From contig NZ_JAHWGH010000018.1 in assembly GCF_019334305.1 (NCBI RefSeq), positions 72,009-136,008 on the forward strand: DNA of 64,000 bases, read 5' to 3'. The stretch is from Rossellomorea orangium (GTDB lineage Bacteria; Bacillota; Bacilli; Bacillales; Bacillaceae_B). Numbering within the stretch: position 1 is the stretch's first letter; each line of letters opens with the position of its first letter. The notes beneath the pieces are model-generated. The model did no database searches and was not told the DNA's origin. It worked only from the letters and a program-made list of their open reading frames with translations. The translations under genes were made by a program, and so were the position numbers. This document shows positions 1 through 64,000 of this stretch, in pieces.

Positions 1-120
1 CTCCAATCAACAGACGAAAAGTTTGACTATCACAAAAGAAATGTGGAGATTGCGTATGCCACTGCTTTTTCATTCGTTGCAGTGACTGATTTTCATATAA
101 TAGTCCTTTACTCTTTTTAC
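1..120 (-). repeat. Partial copy of a dispersed intergenic repeat
   Basis: The reverse complement of this stretch matches 45025-45142 at roughly 90 percent identity with almost no gaps. Shared blocks include CAGTCACTGCAACGAATGAA and CTTTTCGTC followed by GTTGATTG. At the 45-kb copy the repeat runs into a folded GC-rich element, so this copy probably continues left of the window. No coding capacity with a ribosome binding site was found. Confidence 0.75.
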
Positions 121-159
121 ACGCTGTTCAATTCGTCTTTTTCTTGTTAATATAAAACC

Positions 160-621
160 TCATCTAAAAATATAATCACTGGACACAGGTTTTTTCCCGA
201 TTTCCCTTGCCCACACGGATAACTGACCGATGTGATGGATTTCATGGGCCACTACATGCTGCAGAACCTTTTTGTAAGTGAAACTGTAGGTTCTACCAGA
301 TCTTGTTTTCATATTGAATTCTTTCTTGTCATAGGCTGGGATCCATAAGGAGAGAAATTGTTCAGTTTGTTGCCGGGTGTTTTCTGAAAAGCAAATGACT
401 TCGTCTAATGTTGAAACGGTATGTATGTCCTTCATCAGCACGGGTTTCCCCTGCAGCTGATTCATCCAAATCTGTTCACAATCCACCACATGATAAAGGT
501 TCTTTAGAATGCTTCCCATTCCGCCTTTCCGCTCTTTCAGCAATTCTTCATTCTCGATTTCCCTGCACCAATCAAACCAGTCACTCCTTACTTCCCAATT
601 ATAAGAAAAAAGTTCTATCAT
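160..621 (-). CDS. DinB/YfiT-family putative metalloenzyme
   Basis: This 153-residue protein fits the DinB-like four-helix-bundle family, whose members bind a divalent metal through three histidines; many are thiol transferases or have no known function. Candidate ligands are the histidine of LYHVVDCE (about residue 44) and the pair in VVAHEIHHIGQL near the C-terminus. Length is typical and the protein should be cytosolic. It is not the SOS polymerase DinB despite the name. It lies alone beside a dispersed repeat and its substrate cannot be told from the sequence. Confidence 0.8.
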   Translation of the reverse strand: MIELFSYNWEVRSDWFDWCREIENEELLKERKGGMGSILKNLYHVVDCEQIWMNQLQGKPVLMKDIHTVSTLDEVICFSENTRQQTEQFLSLWIPAYDKKEFNMKTRSGRTYSFTYKKVLQHVVAHEIHHIGQLSVWAREIGKKPVSSDYIFR

Positions 622-658
622 TCTCTCATCTATCCTTTCATTATGTCATTTAATACCG

Positions 659-943
659 CTATTCCATGAACAATCCAACCACAATGATCCGTAACCCATT
701 CAATGCACAAAAGGTCCCATAAATCAGCATTGTCATTCCCGTTCCAAAACCATAGGGATCAAATGGGCTTACAGATAAACCCGTTACAAGCATGATCAAA
801 GGACTGAGAAGGAAACATGTGACCCCCGCCCATATCCGCTTCTTTTTACTGCTTCCTGAAACCTTCACGACTAAAAAATTGGTGAATAGCAAAATCGTCA
901 CAAGCATCATTACCAAAAGAAACAATATGCCCCAATCACTCAT
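659..943 (-). CDS. Small membrane protein, function unknown
   Basis: This 94-residue protein has three predicted hydrophobic segments: residues about 5-27, a middle segment after the basic SSKKKRIW stretch, and a C-terminal one. An AAGGAG ribosome binding site lies 8 bases before the ATG. No family was recognised. It is the last of three consecutive small membrane protein genes on this strand (1798 to 659), which may be co-transcribed. Confidence 0.6.
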   Translation of the reverse strand: MSDWGILFLLVMMLVTILLFTNFLVVKVSGSSKKKRIWAGVTCFLLSPLIMLVTGLSVSPFDPYGFGTGMTMLIYGTFCALNGLRIIVVGLFME

Positions 944-964
944 ACCAATATCTCCTTCTTATCT

Positions 965-1414
965 CTAACTATAAGCAACCCAAAAGGAAAGTCCCCAACT
1001 CAATACGAGGAACAAGAGACTGGCAATGAAGTAGGGACTCTTATTCGAAGAGCTTGCGGATTCATATTCATACTTGAACTGATTATTCGTGATAAACTTA
1101 GCAAAAGTACCTGCCTGATTGAATTGTGCCTTTTTCGAGATGTTTGTCACCCACCCAAGTGCAAAGAAACAGAGACTGGAAATGAAGGCCGTATCCATCA
1201 AACTCCAATTTTTTAATGAGCTGACCATTATGGTAGAACTCAACATCAACGTAAACAGAATCAATACGACCGTAAGGAATAAGAATCTTGCAGGTATGAT
1301 TCTTTCTAATTGTTTACTGAATTGATCGATGAAGAATGCTATCCCCGTCCCGATGATTAGGATGATGATCGTTAGTAAAACATTAAAATAGTAATACAAT
1401 TTATTGACCTCCAT
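965..1414 (-). CDS. Hypothetical four-segment membrane protein
   Basis: This 149-residue protein has about four transmembrane segments and a polar loop (NQFKYEYESASSSNKSP) before the last one. No family was recognised. The start is uncertain. The ATG used here is 14 bases from a GGAGG, while a TTG five codons later has a GGAGG at ideal spacing. It lies 18 bp downstream of another small membrane protein gene and is probably co-transcribed with it. Confidence 0.55.
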   Translation of the reverse strand: MEVNKLYYYFNVLLTIIILIIGTGIAFFIDQFSKQLERIIPARFLFLTVVLILFTLMLSSTIMVSSLKNWSLMDTAFISSLCFFALGWVTNISKKAQFNQAGTFAKFITNNQFKYEYESASSSNKSPYFIASLLFLVLSWGLSFWVAYS

Positions 1415-1432
1415 TCATAAATAGTTAACCTC

Positions 1433-1798
1433 CTAAAACGAAAAGAAGAAGAAGATAGCATCGATGACTCCCAAACATAAAAGAGTGATGAGTATAGACG
1501 TTTTCTTCCAGTATCTTTTAAAGTACAAAAATAGCAAGGTGAAATATAAGAATCCTGCAGTGAAAAGGAATACAAAGAATTCCCTCGTCGACTTTCTATC
1601 AACATGGACTCCCTTCACATGAACCCATTGCAACTGTTGGTTGATATCCAGTGGGACCGTGAAGAACATCAGTCCGAATCCAATCAGCATAAACGCTCCC
1701 AGTAAATTTAGAAGGGAATACATACTCAACTGTTTTTTTGTATGATGATCTATAATCGTTTCATAATCAACATCGCTCTTTTCAACTCTTAATTCCAT
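1433..1798 (-). CDS. Hypothetical membrane protein
   Basis: This 121-residue protein has a charged N-terminal stretch of about 25 residues and then three hydrophobic segments. An AAAGGA ribosome binding site precedes the ATG. It heads the three-gene cluster of small membrane proteins. No family was recognised. The adjacent oxidoreductase is on the same strand but separated by 77 bp. Confidence 0.55.
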   Translation of the reverse strand: MELRVEKSDVDYETIIDHHTKKQLSMYSLLNLLGAFMLIGFGLMFFTVPLDINQQLQWVHVKGVHVDRKSTREFFVFLFTAGFLYFTLLFLYFKRYWKKTSILITLLCLGVIDAIFFFFSF

Positions 1799-1875
1799 AA
1801 AAAAATCCTTTCTGCCTGTTCTTTCCTACTACTACGAAAGAACAAACAGAAAGGTTTCAAACAATACTAAATTTG

Positions 1876-3240
1876 TCATTTTTTAGCAATATCTTCTCCC
1901 AAATATCTGCCTAAATATATACCACTCGCAGCTGCCTGAGATAAAGAATGGGACTCTCCAGAGCAATCACCAATCAAAAACAAATCAGGGACTTCCGTTT
2001 CAAAGTTCATGTCCGTCGGTAATTTAGGCTCATAGAACTTCGCATCCATGCCGTACAGGAGTGTATCAGGATGCACCTTCTCACCAATAAGCTCTTCCAA
2101 GCAAGCCATAAACTCAAGAAGCGCCTTCCCATACAGATCAGGAACCTCTTCCCGTACATTCCCACATTCCCCGTCGAGGGACGGACCTACAAGATTCCCT
2201 TCCAACGAATTTGACTTTCTATGTAACTGAAAATCTTCCAGCCTTTGAACGACAATCCTCTCCCGTCCTTGATTGATGCTTCCAATAATACTCAATGCAT
2301 ATTCCATGGCTTCATCATGGGAAGGGAAATATTGAGGCACGAATAAGCTGAAATTTAAATTCGCACTCGGGCTTTCCTTCTCACGTTCATTTTGTCCATC
2401 CGGCATCACAACCCCATGCTGATGTTTACGGATGATCCTCCCACGGGGATTCATACAATACGTGGTTGCACTGAAGGAATCTCTTTCAATCTTCAACTTC
2501 GTTTCAAACGTATCCTGCAATATCGACTGCAGCTGATCCCCTTTCATCTCTACACGAATCCCCAGATCCAGACGGGTTTCTCCAGGATGAAGTCCAAGAG
2601 ATGCGGCTTGTTTTTTCAACCACGAGCTGCCGCTCATCCCGGTTCCGATCACTACTTTTCCAGTGGTGAATTCACCTTTATCGGTTTGGATCCGAAAGCC
2701 TGATTTATGTATTGATACCCTATCAACGTGCGTTTCAAAATGGAAATGAACCCTGTTTTTCAGAAACTCATATATCTTTTGGAACACTTCATTCGCCAGA
2801 ATTGTCCCAAGATGTCGAACCTCCGTTGATAGTGCCCGTAAGCCTGATTGTACGGCCTTATTCGAAAGATCCTTATTTTTTGTACTGTAAATAGGTCTGA
2901 TGCCGCCACCAAATTCACAGAGGATCTTGTCCACTTCCTTCATTAAGTCAAGGGTATGCTGCTTTCCGATCTTCCTGCCAAGCTCTCCTCCGAAATCATT
3001 CGTATAATTGAACTTCCCTTCTGATTTACCGAGGCCGGCAAAGCCGATATATTTACTGCATAGACCCACACAGGTGCACTCTCTACCGGCATCTAATCCA
3101 CACACCCGCTCACTCAGTTCCTTGCCAACATCGATCATATGGATGGTGAGATGCTCATTTTGGTTCATCAAGGTGTAAGCGAGAAACACACTGCTCACAC
3201 CTGCTCCTATGATAGTGATGTCATGATGATTTGATTGCAT
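1876..3240 (-). CDS. NAD(P)/FAD-dependent oxidoreductase
   Basis: This 454-residue protein opens with a dinucleotide-binding motif (DITIIGAGVSSVFLAYTL, residues 7-24). A glycine motif (KVVIGTGMSGSSWL) follows in the middle, and the C-terminus carries an FAD-ribityl motif (FLIGDCSGESHSLSQAAASG). An early cysteine cluster (CGLDAGRECTCVGLC) is a candidate redox or metal site. The layout resembles HI0933/GidA-like flavoproteins, but the substrate is unknown. The codons at 2176-2188 (minus strand) coincide with one copy of the dispersed GGTCCGTCCC motif. The DUF2785 gene lies 15 bp upstream, so the two are probably co-transcribed. Confidence 0.8.
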   Translation of the reverse strand: MQSNHHDITIIGAGVSSVFLAYTLMNQNEHLTIHMIDVGKELSERVCGLDAGRECTCVGLCSKYIGFAGLGKSEGKFNYTNDFGGELGRKIGKQHTLDLMKEVDKILCEFGGGIRPIYSTKNKDLSNKAVQSGLRALSTEVRHLGTILANEVFQKIYEFLKNRVHFHFETHVDRVSIHKSGFRIQTDKGEFTTGKVVIGTGMSGSSWLKKQAASLGLHPGETRLDLGIRVEMKGDQLQSILQDTFETKLKIERDSFSATTYCMNPRGRIIRKHQHGVVMPDGQNEREKESPSANLNFSLFVPQYFPSHDEAMEYALSIIGSINQGRERIVVQRLEDFQLHRKSNSLEGNLVGPSLDGECGNVREEVPDLYGKALLEFMACLEELIGEKVHPDTLLYGMDAKFYEPKLPTDMNFETEVPDLFLIGDCSGESHSLSQAAASGIYLGRYLGEDIAKK

Positions 3241-3255
3241 CCTCCGCTCCTCCTT

Positions 3256-4104
3256 TTAGTTGAATACGTGCCTATGCCACTTTTGCAGCACGGTACCAAT
3301 ATGGTCCCTTGATTTGCTCCCGGTATCTTTCCATTTCAGACGGAAATAACAGGTTTGCATGAATTGTTGGACAGTCATTTGCTCTCTGTAAAAGGATAGG
3401 GAATATCCATTTTCCGTGTAACGTTCATTTACAGAACCGGACAAGTTCATCAGCCATGTATGCAGCTCTTCATCAGTCAACCCTTTTTCGACCAGTGCCT
3501 CAATGGCTGAACATAAGCGTCCATCCTCGTTATCTACATAAGTTGCTTCTTTGAATATGCATGATTTGACGATATCAAGACTTCTCTGATGAAGCTCCTC
3601 TGGAAATTGGGGGTGTCTGATGACTTCCGTTAAATAATCGGCTCCGTGTGCAATGCTATGGGCCCATCCCTTCCTTTGGACATAACCCCGGGTATCGACT
3701 TCTGCCTCTAAATAATGAAAACAGGCATGAATTGCTTCCTGGACTTTTTCAGAGGGTAAAAATGGCCGTTCACGGTCTTTAGCCAAAAGTAATGCCAGTA
3801 CTAAAGATGAAAATGCCCGTGTGAAGACCGAATCATCTTCCTTTTTTCCGATTTCATTAAATAAGTGACTTTCGTCTATACAAATATCAAATAGAAATAA
3901 CATTTGCTCTTGGGATAGGTGGTTTCCTTCCATCAATCTGTAAAAGCTTGTATAAATCAACGAATCCCTTAATTCTCCATCGATGGAACCAATGTGGTGG
4001 ACCATATCTTTTAATAATGCATCCATGTCCCAGTCTTTTATGGAGTCTGGACATGTGAAATCGATTCTCCTCATTTTCTCTTTTAAATGTTCTTCCGTTA
4101 TCAT
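3256..4104 (-). CDS. DUF2785 domain-containing protein
   Basis: This 282-residue soluble, mainly helical protein carries the DUF2785 signature around WAHSIAHGADYLTEV (about residues 148-162). A GGGGAG ribosome binding site lies 9 bases before the ATG. The family has no established function; some members are HEAT-like scaffolds. It sits directly upstream of the FAD oxidoreductase with a 15-bp gap, the only functional hint. Confidence 0.75.
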   Translation of the reverse strand: MITEEHLKEKMRRIDFTCPDSIKDWDMDALLKDMVHHIGSIDGELRDSLIYTSFYRLMEGNHLSQEQMLFLFDICIDESHLFNEIGKKEDDSVFTRAFSSLVLALLLAKDRERPFLPSEKVQEAIHACFHYLEAEVDTRGYVQRKGWAHSIAHGADYLTEVIRHPQFPEELHQRSLDIVKSCIFKEATYVDNEDGRLCSAIEALVEKGLTDEELHTWLMNLSGSVNERYTENGYSLSFYREQMTVQQFMQTCYFRLKWKDTGSKSRDHIGTVLQKWHRHVFN

Positions 4105-4158
4105 ATCCGAATTCTCCCCGCAATAAATCTATTTCTATCCTACCATAAAACACTTTGA

Positions 4159-4172
4159 GAGGTCCGTCCCTC
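4159..4172. repeat. Copy of the GAGGTCCGTCCCTC palindromic motif
   Basis: The 14-bp motif GAGGTCCGTCCCTC can fold as GAGG/CCTC around a TCCGTC loop. It overlaps the stop codon of the MFS gene by one base. It is one of eight near-identical copies in the window (see 14206, 35211 and 42367). Confidence 0.75.
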
Positions 4173-5392
4173 TATTTATCTATTAAACTATGATGCAAAT
4201 ACGGAATGGAGGAGAGAGTGGAGATGGCACCTGCCAGCATGATTGTATAGTGTGTCCCGATGGATTCTGCCAATAGTCCCGCCAGGAATGCGGCAAGGGG
4301 CATGAATACCCACGTCATGAGACGGCATGTGGCCTGCACTCTTCCCAACAGGTGATCTGGCGTCAGTGTTTGCCTTATGGTAATGATGCACGGGCTCATC
4401 ATCGATGCACAGAACGTCCCGACTGCATTCATGATGACAAGCCCTGTATAAGATTCCATCCAACCGAAACAAAGGATCGATAGTCCTCCGATCACAGAAG
4501 AACCAAATAATATGCTGCGATAAGAGAACCGCTTCCGGAACAGGCTCGACGTCACCGCACCCAAAATAGCGCCTACTCCTCCCATTGATAATAACCATCC
4601 TATCGAAACCGTGTTCAATTGGATGGAATCCTTAAGGTGAAACACCAATAGTGTAAGGAATAAAGTAGTTCCGAACACAGAAGCTACCATGGCGAGGTTG
4701 GTATACAAAATCGGTTTGGTCTTTACGACGTATACAAACCCTTCCCAGATCCCTCCCCAAATCGAAATCACTGGAACCTTCTTCTCCTTCATCCGCAGAC
4801 TTGCAATGGCAAGGAAAGACAGCAGGAAGCTGACGCTGTTAACCATCAAGGCGTAGCCTGGATTAAAGAAGGAAATAATCAATCCTCCCAGCCCCGGGGC
4901 GATAAACACCGCTAAATTGAAAATCCCTGAATTCACGGAATTTACAGCCTGAAGGTCTTCTCCCCTGACAAGTCCGGGTATCGAGGCAAATTGAGATGTA
5001 TTATATATTTGACTCAATAGTCCAATACCGAACACCGCAGGGTAGATCATCCACATTTCCAGAATTCCCAGTATGAAGAGAACCCCGATCACACCGACAA
5101 GTAAGCATCGCCCTAAATCACATAGTAGAAGCAAGTGCTTACGGTTAAACCGATCAGACAGTATCCCTGCAAATGGCTGCAGTAAAATCGGCAGCCTCTC
5201 AAGAGCGGCTACGATTCCCATGCTGACAGGTGATCCGGTGATACTCAGTACCATTAGAGGAATGGCGATTAAATAGATCTGGTCCCCGAAAAATGAAATC
5301 AAATTCCCACCCATGAATCTGAAAACGGAATAGTTTTTCTTTAAAGGCGGTAGTTCATGCATTTGATTAATACTGACCGACGGTTCTCCCAA
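4172..5392 (-). CDS. MFS transporter, probable drug or metabolite exporter
   Basis: This 406-residue protein has about 12 predicted membrane segments. The MFS loop 2-3 motif is visible as GILSDRFNRKHLLLLCD near residue 77. It belongs to the EntS/MFS_3-like efflux group (proton-coupled export at the cytoplasmic membrane); the substrate is unknown. The start is a TTG preceded by GGGGGAGG at 7 bases. It follows the ArsR-type regulator gene by 16 bp, so the two form an operon in which the regulator probably controls the pump. Confidence 0.82.
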   Translation of the reverse strand: MGEPSVSINQMHELPPLKKNYSVFRFMGGNLISFFGDQIYLIAIPLMVLSITGSPVSMGIVAALERLPILLQPFAGILSDRFNRKHLLLLCDLGRCLLVGVIGVLFILGILEMWMIYPAVFGIGLLSQIYNTSQFASIPGLVRGEDLQAVNSVNSGIFNLAVFIAPGLGGLIISFFNPGYALMVNSVSFLLSFLAIASLRMKEKKVPVISIWGGIWEGFVYVVKTKPILYTNLAMVASVFGTTLFLTLLVFHLKDSIQLNTVSIGWLLSMGGVGAILGAVTSSLFRKRFSYRSILFGSSVIGGLSILCFGWMESYTGLVIMNAVGTFCASMMSPCIITIRQTLTPDHLLGRVQATCRLMTWVFMPLAAFLAGLLAESIGTHYTIMLAGAISTLSSIPYLHHSLIDK

Positions 5393-5408
5393 GTTACTTC
5401 CTCCCCCT

Positions 5409-6452
5409 TTAGTCCATTAGATAGTGCATCAATTCTTTTGACAGCGATTCTACAGCGTTCTCTTTCAAGCGGTATTTTCCATCCTGGATGTCGACAAGCC
5501 TGGCTGATCTGAGGATTTTCAAATGATGATGGACGGTGGATTTCCCCATGCTCAGTTCATTCGTGATTTCCTGCAAGGTGCGTTCTGATCGTTTTAACAA
5601 TTTCACCATCCTGAGGCGCGCATCATCCCCGAGGGCTTTATGCTTCTGTACAAGAAAATAGTCTGGCATATCCTTATCGTCAGGGTAGATACTTTCATTG
5701 GCTACAGGGTAATAAAACACTTTGACTCCTTCTACATCTCCTTCAACATTCCAAGGACGGTAAATGGATTGTGGAATGAGTAGGACTGTGTGGACTGCAG
5801 GCTCCGGCAAATAGGTGATGCCGCCTGTCGCCCATTCCACTAAAGCTTCGGGATTGAGCTTTTCACTCATCTCTTTCTTCGACTTTATATCCCTTGTTAA
5901 TATTCCGGACAGTGTCTCTTGTTCAGGTAGAATCACTTCTTCATACCAGCGGGTCATCACACTCTTTACGTGCCTCTTAAGGTTGTGGACATTCGTCGTG
6001 CAGATGAATTCAATATAACCTGGATAATATGGGTTATCATTACTTTCTTGTTTCAATCTGTTCCGTGATGCTACATCACCTTTAGAAGCGAGCATGCGAA
6101 ATTCCTGCAACTTCATTCCTATATAAGGAATGCAATGGTATTTGAATTTTTCATCTTCCAATTCATCCACATTGGTAATGAACTCATCCAAGGATCGGAA
6201 TTCTTTTTGATGCAATAGTAGGAGCAAGGATTTCCAGGTATTATTCTTTTCTACATACTCCAAGTCTTGAATCAGTGAACGGGATAAAGATTTTTTTAAC
6301 TTGTCCCATGATTCTTTGGTTTTTTCTAACGTTTCAATGAGCCTGGTATTGGTTATTGCCGCAATCCCCAAAGCACATTCCCATAGAAGGGAAGCTTCCA
6401 TTTTCACTTCGTATGTTTCTCTTTTCCGACTGGTCATATGGAGCACATCCAT
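5409..6452 (-). CDS. ArsR-family winged-helix regulator with long N-terminal domain
   Basis: This 347-residue protein has a C-terminal winged-helix domain (about 255-335, with SERTLQEITNELSMGKSTVHHHLKILRSA) after a large sensor-like N-terminal region. That region has no recognisable metal-binding cysteines. The start MDVLHM is chosen because AAAGGGGTGG precedes it; an in-frame upstream extension of 61 codons lacks a site and is low-complexity. It is the first gene of the operon with the MFS pump and probably a ligand-released repressor of it. The ligand is unknown. Confidence 0.8.
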   Translation of the reverse strand: MDVLHMTSRKRETYEVKMEASLLWECALGIAAITNTRLIETLEKTKESWDKLKKSLSRSLIQDLEYVEKNNTWKSLLLLLHQKEFRSLDEFITNVDELEDEKFKYHCIPYIGMKLQEFRMLASKGDVASRNRLKQESNDNPYYPGYIEFICTTNVHNLKRHVKSVMTRWYEEVILPEQETLSGILTRDIKSKKEMSEKLNPEALVEWATGGITYLPEPAVHTVLLIPQSIYRPWNVEGDVEGVKVFYYPVANESIYPDDKDMPDYFLVQKHKALGDDARLRMVKLLKRSERTLQEITNELSMGKSTVHHHLKILRSARLVDIQDGKYRLKENAVESLSKELMHYLMD

Positions 6453-6905
6453 ATTGATCCACCCCTTTTCCAAAAATTTCTTCTTAATGAATATTCTATA
6501 ATTGCCGAACGGTGAATTCAATATAAATCGAACAAAAAAATCAAATGAGTTAATTCTTATAAAAAAATCGTTGAAGATACTTTTCTTTCTGATGATGGAG
6601 CAAAAATATTGTTTTTCACTAGCTTTTAAGGACAAAAAGGGTTTAAAGATGCATTTCTAAATGGGGAGTGAGGTTGTTCATTACCGGAATTGCGTCATTT
6701 TCTGTCTTGATTGCGTCATAATTTACTTTATTGCATCATTTTGGATGTCGATTGCGTCATTATCACAAGAATTGCGTCAAATCCTTTGTAAATTGCGTCT
6801 TTTTGAAAATTATGGAAATTCCAGCCCTCTCTCCGCCCCGATCTACTGCACAGCAAAAAAGCACACAAATCCCATACAGGAATTCATGTGCTTCAATTAA
6901 AAGTG
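6453..6905. other. 453-bp gene-free region between the ArsR-type gene and rlmN
   Basis: Both flanking genes are on the minus strand, so this holds the promoter region of the ArsR-type gene and the 3' flank of rlmN. The notable content is the six-copy ATTGCGTCA array at 6689-6800. The remainder is AT-rich, without a convincing gene. Short plus-strand reading frames over the array lack ribosome binding sites. Confidence 0.6.
6689..6800. repeat. Six phased copies of ATTGCGTCA (reverse TGACGCAAT)
   Basis: Copies begin at 6689, 6710, 6730, 6751, 6771 and 6792, giving spacings of 21, 20, 21, 20 and 21 bp. The third has one change (ATTGCATCA) and the last ends in T. The spacing equals two turns of B-DNA, so all copies lie on one helix face. 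The sequence between copies is not conserved. The function is unknown; cooperative protein binding is the simplest reading. Confidence 0.85.
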
Positions 6906-7976
6906 TTATGATTTAACTTTATCTTTCTTGATCTGCTTACTTCTCAGCTGACCGCATGCAGCATCGATATCCGTTCCCTGCTCCACGCGCACTCCACAGT
7001 TGATACCATGCTCCAGCAGGGTACCATAGAATTCAACAATTGCTTCTTTAGTACTTCTTTGATACTGGTTGTGTTCGTCGACCGGATTATAAGGAATCAA
7101 GTTCACGTATGAAAGGTGACGCTTATTCTTCAGAAGCTTCGCCAGCTGAAGTGCCTCTTCCTTATGATCATTCACATCACTTAAGAGGATATACTCAAAT
7201 GTGATTCGACGATTGGTCTTCTCTAGATAATAATCAATCGCAGGCATGAGTTTCTCTAAAGGATATGCACGATTGATCTTCATGATCCTTGTACGCAATT
7301 CGTTGTTTGGCGCATGAAGGGAAACAGCCAAATTAATTTGGATGTTTTCATCAGCAAACTTGTAAATCTTATCTGCCAGTCCACTTGTTGATACGGTAAT
7401 ATGACGCGCTCCGATGGAAAGACCTTTCTGGTCATTTACAACTCGGAAGAAGTCCATCATATTATCATAGTTATCGAACGGCTCACCGATTCCCATAACG
7501 ACGATATGACTGACACGTTCGCCGTTCCCTGCTTCATCCAGGTGATGTTGAACATTCATGATCTGTTCCACAATTTCACCACTTGATAAGTCGCGATTCT
7601 TCTTTAACAGTCCACTTGCACAGAATGTACAACCGATGTTACAACCTACCTGTGTTGTGACACACACACTCAATCCATAGTTGAAACGCATCAAGACGGT
7701 TTCAATCAGGTTCCCATCCTCAAGCTTGAATAAGAATTTAATGGTACCATCCTTTGATTCCTGCTTGATTTCCTGTGTGAGTGTATGGAGATAGAAGTGA
7801 TCTTCAAGAAGTTGAACACAATCAGCGTTCAGGTTCTTCATATCAGCAAAGTTTGTCACACGTTTCTTATATAACCAATCCCATACTTGAGCTGCACGGA
7901 ATTTCTTTTGACCGTTCTCTACGAGCCAAGACGTTAATTGATCTAATGTTAATCCATATATGGATTTCTTTTCCAT
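6906..7976 (-). CDS. rlmN: Dual-specificity 23S rRNA/tRNA adenine-C2 methyltransferase RlmN
   Basis: This 356-residue radical-SAM enzyme methylates C2 of A2503 in 23S rRNA and of A37 in some tRNAs. The 4Fe-4S ligand motif [12 protein letters not shown] places cysteines at 112, 116 and 119. The catalytic cysteine near the C-terminus is in [19 protein letters not shown]. The length matches the family. Here it stands alone. A GAGGG ribosome binding site precedes the ATG. RlmN rather than the resistance enzyme Cfr is favoured by sequence and single-copy context. Confidence 0.95.
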
Positions 7977-8132
7977 TTAAAACCCTCATTTCGAAACTCT
8001 ACAATTTTCTACTTATCTATACTACTTAAAGTATGGGAATGTTTCAAGGGATTTATAAGTGTTGAGAAGAATTGGAATTCCGTAATATAGTATAACATTA
8101 GAAAAATACACCTTTTGTTTACCTCTTTTGTC

Positions 8133-8774
8133 TTAATGATTGATCCGAAGAATGAAATCGTCCAATTTTTCTTTGTTTTTCAGCTTGTCATTGCACTCAT
8201 CACTGTCCTGGCATATATAATTCCCTTTTTTAACAAAAGTACCTTGAGCAGATCCCTTGGATTCTGACATGTAAAACCCAATACTAGAAAAGGTGTTACA
8301 AATGGTGCAGATCCCTTTTTTACTGCTGTTTTTAAACGTTCCTCTAAATCCTTTTAATTCCCCGTTGTATTCTGCAATCATATATTTTCGTTCCTGACCG
8401 TAATCATTCCAGCCTAAATAGGAGATGTCCCGGAAATCAATATCTTCCCAGTCAGGTGTCTTCAATTTTTTAACCTTGGGAAATAACTTTCTTACTGCAT
8501 GATCATTCACTGTCGGAAAGGGGATCACATATGACTTTAATCCGATTAAATAATCTTCAGCATGTTCTGTATCACGGATATCTTCTATTGGTTTAAGCAC
8601 CGTTTGCTGTGAAGGCGAAAGTTTATCAAACAGATTTGTCACTTTGTCCTGCACAAGTCCCTTTAAAGCTTGTAAGACACTCAAGTCATTCACGGTTGCA
8701 TATCCATTGATCAGCACTTGTGTTTGATAAGAAATAAAATTATATTGATCATTCCGAATAAATGGTTCCATCAT
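8133..8774 (-). CDS. FusB/FusC-family EF-G-binding protein
   Basis: This 213-residue protein matches the FusB family, which binds elongation factor G and releases it from fusidic-acid-stalled ribosomes. It has an N-terminal helical domain and a C-terminal zinc-binding domain with cysteines in GICTICNTFSS and GNYICQDSDECNDKL. The ATG is chosen because AGGAGCG lies just upstream of two adjacent ATGs; the in-frame extension has no site. Chromosomal homologues are common in Bacillales, so drug resistance is possible but not shown. Confidence 0.82.
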   Translation of the reverse strand: MMEPFIRNDQYNFISYQTQVLINGYATVNDLSVLQALKGLVQDKVTNLFDKLSPSQQTVLKPIEDIRDTEHAEDYLIGLKSYVIPFPTVNDHAVRKLFPKVKKLKTPDWEDIDFRDISYLGWNDYGQERKYMIAEYNGELKGFRGTFKNSSKKGICTICNTFSSIGFYMSESKGSAQGTFVKKGNYICQDSDECNDKLKNKEKLDDFILRINH

Positions 8775-8924
8775 AATCGCTCCTAAATACCTGTGTTTTA
8801 TATACCCTGCACTCTTCGATAAACTCGGGTCAATCATTCCTGCTACAGGGTGTTTCCTTATACTATATACCTTTACAGATCATCAGGGTATGTATAGTTT
8901 CATTTAGAATTGATCATTACACAG

Positions 8925-8955
8925 AAAAAAAGCACTGATTCTCTCAGCACTTTTT
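8925..8955 (-). terminator. Terminator of the CD3324-family gene
   Basis: A hairpin with 10-bp arms AAAGTGCTGA/TCAGTGCTTT, followed by a T-run on the minus strand, overlaps the last codons of the gene. Confidence 0.8.
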
Positions 8956-9210
8956 GTATACGATTTTCTTGATTGTTTCACTTGAAAGGTAATGGTCATC
9001 AGCCAATTCATGAATTGACTTTCCATTCCGGAAAGCTGTTCTGATTTCAGCATTTCTTTCATCCATGACCCTTCTAGTACCGGAACGGCTCCCCCACTTA
9101 AGGTGCTCTGATTTCGGTTTTGGTATATAGATTGTTTCCCCCTGTACGTATTTCTGGATCTCGCTCACTAACGATGGAGGCAGCACATTATCTGCTTTTA
9201 CATATTTCAT
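8944..9210 (-). CDS. CD3324-family small DNA-binding protein
   Basis: This 88-residue protein starts MKYVKADNVLPPSLV and ends with a helix-turn-helix-like region (ELADDHYLSSETIKKIVYKK). It resembles the Mor/CD3324 group, which is related to phage Mor activators and is probably DNA-binding. AAGGAG precedes the ATG. Its target is unknown, and no other phage gene is nearby. The long leader upstream contains an inverted repeat (9285-9345). Confidence 0.75.
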   Translation of the reverse strand: MKYVKADNVLPPSLVSEIQKYVQGETIYIPKPKSEHLKWGSRSGTRRVMDERNAEIRTAFRNGKSIHELADDHYLSSETIKKIVYKKC

Positions 9211-9290
9211 TTCAGTCAGCTCCTTATTTTCTTGTGAATTCAGTCAATAAGGTGCAAAGCCGACTTACTAGAAACGATCTTTCATGGCGA

Positions 9291-9386
9291 TTACATCATA
9301 TTCCGCCCCATGCAAAGTATCGCCTTTCTAATAATAGGCTTTGCATGAGACGCTCGGGACTCTGGTATGTTTGTATTCACTACCAT
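9291..9386 (-). CDS. Possible 31-codon leader peptide or small ORF
   Basis: A reading frame beginning MVVNTNIPESRASH follows a strong GGGAGGTG ribosome binding site and ends with TAA at 9291. It lies in the leader of the CD3324-family gene, and its middle spans the CATGCAAAG inverted repeat. It could be a regulatory small ORF, or the frame may be accidental and the hairpin the functional part. No homologue is known to me. Confidence 0.3.
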   Translation of the reverse strand: MVVNTNIPESRASHAKPIIRKAILCMGRNMM

Positions 9387-9509
9387 GTCACCACCTCCCT
9401 ATAAGAATATTTTCTTCTATTATAAGATAATTCCTGTTTCTAAGCATTATCTTACAAGGATACACTTTTATTTTTAAAAAATATTGAATTTAGAAGCACT
9501 CTAATATGG

Positions 9510-9515
9510 TATAAT
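9510..9515 (+). promoter_or_regulatory. Extended -10 promoter element for the GNAT gene
   Basis: TGG followed by TATAAT forms an extended -10 box about 30 bp before the ATG. No good -35 box was seen. Confidence 0.55.
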
Positions 9516-9545
9516 CTTCTAAATCTTACTAAGGAGTTGTTTAGC

Positions 9546-10091
9546 ATGTTTTCTTTTACCGTAGATCAAGAGATCTCGATCGAGCTATTTCAACAGCACC
9601 ATAAAAATGAGCTATACGAACTGATTGATTCAAACCGGGATCATCTTCGCAGATGGCTTCTATGGGTGGATAAACGGCAATCACCAGAGGACTTGGAGCC
9701 GATCATTCCAATATGGATTCGAAAATACGCAGATAACGATGGATTTGATGCCGGTATTCGGTATCAAGGAAGATTAGTCGGTATGATCGGGCTTCATTAT
9801 ATCGATTGGAAAAGCAGGAGTACAAGTATCGGATACCTTCTTTCCCGAGAGGCTGAAGGAAATGGGATCATCACCCGCGCCGTTTCCTCACTACTACACT
9901 ATCTATTTATCGAAATGGATTTAAACAGGGTGGAAATTCAATGTGCCATCAACAATAAGAAGAGCATGGGGATCCCGGAACGATTGGGATTCACAAAAGA
10001 AGGAATCACCCGGGATGGTCAATGGTTATATGATCATTATGAAGACATCTTGACATATAGTCTGTTGAAAAGGGATTGGAAGGCGTCTTGA
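9546..10091 (+). CDS. RimJ/RimL-type GNAT acetyltransferase
   Basis: This 181-residue GNAT protein resembles YdaF/RimL ribosomal-protein N-acetyltransferases. It has the typical W-bearing N-terminal segment (HLRRWLLWVD), the GYLLSREAEGNGI acetyl-CoA region (about 94-106) and the C-terminal ERLGFTKEG motif. The start is the ATG 9 bases after AAGGAG, not the upstream TTG that overlaps the site. It is monocistronic, ending at a bidirectional terminator. The acceptor is unknown. Confidence 0.8.
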   Translation: MFSFTVDQEISIELFQQHHKNELYELIDSNRDHLRRWLLWVDKRQSPEDLEPIIPIWIRKYADNDGFDAGIRYQGRLVGMIGLHYIDWKSRSTSIGYLLSREAEGNGIITRAVSSLLHYLFIEMDLNRVEIQCAINNKKSMGIPERLGFTKEGITRDGQWLYDHYEDILTYSLLKRDWKAS

Positions 10092-10107
10092 TAGATTACA
10101 TATTAAC

Positions 10108-10143
10108 AAACAACCAGCTTCTTCTAGTTAAAGCTGGTTGTTT
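10108..10143. terminator. Bidirectional terminator
   Basis: A hairpin with 11-bp arms AAACAACCAGC/GCTGGTTGTTT lies between the convergent GNAT and serine hydrolase genes. Confidence 0.85.
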
Positions 10144-10148
10144 AGTGT

Positions 10149-10841
10149 TCACCTTATACTGTACCCTTTATTGATGCACGTCTCTACCGCCTCTCCGATC
10201 TTCCTCATGAATTTCTCCAACTCAGTCCACTCGACTGAAGGATCCTGACAGTGAAGCAGTCCGATGACAATGAATTGCAAGTCATCTGTCTTTATGATCC
10301 CAATGTCATTACATACACCTTCTAATCCACCCGTCATGTGGAACCAAGGCAATGAAAAACGAAACCCATCTGGATCCTCCTGATTTTTCATTCCTTTAAG
10401 AATGGCCTCCCTGTGATCAGGTTTTGAGCTTTCGTGGAGTAAAAGATCCATCATTTGAAACAAACCCTTTGGAGTTCCGATATTATTCACTTTATCTCTA
10501 TTTTGGTCAGATACTTTACATTCAACATTTAAACGTGCAAGAGATTCATTCAGGTACTGTTCCGGGAGTTCCTCAATCAAATTCATGTAAGACTCGTTGC
10601 TATGTTCACAGACTGCTAAATACAGATCTTCGTTTACTACTGAATAGTTACTCCTTGAAACCAGTATGGAGGTAATCCATTTTGCAACGCTTGCCAATGG
10701 AAACCACTCATCCTCATTTATGGTAACCGTCTCCTTACTGTTCGTATCATACAGGTAAAAACCGAATAGCGTATTGGCTGGAACTTGTTCAGTGATTAGT
10801 CTCTTTAATTTCTCAGTCTCTCTAAGATTCAAACCATACAC
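10149..10841 (-). CDS. Cytosolic class A beta-lactamase-like serine hydrolase, degenerate
   Basis: This 230-residue protein has the class A beta-lactamase/penicillin-binding layout: SVAK at residues 51-54 (SxxK), SNE at 81-83 in place of SDN, and MTG (in FHMTGGLEG) in place of KTG. There is no signal peptide, so it should stay in the cytosol. Loss of the KTG lysine and the cytosolic location argue against a true lactamase. It starts 20 bases inside the upstream MBL-fold gene with its own GGAAGG site, implying translational coupling and a joint role. The substrate is unknown. Confidence 0.7.
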   Translation of the reverse strand: MYGLNLRETEKLKRLITEQVPANTLFGFYLYDTNSKETVTINEDEWFPLASVAKWITSILVSRSNYSVVNEDLYLAVCEHSNESYMNLIEELPEQYLNESLARLNVECKVSDQNRDKVNNIGTPKGLFQMMDLLLHESSKPDHREAILKGMKNQEDPDGFRFSLPWFHMTGGLEGVCNDIGIIKTDDLQFIVIGLLHCQDPSVEWTELEKFMRKIGEAVETCINKGYSIR

Positions 10842-11643
10842 CTTCCAAAGCCTTCACGTATCTCTCGGCAGATTTCTGCACTCTCTCATGGGCATTTTCC
10901 TTCACAACCCGGTGGAACGCATTATATAAACGGTCAAATTTCAAGTCTTTGACCACATCCGCCATCTCGCTCACTTTTCTCGCAGGTAGTGGGATAAGAT
11001 TTGGATAGCTGTACATGAAGCTTACCCATTCCCTGTCTGCGACAACCTGGATGATATCCCCTGTAAGGAGAATACCTTTGTTGTCGAAACCTTCCTTCCA
11101 TTGAAGTACGGCACCGCCTTTGAAGTGTCCGCCAAGGCGGTGAATGGAAAGACCATTATGCAATTGCAAGGAATCACCGGACCAATATACAATCCGTTCA
11201 CTTTCCCTCATCACCCACTCCCGGTCATCCTCGTGGATATAGATGGGAACGTCAAAAACTTCCGCCCATTCCACCTGTGTGGAATAATAATGGGGATGGG
11301 ACAATGCTATGGCGTCCAAACCTCCAAGTCTAGTAATTTCACTGATCGTCTCTTCGTCAAGATAAGAAATGCAGTCCCATAAAAGGTTGAACCCGTCTTC
11401 CTGAACAAGATAAGCTGTCTGGCCAATGGCGAATTCAGGTGTTGTCTTCACACTATATAATCCTGACTCCTCAAGTCTTATCGTATTCCGGAAAGAATCC
11501 CTCTTCATATTGTCCAGGGTGGTCCAGGTTTGACCAGCAGGACCTACGTACTGTCTTTCTTCTTCACAAATCAGGCAATGTTCAGGTACGTCCATTGATT
11601 CTTTGTACTGTACACCGCATGTATCACATATGTATCTCTGCAT
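10822..11643 (-). CDS. MBL-fold hydrolase with N-terminal rubredoxin-like zinc ribbon
   Basis: This 273-residue protein starts with a CDTCG...CLIC metal-binding ribbon (residues 6-26) and continues with a metallo-beta-lactamase fold. The usual HxHxDH motif is reduced to ALSHPHYYS (about 133-141), and a later LTGDIIQVV segment carries the bridging aspartate. The divergent motif may bind a single metal or prefer other ligands. It overlaps the downstream serine hydrolase by 20 bp. Start support is a run of G bases before the ATG. Confidence 0.75.
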   Translation of the reverse strand: MQRYICDTCGVQYKESMDVPEHCLICEEERQYVGPAGQTWTTLDNMKRDSFRNTIRLEESGLYSVKTTPEFAIGQTAYLVQEDGFNLLWDCISYLDEETISEITRLGGLDAIALSHPHYYSTQVEWAEVFDVPIYIHEDDREWVMRESERIVYWSGDSLQLHNGLSIHRLGGHFKGGAVLQWKEGFDNKGILLTGDIIQVVADREWVSFMYSYPNLIPLPARKVSEMADVVKDLKFDRLYNAFHRVVKENAHERVQKSAERYVKALEGVWFES

Positions 11644-11737
11644 ACAAAAACCCCCGGGTAAATTTATTAGTAGTACTTACTATCATTCTATCAAAATACC
11701 CCTCACTTGAAAATTTTTCCTCAACGAATGGACGCTG

Positions 11738-12304
11738 CTATTCTGCCGCAATCTTCCCATATACACACGTATCCGTTAACCGCTTTCCATCAACGGAAAG
11801 ATCTTCATTTCTCAGGGTCCCTTCCAATTCGTATCCGAGTCTTTCAGGTACGGCCCTGCTTTTATGATTTGTGGACTCACATCTTATTTCCACCCTTTTT
11901 CCACCGAGCTCGGTTAATGCAAATTCCGTTAATTTTCCGACTGCCTCTGCCATATAACCGTTGCCACTCATCTTTGTATCGATCCAATACCCGATTTCAA
12001 ATTTCGGAACACTCCAGTCGATGTTGTGAAATCCAGTTGATCCGACAAACTCATCGGTGTTTTTTAAAAATATCAGGTATCTCAGACTTTCTCTAGTAAG
12101 AAATTTCGCATGTGCTTCACGTGTGTTGGACTCGGTGTCTTCCACCTCCGGGTTACATAGGGCAAACCCCAGCCACGGCTGTAATTCAGACAAGGATGCT
12201 TTAATTGAAGCATTAACCGTACTGCCATCTCCAGGACGTGGCATTCTTAACGTTAATCTTTCAGTTTCAATCATTGTTGGTATATCCAGTAATACTGGGT
12301 TCAT
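11738..12304 (-). CDS. RimL-type GNAT acetyltransferase under T-box control
   Basis: This 188-residue GNAT protein has the ETERLTLRMPRPGD opening and the GYWIDTKMSGNGYMAEAVG acetyl-CoA region. The ATG (MNPVLL) follows AAGGGAG and lies 20-30 bases after a T-box terminator; the upstream in-frame extension runs into that terminator. T-box control means expression rises when one tRNA is uncharged, unusual for an acetyltransferase. RimL relatives can acetylate aminoacyl-nucleotide toxins, so a detoxification role is possible (inference). Confidence 0.8.
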   Translation of the reverse strand: MNPVLLDIPTMIETERLTLRMPRPGDGSTVNASIKASLSELQPWLGFALCNPEVEDTESNTREAHAKFLTRESLRYLIFLKNTDEFVGSTGFHNIDWSVPKFEIGYWIDTKMSGNGYMAEAVGKLTEFALTELGGKRVEIRCESTNHKSRAVPERLGYELEGTLRNEDLSVDGKRLTDTCVYGKIAAE

Positions 12305-12324
12305 TTCTAAACACTCCCTTAATA

Positions 12325-12611
12325 AAAAAATAAAAACCCCCGCTCTCAAGAAATGAATCTTGAGGACGAGAGTATCGTGGTACCACCTCAGTTTACCGGC
12401 ATGTCACCATACCGACCTTAACGGATAACGTGTATCCGGACCCTGTAACGGGAGTTCCCGTTGCAATGGCTGCCTGCAGCAGCTTCACGCACAGCTCCGA
12501 GCCTTTTATCATCATTACCGTGATGTCCCCTTTCCACCGTCAGGGCTCTCTGTTCATCACTTCTATAACAATGAATTTCTCTTCAACGCTTAATTGGTAA
12601 TATTTTAAATT
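12325..12611 (-). ncRNA. T-box leader upstream of the GNAT gene
   Basis: The conserved antiterminator motif GGTGGTACCACG lies at 12376-12387 (minus strand). It is followed by a terminator hairpin with CTCAAG/CTTGAG at its core and a T-run (12325-12372). Upstream are the stem I AGAGAG/GGTGG features and a GTGATG/CATCAC helix. The specifier codon lies just after CATCAC within GGTAATGATGAT and could not be assigned with confidence. Confidence 0.88.
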
Positions 12612-12617
12612 ATTGAA

Positions 12618-12647
12618 ATTATAAGGGAATGGTTCTCTTCCTGTCAA
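12618..12647 (-). promoter_or_regulatory. SigA promoter of the T-box/GNAT transcript
   Basis: TTGACA (12642-12647) and TATAAT (12618-12623) are separated by 18 bp on the minus strand, just before the T-box leader. Confidence 0.85.
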
Positions 12648-12698
12648 TACTCTATATTGGTCTATTCAATGATGGATTCATTTATTTCTTCTATTTAT

Positions 12699-13439
12699 TC
12701 AACTGTTCTTATGGGCACTCACGATAAGAAACGATGGCCTTCTTTCTTCATTTTTTAAACCAGGCATCAATTCAATGCCTTCAGGAGTCGGCAGGGGCTC
12801 AAGCAGTTTTTCCAATGTAAATCCCTGTTGTATCAAACCATTTACCAACGTTGGTATCGTGCGGTGGTACTTGATCACACCGTCCACATACCAATGCTGC
12901 TCCCGTTTCCCTTCATGCCGGTAGTGATCAAGTGCCCAGTGCAGCCGTTCCCCATCAGCATCTTCCCACCAATTCTTCATGTCTTTACGGGCAGTCACGA
13001 TGGGGTGCTCTATAGAGTATACCAACCTTCCACCCCGTACCAAAAAAGTGGCGAGCTTCTGAATGAGTGATTCGTAGTCTTCGATATAATGAAGTGCCAA
13101 TGAGCTAACAATCAATTCAAAGGGCTCTCCCGTAAATGACAGATCCTCTATGGGGCTGCATACGTATGTTATCTTTTTATCTGGATGATCTTTTAATGCT
13201 CGTGATATCATGTTTTGAGAAATATCCACCCCGACGACAGAAGATGCTCCTTTTTCAATACAGTATTTCGATAAACCTCCTGTCCCGCATCCGAGATCCA
13301 TTATTCGTTTTCCCGATAGGTCCTGAAGTTCTTCTTTCATGGCAGGCTGTTCAAGAAAATCATTATATGTTCGCCCTGATTCCCGCAGATTCATATACCC
13401 TTCAAAAAATACGGGATCATTATAAATGTTTTGTTTCAT
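12699..13439 (-). CDS. Class I SAM-dependent methyltransferase
   Basis: This 246-residue enzyme has the Rossmann motif I IMDLGCGTGGLSKYC (about residues 45-59), motif II VVGVDIS and the later LVSSLALHYIED segment. It resembles UbiE/YafE-type small-molecule methyltransferases, but the acceptor is unknown. AAGGATG precedes the ATG. The peptidase E gene ends 47 bp upstream, so the two may be co-transcribed. Confidence 0.8.
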   Translation of the reverse strand: MKQNIYNDPVFFEGYMNLRESGRTYNDFLEQPAMKEELQDLSGKRIMDLGCGTGGLSKYCIEKGASSVVGVDISQNMISRALKDHPDKKITYVCSPIEDLSFTGEPFELIVSSLALHYIEDYESLIQKLATFLVRGGRLVYSIEHPIVTARKDMKNWWEDADGERLHWALDHYRHEGKREQHWYVDGVIKYHRTIPTLVNGLIQQGFTLEKLLEPLPTPEGIELMPGLKNEERRPSFLIVSAHKNS

Positions 13440-13486
13440 TTTTCATCCTTCTTTCTCTACTGATCGTTTCTGAAGCACAACAGATC

Positions 13487-14185
13487 TTAATCAGGAAGGT
13501 TTACAGCGAGGAGGAAATCACCACCCGGCTCCAACGCTTCCTTGTTCATGGTTGAATCAAAAACAAAGGCAGGTTGAGTACCCAACACTTTGATTCTGCC
13601 ATTCTCAACTCGTAAGCCAGTCTCTTCACTCAGGGCTATGACAGGTTTACGATATGTATTTATGAACCGATGAATCAGAGGGTCCTGTTCGCCATCATAG
13701 TGACTCCATATAGAATAATCATCCAGATAAGATAAACCTCTTCTGCCCTTCAAGAGAACTGCATTTTCATCCATATGTTCACACGTTGAGATATCACTTC
13801 CCATTACAATGGCACCGGCACTCCCACCATAAATCAGTCCACCTTCCTCTTTGAAGGCGGTCAATAAAGTGTGAAATCCTTCCTGAAGAATGGAATGCAT
13901 CAAGTTGAACGTATTTCCACCGCCTATATAGACACCGGAAAACTCCTTAAGGTCCTTGAGTGACTTCCCTCTTAGATCCCCCCACATCGTTATGTCCGTT
14001 ATTCCAAACGGTGCGAATACACTATGCACCCATTGATAGCAATCCCCGTATGAAATTTGAGTAGGATCCATCGCTATCGGAAGATATAGCAACGGCTTTC
14101 CTCCGTCCAATTCACCTGCGAACACCCGATCGATCTCCCGCGTCTGCTCTTTATCCCCACCACCTGAAAGATACAATACACTCAA
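13487..14185 (-). CDS. Peptidase E-like S51 family protein
   Basis: This 232-residue protein has the family nucleophile motif YGGSAGAIVMG and the preceding VYIGGGNTFNL motif. Peptidase E cleaves N-terminal Asp-Xaa dipeptides; cyanophycinases are relatives. The TTG start (LSVLYLSGGGD) is chosen because AAGGGGG lies 7 bases upstream. A longer ATG-initiated frame would run through the 14206 repeat and lacks a site. The protein should be cytosolic. Confidence 0.8.
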   Translation of the reverse strand: MSVLYLSGGGDKEQTREIDRVFAGELDGGKPLLYLPIAMDPTQISYGDCYQWVHSVFAPFGITDITMWGDLRGKSLKDLKEFSGVYIGGGNTFNLMHSILQEGFHTLLTAFKEEGGLIYGGSAGAIVMGSDISTCEHMDENAVLLKGRRGLSYLDDYSIWSHYDGEQDPLIHRFINTYRKPVIALSEETGLRVENGRIKVLGTQPAFVFDSTMNKEALEPGGDFLLAVNLPD

Positions 14186-14205
14186 CTCATTTCCCCCTTC
14201 CCATT

Positions 14206-16109
<1,904 letters not shown>

Positions 16110-16153
16110 ATATTTTCCAAGCAGAGATTCAATCAATAATGCTTCCATAAAAA

Positions 16154-16184
16154 AAAGTCCTTGATCATTTTGATCAAGGACTTT
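16154..16184. terminator. Bidirectional terminator
   Basis: A 14-bp perfect hairpin AAAGTCCTTGATCA/TGATCAAGGACTTT with A and T flanks separates the convergent protease and SulP genes. Confidence 0.9.
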
Positions 16185-16195
16185 ACTGCTTTTAT

Positions 16196-17677
16196 TTAGT
16201 GATTTGCTGCTTTATCCATTCCACCCGGCTTCTTGTGGACAGCCAGCTTATCAATTAATTTATTACTTTCAGTATTCAATCCTATTAGATTGACTTTCAC
16301 ACCATTCTGATGGTATTTGATCATAATTTTATCGATCGCGCCAACCGCTGAATCATCCCAGAGATGAGCATGAGTCAAATCTAATGTCACTTCTTTGATA
16401 TCCTCTGTAAAATCAAAGCTTTCTACGAACTCGGTAACAGAAGCAAAGAATAATTGACCGGAAACCCGATATACCTTTTTGTGTGTTTCACCTGAAGCCA
16501 TCGTCGTAATGTTGACTTTAGATATTTTAGAAGCAAAGAATACGGCACTTAAAATAATTCCTACCAGTACACCTTTGGACAAGTCATGTGTCATTAATAC
16601 GGTTCCAACTGTTACTAACATAACGAGTGTATCGGTGAATGGGGTTTTGTGCAGGTTCTTTAAAGATGACCAATCAAATGTCCCGATCGATACCATGAAC
16701 ATGACACCAACCAGGGCAGCCATCGGAATCTGAACAAGGAAATCATTCAATACGAGTATCAGGACCATCAGGAATACCCCCGCGACTAGAGCGGAAAGTC
16801 TTCCTCTCCCCCCCGATTTCACGTTGATAACTGATTGTCCAATCATCGCACAGCCAGCCATCCCCCCAAAGAACCCGGAAACGATATTGGCAATCCCCTG
16901 GCCTCTTGCTTCTTTATTCTTATCACTTGTCGTATCCGTCATATCGTCTACGATAGAGGCAGTCAGAAGTGATTCTACCAAACCGACAATCGCGATCGAT
17001 AATGAATAAGGGAAAATGATTTGCAAAGTTTCAAATGTGAAAGGAATGTCAGGGATCAGAAATAGTGGCAGAGTCTGGGTTAATTCACCCATATCCCCGA
17101 CAGTCCGCACTCCACTCCCGGTCAGCACCGCGAAGACTGTCACGGCAATAATTGCAACCAGCGCAGAAGGCACAGCTTTGGTGAAGCGAGGCAAAATATA
17201 GATAATAGCAAGTGCCCCGGCAACCATGGCATACATCACCCAGGTTTCGCCAACGAAATGCGGTAATTGGGCAGAGAAAATCAGGATGGCTAAGGCGTTC
17301 ACGAATCCTACCATGACAGAACGTGGCACAAATTTCATCAACCGCCCTAACTTGAGGACACCCATGATAATCTGGATCACACCTGTCAATATCGTTGCTG
17401 CAAGCAGATATTGTAACCCATGATCAGCCACAAGAGTCGTCATCAACAACGCAGTTGCACCGGTTGCAGCAGAGATCATACCCGGACGTCCACCTACAAA
17501 CGCAATGACTACAGCAATACAGAATGAAGCGTATAACCCGATCATCGGATCTACCCCTGCAATAATGGAAAAGGCAATGGCCTCAGGAATCAAAGCCATG
17601 GCAACGACCAACCCTGAAAGGATATCCCCTTTCACATTTCCAAACCATTCATATTTTATTTTTTCACTAATATTCAT
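16196..17677 (-). CDS. SulP-family anion transporter with STAS domain
   Basis: This 493-residue membrane protein has about 12-14 membrane segments and the SulP signature region [22 protein letters not shown] (residues 28-49, quoted in part). A C-terminal cytosolic STAS domain runs from about residue 395 ([20 protein letters not shown]). Substrates in the family include sulfate, bicarbonate and other anions; sequence alone does not decide. It is divergent from a universal stress protein gene, a pairing that suggests shared stress or pH control. Confidence 0.88.
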
Positions 17678-17946
17678 AATGCACCTCTTTCAATTATATT
17701 ATGACTTTCAACTCTCATGAAAGTCGGGGCCGTTTAACACAAGGCACATTATATAATGGATGTTTGCATTTGTGAAACCTCAAAGAAAGCGCAAACACCA
17801 AATGTTTCCTTTCTATTACGTCAATTTACGCCTTATTTCTACCCTATTTCAATAACTTGTAAAAAATATCTTCAGTTCATTAGAGGAATATGGAGAATAA
17901 ACTAGAACTAAATACTAAACGCTTTCATGAAATGAGGGAGATTGTA

Positions 17947-18363
17947 ATGTTCAAAAATATCCTACTCGCAACAGACGGGTCCGAACATTCATTAAGGGCA
18001 GGAGAGAAGGCAATTGCTCTCGCTGCTTGCCATGAAGGCTCCAAGATCGATATCGTATATGTCATAGATGGGAAACAATCAAAAGAGGATGTTCTTAAGT
18101 CTTGGGGATTTGATGCAGGTGACAAGCGGAAGCAAAAGCTTCAAATTCTTGAACAAAAAGCGAAACATCAGGGGATACTCTATGAAATCATCTTCCTGCA
18201 TGGGGAACCGGGACCGTCCATCGTTGAGTATGCGAATAAACATGAATTTGACGCAGTGGTCATTGGCAGCCGGGGATTGAACACCTTTCAGGAAATGGTA
18301 CTTGGAAGTGTCAGCCATAAAGTGGCCAAAAGGGCAAAATGTCCCGTTATGATCGTAAAGTAG
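17947..18363 (+). CDS. Universal stress protein (UspA family)
   Basis: This 138-residue single-domain Usp protein starts MFKNILLATDGSEHS and ends with the nucleotide-binding motif VIGSRGLNTFQEMVLGSVSHKV (G-2x-G-9x-GS type), so it probably binds ATP. The ATG is chosen for the GAGGGAGA site upstream; an in-frame ATG 19 codons earlier has none. It is transcribed divergently from the SulP transporter and ends in a strong terminator. Confidence 0.9.
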   Translation: MFKNILLATDGSEHSLRAGEKAIALAACHEGSKIDIVYVIDGKQSKEDVLKSWGFDAGDKRKQKLQILEQKAKHQGILYEIIFLHGEPGPSIVEYANKHEFDAVVIGSRGLNTFQEMVLGSVSHKVAKRAKCPVMIVK

Positions 18364-18364
18364 T

Positions 18365-18395
18365 AAAAAGACTTCCGTAAGGGAAGTCTTTTTTT
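18365..18395 (+). terminator. Terminator of the universal stress gene
   Basis: The hairpin AAAAAGACTTCC/GGAAGTCTTTTT with a T-run directly follows the stop codon and can also serve the convergent esterase gene. Confidence 0.88.
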
Positions 18396-19161
18396 AACCC
18401 TTGAACAAATAATCAAAGATCATCGGAACTCTTTCTCTCCATGCATTTTCGTTATGTACTGCCCCCTCAACAATTTCAAAACGGCAGTCCTGAACTTTAT
18501 CCTTAAGTATTCTATAGACGTACCTGCTTGAATCAATATAGGTCAAATCATCGATGCTTTCTGTATTTTCCTTTGTTCCAATATCCATGTAAAAACGTTC
18601 TACTGTTGATAGATCGCTTTCCTTAATAAAGTCTTCGATTTCATTTTGATTGAACCAAAATGCAGATGAAATAGAAGCGACTCTTCTGAAAATATGAGGG
18701 TATTTACATGCAGCATATGTAGTGATCAGTCCACCCATTGAACTACCTGCCATGCTGGTTTGTTCAGGATGGGTTCGATATTTTTCATCCATCATGGGCT
18801 TTAACTCATTTACAATGAATTCTATATATTCTTTACCCTCTCCACCAATCGACGTCCGATCGGTAGTAAATACATCCGTCATCGCCGTGCTTTTCCAGGG
18901 ACCGTATTCATCCAGCCTGTTTAATCCTTCATTGCAGTCGATTCCCACCACGATGAGATCCAGCTTTTCTTTTTCAATATATTCACCAATTCTCCATGCC
19001 ATCCCGTACCCTGCATCTTCATCAATGTAAAGATTTTGTCCATCATGCATATACAGTACCGGGTACCTTGCTGCCGTTTCATGATAATCTCCCGGTAAAT
19101 AAACGCGAACGGTCCTTTTTCGATTCAAAGGGGTCATAGTGACTTCAAAATGCTCATACAT
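18394..19161 (-). CDS. Esterase D-type alpha/beta hydrolase
   Basis: This 255-residue protein matches the putative esterase (Esterase_phd/YbbA-YieL) family. The YMHDGQN motif is near residue 37 and the nucleophile motif AGSSMGGL near 143. The acid is probably in DIGTKENTES and the histidine in EGAVHNENAW. There is no signal peptide. Relatives hydrolyse siderophore or acyl esters; the substrate is unknown here. GGAGG precedes the ATG. Confidence 0.82.
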   Translation of the reverse strand: MYEHFEVTMTPLNRKRTVRVYLPGDYHETAARYPVLYMHDGQNLYIDEDAGYGMAWRIGEYIEKEKLDLIVVGIDCNEGLNRLDEYGPWKSTAMTDVFTTDRTSIGGEGKEYIEFIVNELKPMMDEKYRTHPEQTSMAGSSMGGLITTYAACKYPHIFRRVASISSAFWFNQNEIEDFIKESDLSTVERFYMDIGTKENTESIDDLTYIDSSRYVYRILKDKVQDCRFEIVEGAVHNENAWRERVPMIFDYLFKG

Positions 19162-19257
19162 CAGGTTGGTTCCTCCAAGGTTTTTTATGTTTAGTGTAGC
19201 ATGAAAAGTGTTGGAAAGGCTTTAGTTGATAGAGAAAATTTCATATATACTGAAGAG

Positions 19258-19296
19258 GTAAAAAGGTGCACATCCTTTAAGGAAATGCACCTTTAC
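19258..19296. terminator. Terminator of the M14 peptidase gene
   Basis: A hairpin with arms GTAAAAAGGTGCA/TGCACCTTTAC lies between the esterase start region and the M14 peptidase stop. Confidence 0.8.
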
Positions 19297-19304
19297 ACTC
19301 AGCT

Positions 19305-20351
19305 TCATTCGCTTTCGCTTCTATTATAAGAACTCTCCGGCAGTGTATCCCAGAATGATGTATCCGCTTCTTCAATGGAACCATCAGCAATCGCCTTTGC
19401 CGTTGCGTCCAAACTTATCACTGCTTGCTTTATCAGATATCCATTGCTCTTTTGTCCAAGGACATAATCTTCTCTATAATGATCGGCCATCCCCCTCATT
19501 TCAAATAGAAGTGTTGCAATCCCATACTCGACAGCAAGGCCATTCCGGCTTATTGTAGGAGCTGAGCCGCCGATGTATTTTGACAGGATACCGAACCCGC
19601 GGGCCTCAACTGTGTTGTACAGGACAGCACCAAGCTGCTTTGATTTTTCTACCACTTCTGGATCTACATTCTCATTGGTTGGGTATAAAATGGACCCTGA
19701 GACAAGTTCATCAGTGTCACCAAGAGTGGTTTCTGCTCCTTGATGATGAAGATCAATCATATAGTCAGGCTTATATTTCTGAAGTACGTTTTCATGAAGG
19801 GCCTTCGTTTCTGGTTGATTACGATCCACATGATCGCGATTCAAGTCCACTTCATTTGCATTGTATCTTGTGTGGGTTCCTGCCACATAATCATCCAGTG
19901 AGAAATCAACGTCTCCTTCTGCCCCATCGACATTCAAACGTGGAGCAACGAGTATGTTCACGTTCTCAAGCATTTCTTTCACTTCTTTAGAGTTTGAAGT
20001 AAGATGCTTGATGAATTGAAGTGCCCCTTCAGTCGTCAAGGCTTCATTACCATGTTGCTGGGTCAAATAAAGAACAGTGGGATTTTCTTCATTGTGTCCG
20101 AATTTCGCAAGATAAAGCTCTCTTCCTTTAACAGACTGACCGTAAACTTCTAAAGTCAGTGCATCTGATTTATGATCAAGATGTTGAAGCATGCTCACCA
20201 TTTCTTCATAGTTATGGAGACGCTCGTTCTTAATGGTCTCATTCCCCTTGTAATCCGGTCCATCTGCCAAAACGTTCACGCCAGGGGTCGAAAAGGCGAT
20301 TCCTGAAGCTAATAGAGCACTTGAAAGAGTTCCAATCATTAATTTCTTCAC
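19305..20351 (-). CDS. Secreted M14-family zinc carboxypeptidase
   Basis: This 348-residue protein starts with a signal peptide (VKKLMIGTLSSALLASGIAF) from a GTG preceded by GAGGAGG at 9 bases. Zinc ligands are the H and E of QQHGNEA and a histidine of DLHHQGAE. The catalytic glutamate is near ATLLFEMRGM. Members trim C-terminal residues or cell-wall peptides; an extracellular role is expected. The gene is monocistronic. An in-frame upstream ATG lacks a site and would bury the signal peptide. Confidence 0.85.
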   Translation of the reverse strand: MKKLMIGTLSSALLASGIAFSTPGVNVLADGPDYKGNETIKNERLHNYEEMVSMLQHLDHKSDALTLEVYGQSVKGRELYLAKFGHNEENPTVLYLTQQHGNEALTTEGALQFIKHLTSNSKEVKEMLENVNILVAPRLNVDGAEGDVDFSLDDYVAGTHTRYNANEVDLNRDHVDRNQPETKALHENVLQKYKPDYMIDLHHQGAETTLGDTDELVSGSILYPTNENVDPEVVEKSKQLGAVLYNTVEARGFGILSKYIGGSAPTISRNGLAVEYGIATLLFEMRGMADHYREDYVLGQKSNGYLIKQAVISLDATAKAIADGSIEEADTSFWDTLPESSYNRSESE

Positions 20352-20599
20352 TATGTATTCCTCCTCGTATATTTCGTCTCCCTGATATACTTGGATGTAA
20401 AAGGTTTGAATTCCTTTACAGTTCTTCAAAATGAAACATTCGAACTGACTTACGGAATAACGGGTGGATATTAATCCCTAGATTGAACCGAGAAATGCTG
20501 ATTTTTGTCTAACTATTGAATCGAGACTATTTAATCAGGTGAATTCCTCAAAAAAAGAGAAGCCGTAATGATCAGCTCCTCATCAAACCTTATGTTCTC

Positions 20600-22072
20600 T
20601 TATTGACCAAAAACACGTCCTTTATCATTCACATAAACTGTCTTGACCAGTGTTCGATTGAATGTATTCTTCCCCTTTTTCCCTGTTATATCAATCGTCA
20701 CATTATAGACGCCTTCTCCAAGTGACGGCAGTTTTAATAACCCTTTCTTTGGCTTAATTTTACTTTCTTTTATCTTACCATTCTTATAAAATTCAATTGT
20801 CATATCTTCTTGAATGCTCACATCACGATCCTTCTTCTTCAAACTGATTTGGCCCTGATCCATACTTACGCTCACAACATCATTCATCATACTATCAAAA
20901 GAAACATTCAATAAATATTTATCCAGGCTTTGAGAGTCAGATTCAAGAGTCCATTCCCCCGGAGGCGGAGTTTTAATCGTAAGTGTATGATGATAGGCTC
21001 CGTTAAAATAATCACTTTCATCCTTACTTACATTAAAAGAAGAATAAATTTTATTCTCTGGATCTTTCAGAATCAAACGGGAGGAAGGATTGTTGCTCAT
21101 CCAGTCAAAAGTGACCGAACTTGCACCCTCTTCCACTTGGATTTTCTCTTGAGTTTTCCCACTGTATTCCCCACCCCTGAAATATGAGTCTGCCTCATTA
21201 TTGAAGGATGCACGTTGAGTCAACGCTTTCGAGGAATTGATTGTTGTTTCGTTCAAGTAATCCTTAAATAAATTAAAGGTCGACGAACCTTCTTTAATGC
21301 TGTAGTGATTCCATCCCCCCACCTTCAATTCCGTTGCGTAAGGGAGTCTTGAGTTATTGACTGTAACCGCCCCATCATTACTTCCATATCCGGAGAGGTA
21401 TAATCCCCCCCAATATAGGGAACTTCCAAAGCTTCCCCACTTCGTTCCACCAAACGTATAGAATGGAACCTTACTTACATTGGCATTCTGATCCGTTTCA
21501 GACCGAAAGTAGCTCATATATCCTGTTTGCAATGAGTAGGTGGCATCATTCTTGCTGCCAAGGATGCCGGCAAGCCAACCTGCCCAGCAGCTATATGCGA
21601 GATCTGCCAGCTGAGATCCGTAATGAGGCGTCGAGAGGGTGATGACCCTTGAAACGTACGGGTAGGCGCCATAGTGAACAAGGGCTGACTGAGTGTCGAT
21701 GCCTCCTTTACTATGAGCCACGACCACCACTTTTTCTCCGTAATAATTGTATATGTCACGGATCTTCTGAGAGAGCAGTGCGCCGTTGTCCCACATATTC
21801 TTTGTTGGATACAAATCGATAAAAGCGGTTTCATAACCGTTTTGATAAGCGGTTTCATACATATTGTTTTCATTCCACCAAGTATTGGAAGAGCTGTTCA
21901 AACCGTGAACAAATAGAATCGGCTGCTTGGCTGGTGCCACATATGATGGACTCGTGCCAACATACCACTGACCCGGCACCCCTGAAGGGTCTTCAGTCCA
22001 GGAACCCGCCTGACTCCAGGATGGCAGTAATAGAAACAAAGCCAAAACGGTCATGCTAATCTTTTTGATCAT
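20600..22072 (-). CDS. Secreted lipase/esterase with beta-sandwich C-terminal region
   Basis: This 490-residue exported hydrolase has a signal peptide ending near SWSQAG. The alpha/beta hydrolase domain has oxyanion loop FVHGLNSSSNTWW, nucleophile motif VVAHSKGGID, acid in YGSNDGAV and histidine in GGWNHYSI. From about residue 310 the C-terminal part looks like extracellular beta domains, possibly for substrate or wall binding. The start has AAGGAGAGAGGG upstream. Similar Bacillus enzymes hydrolyse short-chain lipids. Confidence 0.83.
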   Translation of the reverse strand: MIKKISMTVLALFLLLPSWSQAGSWTEDPSGVPGQWYVGTSPSYVAPAKQPILFVHGLNSSSNTWWNENNMYETAYQNGYETAFIDLYPTKNMWDNGALLSQKIRDIYNYYGEKVVVVAHSKGGIDTQSALVHYGAYPYVSRVITLSTPHYGSQLADLAYSCWAGWLAGILGSKNDATYSLQTGYMSYFRSETDQNANVSKVPFYTFGGTKWGSFGSSLYWGGLYLSGYGSNDGAVTVNNSRLPYATELKVGGWNHYSIKEGSSTFNLFKDYLNETTINSSKALTQRASFNNEADSYFRGGEYSGKTQEKIQVEEGASSVTFDWMSNNPSSRLILKDPENKIYSSFNVSKDESDYFNGAYHHTLTIKTPPPGEWTLESDSQSLDKYLLNVSFDSMMNDVVSVSMDQGQISLKKKDRDVSIQEDMTIEFYKNGKIKESKIKPKKGLLKLPSLGEGVYNVTIDITGKKGKNTFNRTLVKTVYVNDKGRVFGQ

Positions 22073-22239
22073 ACCCTCTCTCCTTTTCCAATGTGATAAA
22101 CATGTAAAGTATATCGGTGGGGATAAAAAGATATGACTCACATTTCTAAATTGTGTAAAAAGCACTAACAGGAGAAAAGTACATCACCCAACTTTCTCTT
22201 TCAATATAGAAGGAAACATGCTAAGTTCTAAATACACAA

Positions 22240-22262
22240 CCGATATCGAAAACCGATATTGA
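22240..22262. promoter_or_regulatory. Candidate PadR operator upstream of padR-chrA
   Basis: CCGATATCG and CCGATATTG occur 11 bp apart between 22240 and 22262, close to the PadR start. PadR proteins usually bind inverted repeats near their own promoter. The assignment is inference from position and symmetry. Confidence 0.4.
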
Positions 22263-22287
22263 TTTCCGATAAAAAAGGAGGGTCTTT

Positions 22288-22593
22288 ATGGAAGAAAGAG
22301 TCTTGCGGAAATTATTCCTCGGATTCATTCAAATACACATTCTTCACCATGCGAAAGAAGAGCCTATATATGGCACATGGATGCTCGATGAACTGAAAGA
22401 ACATGGGTACAGCATCAGTTCGGGTACATTATATCCCATCCTTCATTCGATGGAGCAGGATGGATTGCTACTGAAAGAAAACAAAAATGTCGAAGGTAAA
22501 ATCAGAAAATATTATACAACCACTCCTAAAGGGAATGAGGTTTTGATTGAAGCCAGGAACAAAGCATTTGAGCTTTTTAAAGAAATAAAATAA
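22288..22593 (+). CDS. PadR-family transcriptional regulator
   Basis: This 101-residue winged-helix protein carries the PadR core with YGTWMLDELKEHGYSISSGTLYPILHSME (recognition region about 30-55). AAGGAGGG precedes the ATG. It lies 15 bp upstream of the chromate transporter gene and is probably its repressor. The short promoter region contains inverted sequence CGATATCGAAAACCGATATTG just upstream (22240-22262), a candidate operator. Confidence 0.85.
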   Translation: MEERVLRKLFLGFIQIHILHHAKEEPIYGTWMLDELKEHGYSISSGTLYPILHSMEQDGLLLKENKNVEGKIRKYYTTTPKGNEVLIEARNKAFELFKEIK

Positions 22594-22608
22594 GTGGGTG
22601 AATGAGTA

Positions 22609-23793
22609 TTGAACACAGCAAGTAGAATTAAAACATTAATAGAGATCCTTTTCATTTCAACGAAATTGGGTTTTACATCTTTTGGGGGGCCAGTTGCCCA
22701 CCTTGGTTACTTCCATGAAGAGTATGTACGCAGGAGAAAGTGGATGGATGAAAAAAGCTATGCCGATCTCGTCGCATTATGTCAGTTTCTCCCAGGCCCT
22801 GCAAGCAGTCAGGTTGGGATGGGCATCGGTATTATGCGTGCCGGCATCCTTGGTGGAATGGTCTCCTTTTTGGGATTCACACTTCCCTCGGTCATTGCCC
22901 TGATCCTGTTTGCCATCCTTCTCGTCGGAAGTGACGTATCCAATATGGGATGGATACATGGTTTGAAGATTGTAGCAGTTGCAGTGGTGGCTCATGCGAT
23001 TTTAGGGATGGCCGCTAAATTGACTCCGGACTTAAAGAGGAAGACCATCGCCCTCCTTGCTTTAGTGATTCTATTGATGTGGCAAACCGTCATTTCACAA
23101 GTTGTGGTGATTTGTCTATCTGCACTCATAGGGTTTCTACTATATAAGAACGAGTCAGCAGATGATGAAGTACGAATGGAGTTTCCGATTTCCCGAAAGA
23201 CTGCGGTCATCTCCTTATCCGCCTTTTTATCATTACTGATCGTTCTTCCCTTTCTGAGAGAGATAAGTTCATTGGAATGGGTTGCGCTCTTCGATAGTTT
23301 CTATCGATCCGGAGCCTTGGTATTTGGCGGTGGCCATGTTGTTCTCCCTCTTCTTGAAAGGGAGTTTGTTCCGACAGGATGGTTAACAGAAGAACAGTTT
23401 CTTGCAGGCTATGGCGCAGCTCAGGCAGTCCCCGGCCCCTTATTTACATTCGCCGCCTATATTGGTGCGGTGATAAATGGCTGGAAAGGCGGATTACTGG
23501 CAACAGTCGCAATATTCCTTCCCGCCTTCCTTCTCATCACCGGTGCATTGCCCTTCTGGGACACCCTTAGACGGAATCCCAAGATCAAAGGGGCATTGAT
23601 GGGAGTCAACGCTTCCGTGGTAGGAATTCTGATAGCCGCGTTTTACCATCCTATTTGGACTTCTTCCATCCTGGCACCGACTGATTTTGCTCTCGCAGCG
23701 ATTTTATTCAGTATGTTGGTCTATTGGAAGCTTCCTCCATGGATTGTCGTCATTTCAGGTGCACTTGGCGGATTAATATTGGAGTTGATGTAA
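22609..23793 (+). CDS. chrA: Chromate transporter, bidomain type
   Basis: This 394-residue membrane protein has two homologous CHR halves. The first carries GFTSFGGPVAHLGYF and the FLPGPASSQVG motif; the second carries FGGGHVVLPLLE and AVPGPLFTF. ChrA proteins export chromate or related oxyanions. Translation starts at a TTG (GTGGGTG upstream), 15 bp after padR, so the two form an operon. Chromate is the family substrate; the physiological substrate is unproven. Confidence 0.88.
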   Translation: MNTASRIKTLIEILFISTKLGFTSFGGPVAHLGYFHEEYVRRRKWMDEKSYADLVALCQFLPGPASSQVGMGIGIMRAGILGGMVSFLGFTLPSVIALILFAILLVGSDVSNMGWIHGLKIVAVAVVAHAILGMAAKLTPDLKRKTIALLALVILLMWQTVISQVVVICLSALIGFLLYKNESADDEVRMEFPISRKTAVISLSAFLSLLIVLPFLREISSLEWVALFDSFYRSGALVFGGGHVVLPLLEREFVPTGWLTEEQFLAGYGAAQAVPGPLFTFAAYIGAVINGWKGGLLATVAIFLPAFLLITGALPFWDTLRRNPKIKGALMGVNASVVGILIAAFYHPIWTSSILAPTDFALAAILFSMLVYWKLPPWIVVISGALGGLILELM

Positions 23794-23914
23794 CGTGCGC
23801 TGTGTTTCAATCATTTGGAATACACATGGTAGAGGCTAAAAGAAATAAAAGAACCGGGAACTTTCTCTAACGTGTTCGGTTTTGGAGTACAAAATAGTAA
23901 TTAGAACACATTTT

Positions 23915-23953
23915 AGAGACACAATTCTCCATATGAATTGGTGTCTCTTTTTT
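23915..23953 (+). terminator. Terminator downstream of chrA
   Basis: The hairpin AGAGACAC...GTGTCTCT with further AATTC/GAATT pairing ends in a long T-run. A weaker GAACCGGGAAC/GTGTTCGGTT hairpin lies just before it. Confidence 0.85.
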
Positions 23954-24087
23954 TATTGGCCTTTAATTTATATTAGCACAATAATAGATCGTGAAATGAT
24001 GTTCTTAAACTAACCAAGCAGGATAGTGAAAAAAGCAATAAGAGAAAAATTTGTAAAATGATATACTTATAAACAGGGGGAGATAAA

Positions 24088-24885
24088 ATGATTTTAGAAG
24101 ATAAAAGGAGACCAGATATGGTTTTGGAGAAGGTTATAAAGAAGATCAATATTCAGAGTGAGTACAAGATTTTTGTAGAGGAGTTTACAGCTAGCTTGCT
24201 TTCAGAGTTCAGCGGGAAGATTCACAGTATTTATATGTGTGGCTCCATTCCTAAAGGTACTGCTAAGCCATTTAAGTCTGATGCAGATTTTACAATAGTA
24301 TGTGAAAGACCAGAAGATATAGATTATGATAGAGTATCATGTCTGAAGGACCAGATTTTACAAAAATATCGATTCGTAACTAAGGTTGATACGGTTATTT
24401 GTTCACTGGATGATGTAAGAAGTAAGCCCAATGAATGGGGATTTTGGATCAAGATAATCTGTGTTTGTATACATGGTACTGATATTGGCGAAGAAGTACC
24501 GCCTATTCTTATTTCACCTGAGTTCATATTGGACTTGAATTCAGACACTCAAGAGGCAGTGGATCGCGTTCGCGGTTTTCTATCTAATGCCAATGATGAC
24601 GCATTGAAATCTAGATATACCAAAGGTTACTCAAAGAAATTAATTCGTGCATTATACTCTTTGGTTTTAGAAGATACAGGGGTTTGGCAAGATGACATTA
24701 CTAAGATGAAGAGTGCCATATCAGATTATTGCACTATTGATTCAGCTTTAGTTGACTATCTGTATTCGTGTTACTTGGATAGTAATGTAGATGTTGAAGA
24801 ATTTCTGGTGATTGCAGAAGAAGCATATAGTTATATCGAGAAGGCTTTAACTGCATTGGCTGCTTTCAGAACTTCCTCCGCCTAA
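24088..24885 (+). CDS. Nucleotidyltransferase-domain protein (aminoglycoside adenylyltransferase-like)
   Basis: This 265-residue protein has the pol-beta nucleotidyltransferase motif CGSIPKGTAKPFKSDADFTIV (about residues 51-71, catalytic aspartates in SDAD). A helical C-terminal half resembles ANT-type enzymes. GGGGGAG precedes the ATG. The substrate is unknown; antibiotic modification or a toxin-like role are both possible. The gene and its flanks look more AT-rich than their neighbours, which may mean recent acquisition. Confidence 0.7.
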   Translation: MILEDKRRPDMVLEKVIKKINIQSEYKIFVEEFTASLLSEFSGKIHSIYMCGSIPKGTAKPFKSDADFTIVCERPEDIDYDRVSCLKDQILQKYRFVTKVDTVICSLDDVRSKPNEWGFWIKIICVCIHGTDIGEEVPPILISPEFILDLNSDTQEAVDRVRGFLSNANDDALKSRYTKGYSKKLIRALYSLVLEDTGVWQDDITKMKSAISDYCTIDSALVDYLYSCYLDSNVDVEEFLVIAEEAYSYIEKALTALAAFRTSSA

Positions 24886-25061
24886 CAGCGAATTGACGAC
24901 ATGAATTTAAATTTCTATGATGAATTGGATAAATTGACAGCCAAAACGTTATCCAATACCTTTACACAAGACAATTTAAACCAACACAATTTCTATTTTA
25001 ACTTCAACATAAAATCCCATATATTAGAGAATATTTGTTAGTTAATATTTTTTAGTAATAG

Positions 25062-25090
25062 AAAAAACACAGTAAAATACTGTGCTTTTT
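25062..25090 (-). terminator. Terminator downstream of pssA
   Basis: The hairpin CACAGTA/TACTGTG with A and T flanks lies 45-70 bp past the pssA stop and can work in both directions. Confidence 0.75.
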
Positions 25091-25134
25091 CTGGTTTTAA
25101 CTTACTTGTGTTTTGTGTTTTCTTTTATTTTGTA

Positions 25135-25809
25135 TTATTTTTTGATAAAACGATAAGCCAAATAAGCTATATATAACGGGGTTGCGATGTAAATCAAATA
25201 TGGGAATTCCTCGTACGTACCCTTAAAAATGACATATAGTAATGCTCCGATGAATATCGTCACGATTGTACCATACTTAGGCAACGGGACTTCCTTCAAA
25301 CTCGGGATCCTGATTCTGCTTACCATTAAAAAACACATAGCCGTAAAAATGACCGTTGTTACGATATTCGGAATCCAGTCGCCGAATAATGTCAGAATGG
25401 CCAGGATTCCTCCCGCAGCTGTAATGGGGACGCCAACAAAGTAGTGCAGGGACGATTTTGGTGGGCTTGTATTGAATCTGGCAAGACGGTATGCCCCGAA
25501 TAAAGGGAAAAGGCCGGCTACAATGAATCCTAATAATCCAAATTGAAAAAAGTATGTATAGTATACAAGAAATGATGGCGCAACACCAAAGGTCACAATA
25601 TCAGCCAAAGAATCCAATTCCTTACCAAGAACGCTGTCTGCATGAAGCATTCTTGCAAGTCTTCCATCCATACTATCAAGCATCATGCCAATAATGATCA
25701 AGACCGCGGCATTTTTAAATTGTCCACTTGCTGCAAATCCAATGGATAAGAATCCACAGTATAAATTCCCCAGGGTTACCATATTGGGGATTTTTTTGGT
25801 TAGTTTCAT
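25135..25809 (-). CDS. pssA: CDP-diacylglycerol-serine O-phosphatidyltransferase
   Basis: This 224-residue membrane enzyme makes phosphatidylserine from CDP-diacylglycerol and serine. The CDP-alcohol phosphotransferase motif is complete: DSMDGRLAR ... GKELDSLAD (about residues 44-72). About seven or eight membrane segments follow. It is longer than the B. subtilis enzyme but typical of many Bacillaceae. GAGG precedes the ATG; the gene is monocistronic here, without the usual psd neighbour. Confidence 0.9.
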   Translation of the reverse strand: MKLTKKIPNMVTLGNLYCGFLSIGFAASGQFKNAAVLIIIGMMLDSMDGRLARMLHADSVLGKELDSLADIVTFGVAPSFLVYYTYFFQFGLLGFIVAGLFPLFGAYRLARFNTSPPKSSLHYFVGVPITAAGGILAILTLFGDWIPNIVTTVIFTAMCFLMVSRIRIPSLKEVPLPKYGTIVTIFIGALLYVIFKGTYEEFPYLIYIATPLYIAYLAYRFIKK

Positions 25810-26018
25810 TTTTCAGTCCTCACTCTGTCAAAGATTCTACTATTACTAGAATACCACTTTATTTATACTCATAAAGAAAATCGTGAAAAAAATCCAATGA
25901 ATCCCCTAAAAAAGTACAATTCCAATTTACATTCGATTAAATTAGACATACTATAAACTAAGAAGACCATTACAAATGAGTACAAGAACAAAATTTCAAC
26001 ATATTTGGTGATTTGAAC

Positions 26019-26465
26019 ATGATTAGAAAAAAACTGCGGGAATTAAAGTGCCTCACATTAAAGTTACTTCGTCTAAAGGACAATGCACATAGTATCGCAT
26101 TGGGATTCACAGTCGGTCTATTGATTAATTTTGTTCCATCCTTCGGCATCGGACCGGTCATCTCAACAGCATGCGCAAAAATATTCAAGGGTAACTCATT
26201 CGCTGGATTAGTTGGTGGTGTCTCTTTAATTTGGGCATTCCCCTTTTTCTTTTACCTGAACCTTGCAATGGGCCACCTCATCTTCCCATTGGATCCCACG
26301 AGTGATGTAGTAGGAGTGGGTCTGCAAATTGGGAAAGCCTTTTTTATCGGTATGCTAATCAATATCCCTATCTTCGGCACTCTGATCTACTTCATCATGA
26401 ATTCTGCAGTGAAAAAATACAGGGTAACAATGCTTACATTTGTACAAAGGAAATGGAATGTGTGA
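26019..26465 (+). CDS. DUF2062 membrane protein
   Basis: This 148-residue protein carries the DUF2062 signature (AHSIALGFTVGLLINFVPSFG, in part) and about three membrane segments with a basic N-terminus. The ribosome binding site is weak, and a TTG two codons earlier is an alternative start. The function is unknown. The gene is divergent from pssA, so a link to membrane lipid metabolism is conceivable but unsupported. Confidence 0.7.
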   Translation: MIRKKLRELKCLTLKLLRLKDNAHSIALGFTVGLLINFVPSFGIGPVISTACAKIFKGNSFAGLVGGVSLIWAFPFFFYLNLAMGHLIFPLDPTSDVVGVGLQIGKAFFIGMLINIPIFGTLIYFIMNSAVKKYRVTMLTFVQRKWNV

Positions 26466-26647
26466 AGATTTCTTTCTCCCTTTTAATTGAACATCAATTA
26501 AATAGTTGAAACCATTCCTCCCTCTTAACCGTATATTCTTATAGAAAACCTTTCGACAGATGACCATTTTTTCACTATTTCATCTTTCACTTTGTTATAA
26601 TTTAACTACTATAAGTGGAGCATGAAATGAGAAAGAGGAGGATTGAA

Positions 26648-26875
26648 ATGACTGGAACCATTGCAGTAATCATGATTTTTTCCATACCCATTCTCGGTAT
26701 CATTACAGACCATTTCCAAAAACAATCCAAGTATAAACAGAAAATGATAGAAGATGAACTCGAGCTTGAAAAATTGAAACATGAGAACTTCATCATCGAG
26801 ACTCAGAAAATGAGACTTGAATTAGAAAAAATGAACCTCGAAGATCCTAAAGAAAAAACCCATACTTCATTATAA
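26648..26875 (+). CDS. Small membrane-anchored coiled-coil protein
   Basis: This 75-residue protein has one N-terminal membrane segment (MTGTIAVIMIFSIPILGI) and then a charged helix (EDELELEKLKHENFIIETQK) with heptad-like pattern to the end. The ATG follows AGAGGAGG at 7 bases; an earlier in-frame ATG has no site. The promoter has TATAAT at about 26596. A terminator hairpin overlaps the stop. Function unknown; the layout recalls small PspB-like membrane effectors. Confidence 0.65.
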   Translation: MTGTIAVIMIFSIPILGIITDHFQKQSKYKQKMIEDELELEKLKHENFIIETQKMRLELEKMNLEDPKEKTHTSL

Positions 26876-26900
26876 AAACGCCACTATGGCGTTTTTATTT
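26874..26900 (+). terminator. Terminator of the coiled-coil gene
   Basis: The hairpin AAAAACGCC/GGCGTTTTT begins at the stop codon and is followed by a T-rich run. Confidence 0.85.
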
Positions 26901-26967
26901 GTTATGGGTAAATCCAGGCTTTTTTTCAAATTCGTAAGTCATCCTATCAAATAACCGAAAATACTTC

Positions 26968-26997
26968 TTGACTTTAACGCTTAAAAGCGTTTAAGAT
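26968..26997 (+). promoter_or_regulatory. phhA promoter with palindromic operator in the spacer
   Basis: TTGACT (26968-26973) and TAAGAT (26992-26997) are 18 bp apart. The spacer holds AACGCTT-AA-AAGCGTT (26976-26991), an inverted repeat well placed for a repressor or activator. A second half-copy, AAAAGCGTTTAAG, lies at 27279-27291 between the T-box terminator and the start codon. Confidence 0.65.
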
Positions 26998-27003
26998 ATA
27001 AAG

Positions 27004-27260
27004 CATCGTAATCATACATATTTATTAAGCTACGATGGAATTGCAGTAGTGGACTCCTCCCTGTTATAGAGAGCTGGTGTTGCTGGAAGCTGGCACATAG
27101 GAGTTACATGAATTACGTTTCCGGAGCTTCCTGTTCTTCGTTTGAACAGGACGGTAATTGTCCGTTATCAATTTGAGTGGTAAGTATACAAGCTTACAAT
27201 AAGGGTGGTACCGCGATTAATTTCGTCCCTGCTGAATTTTTCAGCAGGGATTTTTTGTAT
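27004..27260 (+). ncRNA. T-box leader of phhA, probable tyrosine specificity
   Basis: The T-box motif GGGTGGTACCGCG is at 27203-27215. It is followed by a terminator with CCCTGCTGA/TCAGCAGGG arms and a T-run (27227-27256). Stem I shows the AGAGAG and GCTGG features. The codon after the CTCC/GGAG helix is TAC at 27105-27107 followed by A, read as a tyrosine specifier. That fits an operon that makes tyrosine; the specifier call is moderate. Confidence 0.88.
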
Positions 27261-27324
27261 GATTTTACTTTGGTGCATAAAAGCGTTTAAGTGTTAAACA
27301 AATTAATTCTGAGGAGAAAATATT

Positions 27325-29055
27325 ATGAATCAATCTATTCCAAGTCATTTACGTCCATTTGTTGCAAAGCAGCATTACCATGCCTACACCCCAATCGACC
27401 ATGCAGTATGGCGATATGTTATGCGACAGAATCATCACTTTCTTGAGGACACCGCCCATGAAGCATTTACGGAAGGATTAAAATCATCCGGAATCAATAT
27501 AGAGGAAATCCCCAAGGTAAGTGATATGAACAGACATTTGGCCAAAATAGGCTGGGGTGCCGCGACTGTCGATGGATTAATTCCCGGTACAGCTTTCTTT
27601 GACTTCCAGGCACATGGAATTCTGCCGATTGCAACAGACATCCGTCAAAAATCAAATATCGAGTATACACCTGCCCCTGATATCTTGCATGAGGCGGCTG
27701 GCCATGCTCCGATCCTGTTCGATGAAACATACTCAACCTTTGTTAAACTGATTGGAAATATTGGAGCCAACGCTTTTGCAACGGAGGAAGAACATGAAGT
27801 ATTTGAAGCAACCAGACATTTATCAATCGTGATGGAGGACCCCAATTCCGCAGACGAAGAGATCTGTGAGGCGAAAAGGGTGTTAGCGGAAAAGCAGGAT
27901 GCTGTAACCGGGCTCTCTGAAGCAGAACAAGTTTCCCGTATCTTTTGGTGGACTGTCGAATTTGGTTTGATTGCTGGTTTGCATCAACCGAAGATTTTCG
28001 GTGCTGGTCTCCTTTCGTCAGTCGGTGAAAGCAAGCACTGTTTATCCAATTCCGTGACCAAGCGTCCATTCTCCATCGAAGAAGCCATTCAAACAAGCTA
28101 TGATGTCACCTCTATGCAACAGCAATTATTTGTATGTGAAAGCTTCGAACAACTCATTAAAATGGTGGAGAAATTCGGAGAGACATTGGCTTTTCGCAAA
28201 GGTGGTACGGAAGCAATTGAGAAAGCCATTCGATCTAATCAAATCGCTCACATAGAATTCAATTCAGGGTTACAGGTAACGGGGGTCTTCAAAGAAGTGA
28301 TGAAAGATGAGCTCGGTAAGGCAATTTACGTTAAGACAAGCGGTCCAACCGCGCTTTCTGCCCAAAATGAGCAGCTGGTACACCATGGAACGGATCGACA
28401 TGCAGACGGATTCGGTGCTCCGACCGGAGTACTTCAAGGTGGAACCTCTCTTGTATATAAAACTGAAGCTGATTTAAAGAAGCTAGGCATAGAAGTAAAT
28501 AAATTAATGCAAATCACCTTTGAAAGCGGTATTGAAGTTTCGGGACATGTGACGGACATGGTATTTCACCATGGACATATCATTCTCCTTACCATTGATG
28601 AGTGTTTGGTTACTTATGGGGATCGCGTTTTATTTCATCCTACCTGGGGAGCATTTGATTTAGCCATCGGATCTGAAATCGTTTCTGCTCGACCATATGC
28701 CGCTGATTATGATGCTTTTTTCGACATTAAACCTTCGGGCGATGAAGATAAGGACAGAGAATCTCCATCTCTTACACCACTTGAGAATCTGTTTGCAGAA
28801 GTAAGAGAACTGAGGGAAGTCTCCTTCTCTATTGATCTCATTCATAGCGTAGTAGGTAAATTAAAAGTCGAATTTCCTGAAGAATGGCTTCTCAGACTTG
28901 AAATACTTGAACTTCTTGAAGAGTATGAACCGGAGTCCCTTATAAAGCAGGAACTACTTAACGAATTGCTTGAATTAAAGAAACAAGATCGATTTGCACG
29001 TCTGATTGAAAACGGACTTGATGTGATCTACGATAGGAAAGGCGTCACGGCATGA
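27325..29055 (+). CDS. phhA: Phenylalanine 4-hydroxylase, long form
   Basis: This 576-residue protein hydroxylates phenylalanine to tyrosine using a tetrahydropterin, iron and oxygen. The iron-binding histidines are in HEAAGHAPIL (about residues 113-122), with the glutamate further on in the catalytic domain. The first half is the bacterial hydroxylase. From about residue 300 a long C-terminal extension of unknown function follows, as in other Bacillus homologues. Control is by the upstream T-box, and the stop overlaps the pterin dehydratase start (ATGA). Confidence 0.9.
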   Translation: MNQSIPSHLRPFVAKQHYHAYTPIDHAVWRYVMRQNHHFLEDTAHEAFTEGLKSSGINIEEIPKVSDMNRHLAKIGWGAATVDGLIPGTAFFDFQAHGILPIATDIRQKSNIEYTPAPDILHEAAGHAPILFDETYSTFVKLIGNIGANAFATEEEHEVFEATRHLSIVMEDPNSADEEICEAKRVLAEKQDAVTGLSEAEQVSRIFWWTVEFGLIAGLHQPKIFGAGLLSSVGESKHCLSNSVTKRPFSIEEAIQTSYDVTSMQQQLFVCESFEQLIKMVEKFGETLAFRKGGTEAIEKAIRSNQIAHIEFNSGLQVTGVFKEVMKDELGKAIYVKTSGPTALSAQNEQLVHHGTDRHADGFGAPTGVLQGGTSLVYKTEADLKKLGIEVNKLMQITFESGIEVSGHVTDMVFHHGHIILLTIDECLVTYGDRVLFHPTWGAFDLAIGSEIVSARPYAADYDAFFDIKPSGDEDKDRESPSLTPLENLFAEVRELREVSFSIDLIHSVVGKLKVEFPEEWLLRLEILELLEEYEPESLIKQELLNELLELKKQDRFARLIENGLDVIYDRKGVTA

Positions 29056-29345
29056 CGAAATTGAATGAGTCATACATTTCTCAAAAACTGAAGAACTTAG
29101 AAAAATGGCAGCTTAAAGAAGGAAAATGGATCGTAAGGAAATACCGTTTCAAGGAGTACCTTGAAGGGATAAGGTTTGTAAACCGATTGGCTGAACTAGC
29201 CGAGAAAGTGGATCATCATCCCTTTATTACAATTCAGTATAAGCTCATTATTGTAGAATTGACATCTTGGAATGAGAAGGGATTGACCGATGTAGATTTC
29301 GCTCTAGCAGAAAAGTATGATCAATTATTTGTTGAATTGAATTGA
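29052..29345 (+). CDS. phhB: 4a-hydroxytetrahydrobiopterin dehydratase
   Basis: This 97-residue protein regenerates the pterin cofactor of phenylalanine hydroxylase by dehydrating the 4a-carbinolamine. The active-site motif VDHHPFITIQYK (about residues 55-66) is intact. It overlaps phhA by 4 bp (ATGA) and shares its T-box transcript. Confidence 0.93.
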   Translation: MTKLNESYISQKLKNLEKWQLKEGKWIVRKYRFKEYLEGIRFVNRLAELAEKVDHHPFITIQYKLIIVELTSWNEKGLTDVDFALAEKYDQLFVELN

Positions 29346-29348
29346 ACA

Positions 29349-29384
29349 TAAGATGCAGTCAATATGAAGACTGCATCTTCTTTA
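29349..29384. terminator. Bidirectional terminator after phhAB
   Basis: An 11-bp hairpin AAGATGCAGTC/GACTGCATCTT separates phhB from the convergent GNAT gene. Confidence 0.85.
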
Positions 29385-29388
29385 TGAG

Positions 29389-29811
29389 CTAAACCAAATA
29401 TTCTTCTGCCAGGGATGGATTTAAGTACCTTGCCATACCGGTCTTCAAATTTTTCAAACCGTGTTTTCTATAAAAAGCTTCATTCCCTGTAGTCGAGATC
29501 AGTTGAATACATGATATGTTTTTAAGTTGTTCCAATAAATCTCTCATAATATAACTTGCGATTCCCCTTCGCTGGTAATCACGATGGACGACTACATCAT
29601 AAATCGTCGCATTGAAAACGCCATCCGTCAGTGCTCTTCCCACTCCGACAATGCGCCCATCGTAGACAGAGATGGAAACAACATCACTCCTTTGAAATAT
29701 GATAGAAATCACTTCAATCGAATGTTTCATCCAACCTACTGATTCATACACATCTTTGATTTCATGGAGTTGACCCTCTTCGAATTGGTTAACGATTGTT
29801 ACTTTCACCAT
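29389..29811 (-). CDS. GNAT N-acetyltransferase
   Basis: This 140-residue GNAT-fold protein has the acetyl-CoA loop VHRDYQRRGIASYIM (about residues 73-87) and the C-terminal FYRKHGLKNL segment. The ATG (MVKVTIV) is 7 bases after GAGGAG; a TTG inside that site is less likely. It follows another GNAT gene by 11 bp, so the two are co-transcribed. The substrate is unknown. Confidence 0.78.
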   Translation of the reverse strand: MVKVTIVNQFEEGQLHEIKDVYESVGWMKHSIEVISIIFQRSDVVSISVYDGRIVGVGRALTDGVFNATIYDVVVHRDYQRRGIASYIMRDLLEQLKNISCIQLISTTGNEAFYRKHGLKNLKTGMARYLNPSLAEEYLV

Positions 29812-29822
29812 TAAGTCTCTCC

Positions 29823-30299
29823 TCAATCTATATTCTCAATAGAGTATTTCATTTTCAAAAATTCATAAATGCTTCCGTTTGTTTGTTGCATAAACCTCCC
29901 TAAAGCTTGAAACCCGACTTTCGTATACACTTTAATCGCACGTTCATTAAAAGTCGCCACGGACAGACTAAAGGAACTTGCAGAATACTGAGTTCTTGCG
30001 AATTCCAAACCAGCTTCCGTAAATTCCTGTCCCTTCCCTTTTCCAGTGAAATCCGGTCTCATTCCCAGTCCGATATCTACAGTTTCATTCTTTAATACAT
30101 GAAATGAATAAAAACCAATCATCTCACCATTTTGAAATACGGAATAAATCGAGTTTCCACGCTGTTTTTCATCTAAGAATTCAGCTAAGTCTTCTTCATC
30201 TGCCGCCATATCATAAAAAGCATATTCCCCCTCGTATTTCCATTTTTCTGCAATATGTTCAGCCTGCTCCTGTGACATGATTTGAAACGTATAACTCAT
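29823..30299 (-). CDS. GNAT N-acetyltransferase
   Basis: This 158-residue GNAT protein has an RPDFTGKGKGQEFTEAG acetyl-CoA loop (about 87-103) and the C-terminal VYTKVGFQALG motif. AAGGAG precedes the ATG. It is the first gene of a two-GNAT operon downstream of the PyrH-like gene. The substrate is unknown. Confidence 0.78.
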   Translation of the reverse strand: MSYTFQIMSQEQAEHIAEKWKYEGEYAFYDMAADEEDLAEFLDEKQRGNSIYSVFQNGEMIGFYSFHVLKNETVDIGLGMRPDFTGKGKGQEFTEAGLEFARTQYSASSFSLSVATFNERAIKVYTKVGFQALGRFMQQTNGSIYEFLKMKYSIENID

Positions 30300-30371
30300 A
30301 AAAATCTCCTTTTCATCGAAAAAGTTTTAACTTTTTTCTTCTAAATCCTATAATCCTCTCACCCTTACAAT

Positions 30372-31100
30372 TTACAGTTTGGTCTCTTCATGATTAATCA
30401 AGGTTCCCCACTTCTTACCTGAGCAAATTCTTTTCATTGTTCCCACCTGCTCAAAGTTAAAGATGTGCACGGGCAGTTTATAGTCACGTGCTAACAGGAG
30501 AGCTGACTGATCCATGACCTTTATATTATTTTTGACGACGTCATCATAATTTAAATTATGATACATCTTCGCCTCTTTATTCCGTTTAGGATCAGAGGTG
30601 AATACACCATCCACCCCTTGCTTCGCTACCAGGATCGCATCACTATTCGTTTCTATTGCTCGTTGGACACTGGGATAATCCGTCGTAACGAACGGCTGCC
30701 CGTTCCCCCCTCCGAAAATGACGATGTATCCTTTATCCAGATGGTGGACGGCCCTGAGACGTATATACGGTTCTGCGACAGTTGAGACAGGGATTGACGT
30801 CATGACTCTTACTTCTTTATCTGTTTTGCTTTTGAGAACACCCCTTAACATCAAGCTGTTAATGATTGTCCCGAGCGTACCTATACTGTCAGCCTCTACC
30901 CGCTCGATTCCCCAAGCATCTGCCAAACTGCCCCGAAAGATATTGCCTCCTCCCACCACTAACGAAACTTCGATTCCCATGTCTACAATCGACATGATTT
31001 CGTTTGCAATATGTTCTAGCTCTGCTGTTCCAAAGTTATTCCCTTCGTTATCAGCCAATGCGCCACCGCTTAATTTAATTAACACTCTCTTATATCCCAT
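30372..31100 (-). CDS. PyrH-like amino acid kinase family protein (UMP kinase paralogue)
   Basis: This 242-residue protein has the UMP kinase fold and motifs: KLSGGALAD at residue 9, VVGGGNIFRG near 47, VAEPYIRLRA near 110, and VDGVFTSDPKRN in the nucleotide-binding half. The acceptor loop usually written TDTAA is changed to TTDYPSVQ, so UMP specificity is doubtful. PyrH normally sits with tsf and frr; here it follows a T-box-controlled threonyl-tRNA synthetase paralogue and has its own promoter and terminator-bearing leader. GGGAGGG precedes the ATG. Probably a specialised paralogue. Confidence 0.72.
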   Translation of the reverse strand: MGYKRVLIKLSGGALADNEGNNFGTAELEHIANEIMSIVDMGIEVSLVVGGGNIFRGSLADAWGIERVEADSIGTLGTIINSLMLRGVLKSKTDKEVRVMTSIPVSTVAEPYIRLRAVHHLDKGYIVIFGGGNGQPFVTTDYPSVQRAIETNSDAILVAKQGVDGVFTSDPKRNKEAKMYHNLNYDDVVKNNIKVMDQSALLLARDYKLPVHIFNFEQVGTMKRICSGKKWGTLINHEETKL

Positions 31101-31120
31101 TTACTTCCCTCCCTGACATA

Positions 31121-31255
31121 AAAAAAAGCTAAAAAGTAAAGAATTACTTTTTAGCTCTTGCATAGAAAAGAAGAAATACTGCTAGAGTCCCGGTGCAAAG
31201 TGCTCATTTCTTCTCCCCCATTCTTTCTATTCTGAATTTTCCTTCTGTTAGTTTA
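31121..31255 (-). promoter_or_regulatory. Leader with possible attenuator before the PyrH-like gene
   Basis: A promoter (TTGACC 31273-31278, TAAACT 31250-31255, spacer 17) drives a leader of about 130 bases. It has a GAAGAAAT/ATTTCTTC hairpin (31170-31213) and then a strong terminator hairpin AGCTAAAAAGTAA/TTACTTTTTAGCT (31127-31156) with a T-run, only 20 bases before the start codon. No known riboswitch class or clear antiterminator was recognised. Confidence 0.6.
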
Positions 31256-31335
31256 TAGAAAATACAGGAAATGGTCAAGTGGAAATTAGTAACTTCTACC
31301 TTTTCAGCAAAAGAAAATTTCCCCTATTTATTCTG

Positions 31336-32538
31336 TTACATCATCTCGCCATTCAGTTTATGGATCACTTCTTTTACTTGAAGTACTCCCAGATTACCCT
31401 CCTTCCTTTTTCTGAGCGCAACCGATTGTTGCTGGATTTCTTTATCCCCTATAACCATCATATAAGGAACTTTCTGCATCTCGGCCTCCCTGATTTTCAA
31501 TCCCATTTTCTCAACGCGATCGTCTAGTTCAACCCTAAATCCTTCCCTTTCTAATTGAGACTTCACTTCTTGTGCGTATGGAATATGCACTTCGGAAATT
31601 GGAAGAATCTTCACCTGATGTGGAGCTAACCAAAGGGGAAAATCCCCTCCGAAATGTTCAATGATGATGGCCATGAAACGTTCAATCGATCCATAGATAG
31701 CGCGATGGATCATTATCGGTCTTTGAACCTGATTATCATCACCAATATATTCACACTGGAATTTTTCAGGCATCTGGAAATCAAGTTGAACCGTTCCACA
31801 CTGCCAACTCCTCCCCAGGCAATCCAGAATATGAAAGTCGATCTTAGGTCCGTAGAAGGCTCCATCTCCATGGTTGATATGATAGTCGACGCCTCTATCT
31901 TGCAATACGCCCTCAAGATCACCCTCTGCTTGATTCCATAGGGCAACTGATCCCATAAAATCCTCGGGGCGAGTCGAAAGCTCAACTTTATAATCGAAGC
32001 CGAATTTCCCATAGAATCGATCAATGAGATCGAGCACTTTATGCAACTCTGCCCGAATTTGATCTTCCCTTACGAAAAGATGAGCATCATCTTGAGTGAA
32101 GGAACGAACTCTCAATAACCCGCTTAATGATCCTGATAGCTCATGACGATGTACCAGTCCAAGCTCCCCATAACGGATAGGCAACTCCCGGTAGCTTCGT
32201 CTCTTGCTCTTATAAATCAACACGGCTCCTGGACAACTCATCGGTTTGATGGCATATTTCTGATCATCCACTTCAGAGAAATACATATTTTCATGATAAT
32301 GATCCCAGTGACCTGACTTCTCCCACAATTCTTGTTTCATCATGATCGGCGTCCTGATTTCCTGATAACCTGCCTTCAGGTGCTCCTTCTTCCAAAAGTC
32401 CTCCAATTCATTTCGCAGCAACATTCCTTTCGGTAAGAAAAAGGGCATCCCAGGAGCCTCCTCCATTGAAATGAATAATTCAAGCTCCTGACCCAATTTC
32501 CTGTGATTTCTCTTTTCTACTTCTGATTGAATAGACAT
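31336..32538 (-). CDS. Editing-domain-less threonyl-tRNA synthetase paralogue
   Basis: This 400-residue protein is the catalytic core and anticodon-binding part of ThrRS only. It starts at HRKLGQELELF, which in full-length enzymes follows about 240 residues of TGS and editing domains. Zinc ligands are kept (KPMSCPG, TQDDAH, MIHRAI), as are motif 2 (LVHRHELSGSL) and motif 3. AAGGAGG lies 7 bases before the ATG, and two tandem threonine T-boxes end just upstream, so the short form is the native gene, not a truncated fragment. Loss of editing predicts tolerance of serine mischarging. A housekeeping thrS presumably lies elsewhere. Confidence 0.85.
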   Translation of the reverse strand: MSIQSEVEKRNHRKLGQELELFISMEEAPGMPFFLPKGMLLRNELEDFWKKEHLKAGYQEIRTPIMMKQELWEKSGHWDHYHENMYFSEVDDQKYAIKPMSCPGAVLIYKSKRRSYRELPIRYGELGLVHRHELSGSLSGLLRVRSFTQDDAHLFVREDQIRAELHKVLDLIDRFYGKFGFDYKVELSTRPEDFMGSVALWNQAEGDLEGVLQDRGVDYHINHGDGAFYGPKIDFHILDCLGRSWQCGTVQLDFQMPEKFQCEYIGDDNQVQRPIMIHRAIYGSIERFMAIIIEHFGGDFPLWLAPHQVKILPISEVHIPYAQEVKSQLEREGFRVELDDRVEKMGLKIREAEMQKVPYMMVIGDKEIQQQSVALRKRKEGNLGVLQVKEVIHKLNGEMM

Positions 32539-32566
32539 CTATTTTCCTCCTTATGATTTTTTATAT

Positions 32567-32820
32567 AAAAAAAGCCGCATTCATCCCTAACCAAGGGACG
32601 AATGCGGTCGTGGTACCACCCTAATTCCGAAGTGCCAAAATAGCCCTTCGCTCAAAGTTGATAACGGTTTGCCCGATTATGGATACTGTAACTTCCCCAT
32701 AATAGCTCCAAGGTGGTAAACCATTTTCCTTTCTTCAGGGCTTGCAGCCTGATGACCCTGTTCTCTGGTAAGAAAGCCAAAATGTTCATGTCCTCTTCTT
32801 CGCACTGTATTCAGTTCAAT
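32567..32820 (-). ncRNA. Threonine T-box leader, promoter-distal copy
   Basis: The T-box motif GGGTGGTACCACG is at 32609-32621 (minus strand). It precedes a terminator hairpin with CCGCATTCGTCCC on one arm (32574-32607) and a T-run. Stem I has a CATTTT/AAAATG helix followed by GTTTACCA, giving specifier ACC (threonine) at 32715-32717. It is similar in sequence to the promoter-proximal copy, suggesting duplication. Confidence 0.92.
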
Positions 32821-33095
32821 AAAAAAACCGCACTCATCCCTAACCAAGGGACGAGTGCGGTCGTGGTTCCACCCTAATTTCGAAGTGTAAAATATCATAC
32901 TTCGCTTAAGTAAGATAACGGTTATCCCGATTATGGATACTAAAACTTCCCCATAATAGCTCCGAGGTGGTAAAACATTCACTTCTCTTCAGGGCTCTCA
33001 GCCGGTGACCCTGATCTCTGAACAAGAGATTTACGAATGAATCATGTCCTCTTCTTTGCTTTCGTATAATATATTCGAATTCTGATAAAAGTGTT
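32821..33095 (-). ncRNA. Threonine T-box leader, promoter-proximal copy
   Basis: The T-box motif GGGTGGAACCACG is at 32862-32874. It is followed by a terminator with CCGCACTCGTCCC on one arm (32828-32860) and a T-run. Stem I has a CATTC/GAATG helix then TTTTACCA, giving specifier ACC (threonine) at 32969-32971. It is the first of two in series, so readthrough needs antitermination twice. Confidence 0.92.
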
Positions 33096-33101
33096 ATTGA
33101 A

Positions 33102-33130
33102 ATTATATGGGAGTATTTTCTAACTGTCAA
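33102..33130 (-). promoter_or_regulatory. SigA promoter of the tandem T-box transcript
   Basis: Consensus TTGACA (33125-33130) and TATAAT (33102-33107) are 17 bp apart on the minus strand, directly upstream of the first T-box. Confidence 0.92.
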
Positions 33131-33138
33131 GAGTCATA

Positions 33139-33960
33139 TTAAACAAAAAACATCAAAATGATACCGACTAGAATAAGGCGGTAAACGGCAAATGGTAAAA
33201 GCTTGACTTTATTGATTACTTTTAGAAAGAAGCGGATCGAAATATAAGCAAAAAGGAAAGCACTTATAAATCCGACTATTAAGAACGGCATGAATTCCGC
33301 ATTGAAATACATCCAGTTTTTCATAAGTGACAACCCACTTGCCCCCATCATAATCGGCACTGCCATGATGAAGGTGAAATCCGAAGCAGCCCGATAACTT
33401 AAGCCGAGTAATACACCTCCGGAAATCGTTGAACCGGATCTTGAGAAACCTGGCCATAATGAGAGACATTGAATCAGTCCAATCATCAAAGCCTTCTTAT
33501 GGGTGATGCCATCAACGGTTTCCACCGTTTTTACTTTTGGCCTGAACAGATCCGCAGCGATCATGAGAAATGCGCCGATCACTAAGCCTGCAAGGACACT
33601 GTTGATAGAAAATAGATGCTCATCGATATAATCTTCAAATAATAAACCGAGGATGACCGCTGGTAGTAGCCCAACGAATATATGAGTTAGTCTTAATTTG
33701 GATGATCTCTGTTCGTTTCTTGTGTTCATTCGCAACAAGTCTTTGAATCTATCCCGAAACACGATGACCACGGCAAGGATGGACCCTAGCTGTATAACTA
33801 CTTTGAACGTATTCGCAGGGTACTTCCCCAATACCTCTTTCGATTTGATCCAGAGGTCGTCCACTACGATCATATGCCCCGTGGAGGAAACGGGCGCAAA
33901 CTCCGTCAGTCCTTCTACCATCCCGAGAATAAATGCCTTGAGCAGTATAATATATTCCAT
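33139..33960 (-). CDS. uppP: Undecaprenyl-diphosphatase (BacA family)
   Basis: This 273-residue membrane enzyme dephosphorylates undecaprenyl diphosphate to recycle the carrier lipid for wall polymers. It has both signature motifs: EGLTEFAPVSSTGHM (residues 16-30) and PGFSRSGSTISGG (about 168-180). About eight membrane segments fit the family. GAGGAG precedes the ATG. Its 3' end abuts the promoter of the threonine T-box transcript. Extra copies can give bacitracin resistance. Confidence 0.93.
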   Translation of the reverse strand: MEYIILLKAFILGMVEGLTEFAPVSSTGHMIVVDDLWIKSKEVLGKYPANTFKVVIQLGSILAVVIVFRDRFKDLLRMNTRNEQRSSKLRLTHIFVGLLPAVILGLLFEDYIDEHLFSINSVLAGLVIGAFLMIAADLFRPKVKTVETVDGITHKKALMIGLIQCLSLWPGFSRSGSTISGGVLLGLSYRAASDFTFIMAVPIMMGASGLSLMKNWMYFNAEFMPFLIVGFISAFLFAYISIRFFLKVINKVKLLPFAVYRLILVGIILMFFV

Positions 33961-34082
33961 GTTTTTTCTCCTCTAAAATAGGTGATGTTTTTTCACTTGT
34001 TTTGAAAAAGAAGCTCTTCTCATTACAATCTAGAATATAGTACTACAACTCAATCCAGTGGACAATAAGAACTTATACACAT

Positions 34083-34120
34083 AAAAAAACACAGAAACAG
34101 GTGCTAACCTATTTCTGTGC
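34083..34120 (-). terminator. Terminator of the YitT-family gene
   Basis: The hairpin CACAGAAA..AGGT/ACCT..TTCTGTG is followed by a T-run on the minus strand. Confidence 0.85.
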
Positions 34121-34135
34121 CAATAGGTAGTATGG

Positions 34136-35035
34136 TCAATGGATATCTTTCTTCTTGAACCTTCCCCCTCTTACCTCAGCTATATCGGCTATGGCAAGAA
34201 ATGCGGAAGGATCATGCTCCGCCACGATGTCCTTCAACTTGGCCTCCTCAAGACGCGTGATGACACAGAATATCACTTTCTTGTCATCTCCTGAAAAAGC
34301 CCCTTCTCCCTTTAAATAAGTAACACCCCTGCCTAACCGGTGAAGAAGGGCATCCCCGATTTCCTCGTAATTTTCACTGATGATCCAAACGGACTTAGAT
34401 TCATCCAACCCTTTTATCGTAATATCTATGATTTTAAACGCTACATAATAGGCAAGTAACGAATACATCGCTCTATCCCAACTAAAGACAAATCCTGCAC
34501 TAGCTAAAATGAAAAGATTCACAAACATAATGATTTCACCGACTGAGAAAGGAAGCCTTTTACTGGATAAGATGGCGAGGATTTCAGTTCCGTCGAGGGA
34601 CCCGCCGTATCGAATGACCATGCCTACCCCAATACCAAGAACGATTCCTCCGAATAATGATGCCAATAGAATATCTTGAGTAAAGGCTGCAACTGGGTGG
34701 AGGAAGGTTGTAGAAATCGATAGAATGACAATGCCATAAAGCGTAGAGAATGCGAAGGTTTTCCCGATTTGTTTATAACCGATGAAGAAAAAGGGGATGT
34801 TCAAGATGAAGATAAAAAGTCCTAGCTTAATGCCCGTAATATGCGAAAGCATGATTGATACACCAACGATTCCTCCATCGATGACCTGGTTGGGGACAAG
34901 AAATATCTCAAGACCGACAGCCATGATCACAGCTCCGATCGTTATCAGAATCGTCCTTTTCACTACCTCTTTCAAAGGGATCTTCTTATGCATGACCTTC
35001 ACTTGCCGGGGTTCATGTATGATCTCACCTTCCAT
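34136..35035 (-). CDS. YitT/YpjC-family membrane protein (DUF161, DUF2179)
   Basis: This 299-residue protein has five or six membrane segments (residues about 25-200, with GIVGVSIMLSHITGI and FVFSWDRAMYSLLAYY). A C-terminal cytosolic DUF2179 domain contains RGVTYLKGEGAFSGDDKKVIFC. The second of two nearby ATGs is taken as start because GAGGAGG is 7 bases before it. Transport has been proposed for the family, but the substrate is not established. Confidence 0.82.
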   Translation of the reverse strand: MEGEIIHEPRQVKVMHKKIPLKEVVKRTILITIGAVIMAVGLEIFLVPNQVIDGGIVGVSIMLSHITGIKLGLFIFILNIPFFFIGYKQIGKTFAFSTLYGIVILSISTTFLHPVAAFTQDILLASLFGGIVLGIGVGMVIRYGGSLDGTEILAILSSKRLPFSVGEIIMFVNLFILASAGFVFSWDRAMYSLLAYYVAFKIIDITIKGLDESKSVWIISENYEEIGDALLHRLGRGVTYLKGEGAFSGDDKKVIFCVITRLEEAKLKDIVAEHDPSAFLAIADIAEVRGGRFKKKDIH

Positions 35036-35461
35036 CACCATTCCTCCTCTTTAAAGATACATTCACTCTACATCAGCTGAAAAACGGAAATGTCTAAACC
35101 CTCAATCCAAATCACACCGACTATGTATGCTGCCTTCCTGACCAACCCCACATAAAAAGCTTGTATAATGTATATATTCCATCCTCCGAGCTAAAATTCC
35201 TTTAATTAGGGAGGGACGGACCTTGAATTTAGCACTCATCAAGCAGGAACGAGGTGCTTACATCCACCCCAATCGTGCTTTAACACTACATTTCTCCGTG
35301 GTGGGGTTCCAAAATAACAGTGATATTGGAGGTCCGTCCCTCATAAGGCAGTAGGATTTGACTAATACGGAAAAATGAAGTATTTTTAGTATTTGTATGT
35401 TCATGTTTCTATGAGCTTTGAGCAGCGATCTTTAGTTATGTAGTTTTTTGGAGGCTTTACT
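35036..35461. other. 426-bp divergent intergenic region
   Basis: It holds the promoters of the divergent YitT-family and histidine kinase genes and, in the middle, the 132-bp inverted-repeat segment at 35211-35342. No gene was seen. Confidence 0.6.
35211..35342. repeat. 132-bp segment bounded by inverted GAGGGACGGACCT copies
   Basis: The left end (35211-35223) GAGGGACGGACCT and the right end (35328-35342) GGAGGTCCGTCCCTC are inverted copies of the dispersed palindrome. The interior has no similarity to the 14206 segment that I can see. A plus-strand fragment inside has no start or site. Confidence 0.75.
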
Positions 35462-36703
35462 TTGATTACATTAATCAAATCATTACTGGTCAATATTACG
35501 ATTTTATTTTCTTTCACTTATAACGCCAATGTTTTGTTTCCTTTTAAGGATACACAAAAATCCGCCTATAAACACAAGATCACTTATGGACTGGTTGCAT
35601 CATTTGGCGCACTCTTATGTATGCTCTATCCAATTGAAACCCTTGGAGAGACTCACTTCGATCTGAGAATGATTGCGATATTGATTGTGACGATCTATGC
35701 CGGTTTACTATCCGGATCTATCGTCCTCTCTTGCGTCATCATATTCCGCTATATTATCGGTGGTCCTTACGTCGGCGTGGGGATTGCTGTTTCAGTGCTG
35801 GCATTTGTGATTGGTATCCTCTTCCGCAGCTTTCTATTGAAAACACAGTTTAAGTTAATAGTAAGTACGATAATCTTTATCATTCACGCCATTCTGTACA
35901 TCATCATCATCAACATGTTCGTCCCGATATTGCATCTGCCATTTTATTTCATTTATTTTTCCGTTTTCTACTTTACATTTCTTGCGTTGGTATTCATTAT
36001 TGAGCATTTGATCCGCACGAATAAACAAATAGAAGAGATGGTCTATATGGATAAACTGAATATGGTCGGACAGATGGCTGCATCGATAGCCCATGAGATA
36101 CGCAACCCCCTTGCAACTGTGAGAGGATTTATACAGCATCTAAGCGAGGATTCAGAGGATGACCGATTAAAGAAATATTCTCCTCTCATCCTGAATGAAC
36201 TGGATCGAACGAACAAAATCATTACAGATTATCTAAGTGTCGCAAAACCGAGCAGCTTTAAATTATCCAGGCTCAACCTTAATAATATTATTAGGGATTG
36301 TGTGGATTTGTTAAGGCCGTTTGCAGCGTATTCCAACACTTCGATCCATTTCGAAAAGGTCGGATCCCACTATATTAAGGGTGATGAGGATCATATGAAG
36401 CAAGCCATCATGAATGTGATTAAAAACGGTATTGAATCCATTGAAGACCGAGGCGAAATATCTATCAATCTCAAAGAAGATCCCTTTACACAATCCGTCA
36501 TCATTATTATTTCAGATAATGGAAAAGGAATGACCGGAGATGAATTGAAGAAAATAGGTTTACCCTTTTATACTACTAAGACCAAAGGGACGGGACTCGG
36601 AAGTATGGTTACAAATAAGCTTATTCGTGAAATGGGTGGAATGATCGAATACGAAAGTGAATTAAATAGAGGAACAGTTGTCAAGATTCGACTGCCGGTT
36701 TAA
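35462..36703 (+). CDS. Sporulation-type sensor histidine kinase (KinB-like)
   Basis: This 413-residue kinase has about six membrane segments of the 5TMR-LYT type (residues 1-180), a HisKA domain with phosphorylated H211 in ASIAHEIRNPLATVRGF, and an ATPase domain (N box KNGIESI, G1 DNGKGM, G2 GTGLGS). No response regulator gene is next to it, as is usual for kinases feeding the sporulation phosphorelay. It starts at TTG with GGAGG 8 bases upstream. Assignment to KinB rather than another orphan kinase is uncertain. Confidence 0.82.
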   Translation: MITLIKSLLVNITILFSFTYNANVLFPFKDTQKSAYKHKITYGLVASFGALLCMLYPIETLGETHFDLRMIAILIVTIYAGLLSGSIVLSCVIIFRYIIGGPYVGVGIAVSVLAFVIGILFRSFLLKTQFKLIVSTIIFIIHAILYIIIINMFVPILHLPFYFIYFSVFYFTFLALVFIIEHLIRTNKQIEEMVYMDKLNMVGQMAASIAHEIRNPLATVRGFIQHLSEDSEDDRLKKYSPLILNELDRTNKIITDYLSVAKPSSFKLSRLNLNNIIRDCVDLLRPFAAYSNTSIHFEKVGSHYIKGDEDHMKQAIMNVIKNGIESIEDRGEISINLKEDPFTQSVIIIISDNGKGMTGDELKKIGLPFYTTKTKGTGLGSMVTNKLIREMGGMIEYESELNRGTVVKIRLPV

Positions 36704-36726
36704 TCCCAAAAATAAACTTCTAAAGA

Positions 36727-36757
36727 GCAAGAGCCTCGGTTTTTCCCAGGCTCTTTT
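36727..36757 (+). terminator. Terminator of the histidine kinase gene
   Basis: The hairpin AAGAGCCT/AGGCTCTT is followed by TTTC about 20 bp past the stop. Confidence 0.8.
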
Positions 36758-36851
36758 CTTATGGGCTGGTCTTCGCTTGATTCTACTGAACTATGATACA
36801 CTTATATTATCAGGATTTTCCAATAATCTCATAGAAAGAAGGAATTATTTG

Positions 36852-37199
36852 GTGAGCAAAAGAGGCACGTTCCTATTTTTATTCTCTGTGATCATAGCAT
36901 TCAGTATTTTCTCGATTCTAAACAAACCGACTGAAGAAGATTTTAAGAAGTGGCTCTATAATGAGCATCAAATCGACTGCAATGAAGACTGTTCCATCGT
37001 AGAATTGGAGAGTGTTCATGGGGACATAACCGAAAGAATAAAATATTCTGATGCAAGTGGGACATATTCTCCCGGTCTATTCACTCTCCGCATAAACAGA
37101 CAGTATAAAAGTTTAAATGATCCTGAGCAAATGATCACGATCGATGTGATTGGATTTAATGGCAGATTCTATCCCCTGCATTCTGAGGAGGAGCTGTAA
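36852..37199 (+). CDS. Small membrane-anchored protein, possibly DUF3139-like
   Basis: This 115-residue protein has an N-terminal membrane anchor (KRGTFLFLFSVIIAFSIFSI) and an extracytoplasmic domain with two cysteines (IDCNEDCS) that could form a disulfide. The GTG start has AAGGA 9 bases upstream; a longer in-frame version would run through the kinase terminator. Length and layout recall DUF3139 proteins, but this is tentative. The gene is monocistronic. Confidence 0.6.
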   Translation: MSKRGTFLFLFSVIIAFSIFSILNKPTEEDFKKWLYNEHQIDCNEDCSIVELESVHGDITERIKYSDASGTYSPGLFTLRINRQYKSLNDPEQMITIDVIGFNGRFYPLHSEEEL

Positions 37200-37300
37200 A
37201 AGGAAATCGACTAATTTACATAATCAAATTACAGTCAACCACACTCTCCACCTTTTCTATTTAAAACCAATAGGCCAGGACAAAAATGTTCAACCTAAAT

Positions 37301-37356
37301 AAAAATCCGAACGAGGATTCGAATCCTGTTAAGGTTAACGAATCGTTCGGATTTTT
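37301..37356. terminator. Bidirectional terminator
   Basis: 14-bp arms AAAAATCCGAACGA/TCGTTCGGATTTTT surround an imperfect inner hairpin. Confidence 0.85.
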
Positions 37357-37468
37357 ATTGTATTAAAACCATATTGAGGGATTTTCCAGGTACCAGCAGT
37401 TGATAGGAGTGCAACGGAGACTTCTGGCTTGGGTATATAAAGTTATGCCCCGGCCTCATTAATTGCTC

Positions 37469-39322
37469 CTATTCCAGAAACCTTAATAAATCACCATACA
37501 AAATATCATCTGACATCCTTAATTCTTTACGTACCAATTCCTTAAATGGTTCGCATCTTGATTCACTGACTGATTTCTCGCTCTTCTTACTGTAACAAAC
37601 ATTGTCTTGAAAGATGTATTCCTTAGTAATGAAATCTCCATCTCTGAAAATGACTGGATGATTTTCATCACGGGTGAACAGACTGTGACCGAACGAAAGG
37701 GTATCCTTCGATCCAATTCCCAATAAATGAAGGACGGTGGCCCGAATATCAATCTCTCCTCCAATGGTTTCAATCGTTTTACCTTCTTGTCCGGGAACAT
37801 GGATAATAAGGGGAACCTGCTGAAGCTTGGCATGATTCACTGGAGTATCCTTCTGACCTAGGAGCTCGAACACACCTTGTTCATATTTTTCGGAAATCCC
37901 GTAATGATCACCATAAAGGACCACAACCGTATCATCATACAACCCATTTGCTTTAAGATTCTCAAATAAAGCCTTAATCGCTTCATCCTCATATCGCACC
38001 GTTGTCACATACCGGTTCACAACATCTTCTCTCGTGTCCGCCTGTTCAATGAACTGATCTCCTTCTTCCAACAGAAAAGGGAAATGGTTTGTCAATGTGA
38101 TAAGACGGGTATAGAATGGCTTGGGAATTTTCTCGAGAAGGGACGTCGTCTGTTCGAAAAAAGGAATGTCCTTTATACCGTAATTCACCGAATTTTCTTC
38201 CGTTACATTGTAATCTCTCTTGGAGAAATAACGATCGTACCCAAGAGCCTTATACATGTATTCACGGTTCCAGAATGTCCGGTCATTCCCGTGAAAAACC
38301 GCTGCAAAATAATCTTTCTTCTCTTTCAGGATATGAGGTAGGCTCCTGTATGTATTATCCGGTTTCCTTACAAAAGCTGATCCGCTTGATAAAGGGTATA
38401 ATCCCGTATCAATCATAAATTCTGCATCTGATGTTTTCCCCTGTGCCGTCTGATCATAAATATTGCTGAAGTATAAACTGTCCTTTATCAATGAATTTAG
38501 AAACGGTGTAATTTCTTCTCCATTGACTTTTTGGTTGATAACAAAATTCTGAGTGGATTCCATACTGACTAAAATCAGGTTTTTCCCTTCAGCAACCCCA
38601 AATAAGTCAGAAGGTTTTTTCTTTGAGGATTTTGTGTATTGAATGGATGCCTCCGTGTCCGATTTACTTGCAAGAAGCTGTGACAATGGGTTCGTTGCTG
38701 CAATCCCGATATCGTAAAGGTGGTAATTAAATGGGCCAACAGATTTCACCAGTTGCTCCCTGTCATATGACTCAGCAAATAAATATGGGGATTTTAGTAA
38801 TCCAATTATTAAAGTAATCAATAATAAAAACATACTAAATCCTAAGTAGTTTAATTTCCATATTCGTGACAAATTGACGGATTCCGTCTTCTTTGTCTTG
38901 AGTATCCAGCCTGCTAATATGAGATCAGACAATAAGAGAACATCCCAGGGGCTCATCAATTCAAAGGTACTCGGGCCAATCCCCCCCACATTTTTAAACT
39001 GAAAAAGGATTGGGACTGTTATGAAATCCGAATAAAACCGGAAGTACAGAAGGTCCCCGTACAGGAGCCCGGTTGCAATCCCCATAATAAGAACAAGGAG
39101 AAATGGTTTCACCCTTTTAAAGAAGTAAAAGCTGAATCCGATCAGGAGCATTAACGATCCAACCGGATTGAAAACAATAAGTAATAAGTCCAGGAAAGAT
39201 TCTATTTGAAGGTTAAAACCGATAAGCGATACAACGACGGTTTTTATCCATAGTGACAGTATTGCAACACCCAGCAATTGATTTTTTCTTAATCCAATAA
39301 GAAAATCTTTCACCCTACTCAT
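37469..39322 (-). CDS. LtaS-like lipoteichoic acid synthase family protein
   Basis: This 617-residue protein has five N-terminal membrane segments (residues 1-190) and an extracellular sulfatase-fold domain. LtaS enzymes transfer glycerophosphate from phosphatidylglycerol. Key residues are visible: metal-binding glutamate in LILVSMES, catalytic threonine in QGKTSDAEF, histidine in TLTNHFPF, and the DH pair in LYGDHYG. Its start overlaps the upstream aminotransferase stop (ATGA), so translation is coupled. It is the third gene of an operon with a PlsY paralogue behind an ECF-type promoter. The acceptor may differ from normal lipoteichoic acid. Confidence 0.87.
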   Translation of the reverse strand: MSRVKDFLIGLRKNQLLGVAILSLWIKTVVVSLIGFNLQIESFLDLLLIVFNPVGSLMLLIGFSFYFFKRVKPFLLVLIMGIATGLLYGDLLYFRFYSDFITVPILFQFKNVGGIGPSTFELMSPWDVLLLSDLILAGWILKTKKTESVNLSRIWKLNYLGFSMFLLLITLIIGLLKSPYLFAESYDREQLVKSVGPFNYHLYDIGIAATNPLSQLLASKSDTEASIQYTKSSKKKPSDLFGVAEGKNLILVSMESTQNFVINQKVNGEEITPFLNSLIKDSLYFSNIYDQTAQGKTSDAEFMIDTGLYPLSSGSAFVRKPDNTYRSLPHILKEKKDYFAAVFHGNDRTFWNREYMYKALGYDRYFSKRDYNVTEENSVNYGIKDIPFFEQTTSLLEKIPKPFYTRLITLTNHFPFLLEEGDQFIEQADTREDVVNRYVTTVRYEDEAIKALFENLKANGLYDDTVVVLYGDHYGISEKYEQGVFELLGQKDTPVNHAKLQQVPLIIHVPGQEGKTIETIGGEIDIRATVLHLLGIGSKDTLSFGHSLFTRDENHPVIFRDGDFITKEYIFQDNVCYSKKSEKSVSESRCEPFKELVRKELRMSDDILYGDLLRFLE

Positions 39323-40929
39323 TGCATTACCTTTGTATCAATCATTTTCTGAAATTCTTTGTTGATCATCGCCATTGCATTCAAAACCTTTCTTTCATTA
39401 TGCGATCCCATTAGTGCTATCTGTACCCAATTTTTGTTGAGGAGATATCCACTTTCATAACTTAATAAGATACCATTCTTTTTACAGGCATCCCCGAATT
39501 GTCTACTACACTGTTCCCTATTTAGTTCAATCGTAATCACACCGGGTGAATACGATTCACCTTCTAGTATTGTTAACCCCCCTTCCTTTAATAACTGCCT
39601 AACTTTCTTTGATAGTTCGAGATTTTTTTCATAATCGACCACCCTCATCGCTTCCTTTAGAGCACTCAGAAGGTTGGATGAGTGAGTATATGGGACTCCT
39701 TTGTTCTCCGTATACATTCCCACATCCAGGTATCTTGGAATCGATTGATTTGGTTTCATTTCATCACGATGAAAAATAAGCGCCAGTCCGGGATAAGATC
39801 CGAGTGCCTTACCACTAACCGAGGTGGCAAGGTAAACATTTTTAAGATCAATCGGAACTGCCCCAACTGAACTGCACGCATCTATACAGAGCTCTACATT
39901 GTATTTATGGCAGAGTGAAAGCAGTTCCCCAATATCATATAAGTACCCTGTAGAAGTTTCACAATGAACCGTCCACAGCCATTTTATGCCCGGATCACAT
40001 TGAAGGACAGCCTCTATTTCTTCTATTGTAATTATTTCATTCCATTCCTTTTCAATGGTTTGAAAAGATAAATCGAATCGTTTTCCGTGGTCCACCAACC
40101 TCGATCCAAATTCTCCATTCGCAAGAATCAGGCCGTTTCCAGCAGCACTTTTCAATTGGGCGGCCACCATGTCATTCGCAAGGGTACCGGTGCCCACTGC
40201 AACCTGTACATGATTCGCATGTGTCATTTCACATAAGTTCTTTCTTATTTCTTCCATTTCTTTCAGAAAAACGCTGCTCCTATGAGATAATGCGTCTGTC
40301 TTAAATGCATCTTCCACCTTTTTATGACGAGGTACGGGACCTGGGAGTAGTGAATATGGACGTTCTTCAAACGTCTTCCGAATCATTAAGCGCTGAAACG
40401 CTTTTGTCGAATTCTCAAAGCTTTCACGAGTCAGGTACATAGGCTGAAACCTCGCATGTTCATCACCAACAAGATTGGCAAACGGACGAAAGCCGATACG
40501 TTTATATAGTTTAAGTTGACGAACGGTACCTGAAATGAGTGCAGTCGTATATCCCATCTCTAAACAATATGATACCAGGCATTCACATAATTGATAAAAT
40601 ACCCTCGTACTTCTATACTCTTCTTTTACAGACAGTAGTCTGATTTCACATGGAACGGCATGTTGAGGTAAATACTTATCCAAGTCCTTCAGCTTTTGAT
40701 CTAACGAGAAAGGGCGTTCTGACCGAACAGCGATCATTCCGACAACTTCAGTTTCAGCCTTTGCTATCACATATGTATTCTCATCATGAAACCTATCTTT
40801 AAGCTTGCGACTATCATTCTTTTGATGTTGAGGGATCTCCTCTACAAAAGTTTGATAATTTAAGGAATATATTTGTTGAAACTCATCTGGATCGCTAGCA
40901 ATCTTATATTTAAGAGCCTGATTACTCAT
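39319..40929 (-). CDS. Fusion of FeeM/GNAT-like acyltransferase and class V aminotransferase
   Basis: The first ~190 of 536 residues form a GNAT-fold domain (NYQTFVEEIPQH, CEIRLLSVKEEYR, LYKRIGFRPF). It resembles N-acyl-amino-acid synthase/autoinducer-synthase types more than acetyl-CoA GNATs, because the RxxGxG loop is absent. Residues ~195-525 form a class V PLP enzyme (LLPGPVPRH, VHCETSTGYLYDI, CIDACSSVGAVPID, Schiff-base lysine in SVSGKALGSYPG). One polypeptide could make an amine and then acylate it (inference). AGGAGG precedes the ATG; PlsY ends 17 bp upstream and the LtaS-like gene overlaps the stop. Confidence 0.78.
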   Translation of the reverse strand: MSNQALKYKIASDPDEFQQIYSLNYQTFVEEIPQHQKNDSRKLKDRFHDENTYVIAKAETEVVGMIAVRSERPFSLDQKLKDLDKYLPQHAVPCEIRLLSVKEEYRSTRVFYQLCECLVSYCLEMGYTTALISGTVRQLKLYKRIGFRPFANLVGDEHARFQPMYLTRESFENSTKAFQRLMIRKTFEERPYSLLPGPVPRHKKVEDAFKTDALSHRSSVFLKEMEEIRKNLCEMTHANHVQVAVGTGTLANDMVAAQLKSAAGNGLILANGEFGSRLVDHGKRFDLSFQTIEKEWNEIITIEEIEAVLQCDPGIKWLWTVHCETSTGYLYDIGELLSLCHKYNVELCIDACSSVGAVPIDLKNVYLATSVSGKALGSYPGLALIFHRDEMKPNQSIPRYLDVGMYTENKGVPYTHSSNLLSALKEAMRVVDYEKNLELSKKVRQLLKEGGLTILEGESYSPGVITIELNREQCSRQFGDACKKNGILLSYESGYLLNKNWVQIALMGSHNERKVLNAMAMINKEFQKMIDTKVMQ

Positions 40930-40946
40930 TATTGTACCTCCTATGT

Positions 40947-41516
40947 TTAAACTGAATGATGAAATGACCGATTGTGGAAAACAAGGACAGTCATGAATAG
41001 AAGCCCCAAGCCTGCTGATAATATGAATGAATCCTCAATCAGAAATGATGTGATCGGTATGGTCCCCATTGAAATGAAGCCCGCCATGGTGTACCTCCTG
41101 ATGACTAGATATAAAACACCCATCATGATGGCGAAGATTCCGATACAGAGCGGGCAGAGAAATAAAGCTGAAGCCAAGTATGCTACAACCCCTTTTCCTC
41201 CATGAAATCCAAGTTGTACCGGAAACAAATGACCAATCAACACCAAAATCGAGCTTAAAACTAGATAGCCCTCTCCCTTTAGTAGGGTGGAGGTGATAAG
41301 TAATGCCAGGATCACTTTACCTGCATCAATCAGGATTGTTAGTAAGAACCCCTTCTTACCTGTCACCCTTCCTGCATTAGTAGCTCCTACATTTCCGCTT
41401 CCAACCTCCCTGATATCTTTTCCACTGAGTATCCTCACTACATAATAAGCTCCTGTTATACTGCCCAGCATGTAAGAAATCACTAGGATCACACTTACTG
41501 TCAAGCTATGAATCAT
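40947..41516 (-). CDS. PlsY-family glycerol-3-phosphate acyltransferase paralogue
   Basis: This 189-residue membrane protein carries PlsY motif 1 (MLGSITGAYYVVRILSG), motif 2 (REVGSGNVGATNAGRV) and motif 3 (FHGGKGVVAYLA). PlsY moves an acyl group from acyl-phosphate to glycerol 3-phosphate. The housekeeping plsY normally lies near parE; this copy leads an envelope operon instead, so its acceptor may be another hydroxyl. An ECF-type promoter lies 33 bp upstream and GGGAG precedes the ATG. Paralogue status is inferred from context. Confidence 0.83.
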   Translation of the reverse strand: MIHSLTVSVILVISYMLGSITGAYYVVRILSGKDIREVGSGNVGATNAGRVTGKKGFLLTILIDAGKVILALLITSTLLKGEGYLVLSSILVLIGHLFPVQLGFHGGKGVVAYLASALFLCPLCIGIFAIMMGVLYLVIRRYTMAGFISMGTIPITSFLIEDSFILSAGLGLLFMTVLVFHNRSFHHSV

Positions 41517-41548
41517 CTTCCATGCTCCCTGCTTTTTATATATGTTAA

Positions 41549-41577
41549 TAGACGTTTGAATGAAGTGAAAAGTTTCA
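41549..41577 (-). promoter_or_regulatory. ECF-sigma-type promoter of the plsY-like operon
   Basis: TGAAAC (41572-41577) and CGTCTA (41549-41554) are 17 bp apart on the minus strand, 32 bp before the start codon. This fits the SigM/SigW/SigX-type pattern TGAAAC-N16/17-CGTC known in B. subtilis. It lies in the short gap after the YwaF-type gene and predicts induction by envelope stress. Confidence 0.7.
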
Positions 41578-41582
41578 TAAAT

Positions 41583-42302
41583 TTACCTTTTTCCCTCTTC
41601 TTTTCTCCTTATTAAGAAAAAAGGGGCATAGAGAATGAGAAAAATAAAAAAGCTGATCGCTTCAAGAGAAATGAGGTACCATGGATATTCCCCCAAATAG
41701 TCGATCGGACTTGCATTGTTAGGTTTATGCATTAGAAACATGTAATTCGCGCCTACCAGTTTATTAACCGTATAAGCTACTATCGCAATTCCATTCAAAG
41801 CAAGGAATGCCCTGATCAAGGAACCGAATGTCAGACTGAATTTCTCTACCCAAACCATGTATAAACAAGCCAATACAATCGTCAAATGTGCCAGGAAAAA
41901 TTGAAAATACCTGAAGTGAGGAAATCCAAAAAACAACTCTGGAGTAAGAATGGCAATAAATGCACCTGACATACTTGCAAAGAAACTCACCTCAAAGATT
42001 CTATAGCTATTGGTTAATAACATGATCGTACAGAGATACAAGGATAGTGAACATAATTGGAAAGGAAGATTAATGGTAAGGTCCCAATGACCATTTATGA
42101 AATACCACGCCTGAAAAGAAACCTCACTCAAAATAAGTATAACAACCAGCAACCACTTCAACAAACTTCCCTGAATTTGGTTTCTGCTTATGTATAACCC
42201 CATCATGCATCCCACAGAAACAACAATGGCCGCAATATGAGAAACCGAAAACAACTCAAACGGATACTCCCCATACCTGAAATTCAAAATCTCCCGAAAC
42301 AT
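41583..42302 (-). CDS. TIGR02206/YwaF-family membrane protein
   Basis: This 239-residue protein has about seven membrane segments and the family's conserved QAWYFINGHWDLTINLPFQL region (in part, about residues 75-94). The start MFREIL is chosen because a G-rich site (GGGGTGG) lies just upstream; an in-frame extension of 29 codons runs through a copy of the GGACGGACC repeat and has no site. The function is unknown. Confidence 0.75.
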   Translation of the reverse strand: MFREILNFRYGEYPFELFSVSHIAAIVVSVGCMMGLYISRNQIQGSLLKWLLVVILILSEVSFQAWYFINGHWDLTINLPFQLCSLSLYLCTIMLLTNSYRIFEVSFFASMSGAFIAILTPELFFGFPHFRYFQFFLAHLTIVLACLYMVWVEKFSLTFGSLIRAFLALNGIAIVAYTVNKLVGANYMFLMHKPNNASPIDYLGEYPWYLISLEAISFFIFLILYAPFFLIRRKEEGKR

Positions 42303-42366
42303 ACCCTCACCACCCCAACAAACTACCATCCATACTATATTCTCCCAACACCCCTTCATTTCCTTT

Positions 42367-42444
42367 AAGGGACGGACCTCATTTTCCAAGTTTCTATTCC
42401 TTATATACAGCCATTTTCCACCAATCTGACAGGGACGGACCTCC
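42367..42444. repeat. Two direct copies of the GGGACGGACCTC motif
   Basis: Copies at 42367-42380 (AAGGGACGGACCTC) and 42431-42444 (AGGGACGGACCTCC) are in the same orientation 64 bp apart, in the leader of the YwaF-type gene. The inner segment contains the end of a 26-codon reading frame with a good site (42394-42474), probably a remnant. Confidence 0.7.
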
Positions 42445-42498
42445 CATCAGTGTCCTTCCATTAAATATTTTCATAAGAACACCTCCCAATAGAAAAGC

Positions 42499-42533
42499 AA
42501 AAAAAAATCCCATTCCAAAATTGAAATGGGATT
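42499..42533 (-). terminator. Terminator of the alpha/beta hydrolase gene
   Basis: The hairpin AATCCCATT/AATGGGATT is followed by a long T-run on the minus strand, directly after the stop. Confidence 0.85.
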
Positions 42534-42538
42534 CAAGA

Positions 42539-43336
42539 CTATTGAACCTTCCGCAATGGGAGATTCTGATTTCTGTAGATGAAATCAAGGGCAAGCCGGT
42601 TGAATTCAGTCGGCCTTTCTACATTACAAACGTGCCCGCAATCTTCAAGATATACAATCACGGCAGAGGGATCCCCTTTTGTATCTTCATAAAGTGATTC
42701 AACGAAAAGATGATCTTCTTTCCCAGATATGTAGAGCTTTGGAATATGTGATGCCTTTTCCTGTACGGAGGCATAAGTTGCTTTAATATATGGTGTAAGT
42801 CTATACCACGCCAGAAAATCCTGCCGCTTCATTCTCTTCGCTTCCCGGATGAACAATTTCCTTGAAATACTATGATTGCTTCTTGGCATCATGACATAGG
42901 CAAATAATTTATATAACCACATGAACGGCATTATGTTCTTTACTGCATGACCAATCTGCAACAAGGTGTTTGAGAACAGTGTAAATCGAGTGATGCACCC
43001 TCCCAAAACAGCTGATTTAACACGATCGGGATTCTGCTGCATCAGATGGTGAATGACGACTGAGCCGAGGGATATCCCGATAAAATGGGCCCGTTCAATA
43101 TTGATTTCATCTAGCACCTCCACGACTTCACGTACAATTAAATCAATCGTAAAAGGTTCATCAAAAGATTCAACCCCTGGTGATCTGCCATGACCAGGTA
43201 AGTGAATCGTCACTACATTGTAATTCTTCTTGAAGGTTTCCAATTGTTTGCAAAAGATCTTTGATGTTCCCCCTATTCCATGAAGGAATACCACATATTC
43301 TTTGCCGACTCCCTGATGTACGATGTATTCTAGCAT
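42539..43336 (-). CDS. Alpha/beta fold hydrolase
   Basis: This 265-residue hydrolase has the oxyanion motif FLHGIGGTSKIF near residue 15 and nucleophile motif GISLGSVVIHH near 84. The acid is probably in SGKEDHLF and the histidine in EDCGHVCNVERP. The start MLEYIVH has AAGGAG 6 bases upstream; a longer version adds 35 residues without a site. There is no signal peptide. The substrate is unknown. Confidence 0.8.
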   Translation of the reverse strand: MLEYIVHQGVGKEYVVFLHGIGGTSKIFCKQLETFKKNYNVVTIHLPGHGRSPGVESFDEPFTIDLIVREVVEVLDEINIERAHFIGISLGSVVIHHLMQQNPDRVKSAVLGGCITRFTLFSNTLLQIGHAVKNIMPFMWLYKLFAYVMMPRSNHSISRKLFIREAKRMKRQDFLAWYRLTPYIKATYASVQEKASHIPKLYISGKEDHLFVESLYEDTKGDPSAVIVYLEDCGHVCNVERPTEFNRLALDFIYRNQNLPLRKVQ

Positions 43337-43596
43337 CCATTTCTCCTTAAAAACAGCACAACCTACCAAAAGAATAGAATGAATCATGGAAATGAACCAA
43401 GGACCGTAGTATCGAAAATAACGGTTTTGACAAATCTGCACGATTCACCCAACACTTTTGAAGCCTTACCTTAATGTATCTTTATTCTATCCTACATAAA
43501 GGCTCTTTGTCATATAGAATCTATGGAAATTCTGAACTTTTTGTGATGTAAGGGAGTATATTAACAAAGTATTGGATTTCTTACATATTCAAAAGA

Positions 43597-43737
43597 CTAC
43601 CTTATAGTATAAAAAGCCGCTAAGCCCACAGAAAATTTATGTCTCACGAAGTTTTTCAATCTATTCTTCAAAACATCCACATTAAGCAACGTAAGGAGTG
43701 CTACTAAGAATACAAAAACCATTTTTGAATACATCAT
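43597..43737 (-). CDS. 46-residue membrane peptide downstream of the DUF3231 gene
   Basis: A short frame (MMYSKMVFVFLVALLTLLNVD start) has a strong AGAAGGAGGAG site immediately upstream of two adjacent ATGs. It predicts one membrane helix and then a basic tail (KNRLKNFVRHK). It begins 15 bp after the DUF3231 stop and its end runs into an AGCCGC-containing hairpin, so it looks like a co-transcribed small protein. No homologue is known to me. Confidence 0.5.
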   Translation of the reverse strand: MMYSKMVFVFLVALLTLLNVDVLKNRLKNFVRHKFSVGLAAFYTIR

Positions 43738-43752
43738 TCTCCTCCTTCTACT

Positions 43753-44754
43753 TTAATCATTTAGGCTGCCCCAACCATGCTCCTGGGGAGGTTTCTCCAT
43801 CCAGCCCCTTTCCACTAATAATTTCAGACCATCCGAACCATATTTCATGATTTCAGTCACAAATAACGTGTAATGAACAGCCAGGTCCTTTCTAGTAGAC
43901 ATCGTAATCGCATGGCAGAGTGTCGAAAGGCCGACTGAATTTGACGAAGAGATAAAAAACAGCATCAATTTCTCTGAAAATGGAGCTATTGTGGAAGAAG
44001 TGATTTCCATTGAGACAGGATATGTTGGAAATGCATCGTCTTTCACAAGCACATTATTGAACGTCGTAATCTGCCTTTCACTCAGCTTCTTTCCTTTTTT
44101 TAAATATTCTTTGACTTCTTTGTCTTTAGATGTTTGTATAAATCCTCTTAAAAGGATGATTCCTATGCAATTACGTTCAATCACAAAGAATAGCTCACTC
44201 AGTTCGAGTGCATTGAGAGGCCTCCGTTCCCCCAACCAGCTTTCCATTAAAGAAGGCTGATGGGAAATATACTCAATGGATTGAGGATAATTCATTTTGG
44301 GTGGACGGTCATAGATCCCCTTTTCTAACATTAATTGAAGAGATTGTTTATACAGAGATAGAGATTTCTTTAGGCATATTTCAAAAAATTCGTATATATC
44401 ATTACGGGCGACAGCTCCGACAATCGTTGTGAAGTGACTGCTCGTAACCTGGCCCCCCCTATATACAAAACTTAAAGCAAATAGGTCTGAATACAGAGGG
44501 GGGGCAGATATATCGACATCTTTTTCTGTGAAGCCGTCGGGAATCGGAAAGCCTTCAGATAAAAAGATACTCCTGATTTTTTCCATCGTTTCTAAATTGA
44601 TTCTCAAATTTTCCTCTACCAAGGTTTTAATTCCCTCGTCTTTCAGGTATGTAAGAAAATGAGTATAGAAGCAATTTGTCGCCGAGCACTTAATATACGT
44701 CGTCCATAAAGCGGAGATTTCTGCAGTAGTCATTCTGATGTCTTGGTCCCCCAT
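43753..44754 (-). CDS. DUF3231 family protein
   Basis: This 333-residue protein has two homologous ferritin-like/helical halves, each about 165 residues, typical of DUF3231. The family is common in spore formers and has no established function. The start MGDQDIRMT has AAAAGGAG 7 bases upstream; the longer in-frame version lacks a site. A 46-codon membrane peptide gene follows at once. Confidence 0.8.
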   Translation of the reverse strand: MGDQDIRMTTAEISALWTTYIKCSATNCFYTHFLTYLKDEGIKTLVEENLRINLETMEKIRSIFLSEGFPIPDGFTEKDVDISAPPLYSDLFALSFVYRGGQVTSSHFTTIVGAVARNDIYEFFEICLKKSLSLYKQSLQLMLEKGIYDRPPKMNYPQSIEYISHQPSLMESWLGERRPLNALELSELFFVIERNCIGIILLRGFIQTSKDKEVKEYLKKGKKLSERQITTFNNVLVKDDAFPTYPVSMEITSSTIAPFSEKLMLFFISSSNSVGLSTLCHAITMSTRKDLAVHYTLFVTEIMKYGSDGLKLLVERGWMEKPPQEHGWGSLND

Positions 44755-44856
44755 CTTAAGACTCCTTTTCTTTTTTTTAGCTGTTTTCGCAAAGATTGTT
44801 GCTATTCGCATACAAACTAAGATTTACGATACTCTGTCATTTAAGTTGTGGTGCAG

Positions 44857-44978
44857 GAGGGTGAAGGGAACTGCTCCGCTTTCCACGGACGTTCGGCCGA
44901 GCCTCCTCAGCACAAATCGCTTCCGGGGTCTCGGCACGCCCGTTTTCCGTAGGAGTCTACGCAGTTCCCTTCACCCTC
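44857..44978. repeat. 122-bp GC-rich element with perfect 18-bp inverted ends
   Basis: GAGGGTGAAGGGAACTGC (44857-44874) is the exact reverse complement of 44961-44978. The inside is GC-rich, with CCGCTTTCC and GTTTTCCGTAGGAGTC blocks related to the 45132-45383 element (GACTCCTGCGGG). It can form one long hairpin. No coding capacity. Confidence 0.85.
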
Positions 44979-45024
44979 TAGAGTAGTATGTGTTGACAGA
45001 GCAAATGGTTTGTGACCATCAGTT

Positions 45025-45142
45025 TAAAAAGAGTAAGGGACTATGAAATAAAATCAGTCACTGCAACGAATGAAAGAGCAGTGGCATACGCGATCTCCAC
45101 CTTTCCTTTGTGATCGTCAAACTTTTCGTCAGTTGATTGTAG
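45025..45142 (+). repeat. Dispersed repeat, second copy
   Basis: It is about 90 percent identical to the reverse complement of 1-120, including CAGTCACTGCAACGAATGAA and CTTTTCGTC. It leads straight into the GTTGATTG boundary of the folded element, so the two probably form one unit. Confidence 0.85.
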
Positions 45143-45383
45143 CGGAAGGTGCTCGACTCCTGCGGGAAACGCTGGACAGTACGAAAAGCGGAGGCGGCTT
45201 GTTTAGCCCCGACAAGCATAAGATGAATGGGCTAAGAAGGCGTTCTTTTGCCTTCTTGGGCCATTTAGCTTATGACCTCGAGGGGCTAGCCGCCGTAGCT
45301 GGACAGGTGAGACCCCGCAGGCGCAGCCGAGGAGGCTCATCGCCAGCCCCGCGGAAAGCGAGCACCTGTAGCGGAAATCAACC
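45132..45383. repeat. 252-bp folded GC-rich element
   Basis: The ends pair as GTTGATT/AATCAAC and AGGTGCTCG/CGAGCACCT. Between these arms GTAGCGGA occurs in the same direction on both sides, giving a symmetric internal loop with possible G-A and G-U pairs. Inside, CATAAG/CTTATG, GGGGCTA with TAGCCCC, and AAGAAGGC/GCCTTCTT nest into a long stem. The element is far richer in G+C than its flanks. It could be a MITE-like repeat or encode a structured RNA. Confidence 0.7.
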
Positions 45384-45444
45384 GCCACTCGCTACATCCA
45401 AAAGCAACAATGTTAACGAAAACAGCCAAATGAATAGAAAAAAC

Positions 45445-45475
45445 AAAAAAAGCAGGTGGCGTCCACCTGCTTTTA
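45445..45475. terminator. Bidirectional terminator after ccdC
   Basis: The hairpin AGCAGGTGG/CCACCTGCT has A and T flanks next to the ccdC stop. Confidence 0.85.
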
Positions 45476-45483
45476 ATGAAGTA

Positions 45484-45963
45484 TTAAATTGAATTAGTCG
45501 TAAGATCCTGATTTTCCTGGTGGAGCTTTTTATATTGAAAATACATGGTTATTCTCCATGGAACAATCATCCCAAATGCAAGTATCCAGAACATTCCGCT
45601 CAGCTCCCCGTAGTCAATGGAAGCACTGAGGATCGACTTGGCAACAATACGGATTAACAGAAGACCAATCAAAATGAACGCAAACGCTTTGGAGCGTTTC
45701 AAATAAATATCATTTTCACGTATTTCAAACTTAGAGGTTTTGATTAACAATAGGGAAAATACCATACCGACAGTAATGGCCTCTAAGAATTCACTTATAT
45801 TGACACGGAAGACTGGGAATAAGAACATCAAGGCACCAGTACTCATGAATAGTGGTGGTAAGATAATCTTCTTACCGCTTACCGGTCTTTTCTGTGCTTT
45901 CATCCTAATAAAAATCACCATAAATCCCATACAAATCGCTACAATGGATGAAGCAATCATCAT
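45484..45963 (-). CDS. ccdC: CcdC-family membrane protein (YneJ)
   Basis: This 159-residue membrane protein has four or five segments and matches B. subtilis YneJ/CcdC in length and position, downstream of ccdA and yneI. CcdC is associated with cytochrome c maturation by location but is reported as dispensable in B. subtilis. AAAGGATG lies upstream of the double ATG start. Confidence 0.85.
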   Translation of the reverse strand: MMIASSIVAICMGFMVIFIRMKAQKRPVSGKKIILPPLFMSTGALMFLFPVFRVNISEFLEAITVGMVFSLLLIKTSKFEIRENDIYLKRSKAFAFILIGLLLIRIVAKSILSASIDYGELSGMFWILAFGMIVPWRITMYFQYKKLHQENQDLTTNSI

Positions 45964-46083
45964 ACAGCATCATCATCCTTTTATAATCTACTTTAAAATA
46001 CCTTTCCTTATTATAGCTTAATTCAAGAAAAAACGAAAACACAAAAAGAGAGAATGAATAGAAACTTCAATCTCTCCATGGAT

Positions 46084-46446
46084 TTATGATCCCAACACCC
46101 TTTTAATAGCTTCATCTACACGCACTTCGTCAAATGGTTTAACAACAAAGTCCTTGGCTCCTGCTTCAATGGCTTCCACTACAACTTTTTGTTGTCCCAT
46201 TGCAGAACACATGATCACCTTTGCTTGAGGAAACTCTTCCAGAATCTCCTTAACCGCTTCAATCCCATTCATCTCAGGCATGGTGATATCCATCGTTACC
46301 AGGTCTGGCTGAAGCTCACGATACTTCTCTACGGCAATAAGTCCATTCTCAGCTTCCCCAACTACTGCGTGACCGCTGGATGCAAGCATGTTTCCAAGAG
46401 TCAATCTCATAAATTTCGCATCATCCACTACAAGTATCGTTGCCAC
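46084..46446 (-). CDS. yneI: CheY-like single-domain response regulator (YneI)
   Basis: This 120-residue receiver domain starts VATILVVDDAKFMR (acid pair DD), with the phosphorylated aspartate in DLVTMDITMPEMNG and the conserved lysine in DFVVKPF. The GTG start has GAGGAGG 8 bases upstream and gives the B. subtilis length. It lies between ccdA and ccdC, as in B. subtilis. No output domain is present; its partner is unknown. Confidence 0.9.
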   Translation of the reverse strand: MATILVVDDAKFMRLTLGNMLASSGHAVVGEAENGLIAVEKYRELQPDLVTMDITMPEMNGIEAVKEILEEFPQAKVIMCSAMGQQKVVVEAIEAGAKDFVVKPFDEVRVDEAIKRVLGS

Positions 46447-46573
46447 AGATGTTTCCTCCTCGTATACACTATCGATGTCCATTGAGTAAAATTACCTGAA
46501 TAATCCATTTAAACTATACCATAAAACGTAATGATTATTCAATTTATTCTGTAAATCTTCAACTGAAAACTCA

Positions 46574-47281
46574 TTAAAATCCTTGAAACCCACCAAATAT
46601 CGTCGTAAAGTACGCAAGAATGACTGTCATCCAATCAAAGAATAGCATGATTCCTACAGCAATCATGACGTATCCCCCTATTTTCACGATCTTCCCGCTG
46701 TTCTTTCTGATCCATTGCATCTTTCCGATAAAAAATGACAGAATGAAGAAAGGAATGGCAAACCCTAATACGTATGCTGTCATATACATGACGCCTGAAC
46801 CTGGATTCGTTGCCGCCAGAGCCAGTACCGAAGCAAGGATCGGACCTGTGCAGGGAGTCCATCCGGCAGCGAAAGCCATACCGATCAGAACGGAACCGAT
46901 ATATCCTGCAGGCCTATTCTTAAATTCATATCTGCGGTCCTTCATCAATGATTGGGGTGTAAAGACGCCGATGACGACTAAACCAAATATGACGATAAAA
47001 ATAGCCCCAAGTTGGCGAATCAGGTCTTTATAGTTCAAAAAGAAGTTTCCAATTAATGATGCCCCAAAGCCGATGGCGATAAAAATGGCCGAAAAACCGA
47101 TCAAGAAAAATAACGTATGTAATAAACTTCTTCTCTGGAGCATGGCATTATCCGTTTTCAGTTCATTGACACTCATCCCGGTTATGTAAGATAAGAACGC
47201 GGGATATAAGGGTAAGCAGCATGGGGATATGAAGCTTAAGAATCCTGCCCCGAATGCTAAGAAAATATTAATGTCAGACAT
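46574..47281 (-). CDS. ccdA: Cytochrome c biogenesis thiol-disulfide transporter CcdA
   Basis: This 235-residue protein has six membrane segments and the two conserved cysteines: one in [18 protein letters not shown] (residues 16-33) and one in [10 protein letters not shown]. CcdA passes electrons from thioredoxin to extracytoplasmic thiol proteins for cytochrome c maturation and spore formation. GTAGGAG precedes the ATG. Gene order with yneI and ccdC is conserved. Confidence 0.93.
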
Positions 47282-47546
47282 TTTTACATCTCCTACTTTT
47301 CAGTATATATGTCTATTCTATCAAACAATGCCCTGAACTATTAGGAATGATTGTGTGAAAGATTTGTGACCATTTGATTACAATGCCATATGACTCTTTC
47401 ATTTGTATTAAAGTCTCTTTTCTTTTTTAAAAACGGCTAATTTTACTTTGAAAAATAGTGCTCTTTTCGTTATACTAATAAAAAGTTACAGTTATTACTA
47501 GTTTTGTATTCCACTTGACAGGACATACAAAAGAAAGGAAACAGCC

Positions 47547-47726
47547 GTGTCTAAAAAAGAGCTTCTCGAACGAATTGAAAAAAAGCGTGCTCAATTAATT
47601 GATATTGTTGCTGAAAATGGACTCACGTCACCTCAAGCTATTCAATTTAGTCAGGAACTTGATCGTCTGTTAAATAGCTACAACTCTCAATACATAAAAA
47701 AATGCTGCACACCCCAAATGAGTTAA
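47547..47726 (+). CDS. Spo0E-like aspartyl-phosphate phosphatase (YnzD position)
   Basis: This 59-residue protein has the Spo0E-family motif SQELDRLLNSY after an N-terminal helix of KKELLERIEKKRAQLIDI. Family members dephosphorylate Spo0A and delay sporulation. The GTG start has AAAGGAAAC upstream. Its position between the yneF side and ccdA matches B. subtilis ynzD, although two ABC genes and camS are inserted here. It is followed by a strong terminator. Confidence 0.82.
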   Translation: MSKKELLERIEKKRAQLIDIVAENGLTSPQAIQFSQELDRLLNSYNSQYIKKCCTPQMS

Positions 47727-47777
47727 TCAAAACCTTTTAAATAAATTGATGATTTTCTATTTTAATATAAGAACGTT

Positions 47778-47820
47778 AAACAAAAGGAGACTCCTGCCTA
47801 TACGGAGTCTCCTTTTGTTT
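47778..47820. terminator. Bidirectional terminator
   Basis: A long hairpin with arms AAACAAAAGGAGACTC and GAGTCTCCTTTTGTTT serves the Spo0E-like gene and the convergent ABC operon. Confidence 0.9.
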
Positions 47821-47832
47821 ACCCATATCCTT

Positions 47833-49638
47833 TTAATCCCCCGATACTGTATCTTCCATCCCTTGGGTCAAACCATTCTGAAGGAGATACATTTTATGAT
47901 AGATCCCTCTTTGAAGGAGTAACTCCTGATGACTTCCGCGCTCTACAATTTCTCCTTGGTGTAAAACCAGGATAAGATCCGCATCCTGGATGGTCGACAG
48001 CCTGTGGGCAATGGCGATGGTTGTTCTCCCTTTTCTCATTTTGGTCAGGGCACTTTGAATTGCCTCTTCCGTTTCTGTATCTATGTTGGCTGTGGCTTCA
48101 TCAAGTACAAGTATTTTAGGACTGGTTGCCATTGTACGTGCAAAGGCGAGCAGTTGCCGCTGACCACTTGAAAGAGTAGAACCCCTTTCAACCACAGGAT
48201 GATCATACCCTCCAGGTAGTTTCTCGATAAAGGCATTCGCCTGTACGAATGTAGCTGCCTCTTCAACCTGTTTATCAGACATGTTGGCGTGATGCAGCTT
48301 GATATTATCCCTTATGTTCCCATAAAAGAGGAAAGGATCCTGAAGGACCAGCCCCAATTTCTGACGAAGTTCATCCATCGGGTAGGTCTTGATGCTCCTG
48401 CCATCTATTAGAATGGTACCACGGTTAAATTCATAGAATCTCATAAGCAGATTGATGATGGAGCTCTTACCGCTCCCCGTATGTCCAACAAGGGCAACTG
48501 TTTCACCCGGTCTTGCTGTGAATGATATATTTTTTAAAACATCCATTTCCCCATCATAAGAGAATGAAACATTGGCAAATGTAATTTCTCCTTTCCGTAT
48601 CGTTTCACTCCTTTCATTCTGTATGGTCTGCTCAGGTGATTCTTGAGTTTCATCCAATAAGTCGAAAACACGCGAGGAGGCTATGACCGCCTGTTGAAAC
48701 ATGGACAACCTCATCATGATTTGATTCACTGGTTCAAAAAAGCGATCCAGATAGTTCACAAATGCATAAAGGACACCGATTTCAATCGGAGAATCCATTG
48801 ATGTTATACCGAAATAACTTAAAACGACAATTAAGGCAGCCACATACACAAGATCGATGGCCGGCCTTAATAATAATCCGTCCACTTTGATATTCCTCAT
48901 TCCTGCCAGATAATGTTTCTCATTAATATCCCCGAACTCTTCCCTCATTCTTTTTTCTTGCCGGAATACTTGAATGATCGACATCCCTTGTAGGGACTCA
49001 CTGAGCTTTGCATTGAGCTGACTCAATCTCTCCCGCATATCCTGATAGAAAATGGAGCTGTATGAACGATACAATTTCATAATCATGAAAATAACCGGCA
49101 GTATGAATAAACAGAAGAAAGCTAACCGGGGGTTTAGAACAAACATGGCAATGAAAATACCCGTTAGAAGGAAAGCTCCTTGAATGAACGCTACAAGGAC
49201 ACTCACGAACATATCCTTGATTGCTTCAGTATCATTCGTTACTCGGGAGACAATGCTCCCTGCCGGGGTATGAACAAAGTATTTCATACCAAGTCCTTGC
49301 ACCTTTGTAAAAACATCCACCCTCAATTGCTGGATAATCTTCAGGGCGATCTGTTGAAATGTTAATAACTGAAAATATGTAATCAACACATTCCCAACCT
49401 GAATCAATAAATATGCTCCGGCTAATCCTGTAAGGGGGCCGTACGGGAATACCCTCGGCGTTAGATAATCATCAATGAATATTTTTATGATGATCGGTCC
49501 AAAAACATCTCCGGTGGTGGTCAAAAGCAATAATGAAAAAGCGGCCACTATCATCTTTTTATGGGGCTTTGTATACCTCATGAGGCGGTAAAAAGTTTTT
49601 CTCTGATCTTTCGGTGACATCGTCTGTATCCCATTCAT
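47833..49638 (-). CDS. ABC exporter half, consensus ATPase (BmrD/YheH-like)
   Basis: This 601-residue protein has an ABC1 membrane domain with six segments (residues 1-320) and an ATPase domain with Walker A GHTGSGKSS, signature LSSGQRQLLAFA and Walker B with catalytic glutamate (LVLDEATANID). It starts 3 bp after the partner gene and forms a heterodimeric type IV exporter like BmrCD/YheIH. A drug or lipid substrate is likely; which one is not known. It is shorter than B. subtilis BmrD (673 residues). Confidence 0.87.
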   Translation of the reverse strand: MNGIQTMSPKDQRKTFYRLMRYTKPHKKMIVAAFSLLLLTTTGDVFGPIIIKIFIDDYLTPRVFPYGPLTGLAGAYLLIQVGNVLITYFQLLTFQQIALKIIQQLRVDVFTKVQGLGMKYFVHTPAGSIVSRVTNDTEAIKDMFVSVLVAFIQGAFLLTGIFIAMFVLNPRLAFFCLFILPVIFMIMKLYRSYSSIFYQDMRERLSQLNAKLSESLQGMSIIQVFRQEKRMREEFGDINEKHYLAGMRNIKVDGLLLRPAIDLVYVAALIVVLSYFGITSMDSPIEIGVLYAFVNYLDRFFEPVNQIMMRLSMFQQAVIASSRVFDLLDETQESPEQTIQNERSETIRKGEITFANVSFSYDGEMDVLKNISFTARPGETVALVGHTGSGKSSIINLLMRFYEFNRGTILIDGRSIKTYPMDELRQKLGLVLQDPFLFYGNIRDNIKLHHANMSDKQVEEAATFVQANAFIEKLPGGYDHPVVERGSTLSSGQRQLLAFARTMATSPKILVLDEATANIDTETEEAIQSALTKMRKGRTTIAIAHRLSTIQDADLILVLHQGEIVERGSHQELLLQRGIYHKMYLLQNGLTQGMEDTVSGD

Positions 49639-49641
49639 CGC

Positions 49642-51390
49642 TTATCCTCCATGTTCCACGAGTTCTTCTAACTGTTGGCGAAGATACATTTCTTTATACC
49701 AGCCTTTTTTCTTCATCAACTGAAGATGATTACCACTTTCGATGATTCTCCCATCTTCCAGGACGACAATCAGGTCTGCATGTTGAATGGCACTTAGTCG
49801 ATGAGATGTGATCATCGTCGTCTTACCTTCCCGATTTTGTTTTAGGGAAGACAGGATGGACTCTTCGGTTTTGGCATCCACTGCTGACAGGGAGTCATCC
49901 AGGATTAGTACTTCAGGCTTTAATAACAGTGCCCTTGCAATGGAGATTCTCTGCTTTTGTCCACCAGATAATGAAACTCCCCTTTCACCCACCACTGTCT
50001 CATAGCCTTTCGGAAACCGGCTGATGTCGTCATGTACGTGAGCAAGTTTTGCTGCCATTTCGATTTCCTCTGTTGATGATAAGGGATTAGAAAACGCTAT
50101 GTTCTCACCAATAGTGGCAGAAAATAAAAAGTGATCTTGAGGCACATATCCGATACTTTCACGCAAACACCTTAATTTATAACGTTGGACGATTTCGCCT
50201 CCGAACCTGACTTCTCCCATGTATCCTTCAAATTCTCTCAAGAGGAGCCTTAACAGAGTGGTTTTCCCCGCTCCTGTTTTTCCGACGATACCAACGGTCT
50301 GACCCTCCTTTATAGTTAAATGAATATCTAGAAGGGCCTGGACTTCCTCACCCGGGTACGAGTAAGAATCAATATGGTATTCAATATCCCCTGATGGAGC
50401 TTGATCAAGTGCATCTGGATCATCATGAATGTCCACTTGTTCATTCAAAAGGGCTGAAACACGTTCATAAGATGCACGTCCTCGCTCAACAATGTTAAAT
50501 AGCCATCCGAATGCAAGCATAGGCCAAATTAAGAGTCCAAGATAAGTCGTAAAAGAAATCAACTCACCGATTGTCATCTCCCCGCTTATCACAAACCTCG
50601 ATCCGAATACAATTGAAAGAAAAAAGGAAATTCCTACGATGATCGAGATCGTCGGATCAAATAAAGAATCTACCCTTGCAACAGACATATTCTTCTGAAC
50701 CACCTCTTCTGATTGCACCCTGAACGACTCAATCTCCTCTTTTTCCTGTCCAAAGGTCTTAAGCACTTTAATGCCTGTAACACTTTCCTGGGTTTTATCA
50801 TTCAATGCCGAAAACGCTTCCTGAGCGTGATGAAACCGTTTATGGAGGAGCGTACCATAATAACTCGTCAAAACAGCCATGAAAGGCATAGGAATAAGAG
50901 CTATGAGCGTCAGCTTCCAACTGATAGTAAACGCCATAGCCAACACAACAAAGCCTCCCGTTGATAAAGAGTCTACAAGTGTTAATACGCCCACTCCCGC
51001 AGTTTGTTGAATCGCTTGCAGATCATTTGTTGCGTGAGCCATCAGATCCCCTACACGCCTTTTTTGATAGAAAGCCGGCGACATTTTCGTAAAGTGATGA
51101 TAAAGTTCATTCCTCAATATTCGAGAAAGCTTCGTAGCGGAACCGAAGATCATGATTCTCCACACAAAACGGAGACCATACATGGTTAGCGCTGTAGTTA
51201 TCAGAATTAATATCCAATTAACCAAATCTTCCGTTGTCAACGACCGTTCCTTTATTGAATCGACCACGAATCCAACGATTTTGGGAGGAATCAATTGGAG
51301 AAATGCGACCAACAACAGGAGGATGGTTCCGGATAAATATGACTTTTTCTCCTGTAGAAAAAACCACTTCAAATCTAAAAAGACCTTCAT
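49642..51390 (-). CDS. ABC exporter half, degenerate ATPase (BmrC/YheI-like)
   Basis: This 582-residue protein has the same six-segment plus ATPase layout. Walker A is GKTGAGKTT and signature LSGGQKQRIS, but Walker B ends LILDDSLSAVD, with aspartate in place of catalytic glutamate. This marks the degenerate site of a heterodimeric exporter. GGAGGGG precedes the ATG; the partner gene follows after 3 bp. The pair interrupts the usual yneF-ynzD order. Confidence 0.87.
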   Translation of the reverse strand: MKVFLDLKWFFLQEKKSYLSGTILLLLVAFLQLIPPKIVGFVVDSIKERSLTTEDLVNWILILITTALTMYGLRFVWRIMIFGSATKLSRILRNELYHHFTKMSPAFYQKRRVGDLMAHATNDLQAIQQTAGVGVLTLVDSLSTGGFVVLAMAFTISWKLTLIALIPMPFMAVLTSYYGTLLHKRFHHAQEAFSALNDKTQESVTGIKVLKTFGQEKEEIESFRVQSEEVVQKNMSVARVDSLFDPTISIIVGISFFLSIVFGSRFVISGEMTIGELISFTTYLGLLIWPMLAFGWLFNIVERGRASYERVSALLNEQVDIHDDPDALDQAPSGDIEYHIDSYSYPGEEVQALLDIHLTIKEGQTVGIVGKTGAGKTTLLRLLLREFEGYMGEVRFGGEIVQRYKLRCLRESIGYVPQDHFLFSATIGENIAFSNPLSSTEEIEMAAKLAHVHDDISRFPKGYETVVGERGVSLSGGQKQRISIARALLLKPEVLILDDSLSAVDAKTEESILSSLKQNREGKTTMITSHRLSAIQHADLIVVLEDGRIIESGNHLQLMKKKGWYKEMYLRQQLEELVEHGG

Positions 51391-51508
51391 TCTGTCCCCT
51401 CCGAATCATGAATTAATCGACTCTTTATTTTACCAAATTTCAAAATAATGAGAAATATATTTTTAATTTTGGTTAAAAGGGTTTTGCATGGAACGTTCTG
51501 TTGTCTAT

Positions 51509-51541
51509 AAAAAAGAGCACCTCTCAAATTGAGAGGTGCTC
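51509..51541 (-). terminator. Terminator of the camS gene
   Basis: The hairpin AGCACCTCTC/GAGAGGTGCT is followed by a T-run on the minus strand, just past the stop. Confidence 0.88.
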
Positions 51542-51559
51542 CTACTTATATTCTTACCC

Positions 51560-52681
51560 TTAGTGGATCTCTACAAATGGTTCCTGGTCTACTTCTTTGA
51601 CAATGGTCGCTTTAAGACCCTTTGGTGTTTTCACGTATAGATAAACCGGTGTGTGAGGGAAGTAATCGACGATTTCAGGACCGATTGCCTGAGCAAACCC
51701 TATCAATTCGGTTTCTTTCACCATGCCGGTATGTACATCAATGACGAGTTTGTTTAACGAGTCTTTCTTATATAACCCTTTGCCGACAAATTCAATATCC
51801 TGATGTGAAAAGTATTTTGACACATAATCTTCAAGATCCCGGATTCGATTATATAGATCGCGGTCCTTCTCTTCCCCTTCATCACTTGGGAAGTAATAAT
51901 ATTTGTCGGATAAATCATCCCACTTTTTTATTCTGTTATCGTTCTCATCCAAATAGGTTGTTGCAATATAATTTCCTGAAACGACACTGTTTAATGGTTG
52001 CAGCTTGTAAATCGAAATCATGATCGGTACATTTTTTAATTCTTTTATCGCTTTTACCCTACCAGCAACTTTGGCAGCTATTTTTTTGCCGTATTCTTCC
52101 ATCATTTTCTCATTTATTTTGGCTTCATCGAAGTGCATAAGCTTCTGATCATCTTCCACACGGATATAATCCACTGAATTCATGGCAAGCCCGAGTGAAA
52201 TCCCTTTAATTTCACCTTCTGAATCTACATAATTCTGTTCATGAATATACGCCAGGTACATAGGATTTTTCTTCTCAAGCTCCATCTGCTGTTCCCATGT
52301 CATATCGTCTGTAATCTTCAATGGAGGGTTAAGTCCTGATTTATTGGATTTGGATTCCCTTCCTAACCATGAACTCAATTTCTTTAAGTATTGCCCCTCT
52401 TGATAAACATATTTTTCAGGCGAAAAATGCTCAGTGGACAATGACATTAGCCCCGTCTCTATTTCATCCATATCACTTCGATTATTAATTGTCATGGTAA
52501 TCAAACCGCGATTCACCGATTTTTTTTCTTTATCTACGTTATAATTTAAATATTCCCGTGCATCACTTGCTGCACTATTTTGAATTTCAAGCGTTTCTTC
52601 ATCGATCACTTCTTGAGGCTTGTTGCTGCATCCGGCAACAAGAATCAAAAGAGACAGTGAAACAATACTCCATTTTTTCAT
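51560..52681 (-). CDS. camS: CamS-family sex-pheromone-related lipoprotein
   Basis: This 373-residue protein starts with a lipoprotein signal (MKKWSIVSLSLLILVAGCSN, lipobox VAGC). CamS is the precursor family of the cAM373-type pheromone peptide from its signal sequence, while the mature lipoprotein has no settled function. AGGGAG precedes the ATG. In many Firmicutes camS is near pcrA/ligA; here it stands alone next to the ABC pair. Confidence 0.85.
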   Translation of the reverse strand: MKKWSIVSLSLLILVAGCSNKPQEVIDEETLEIQNSAASDAREYLNYNVDKEKKSVNRGLITMTINNRSDMDEIETGLMSLSTEHFSPEKYVYQEGQYLKKLSSWLGRESKSNKSGLNPPLKITDDMTWEQQMELEKKNPMYLAYIHEQNYVDSEGEIKGISLGLAMNSVDYIRVEDDQKLMHFDEAKINEKMMEEYGKKIAAKVAGRVKAIKELKNVPIMISIYKLQPLNSVVSGNYIATTYLDENDNRIKKWDDLSDKYYYFPSDEGEEKDRDLYNRIRDLEDYVSKYFSHQDIEFVGKGLYKKDSLNKLVIDVHTGMVKETELIGFAQAIGPEIVDYFPHTPVYLYVKTPKGLKATIVKEVDQEPFVEIH

Positions 52682-52828
52682 ATATGACTCCCTCCGGACT
52701 ATATTTTATCATATATTTTATTTCAACCTGAGGGATAATGTTTAAGTTTTTATAATTCCATAAAAATAATTCCATTATCCTAACGGAACGAATTGGGCGG
52801 CACTACCATCAGCATTCCCGATCAATAG

Positions 52829-52857
52829 AAAAAGCACTCATCACCTGAGTGCTTTCA
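52829..52857 (-). terminator. Terminator of yneF
   Basis: The hairpin AAAGCACTCA/TGAGTGCTTT follows the yneF stop. Confidence 0.85.
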
Positions 52858-52861
52858 TCTA

Positions 52862-53083
52862 TTACTTCATGTTCTTATTCATTGCATTCATCATTTGATT
52901 GATTTTCTTCTGGGATGGTTTTTGCCCCATTTGCATCATCATCATGCGTAACATTTGCTCGTTAATTGGTGGATTTTTCTTAAGGTAGCTCATCATATAT
53001 TTACGAGCAATGAAAAATCCTAGTGCAACTCCAGCAAGCAGTGCCAGAACTCCTACTAGAATGAGTAATCCAGTCGTTCCCAT
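52862..53083 (-). CDS. yneF: YneF-family small membrane protein
   Basis: This 73-residue protein has one N-terminal membrane segment ([21 protein letters not shown]) and a basic, methionine-rich C-terminal part ([12 protein letters not shown]). It matches B. subtilis YneF in length and place after sirA. AGGAGG precedes the ATG. The function is unknown. The longer in-frame start has no site. Confidence 0.88.
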
Positions 53084-53167
53084 ATTCTTACTTCCTCCTT
53101 CGTGTTGTCCTTCTAAAAGTGTACTAAACCCTGAAACATTATACAATATTTTGGTCAAAATTTCATA

Positions 53168-53608
53168 TTAATATATAAACTTTCTTTGCTTTATTGGTTT
53201 TAACCAGCCAAATTGTTCATTTTTTATATCGATTGCCAATAACTGGCCCATATTTCTCCGTAAAATTTCAAAGAAGATATACTCTGATATATCTTGCCCC
53301 CACGCATGCAGAGTCATAGACTTTTCATTTAGAACTAGGGTGGCACCCGATTCCTCTTTTTCAATAGTGGCCACGGAGTCAATCCAGGCTGCACCTTCAA
53401 CTTTCATCATTTCTTGCTTAAGAAGCCTCTGTGTAGGAAGGTATGGAATAGGCTTCGTAATGTAATCTACTTGTTTTGAGACAATATCGTGTTGATCCCC
53501 TGTACTCGATTCCCAATCAGAAAATAACTGATAGAACATTCTCTCCCGACCATAATAGTGCTGTACAAACAATTCTTCAATCCAATAGATTTGATAATTT
53601 CGCACCAT
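53168..53608 (-). CDS. sirA: Sporulation inhibitor of replication SirA
   Basis: This 146-residue protein matches SirA (YneE), which binds DnaA domain I during sporulation and blocks new rounds of replication. The opening NYQIYWIEELFVQHYYGRER agrees with the family. GGAGGG precedes the ATG. It is preceded by tkt and followed by yneF, as in B. subtilis. Spo0A control is expected, but no clear 0A box was picked out here. Confidence 0.82.
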   Translation of the reverse strand: MVRNYQIYWIEELFVQHYYGRERMFYQLFSDWESSTGDQHDIVSKQVDYITKPIPYLPTQRLLKQEMMKVEGAAWIDSVATIEKEESGATLVLNEKSMTLHAWGQDISEYIFFEILRRNMGQLLAIDIKNEQFGWLKPIKQRKFIY

Positions 53609-53820
53609 TTCTCCCTCCTACCTTTCTTTTATATAGTATAAATCAACTAGAAGGGAGTCATTGTCATAAATTGTTGAAAATCTGCACTAGTTTTGTCGAA
53701 GGCATTCTACCTAAAGATTAATGGGAGATTATTCGTATAAGAGTTACTTACCCATCATCCATTCTTTTCAAAACATACAACTCAAAAAAAAGCATGATCC
53801 TACAAAGCGAGGATGTATAT

Positions 53821-53862
53821 AAAAAGGTCAACTCCTTAAAGAGTCTAAGGAGCTGACCTTAT
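53821..53862 (-). terminator. Terminator of tkt
   Basis: A hairpin with arms pairing AAGGTCA/TGACCTT and CCTTA/TAAGG, plus a T-run, follows tkt. Confidence 0.85.
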
Positions 53863-53869
53863 GCATTGA

Positions 53870-55876
53870 CTATTGCTGAAGTAAAGCTTTGATTCTTGAT
53901 ACAACATTTTCAGAAGTGAAGCCATACTCTTCCATGACTTTCGCTCCTGGAGCAGACGCACCATAACCATTTATCGCCAAGATGTCGCCTTCATCCCCAA
54001 CATAGCGATCCCAGCCCATCGGAGAGCCCATTTCAATCGCCAGACGTTTTTTAACGCTCTTAGGTAGTATGGATTCTTTATATTCTTTTGATTGCTTCTC
54101 AAATCGGTCCCAAGATGGCATGCTCACAACGGACACGCTAATACCGTCCTTTTCAAGGGCATTCTGTGCTTCTACAGCGAGATGCACTTCGGATCCGGTA
54201 GCAATCAGGAGGGCATCAGGCTGATCTTTGCCAGAAGCTGAAACCACATAGGCTCCTTTATCCACCCCGTTATAAGCTTTATCGGCCGTGCCTTTAAGAG
54301 TTGGCAGATCCTGACGAGATAGAACTAACATCGTCGGTTGATCCTTAGACTCTAAAGATAACTTCCAGGCAGCTGCGACTTCATTACCGTCACCCGGGCG
54401 GATAACAGAAAGATTTGGCATTGCACGAAGGGATGCAAGTTGTTCTACAGGTTCATGTGTTGGACCGTCTTCACCGACAGCGATACTGTCATGTGTAAAT
54501 ACATACGTGACAGGTAAGCCCATTAGAGCAGCTAAGCGGATAGCAGGTCTTAAATAGTCACTGAATACGAAGAATGTTCCACCGAATACGTGGAGACCCC
54601 CGTGAAGAGCCATTCCATTCATGGCAGCACCCATACCGAATTCACGGACACCGAACCAAATATTACGTCCTTCATATGATTCAGGCATGAAGTCCTTCTC
54701 GTCTTTAATCATTGTTTTGTTCGAACCAGCAAGGTCAGCGGATCCACCGATGAATGAAGGAAGATTTTTAGCAATGGCATTCAACACTTCCCCGGAAGAA
54801 GCGCGGCTGGCCAGTGCTTTTCCTTCTTCATAAACAGGGATATCCTTATCCCATCCCTGTGGAAGTTCCCCTTTGATGGCTGCTTCTAATTGGGTAGCCA
54901 ATTCAGGATGTTCCTCTTTATACTTGATGAACAGATTTGCCCAATCCTGTTCTTTCTCAGAACCGGCTTGTTGAATCTTTTCTTCGAAACGGCTGTACAC
55001 TTCAGCAGGAACATGAAAATCCTGCTCGAACGTCCACTGGTAAGCTTCTTTCGTTAGCTTCATTTCATCTTCCCCTAGTGGAGCACCGTGTACCGCAGAT
55101 TTACCTGATTTATTTGGGGCGCCGTATCCGATGACCGTTTTTACTTCGATCATTGTCGGGCGTGTTGTATCCCCTTGAGCCGCTTCGATAGCTCTTGAGA
55201 TTTCTTCGAGATCATTTCCATCTTCAACGCGGATGTATTGCCAGCCATATGATTCAAAACGTCCCTTAACGCTTTCAGAGAAAGATTTATCAAGATCTCC
55301 ATCCAGGGAAATATCGTTTGAATCATATAGAACAACAAGTCGACCTAATTTTAAGTGAGCAGCCAATGAAGCGGCTTCAGAAGAAACACCCTCCATTAAA
55401 TCTCCATCACCACAAATTGAGTATGTAAAGTGATCAACCATATTGTATTGGTCCTTGTTGTATGTAGTGGCCAAATGTCTTTCGGCTAAAGCCATACCTA
55501 CAGCCATCGCAATCCCTTGACCAAGTGGTCCTGTCGTTGCTTCCACACCTGCAGTATGCTTATACTCAGGATGTCCAGGGGTTTTACTTCCCCATTGGCG
55601 GAATTCTTTAAGGTCCTCCATGGACACATCATATCCAGAAAGATGAAGCAGGCTATATAATAGCATTGATCCATGACCTGCGGATAAAACAAAGCGATCA
55701 CGATTGAACCATTCAGGATTTTTAGGATTATGATTCATGAATCTTGTCCATAGGGCATACGCCATCGGAGCTGCTCCCATAGGCATTCCCGGGTGACCGG
55801 AACCTGCTTTTTCAATTGCATCGATTGATAATGTACGAATTGTATTAATTGCTAATTGATCTGTGTTATCAAACAT
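53870..55876 (-). CDS. tkt: Transketolase
   Basis: This 668-residue thiamine-diphosphate enzyme links the pentose phosphate pathway to glycolysis. Visible motifs are [11 protein letters not shown] (residues 23-33), the ThDP motif [20 protein letters not shown] (about 154-173), the catalytic glutamate in [13 protein letters not shown], and the C-terminal domain from about 545. Length is normal. AAGGAAGG precedes the ATG. Conserved position between ynzC and sirA. Confidence 0.96.
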
Positions 55877-56064
55877 ATGTCAGACATCCTTCCTTTTAAT
55901 GTACCTTATTAATATTAATCTTCTTTGATAGTTTATACAACTATCTTGAATGATAACATGACTTTATCACCGTTGAAAAACAAAAACCCTTGTAAAAGTA
56001 ATCGTGATTCCCTGTTTAAAAAGCAAATGCAATCACCTAGAAGGGAGCTGTGAGTGAATCAATG

Positions 56065-56105
56065 CAAAAAGCTGACAAGTCTTTTAATGGGACTGTCAGC
56101 TTTTA
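56065..56105 (-). terminator. Terminator of ynzC
   Basis: The hairpin AAAAGCTGACA/TGTCAGCTTTT has a T-run just past the ynzC stop. Confidence 0.88.
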
Positions 56106-56107
56106 GA

Positions 56108-56341
56108 TTAGTGCATTTTCTTTTTGGTTTGTATATCTTGAATTTTTTTTGGTGTAACCTCATTGCCTTCCGGATCGAAAATCCTTGTATTTTCGATTGT
56201 TCCTTTCATCGACTGACGGAACGTTTCAAGATATTCTTTTCTAAGCTTGGTCTGTTCCTTTGCTTCTTGTTCAGTAAGACCACTGCTCTTTGACTTTTTG
56301 GCAAGCTCGTTGATACGGTTCATTTTTGTTTTTGAAAGCAT
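56108..56341 (-). CDS. ynzC: DUF896/YnzC SOS-regulon small protein
   Basis: This 77-residue protein matches YnzC, a helical hairpin protein of the B. subtilis yneA-yneB-ynzC SOS operon. AAAGGAG precedes the ATG. The 104-bp gap to yneB is a little long for an operon, but the order is conserved. Its molecular role is unknown. Confidence 0.9.
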   Translation of the reverse strand: MLSKTKMNRINELAKKSKSSGLTEQEAKEQTKLRKEYLETFRQSMKGTIENTRIFDPEGNEVTPKKIQDIQTKKKMH

Positions 56342-56445
56342 CTATAAAAACTCCTTTATTGCTTAGTCGGCATACGATAGAATTTAACTTAAAATGTACA
56401 GTATTCTATCGCCATGTTACTAGATTAAAGGAGATAAAACAAGGG

Positions 56446-57099
<654 letters not shown>

Positions 57100-57107
57100 C
57101 TATCCCT

Positions 57108-57434
57108 CTATTCTTCATTCATTACCAGTTCGTAGTCTGATTGTGTTGATATGGTTGGGTTTTCTATTGGTAGTACAAGTGAATCACCCGGCTTAATGGA
57201 AAACGAGGTTAATTCATTTTCCTCTCCCACCCAGGCGATAAATTCTTCCACTGTCATAGAATATTCTTCATTATACTGTTTGGCAATAGTCCAAAGAGTG
57301 TCTCCATCCTTGACGGTGATACTTTGATATGAAGGCTGATTGGCTGTGTTGATGACTAAATAGGCAGCTGATAAAAGAACTAAAGCAATAAATATGATTA
57401 TGTATGAGAATCGAGACCAGATATGTGTTAACAT
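57108..57434 (-). CDS. yneA: SOS cell division suppressor YneA
   Basis: This 108-residue protein has one membrane segment (YIIIFIALVLLSAAYLVI) and a LysM domain (ITVKDGDTLWTIAKQYN to about residue 95). YneA blocks septation during DNA damage and acts at the membrane. The promoter region divergent from lexA carries three LexA boxes. GGGGG precedes the ATG; yneB follows. Confidence 0.92.
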   Translation of the reverse strand: MLTHIWSRFSYIIIFIALVLLSAAYLVINTANQPSYQSITVKDGDTLWTIAKQYNEEYSMTVEEFIAWVGEENELTSFSIKPGDSLVLPIENPTISTQSDYELVMNEE

Positions 57435-57450
57435 AAAATTACCCCCTATA

Positions 57451-57464
57451 CGAATGTTTGTTCT
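57451..57464. promoter_or_regulatory. LexA (SOS) box 1, near yneA
   Basis: CGAATGTTTGTTCT is a near-consensus LexA site (CGAAC-N4-GTTCG), 17 bp from the yneA start codon. Confidence 0.75.
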
Positions 57465-57487
57465 GTTTCGTTATGATCATTGTAATA

Positions 57488-57501
57488 CGAACATCCGTTT
57501 G
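57488..57501. promoter_or_regulatory. LexA (SOS) box 2
   Basis: CGAACATCCGTTTG matches CGAAC-N4-GTTYG in the lexA-yneA intergenic region. Confidence 0.85.
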
Positions 57502-57516
57502 GTGTCAATGAAAATT

Positions 57517-57530
57517 CGAACTTATGTTTG
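57517..57530. promoter_or_regulatory. LexA (SOS) box 3, over the lexA promoter
   Basis: CGAACTTATGTTTG overlaps the lexA -35 box, as expected for autoregulation. Confidence 0.88.
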
Positions 57531-57556
57531 TATCAATGGAAGAGACATGCTATAAT
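57528..57556 (+). promoter_or_regulatory. lexA SigA promoter
   Basis: TTGTAT (57528-57533) and TATAAT (57551-57556) are 17 bp apart. Confidence 0.85.
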
Positions 57557-57590
57557 GGGAACATAAGATCTATAATAGAGGTGCGTGAAC

Positions 57591-58211
57591 ATGACAAAAT
57601 TGTCTAAAAGACAGCAAGACATACTCGAATATATTAAAATATCAGTTAGAGAAAAAGGCTATCCGCCTTCCGTACGTGAAATCGGCGAAGCCGTCGGTCT
57701 TGCTTCTAGTTCCACCGTACACGGACATTTGGCCAGGCTTGAAAGTAAAGGTCTGATTCGGCGCGATCCCACTAAACCAAGGGCTATTGAAATTCTGGAC
57801 TTAGATGAGGATACGATACCTCGACAAAGAGTGGTGAATGTTCCACTAATCGGGAAGGTCACCGCAGGTCAACCCATCACAGCAGTGGAAAATGTCGAAG
57901 AATTCTTCCCACTACCCGAACGGATGGCACCTTCGGATGAACAGGTTTTCATGTTGGAAATCATGGGGGACAGTATGATTGAAGCCGGGATCCTCGACGG
58001 GGATTTTGTCATTGTACGCCAACAACAAACAGCGAATAATGGGGATATTGTCGTAGCCATGACGGATGAAGACGAGGCAACAGTTAAACGTTTCTTTAAA
58101 GAGCGTGATTACGTCCGGCTTCAACCTGAAAACTCAACTATGGAACCGATCATACTCCGAAACGTTTCCATTTTAGGCAAAGTGGTTGGTGTGTATCGTC
58201 AAGTACATTAA
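57591..58211 (+). CDS. lexA: SOS repressor LexA
   Basis: This 206-residue repressor has an N-terminal winged helix (residues 1-65). The self-cleavage site is A92-G93 (VTAGQ), with catalytic S128 (MGDSM) and K166 (ATVKRF). On RecA filament contact it cleaves itself and frees SOS genes. The ATG two codons inside a GTG frame is chosen for the GAGGTG spacing and match to B. subtilis. It is divergent from yneA. Confidence 0.96.
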
Positions 58212-58264
58212 CAGTCATATCCCGCATGCATCATGCCTAAAGCTTTACCATCAATAATAACCAT

Positions 58265-58313
58265 TAAAAAATCCGGGAATGGAGCTGATCAGTGCTCCAT
58301 TCCCGGATTTTTT
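58265..58313. terminator. Terminator of lexA
   Basis: A long hairpin with arms AAATCCGGGAATGGAGC/GCTCCATTCCCGGATTT ends in a T-run. Confidence 0.92.
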
Positions 58314-58366
58314 GATCTATCTTCACTTTATGAACTTAATCTACGAACAGTCTGTTTCCGGAAAGA

Positions 58367-58400
58367 TAAAACCCCCGACACCTAAAGTGTCGGGGGTTCT
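58367..58400 (-). terminator. Terminator of glnA
   Basis: The hairpin AACCCCCGACAC/GTGTCGGGGGTT directly follows the glnA stop. Confidence 0.92.
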
Positions 58401-58405
58401 TGTTA

Positions 58406-59740
58406 TTAATACATTTGGATATATTGCTCGCGCTCCCAAGGATGTACTTGTGTACGGAACATATCCCATTCGATTTCTTTCGCTTCCACGAAGTGTTCGA
58501 AGATGTGTTCTCCAAGAGATTTAACGATTACTTCATTTGTTTTAAGAGTTTCAAGAGCAGCATGCAATGTTGCCGGTAGATCTACGATACCTGCTTCTTC
58601 ACGCTCTTTTTTGTCCATAACATAGATGTTGCGGTCAATCGGCTTAGGAGCTGGCAGATTGTTCTTCACGCCATCTAATCCTGCTGCCAGTAATACAGCC
58701 ATTGCCAGGTAAGGGTTTGCCGCAGGATCGACACTGCGCACTTCAACACGTGTACTTAATCCACGAGAAGCCGGAATACGGATTAAAGGGCTTCGGTTAC
58801 GTGCAGACCATGCAACATAACAAGGTGCTTCGTATCCTGGAACTAGACGCTTGTATGAGTTGACAGTTGGATTTGTAATTGCCGTAAAAGCAGTAGCATG
58901 CTTAATGATACCAGCCAGGAATTGGCGGGCAGTATCACTTAGTTGCAAATCACCTTTTTCATCAAAGAAAGAGTTGACACCGTTTTTGAATAGTGACATA
59001 TTACAGTGCATTCCTGAACCGTTCACTCCAAATAATGGTTTTGGCATGAAGGTTGCGTGTAAACCATGTTTACGTGCAATCGTTTTAACCACTAATTTAA
59101 ATGTTTGAATATCGTCACAAGCCTTTAATGCATTTGCATACTTGAAGTCAATTTCATGCTGACCAGGTGCTACTTCATGGTGAGATGCTTCGATTTCAAA
59201 GCCCATCTCTTCTAATTCTAAAGCGATATCACGACGGCAGTTTTCCCCTAGATCGGTAGGAGCTAAATCGAAATAACCACCATTATCGTTTAATTCTAAT
59301 GTAGGTTCACCATTAACATCTAATTTAAAGAGGAAGAATTCCGGCTCAGGTCCAAGATTGAAGTCAGTAAACCCTAGCTCTTCCATTTCACCTAAGATAC
59401 GTTTTAGGTTGTTACGAGGATCACCCTCGAATGGAGTGCCATCCGGATTGTAAATATCACAGATCAATCGGGCCACTTTTCCTTTTTCAGCTGTCCATGG
59501 GAAAACCAACCATGTATCCAAATCAGGGAAAAGGTACATATCTGATTCTTCAATACGAACGAATCCTTCGATTGAAGAACCATCAAACATCATCTTGTTA
59601 TCCAATGCTTTTTCAAGCTGACTTAAAGGGATTTCTACGTTCTTTATCGTCCCTAAAATGTCAGTGAATTGTAGTCGAATGAACTTTACTCCTTCTTCAT
59701 TCGCTAATCTTAACACATCATCTCTAGTATACTTTGCCAT
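58406..59740 (-). CDS. glnA: Glutamine synthetase type I-alpha
   Basis: This 444-residue enzyme makes glutamine from glutamate, ammonia and ATP. It carries the metal-binding DGSSIEGF and PEPEFFLF motifs, the ATP-loop (HCNMSLFK region) and the [13 protein letters not shown] stretch. It lacks the adenylylation tyrosine region of I-beta enzymes. In Bacillus, feedback-inhibited GlnA also controls GlnR and TnrA by protein contact. GAGGAGG precedes the ATG; glnR is 36 bp upstream in the same operon. Confidence 0.97.
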
Positions 59741-59776
59741 TTACGTAATTCCTCCTCAAGTTTATTAAAGGTTTAT

Positions 59777-60193
59777 TTAATGAAAAAAGCGTGACATATC
59801 ACCTTGACGAAGGGATGATCGATTGAATCGACCGGAATGCATTAATTCATTTCGAAGCAATTTACGCAGCTCATCGTCAGATAGATCCTGTCGTGCCTTT
59901 TCTTCCTTTTCATTACTTACGTCAGATACTACTTTGTTTTCATTATGACTGGACACAGAAAAAATCTTTTTAATTCCGGCCATGTTGATACCTTGATCTA
60001 ACAGATCCTTTACTTCTAATAACTTATCAATGTCATTCAAGGAAAAGAGCCGGCGATTCCCTTCAGTTCGTGCAGGGTTTATCAGCTGGTGCTCTTCATA
60101 GTATCGAATCTGACGAGCCGTTAAGTCCGTGAGCTGCATGACAATACTAATAGGAAATAATGCCATCGTTCGACGAATTTCATTACCGCTCAT
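59777..60193 (-). CDS. glnR: Nitrogen repressor GlnR (MerR family)
   Basis: This 138-residue MerR-type repressor has the DNA-binding segment [20 protein letters not shown] (about 19-38) and a C-terminal autoinhibitory tail ([16 protein letters not shown]). Feedback-inhibited glutamine synthetase stabilises its binding to TGTNAN7TNACA sites under nitrogen excess. AAAGGAGG precedes the ATG; the longer in-frame start crosses the promoter. It heads the glnRA operon. Confidence 0.96.
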
Positions 60194-60227
60194 CTTGATT
60201 CCTCCTTTTGTTTTCCTTCTTGAGTAT

Positions 60228-60256
60228 ATTATATGTAATGTCAGGAGTTCTGTCAA
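60228..60256 (-). promoter_or_regulatory. glnRA SigA promoter
   Basis: Consensus TTGACA (60251-60256) and TATAAT (60228-60233) are 17 bp apart on the minus strand. A weaker half-matching GlnR site (TGACA-N7-TGACA) overlaps it. Confidence 0.92.
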
Positions 60257-60261
60257 TCAAA

Positions 60262-60278
60262 TGTTAGCTTTTCTTACA
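60262..60278. promoter_or_regulatory. GlnR/TnrA box
   Basis: TGTTAGCTTTTCTTACA is a perfect match to TGTNAN7TNACA, just upstream of the -35 box, as at B. subtilis glnRA. Confidence 0.92.
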
Positions 60279-60292
60279 TAAGTAATCATTAG

Positions 60293-60320
60293 AAAAGGAT
60301 AGTCGACTTTAGACTATCCA
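60293..60320 (-). terminator. Terminator of the hflX-ynbB operon
   Basis: The hairpin GGATAGTC/GACTATCC is followed by TTTTCT on the minus strand. Confidence 0.8.
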
Positions 60321-60341
60321 ATTACTTCTTTATTATCCTTT

Positions 60342-61610
60342 TCAAATGGTGATTAAACCTTTTTGGATTAACTTGTCTATTGCCGAGCAAACAGCGATTT
60401 TGACATGTGAATAAGTCAATCCACCTTGAACATAGGCAACATATGGAGGTCTAATCGGTCCATCAGCTGATAATTCAATGCTCGATCCTTGAATAAACGT
60501 TCCCGCCGCCATAATGACGTCGTCCTCATAACCAGGCATATAGTTTGGATATGGAGTGAAATGTGAATTGATTGGAGAGGCAAACTGAATAGCTTGACAA
60601 AATGCAATCATCTTATCTCGATCATCGAATTGCACCGACTGGATTAAATCAGTACGAACGGCAAATGGTGAAGGATCAGTGTTCATCCCGATCTCTGTTA
60701 AAAGTGCCGATGTGAAGACAGCACCCTTCAGTGATTGCGCCACCACATGCGGTGCCAGAAAGAATCCTTGATACATCTCCTGCAGACTGTACAGGGATGC
60801 TCCCGCTTCCGCACCGATTCCGGGAGAAGTCATCCGGAATGAACAGGCTTCTACGTATTCATTCTTACCAACGATGTAGCCTCCTGTCTTAGCCAGACCT
60901 CCTCCGGGATTTTTAATGAGGGAACCGGCTATGAGATCTGCACCGACATGACAAGGCTCGAGTTCCTCTACAAATTCACCGTAGCAGTTATCTACAAACA
61001 CAACGATTTCAGGGTTGATTTCTTTAATGAAATTGATCATTTCCTTTATTTCTTCTATTGTAAATGAAGGTCGATTAGCATAGCCTTTAGAGCGCTGAAT
61101 TCCCACCATTTTCGTTTTAGTAGATATCGCCTTTGATACCGCTTCAAAATCGACTTTTCCTGACTGATCTAAATCGACACTTTGATAGCCAATCTGGAAG
61201 TCCTTGAGAGATCCTGTCCCCTCTCCCCGTATACCGACAATTTCCTCAAGTGTGTCATAAGGCTTCCCTGTAATGTAAATAAGTTCATCACCAGGTCGAA
61301 GCACCCCAAACAACGCGATGGAGATCGCATGTGTACCGGAAATGATTTGAGGCCTTACAAGACCCGCCTCTCCCCCGAATACATCAGCGTAAATACTTTC
61401 CAACGTGTCTCTCCCGGCATCGTCATATCCGTATCCAGTTGACGGGATAAAGTGAGAATCACTCACCCGGTGTTTTTGAAAAGATCTTAGAACGTTGAAT
61501 TGGTTACTTTCAGCACGTTCGTCGATTTGTTTGTGTATCTCCTTGATGTCAGACTCTACTTTGGATACCAGCGGTTTTAATGTAGTTCCGTTTACTAAAT
61601 GTTCAAACAT
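60342..61610 (-). CDS. ynbB: Methionine gamma-lyase/aluminium-resistance family PLP protein (YnbB)
   Basis: This 422-residue PLP protein of the cystathionine gamma-lyase-like fold has the Schiff-base region GSLIKNPGGGLAKTGGY and pyridine-binding aspartate in VVFVDNCYGEF. The name aluminium resistance comes from a homologue; the true reaction is unknown. It lies 18 bp after hflX and upstream of glnR, as in B. subtilis. A GGGG site precedes the ATG. Confidence 0.9.
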   Translation of the reverse strand: MFEHLVNGTTLKPLVSKVESDIKEIHKQIDERAESNQFNVLRSFQKHRVSDSHFIPSTGYGYDDAGRDTLESIYADVFGGEAGLVRPQIISGTHAISIALFGVLRPGDELIYITGKPYDTLEEIVGIRGEGTGSLKDFQIGYQSVDLDQSGKVDFEAVSKAISTKTKMVGIQRSKGYANRPSFTIEEIKEMINFIKEINPEIVVFVDNCYGEFVEELEPCHVGADLIAGSLIKNPGGGLAKTGGYIVGKNEYVEACSFRMTSPGIGAEAGASLYSLQEMYQGFFLAPHVVAQSLKGAVFTSALLTEIGMNTDPSPFAVRTDLIQSVQFDDRDKMIAFCQAIQFASPINSHFTPYPNYMPGYEDDVIMAAGTFIQGSSIELSADGPIRPPYVAYVQGGLTYSHVKIAVCSAIDKLIQKGLITI

Positions 61611-61628
61611 AAGATTTTCGTTCCCCTT

Positions 61629-62882
61629 TTACCTATGAAATTTCTTGATGCTTCCTGCAACTGGGTGGTCCTCAAGATGAAATCCGGTCAATTCATACAC
61701 AGTACGTTCTTCCAGGAATTCCAATTTCTTTAAAATGGTTTCACTCTTCAACTGTGAAAGAAGTTTTCCTTCATCAGCCGGAATAAACGCATGATAAGGT
61801 ACCATATGTGTTTTCACGATATCTTCTATTTTTAATAATAGCTTTCCTCGATCTCTTTCGCTTAAGGCACTGATCAGGATGCAGTCCGATTCCCCGGCAG
61901 GCACAAATTCCGGGATCATAGAATCCCTCTTATTATATACCGTTAATTGTGGCAAACCGTCCATATTCAAATCCTCCAATAAAGATTGAACAGTCTTTTC
62001 ATGCTGACTGTAATCAGGATTGGAACTATCTACTATATGAAGCAGAAGGTCAGCTTCTTTAACCTCTTCAAGGGTGGACCTGAATGCCGCGATCAAAGAG
62101 GTCGGTAAATCTTGAATAAATCCTACCGTATCTGTAAGTAACGTGTGATAGCCGCAGGGCAACGTCATTTTCCTGGTCATAGGATCCAATGTAGCGAATA
62201 ATTGATTTTCTTCATACGAATCTGCCATAGAAACTCTATTGAACAATGTGGACTTACCAGCGTTCGTATACCCAACGAGAGCGATTTGAAAGGCTTTATT
62301 ACGTTTTCTTCGTTCCCGGTATCGTTCTCTATGATCCACAATCGTTTGTAAATGCTTCTTGATTTCATCGATTCTCCGGTGAATATGACGTCGGTCGCTT
62401 TCAAGCTTCGTCTCACCCGGTCCCCTCGTTCCGATTCCTCCTCCCAATCTTGAAAGGGATGCTCCCTGACCGATTAATCTCGGAAGCAGATATTGAAGCT
62501 GAGCAAGTTCTACTTGTAATTTCCCCTCTCTTGAACGGGCCCTTCCGGCGAAAATATCCAATATCAGCTGGGTGCGGTCAATTACCCTCGCACCTAACAC
62601 ACTCGATAAGTTCCTTATCTGACTGGGAGATAATTCATCATTAAAAATGATGATATCCGGTTCAAGCTGTTCTTCTAAAAGGACCAGTTCTTCCACTTTT
62701 CCTTTTCCTATATATGTACTCGGGTGTATCCGGTCGCGCTTTTGTGTGATGGTAGCGATAACCTTACCTTGAGCGGTTTCAGTCAGATCTTCAAGCTCTC
62801 TTAAACTATATTGAAAACGCAAGTCATCTTCTTCCAGCTGACACCCACCCAGTATGACTTTTTCTATCGCTTCGTTCTTCAA
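61629..62882 (-). CDS. hflX: Ribosome-splitting GTPase HflX (YnbA)
   Basis: This 417-residue GTPase has an N-terminal HflX domain and coiled linker, then the G domain with G1 GYTNAGKST (about residue 206), G3 DTVGF and G4 YNKRD. HflX splits stalled 70S ribosomes and helps in stress. It starts at a TTG with AAGGATG upstream. Operon with ynbB; spoVK lies further upstream as in B. subtilis. Confidence 0.94.
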
Positions 62883-63085
62883 TGATCATCCTTCTTTCTT
62901 TCCTTTTCATTCTATTTCTCATCATATCAAATCCTCCCCGTAAACTCTATGTAAAAAGGAATGAAAAATGGTTGCAAATAAGCACATACGTGTTAAAATC
63001 AGTATGTTTGATTATGACATAACACCACTTCAAGATTCTACATAGTGGCATGTAGCATATTGTAATAGGGTGAGGAGGAATGTGT

Positions 63086-63694
63086 ATGACGTGGGAAGTA
63101 CTGAGTATCATCGGTACCATTGCTTTTGCTATTTCAGGAGCTATCATCGCCATGGAAGAGGAATATGATATCCTCGGTGTTTATATATTAGGGATTGTAA
63201 CTGCCTTCGGTGGGGGAGCCATTCGGAATTTACTGATTGGTGTACCGGTATCTGCACTTTGGGAACAAGGAATGCTGTTTCAGATTGCCCTTCTTTCCAT
63301 AACAGCCGTATTCCTATTTCCTAACAATCTCTTAAAACATTGGAGAAGATGGGGAAATTTCTTTGATGCCATCGGTCTTTCCGCTTTTGCGATACAAGGG
63401 GCATTATATGCCTCTCAGATGAACCATCCCATCAGCGCGATTATCGTTGCTGCCGTGTTGACAGGGAGTGGCGGGGGAATCATCCGTGATCTTCTGGCAG
63501 GCCGTAAGCCTTTAGTTCTGAGATCTGAAATATATGCTGTGTGGGCCGTTCTTTGTGGAGCCGCAATAGGACTTGGCGTTGTTCATACTGCGTTGGAATT
63601 GTATTCCTTATTCGTCATTACGACGGCTTTGCGCGTTCTTTCCTATCTATATAAATGGAGGCTTCCGAATCGGAGTTTACGCGCCCATGTATAA
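63086..63694 (+). CDS. TRIC/YvgT-type cation channel family protein (UPF0126)
   Basis: This 202-residue protein has two repeats of three membrane segments with glycine-rich pairs (FGGGAIRNLLIG, in the first; GSGGGIIRDLLAG in the second), typical of trimeric intracellular cation channel homologues. The ATG MTWEV has GAGGAGG 7 bases upstream. It is inserted between hflX and spoVK, convergent with spoVK. Confidence 0.85.
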   Translation: MTWEVLSIIGTIAFAISGAIIAMEEEYDILGVYILGIVTAFGGGAIRNLLIGVPVSALWEQGMLFQIALLSITAVFLFPNNLLKHWRRWGNFFDAIGLSAFAIQGALYASQMNHPISAIIVAAVLTGSGGGIIRDLLAGRKPLVLRSEIYAVWAVLCGAAIGLGVVHTALELYSLFVITTALRVLSYLYKWRLPNRSLRAHV

Positions 63695-63731
63695 AAAAAC
63701 AATGCATTCAAATTTGAATGCATTGTTTTTT
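63693..63731. terminator. Bidirectional terminator
   Basis: A near-perfect 15-bp hairpin with core AATGCATTC/GAATGCATT lies between the channel gene and spoVK. Confidence 0.9.
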
Positions 63732-63744
63732 GATTATCATTTAT

Positions 63745-64000
63745 TTATTCTGAGGACTTCGTAAATACGAGATCGTTACTCCGAATGGTTAACAGATCAT
63801 GCCGATCAAAACAATTCTCCAGCAAGAGTCTCATCGCCTGAGCCCTAATCGATTTTTCAAGTATATTTCGAACATATCTGCCATTGGAAAATGCCACTGG
63901 AGTTAGAGTATTTTTAGCTACATTCAAATGTTCGCGAATTTTCCTTTCTGCATCATGACTCAACAAATATTGCTTCTCATCCAGCATTCTCTTACCGATT
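63745..64000 (-). CDS. spoVK: Stage V sporulation protein K, C-terminal part
   Basis: About 85 C-terminal residues are present; the gene continues past the right edge. The segment FSNGRYVRNILEKSIRAQAMR is the sensor-2-like region of SpoVK/CbxX-type AAA ATPases. SpoVK is needed for spore maturation. Its place upstream of hflX-ynbB-glnRA agrees with B. subtilis. The N-terminal Walker motifs are outside the window. Confidence 0.85.
   Translation of the reverse strand, partial: IGKRMLDEKQYLLSHDAERKIREHLNVAKNTLTPVAFSNGRYVRNILEKSIRAQAMRLLLENCFDRHDLLTIRSNDLVFTKSSE

Follow-up and report, generated by a model that had tools for sequence, protein, structure and literature searches.

A plsY paralog and an acyltransferase–aminotransferase fusion gene conserved among Bacilli: a candidate pathway to an amide analog of phosphatidic acid

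Introduction

Three closely packed minus-strand genes of Rossellomorea orangium raise the question of which molecule a PlsY-type acyltransferase, an N-acyltransferase fused to a PLP-dependent aminotransferase, and an LtaS-like glycerophosphotransferase might build together. The window analyzed here is the whole 64,000-nucleotide stretch of the contig in which they lie. Existing annotation offers little guidance: the fusion is named in one annotated record only as "aminotransferase class V-fold PLP-dependent enzyme," and a limited search of open papers, with subscription papers mostly outside its scope, found no literature on the gene set. Here, we ask which genes form the conserved unit, what their active sites suggest about the substrate, and which of several possible lipids or signals they would most plausibly produce.

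Results

Layout of the operon

Three ORFs and their domain matches confirm the gene content given in the original prediction (Table 1), and its spacing is also accurate: a 17-nt gap (40930-40946) separates the plsY paralog from the fusion gene, which overlaps ltaS by 4 nt at an ATGA (39319-39322). The proposed span of 37469 to 41577 is correct at the ltaS end, but the plsY paralog starts at 41516, and 41577 lies 61 nt upstream of it. A TMEM164-like gene, absent from that prediction, is probably the first gene of the operon. In profile scans of its ORF, which opens at 42389 (the start was assigned to the ATG at 42302), it reached 181 bits against PF14808 and 169.4 bits against TIGR02206 (cut-off 75). 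It lies 66 nt from the plsY paralog, with no terminator-like site between them in the terminator scan, and is present at 25 of the 33 other same-genus loci, at locus L058, and in Cytobacillus spongiae. The unit from this gene to ltaS is likely bounded by the two terminator-like sites of Table 1. Both are pattern matches, and the yield of the terminator scan was about chance level (6 sites versus a mean of 4.9 in shuffled sequences).

Table 1. Genes and terminator-like sites of the locus, in window coordinates
Feature	Length	Position	Strand	Basis or remark
plsY paralog	189 aa	40947..41516	-	PF02660; predicted O-acyltransferase on a G3P-like phospho-amino-alcohol
FeeM-like GNAT N-acyltransferase and class V PLP fusion	536 aa	39319..40929	-	Domain matches
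LtaS-family glycerophosphotransferase paralog	617 aa	37469..39322	-	Sulfatase and LtaS model matches
TMEM164-like (TIGR02206) membrane acyltransferase		41583..42302	-	PF14808, TIGR02206
Inverted repeat, likely terminator 3' of ltaS		37298..37359	undefined	Perfect 17-nt arms, 28 nt apart
Terminator-like hairpin 3' of the upstream alpha/beta-hydrolase gene		42505..42534	-	13-pair stem followed by a T run; arms 92% complementary

Conservation of the gene pair

The plsY paralog and the fusion gene constitute the conserved core, with ltaS as a frequent partner. Outside the genus, the plsY paralog lies directly upstream of the fusion at all 51 loci, which come from 15 other families of the order and have differing flanks; within it, the pair is adjacent at 31 of the 33 other loci. 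This co-conservation is far above chance. The expectation that all three genes would stay together in relatives is borne out at 30 of the 33 same-genus loci (26 with an unbroken fusion, at one of which, L138, ltaS is split into two ORFs), and ltaS lies 3' of the fusion at 22 of the 51 loci elsewhere. However, it is missing at the other 29, one of which (L070) keeps a remnant, and for this reason the three-gene set cannot be regarded as an obligatory unit. With linkage at just 2 of the 25 class-level loci as well, ltaS was rejected as a fixed part of the core.

The class-level loci are 25 intact ones retrieved from the 44 genomes outside the order that have a full-length match; plsY is adjacent to the fusion at 17 of these 25 and not at the remaining eight. 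Among the sampled genomes, full-length fusion matches were obtained in 66 of 397 at the order level, 49 of 398 at the class level (two with an internal stop), and 3 of 398 at the phylum level, spanning 21 family groups overall. No relatives were found among viral contigs, and a plasmid collection yielded one full match, in a 690-kb Cytobacillus spongiae record, and one partial match in Cupriavidus. Three same-genus loci with broken fusions (L107, L108, and L110) were excluded from the 81-protein set, and L139 also from the 106-protein alignment. Where ltaS or PlsY is lacking, the neighboring genes were too varied to serve as functional clues; those scanned encode beta-propeller, EamA, RNase J, Clp protease, Na+/solute symporter, Yip1-like, BrkB, cytochrome bd, ABC-2 transporter, FAD oxidoreductase, and dicarboxylate symporter proteins. 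An SDR gene and a DHFR gene neighbor two loci that do carry ltaS.

The acceptor pocket of the PlsY paralog

The operon's PlsY paralog matches PF02660 (G3P_acyltransf) at 117.2 bits (cut-off 24.1) and stays below the NCBIfam TIGR00023 equivalog cut-off (96.2 versus 137.2); the genome carries a second, housekeeping PlsY. In PlsY, S142 and H177 are described as binding the 2-hydroxyl of glycerol 3-phosphate (G3P), while S35, R45, K104, and N180 clamp its phosphate (PMC5700162). The operon paralog keeps S35, T41, R45, H92, K104, and H177, with Gly in place of S142 and Ser in place of N180, leaving the G3P pocket (S35, R45, K104, N180, S142, H177) incomplete. A similar pattern recurs in 98 linked PlsYs (99 neighbors and the operon paralog, less L091 and L092, which a length filter removed), a set in which, as in that of the 106 fusions, near-copies within the genus are counted: S35 is present in 98, R45 in 94, K104 in 97, H92 in 98, and H177 in 95, whereas S142 is present in none (Gly in 87, Met in 8, Ala in 2, Leu in 1). 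All 30 housekeeping PlsYs taken into the residue counts, compared with 15 in the PlsY tree, keep S35, R45, K104, H92, H177, and S142; of 12 further PlsY paralogs, the seven with an intact clamp all keep S142. Because N180 is lost in 73 of the linked PlsYs, the operon paralog among them, and Thr41 is replaced by Arg in 54, the acceptor could differ more. In the seven unlinked f49 PlsYs, R45 is additionally replaced by Ala and N180 by Asp. PlsYs lacking S142 were found elsewhere in seven of the eight class-level genomes without a linked PlsY, and in four genomes without the fusion, which was lost in two (G001, G023) and had no match in the others (G038, G068).

Domains of the fusion protein

The fusion comprises a GNAT domain (approximately residues 1-185) followed by a class V PLP domain (approximately 190-536). 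Its N-terminal part matches FeeM (PF21926) at 39 bits (cut-off 27, residues 19-153), a match found at E <= 0.001 in 35 of 36 aligned members, and Acetyltransf_5, which we take to be the family holding OlsB, at 30.4 bits (cut-off 22.4). A sequence search found no solved structure related to this domain, which is predicted to be a long-chain N-acyltransferase acting on an amine.

The PLP domain matches Aminotran_5 (PF00266) at 48.8 bits (cut-off 21.5, residues 213-393), and Lys374 and Asp350, the PLP Lys and Asp of class V aminotransferases, are present in all 106 aligned fusions. Equally invariant is Gln503, which occupies the position of the substrate-carboxylate Arg of this class, described as Arg347 in AtAGT1 (PMC6797613). 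Arg stands in this column in 17 of the 20 non-GNAT relatives compared, in the 2-aminoethylphosphonate (AEP) transaminases compared, and in E. coli SerC, the last by a forced global alignment with an hhalign probability of 52%. Since Gln503 would bind the carboxylate of an amino donor poorly, the PLP domain may perform other chemistry. Arg217 is likewise found in 106 of 106 fusions and belongs to a His-Arg motif through which phosphoserine aminotransferase contacts phosphate; this motif was dropped as evidence for a phosphorylated substrate because 17 of the 20 non-GNAT relatives also have it. The best named model is PhnW-AepZ at 138.6 bits, far under the TIGR03301 cut-off of 360.8, and the score against SerC (phosphoserine aminotransferase) is 33.4 against an NCBIfam cut-off of 253. 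Defense-system models gave only weak SspA/DndA matches to this domain. An AlphaFold model of the fusion, made with two sequences, had a mean pLDDT of 40.

The LtaS-like protein

The third protein matches Sulfatase at 141.8 bits (cut-off 25) and, over nearly its full length, the Gram-positive LtaS model NF053595 at 667.6 bits, under the equivalog cut-off of 970. The closest solved structure is 2w8d (398 bits), with the LTA primase 4uop at 188 bits. Its motifs QGKTSDAEF, TFWNR, and YGDHYG, presumably the catalytic Thr and metal motifs of LtaS, align with those of solved LtaS. In a tree covering all 22 linked proteins of the order's other families, two from the class level, the operon's own, and four others from the genus, it is separate from the three other LtaS-like proteins of its genome. 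It resembles LtaS/LtaP in its catalytic-site motifs and differs from them as a separate paralog tied to a predicted lipid-core operon.

Discussion

The reading that we favor, with confidence somewhat short of even, is that the plsY paralog and the fusion form a two-gene pathway to an amide analog of phosphatidic acid. Each substrate and product in this scheme is predicted from the observed gene content, linkage, domain families, and active-site residue patterns. The absence of the carboxylate Arg from the PLP domain and the retention of most of the phosphate clamp in the linked PlsYs point to an amino alcohol that carries a phosphate and no carboxylate. The PLP domain would transaminate dihydroxyacetone phosphate (DHAP) to serinol phosphate, the 2-amino analog of G3P, and the FeeM-like domain would attach a long acyl chain to its amine, replacing PlsC at carbon 2. 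The PlsY paralog would then transfer a second chain from acyl-phosphate to the 1-hydroxyl, and housekeeping enzymes could remove the phosphate of the resulting 1-O-acyl-2-N-acyl-serinol 3-phosphate or add a headgroup to it. Serinol phosphate is tentatively preferred to its isomer 3-amino-2-hydroxypropyl phosphate.

The proposed first step has precedents. Campylobacter Cj1437 and the N-terminal domain of RtxA, a DHAP aminotransferase, both convert DHAP to serinol phosphate, the reaction proposed here for the PLP domain; in those systems, however, the product feeds capsule or rhizobitoxine, not a lipid core. RtxA is described as forming serinol phosphate from DHAP (PMC3222319), and human phosphoserine aminotransferase as doing so very slowly (PMC9283133). 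The later steps recall the PlsX/PlsY/PlsC route, with which the operon shares the PlsY family, its acyl-phosphate pocket (H92, K104 loop), and, as predicted here, two acylations on a phosphorylated three-carbon core. It differs in the lost 2-hydroxyl contact, in the predicted transfer of the second acyl chain onto nitrogen by a GNAT enzyme, and in the coexistence of its paralog with a housekeeping PlsY.

Alternatively, the two enzymes could have unrelated functions, with the plsY paralog serving as a second G3P acyltransferase, the fusion making a FeeM-like N-acyl amine signal or surfactant, and the operon being shared because both draw on the fatty-acid supply. The largely retained clamp residues S35, R45, and K104, the rank of FeeM as top GNAT match, the eight class-level fusions without an adjacent PlsY, and the S142-less PlsYs of the four fusion-free genomes are consistent with this explanation. 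Against it stand the loss of S142 from every linked PlsY and its retention in the housekeeping and clamp-intact extra PlsYs, the linkage across 15 families, and the S142-less PlsYs of seven of the eight unlinked genomes, which leave it unlikely. Compared with FeeM itself, an N-acyl amino acid synthase, the GNAT domain here differs in having a PLP domain as its fusion partner and PlsY as a linked enzyme.

The original prediction suggested, by analogy with ornithine lipids, a doubly acylated amino lipid that is then given a glycerophosphate headgroup or polymer; in the version considered here, the diacylated molecule would be an amino acid and the LtaS-like enzyme would supply the glycerophosphate. 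Ornithine lipids are made by OlsB followed by OlsA, or by OlsF. The idea of one N-acylation and one O-acylation on a single small molecule is retained here; both routes would pair a GNAT-type N-acyltransferase with an O-acyltransferase. The Acetyltransf_5 match and the frequency of ltaS outside the genus also agree with the original version. Nevertheless, the O-acyltransferase is an acyl-phosphate-using PlsY with most of its phosphate clamp instead of an OlsA (the other acyltransferase-like gene being TMEM164-like), and the carboxylate Arg of the PLP domain is invariably Gln; an amino-acid substrate is therefore disfavored. With ltaS often missing as well, this explanation appears improbable. 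A similarly small chance is given to a glyceraldehyde 3-phosphate route, in which the PLP domain would yield 3-amino-2-hydroxypropyl phosphate, N-acylated at carbon 3 and O-acylated at carbon 2 by PlsY. PhnW-AepZ enzymes, the nearest named relatives, act on a terminal aldehyde, which speaks for this route, but PlsY positions the 1-hydroxyl of G3P and the 2-hydroxyl contact is lost here, so that an amide at carbon 2 fits better than one at carbon 3.

A phosphonolipid route, with the PLP domain as an AEP transaminase and N-acyl-2-aminoethylphosphonate as the product, is very improbable: PhnW-AepZ is the best named model and PEP_mutase-family matches at E <= 1e-38 occur in 9 of 27 genomes searched, but that model's score is low, the compared AEP transaminases keep the Arg, AEP has no hydroxyl for PlsY, and the search of this genome at the same threshold found no PEP mutase, yielding only a partial match (8e-15), in a frame of 445 aa whose size suggests an isocitrate-lyase-like protein, and one below the cut-off. 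A fused class V AEP transaminase does have a precedent in PntC-AEPT (Tde1415, PDB 6pd1), described as joining this domain to a second enzyme, which consumes the amine that the transaminase makes (PMC6697681). The fusion here shares the class V PLP domain with PntC-AEPT and PhnW, and differs in the Arg to Gln change at the substrate-anion site and in having an acyltransferase as the partner. The invariant Gln503 and the missing PEP mutase thus argue against amino-acid lipids and phosphonates in this genome.

If the chemistry of the amide phosphatidic acid analog were confirmed, it would represent an unrecognized kind of bacterial lipid, with one fatty acid linked through nitrogen rather than oxygen. 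A carbon-2 amide should withstand both phospholipase A2-type cleavage and mild alkali; part of the membrane or of the teichoic-acid anchors would therefore exist in a form open to misreading when lipids are analyzed by saponification. At loci with ltaS, the encoded enzyme may take the amide lipid as an anchor or as a glycerophosphate donor, and a glycerophosphate polymer on the predicted lipid is possible. The fusion is present in many Bacillus-like bacteria, paired with a plsY paralog at most loci examined, and the loss of S142 from PlsY together with Gln503 in the PLP domain provides a means of finding the pathway in other genomes.

A broader and more doubtful proposal is that many Bacilli make the phospholipid core by a second route as well, in which a bifunctional enzyme would convert DHAP to N-acyl-serinol phosphate and a specialized PlsY would O-acylate it to an amide-linked phosphatidic acid, the source of parallel membrane lipids or lipoteichoic-acid anchors, while a sister enzyme in other Bacilli would use a nucleotide to activate this amino alcohol for a lipid headgroup. 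The three non-GNAT relatives without Arg in the Gln503 column belong to a sister family whose fusion partner is a nucleotidyltransferase. Gln occupies this column at all nine of its loci, and directly upstream at each of them lies a gene that, as judged from the one member scanned, is of the CDP-alcohol phosphatidyltransferase type; both observations also speak for the amide pathway favored above. PEP_mutase-family matches at E <= 1e-38, which count against that pathway, occur in four of the nine sister-family genomes.

Gene unit and its conservation

The plsY paralogue and the gene for the 536-aa FeeM-like GNAT–class V PLP fusion constitute the conserved unit, and ltaS is a frequent partner. 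This delimitation follows from the near-constant adjacency of PlsY and the patchier occurrence of ltaS. PlsY is encoded directly upstream of the fusion, on the same strand, at 51/51 loci of other genera and 31/33 loci of the genus; ltaS lies directly 3' of the fusion at 32/33 genus loci (as two ORFs at loci L110 and L138) and at 22/51 loci of other genera, in 9/15 families. This comparison covered every fetched locus with a match, 33 others of the genus and all 51 of other genera. Gene boundaries were taken from tblastn, by which PlsY and the fusion are separated by ≤52 nt at 44 of the 51 other-genera loci; the other genes flanking the pair differ between loci. Among the 25 intact class-level loci retrieved, PlsY adjoins the fusion at 17 and ltaS is present at two (L169, L170); seven of the eight genomes without an adjacent PlsY encode elsewhere a PlsY lacking the serine at Aquifex position 142 (S142). 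The original prediction of a three-gene envelope-lipid operon is therefore retained for the plsY–fusion pair and abandoned for ltaS as a fixed component. The gene set and its spacing, a 17-nt gap followed by an ATGA overlap, are borne out by the ORF coordinates and the interpretation survives in part, with the unit redefined to the pair; the proposed outer coordinate, 41577, does not correspond to the plsY start at 41516. The hairpin and the inverted repeat listed below probably mark the limits of the unit.

Features of the locus, in window coordinates
Feature	Position	Strand	Remark
Hairpin with T run	42534-42505		3' of upstream hydrolase gene
TMEM164-like gene	42302-41583	minus	first in transcription order
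plsY paralogue	41516-40947	minus	second in transcription order
GNAT-PLP fusion gene	40929-39319	minus	third in transcription order
ltaS paralogue	39322-37469	minus	fourth in transcription order
Perfect 17-nt inverted repeat	37298-37359		past ltaS
5TM-type sensor histidine kinase gene	35462-36703		convergent to ltaS

The linked LtaS has intact motifs and is nearer to the polymerase than to the primase; the window's Rossellomorea-like genome (G000) also encodes three other LtaS-like proteins and one remoter sulfatase-family protein. Of the linked proteins in the LtaS tree, 23 group together (100/99) and six fall with the own-genome paralogues, which, in this unrooted tree, hints that an LTA synthase joined the pair more than once. 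Through much of the genus the histidine kinase gene adjoins the operon, and an ATP-binding protein gene occupies its place in Cytobacillus spongiae. Two genus genomes, G001 (L189) and G023 (L190), keep TMEM164 and plsY with the fusion absent; plsY and ltaS are left adjacent at L189, and no ltaS match occurs within the stretch fetched for L190.

PlsY active site

According to Li et al. (2017, PMC5700162), in Aquifex PlsY S35, R45, K104 and N180 hold the G3P phosphate, S142 and H177 hold its 2-OH, and H92, T41 and the K104 loop bind acyl-phosphate. Among 98 linked PlsYs, S35 (98), R45 (94), K104 (97), H92 (98) and H177 (95) are retained, T41 occurs in only 44 (Arg in 54) and N180 in 25, and S142 occurs in none, its place being taken by Gly (87), Met (8), Ala (2) or Leu (1). 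All eight residues are present in each of 30 housekeeping PlsYs, and the 15 housekeeping proteins included in the tree split from all linked PlsYs (99/96). G000 has a second PlsY, of the housekeeping kind. Twelve further paralogues are not tied to the fusion: seven have an intact clamp and S142, and five belong to another type with an altered phosphate clamp and V142. An acceptor with a G3P-like phosphate and no C2 hydroxyl would explain the main residue pattern, and the N-acyltransferase encoded next door makes a 2-amide the simplest candidate.

Four genomes have an S142-less PlsY but no fusion: the fusion was lost in G001 and G023, and none was found in G038 or G068. The S142-less paralogues at L191-L194 stand apart from any fusion; they come from G015 and G027, whose fusion is located elsewhere in the genome, and from G038 and G068. 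A third PlsY type in several Bacilli (L220-L224) has a GVKNAGASN-like or GHGNAGASN motif, an altered phosphate clamp and V142.

PLP domain and proposed chemistry

Lys374, Asp350 and Gln503 of the PLP domain are invariant in 106 intact fusions. At the alignment column of Gln503, Arg occurs in 17/20 fetched non-GNAT relatives, in the AEP transaminases displayed and, by the alignment used, in E. coli phosphoserine aminotransferase (R335). The carboxylate-binding Arg is R403 in plant phosphoserine aminotransferase (PMC6043687), and Arg347 of plant AGT1 binds the substrate carboxylate and is described as present in all aminotransferases (PMC6797613). Loss of this Arg would fit a substrate with a neutral group at that position; serinol phosphate, with a hydroxymethyl where phosphoserine has its carboxylate, would be one such substrate. 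With the Arg gone, an ordinary amino-acid donor is also harder to argue for, and this is the chief gap in the serinol-phosphate model. The PLP domain aligns with chain A of PDB 9os7 (555 aa, annotated as methionine-tRNA ligase), which has Arg in the Gln503 column.

The GNAT domain of the window protein exceeds the FeeM Pfam cut-off, and FeeM matches at E <= 0.001 were obtained for 35 of 36 aligned members; a sequence-based search for a solved structure of this domain found none. In the proposed pathway, the PLP domain would convert DHAP to serinol phosphate, the GNAT domain would N-acylate it and the PlsY paralogue would then O-acylate it, after which the product may enter headgroup or teichoic-acid steps. 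RtxA provides a precedent for DHAP transamination to serinol phosphate (PMC3222319), and human phosphoserine aminotransferase performs this conversion very weakly (PMC9283133). Built on directly established families, residues and linkage, this chemistry is sharper than the double-acylated amino lipid originally predicted, and testable, with predicted substrates and product.

Phosphonates and a sister architecture

A PEP mutase search of G000 gave just a partial match (8e-15) in a 445-aa frame, by its size presumably isocitrate lyase, and one match below the cut-off, so G000 is regarded as lacking the enzyme. PEP_mutase-family matches at E <= 1e-38 occur in 9/27 genomes searched, and by this search phosphonates may thus be made outside G000.

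The three non-GNAT relatives with Gln belong to a nucleotidyltransferase–PLP fusion type of 610-620 aa, and each of the nine loci of this type that were fetched (L245-L253; e.g., L246:5964-9274) has Gln in the Gln503 column. A gene from one and the same cluster lies directly upstream at 9/9 loci, the single scanned member of that cluster being a CDP-alcohol phosphatidyltransferase (Pfam), and a second nucleotidyltransferase stands beside the fusion at 7/9 loci as displayed. PEP_mutase-family matches reach 1e-55 or better in four of the nine genomes; four have matches of 9e-17 or weaker only, and one has none. This sister fusion possibly serves a headgroup pathway and could be misnamed an AEP transaminase. 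These observations suggest that Gln-type PLP domains supply a phosphorylated amino alcohol for lipids, N-acylated in the window type or nucleotide-activated in the sister type.

Distribution of the fusion

In the family-level search, which covered a single genus, 34/36 genomes including G000 have a fusion match, with broken copies present as fragments (G006), split genes (G035 and G020) or a gene with an in-frame stop (G005). The named organisms nearest by fusion are Bacillus sp. NTK074B (87%) and R. aquimaris (79%). The order sample yielded full-length fusions without an internal stop in 66/397 genomes (E <= 2.8e-138), 15 within the genus and 51 from other genera; beyond two pieces of the split G035 copy, the next matches are PLP-domain-only (E >= 4e-28). 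Matches were found in 49/398 genomes of the class sample (E <= 4.3e-134; 44 outside the order, two with an internal stop) and in 3/398 of the phylum sample, namely G000 and two genomes of one genus outside the class. Fusions of one family group (f49; L176, L177, L179, L181 and L182) are more divergent, with 42-45% identity to the nearest reference and no adjacent PlsY, and their neighbours change, including a symporter, an ABC-2 transporter and an FAD oxidoreductase at the three loci scanned.
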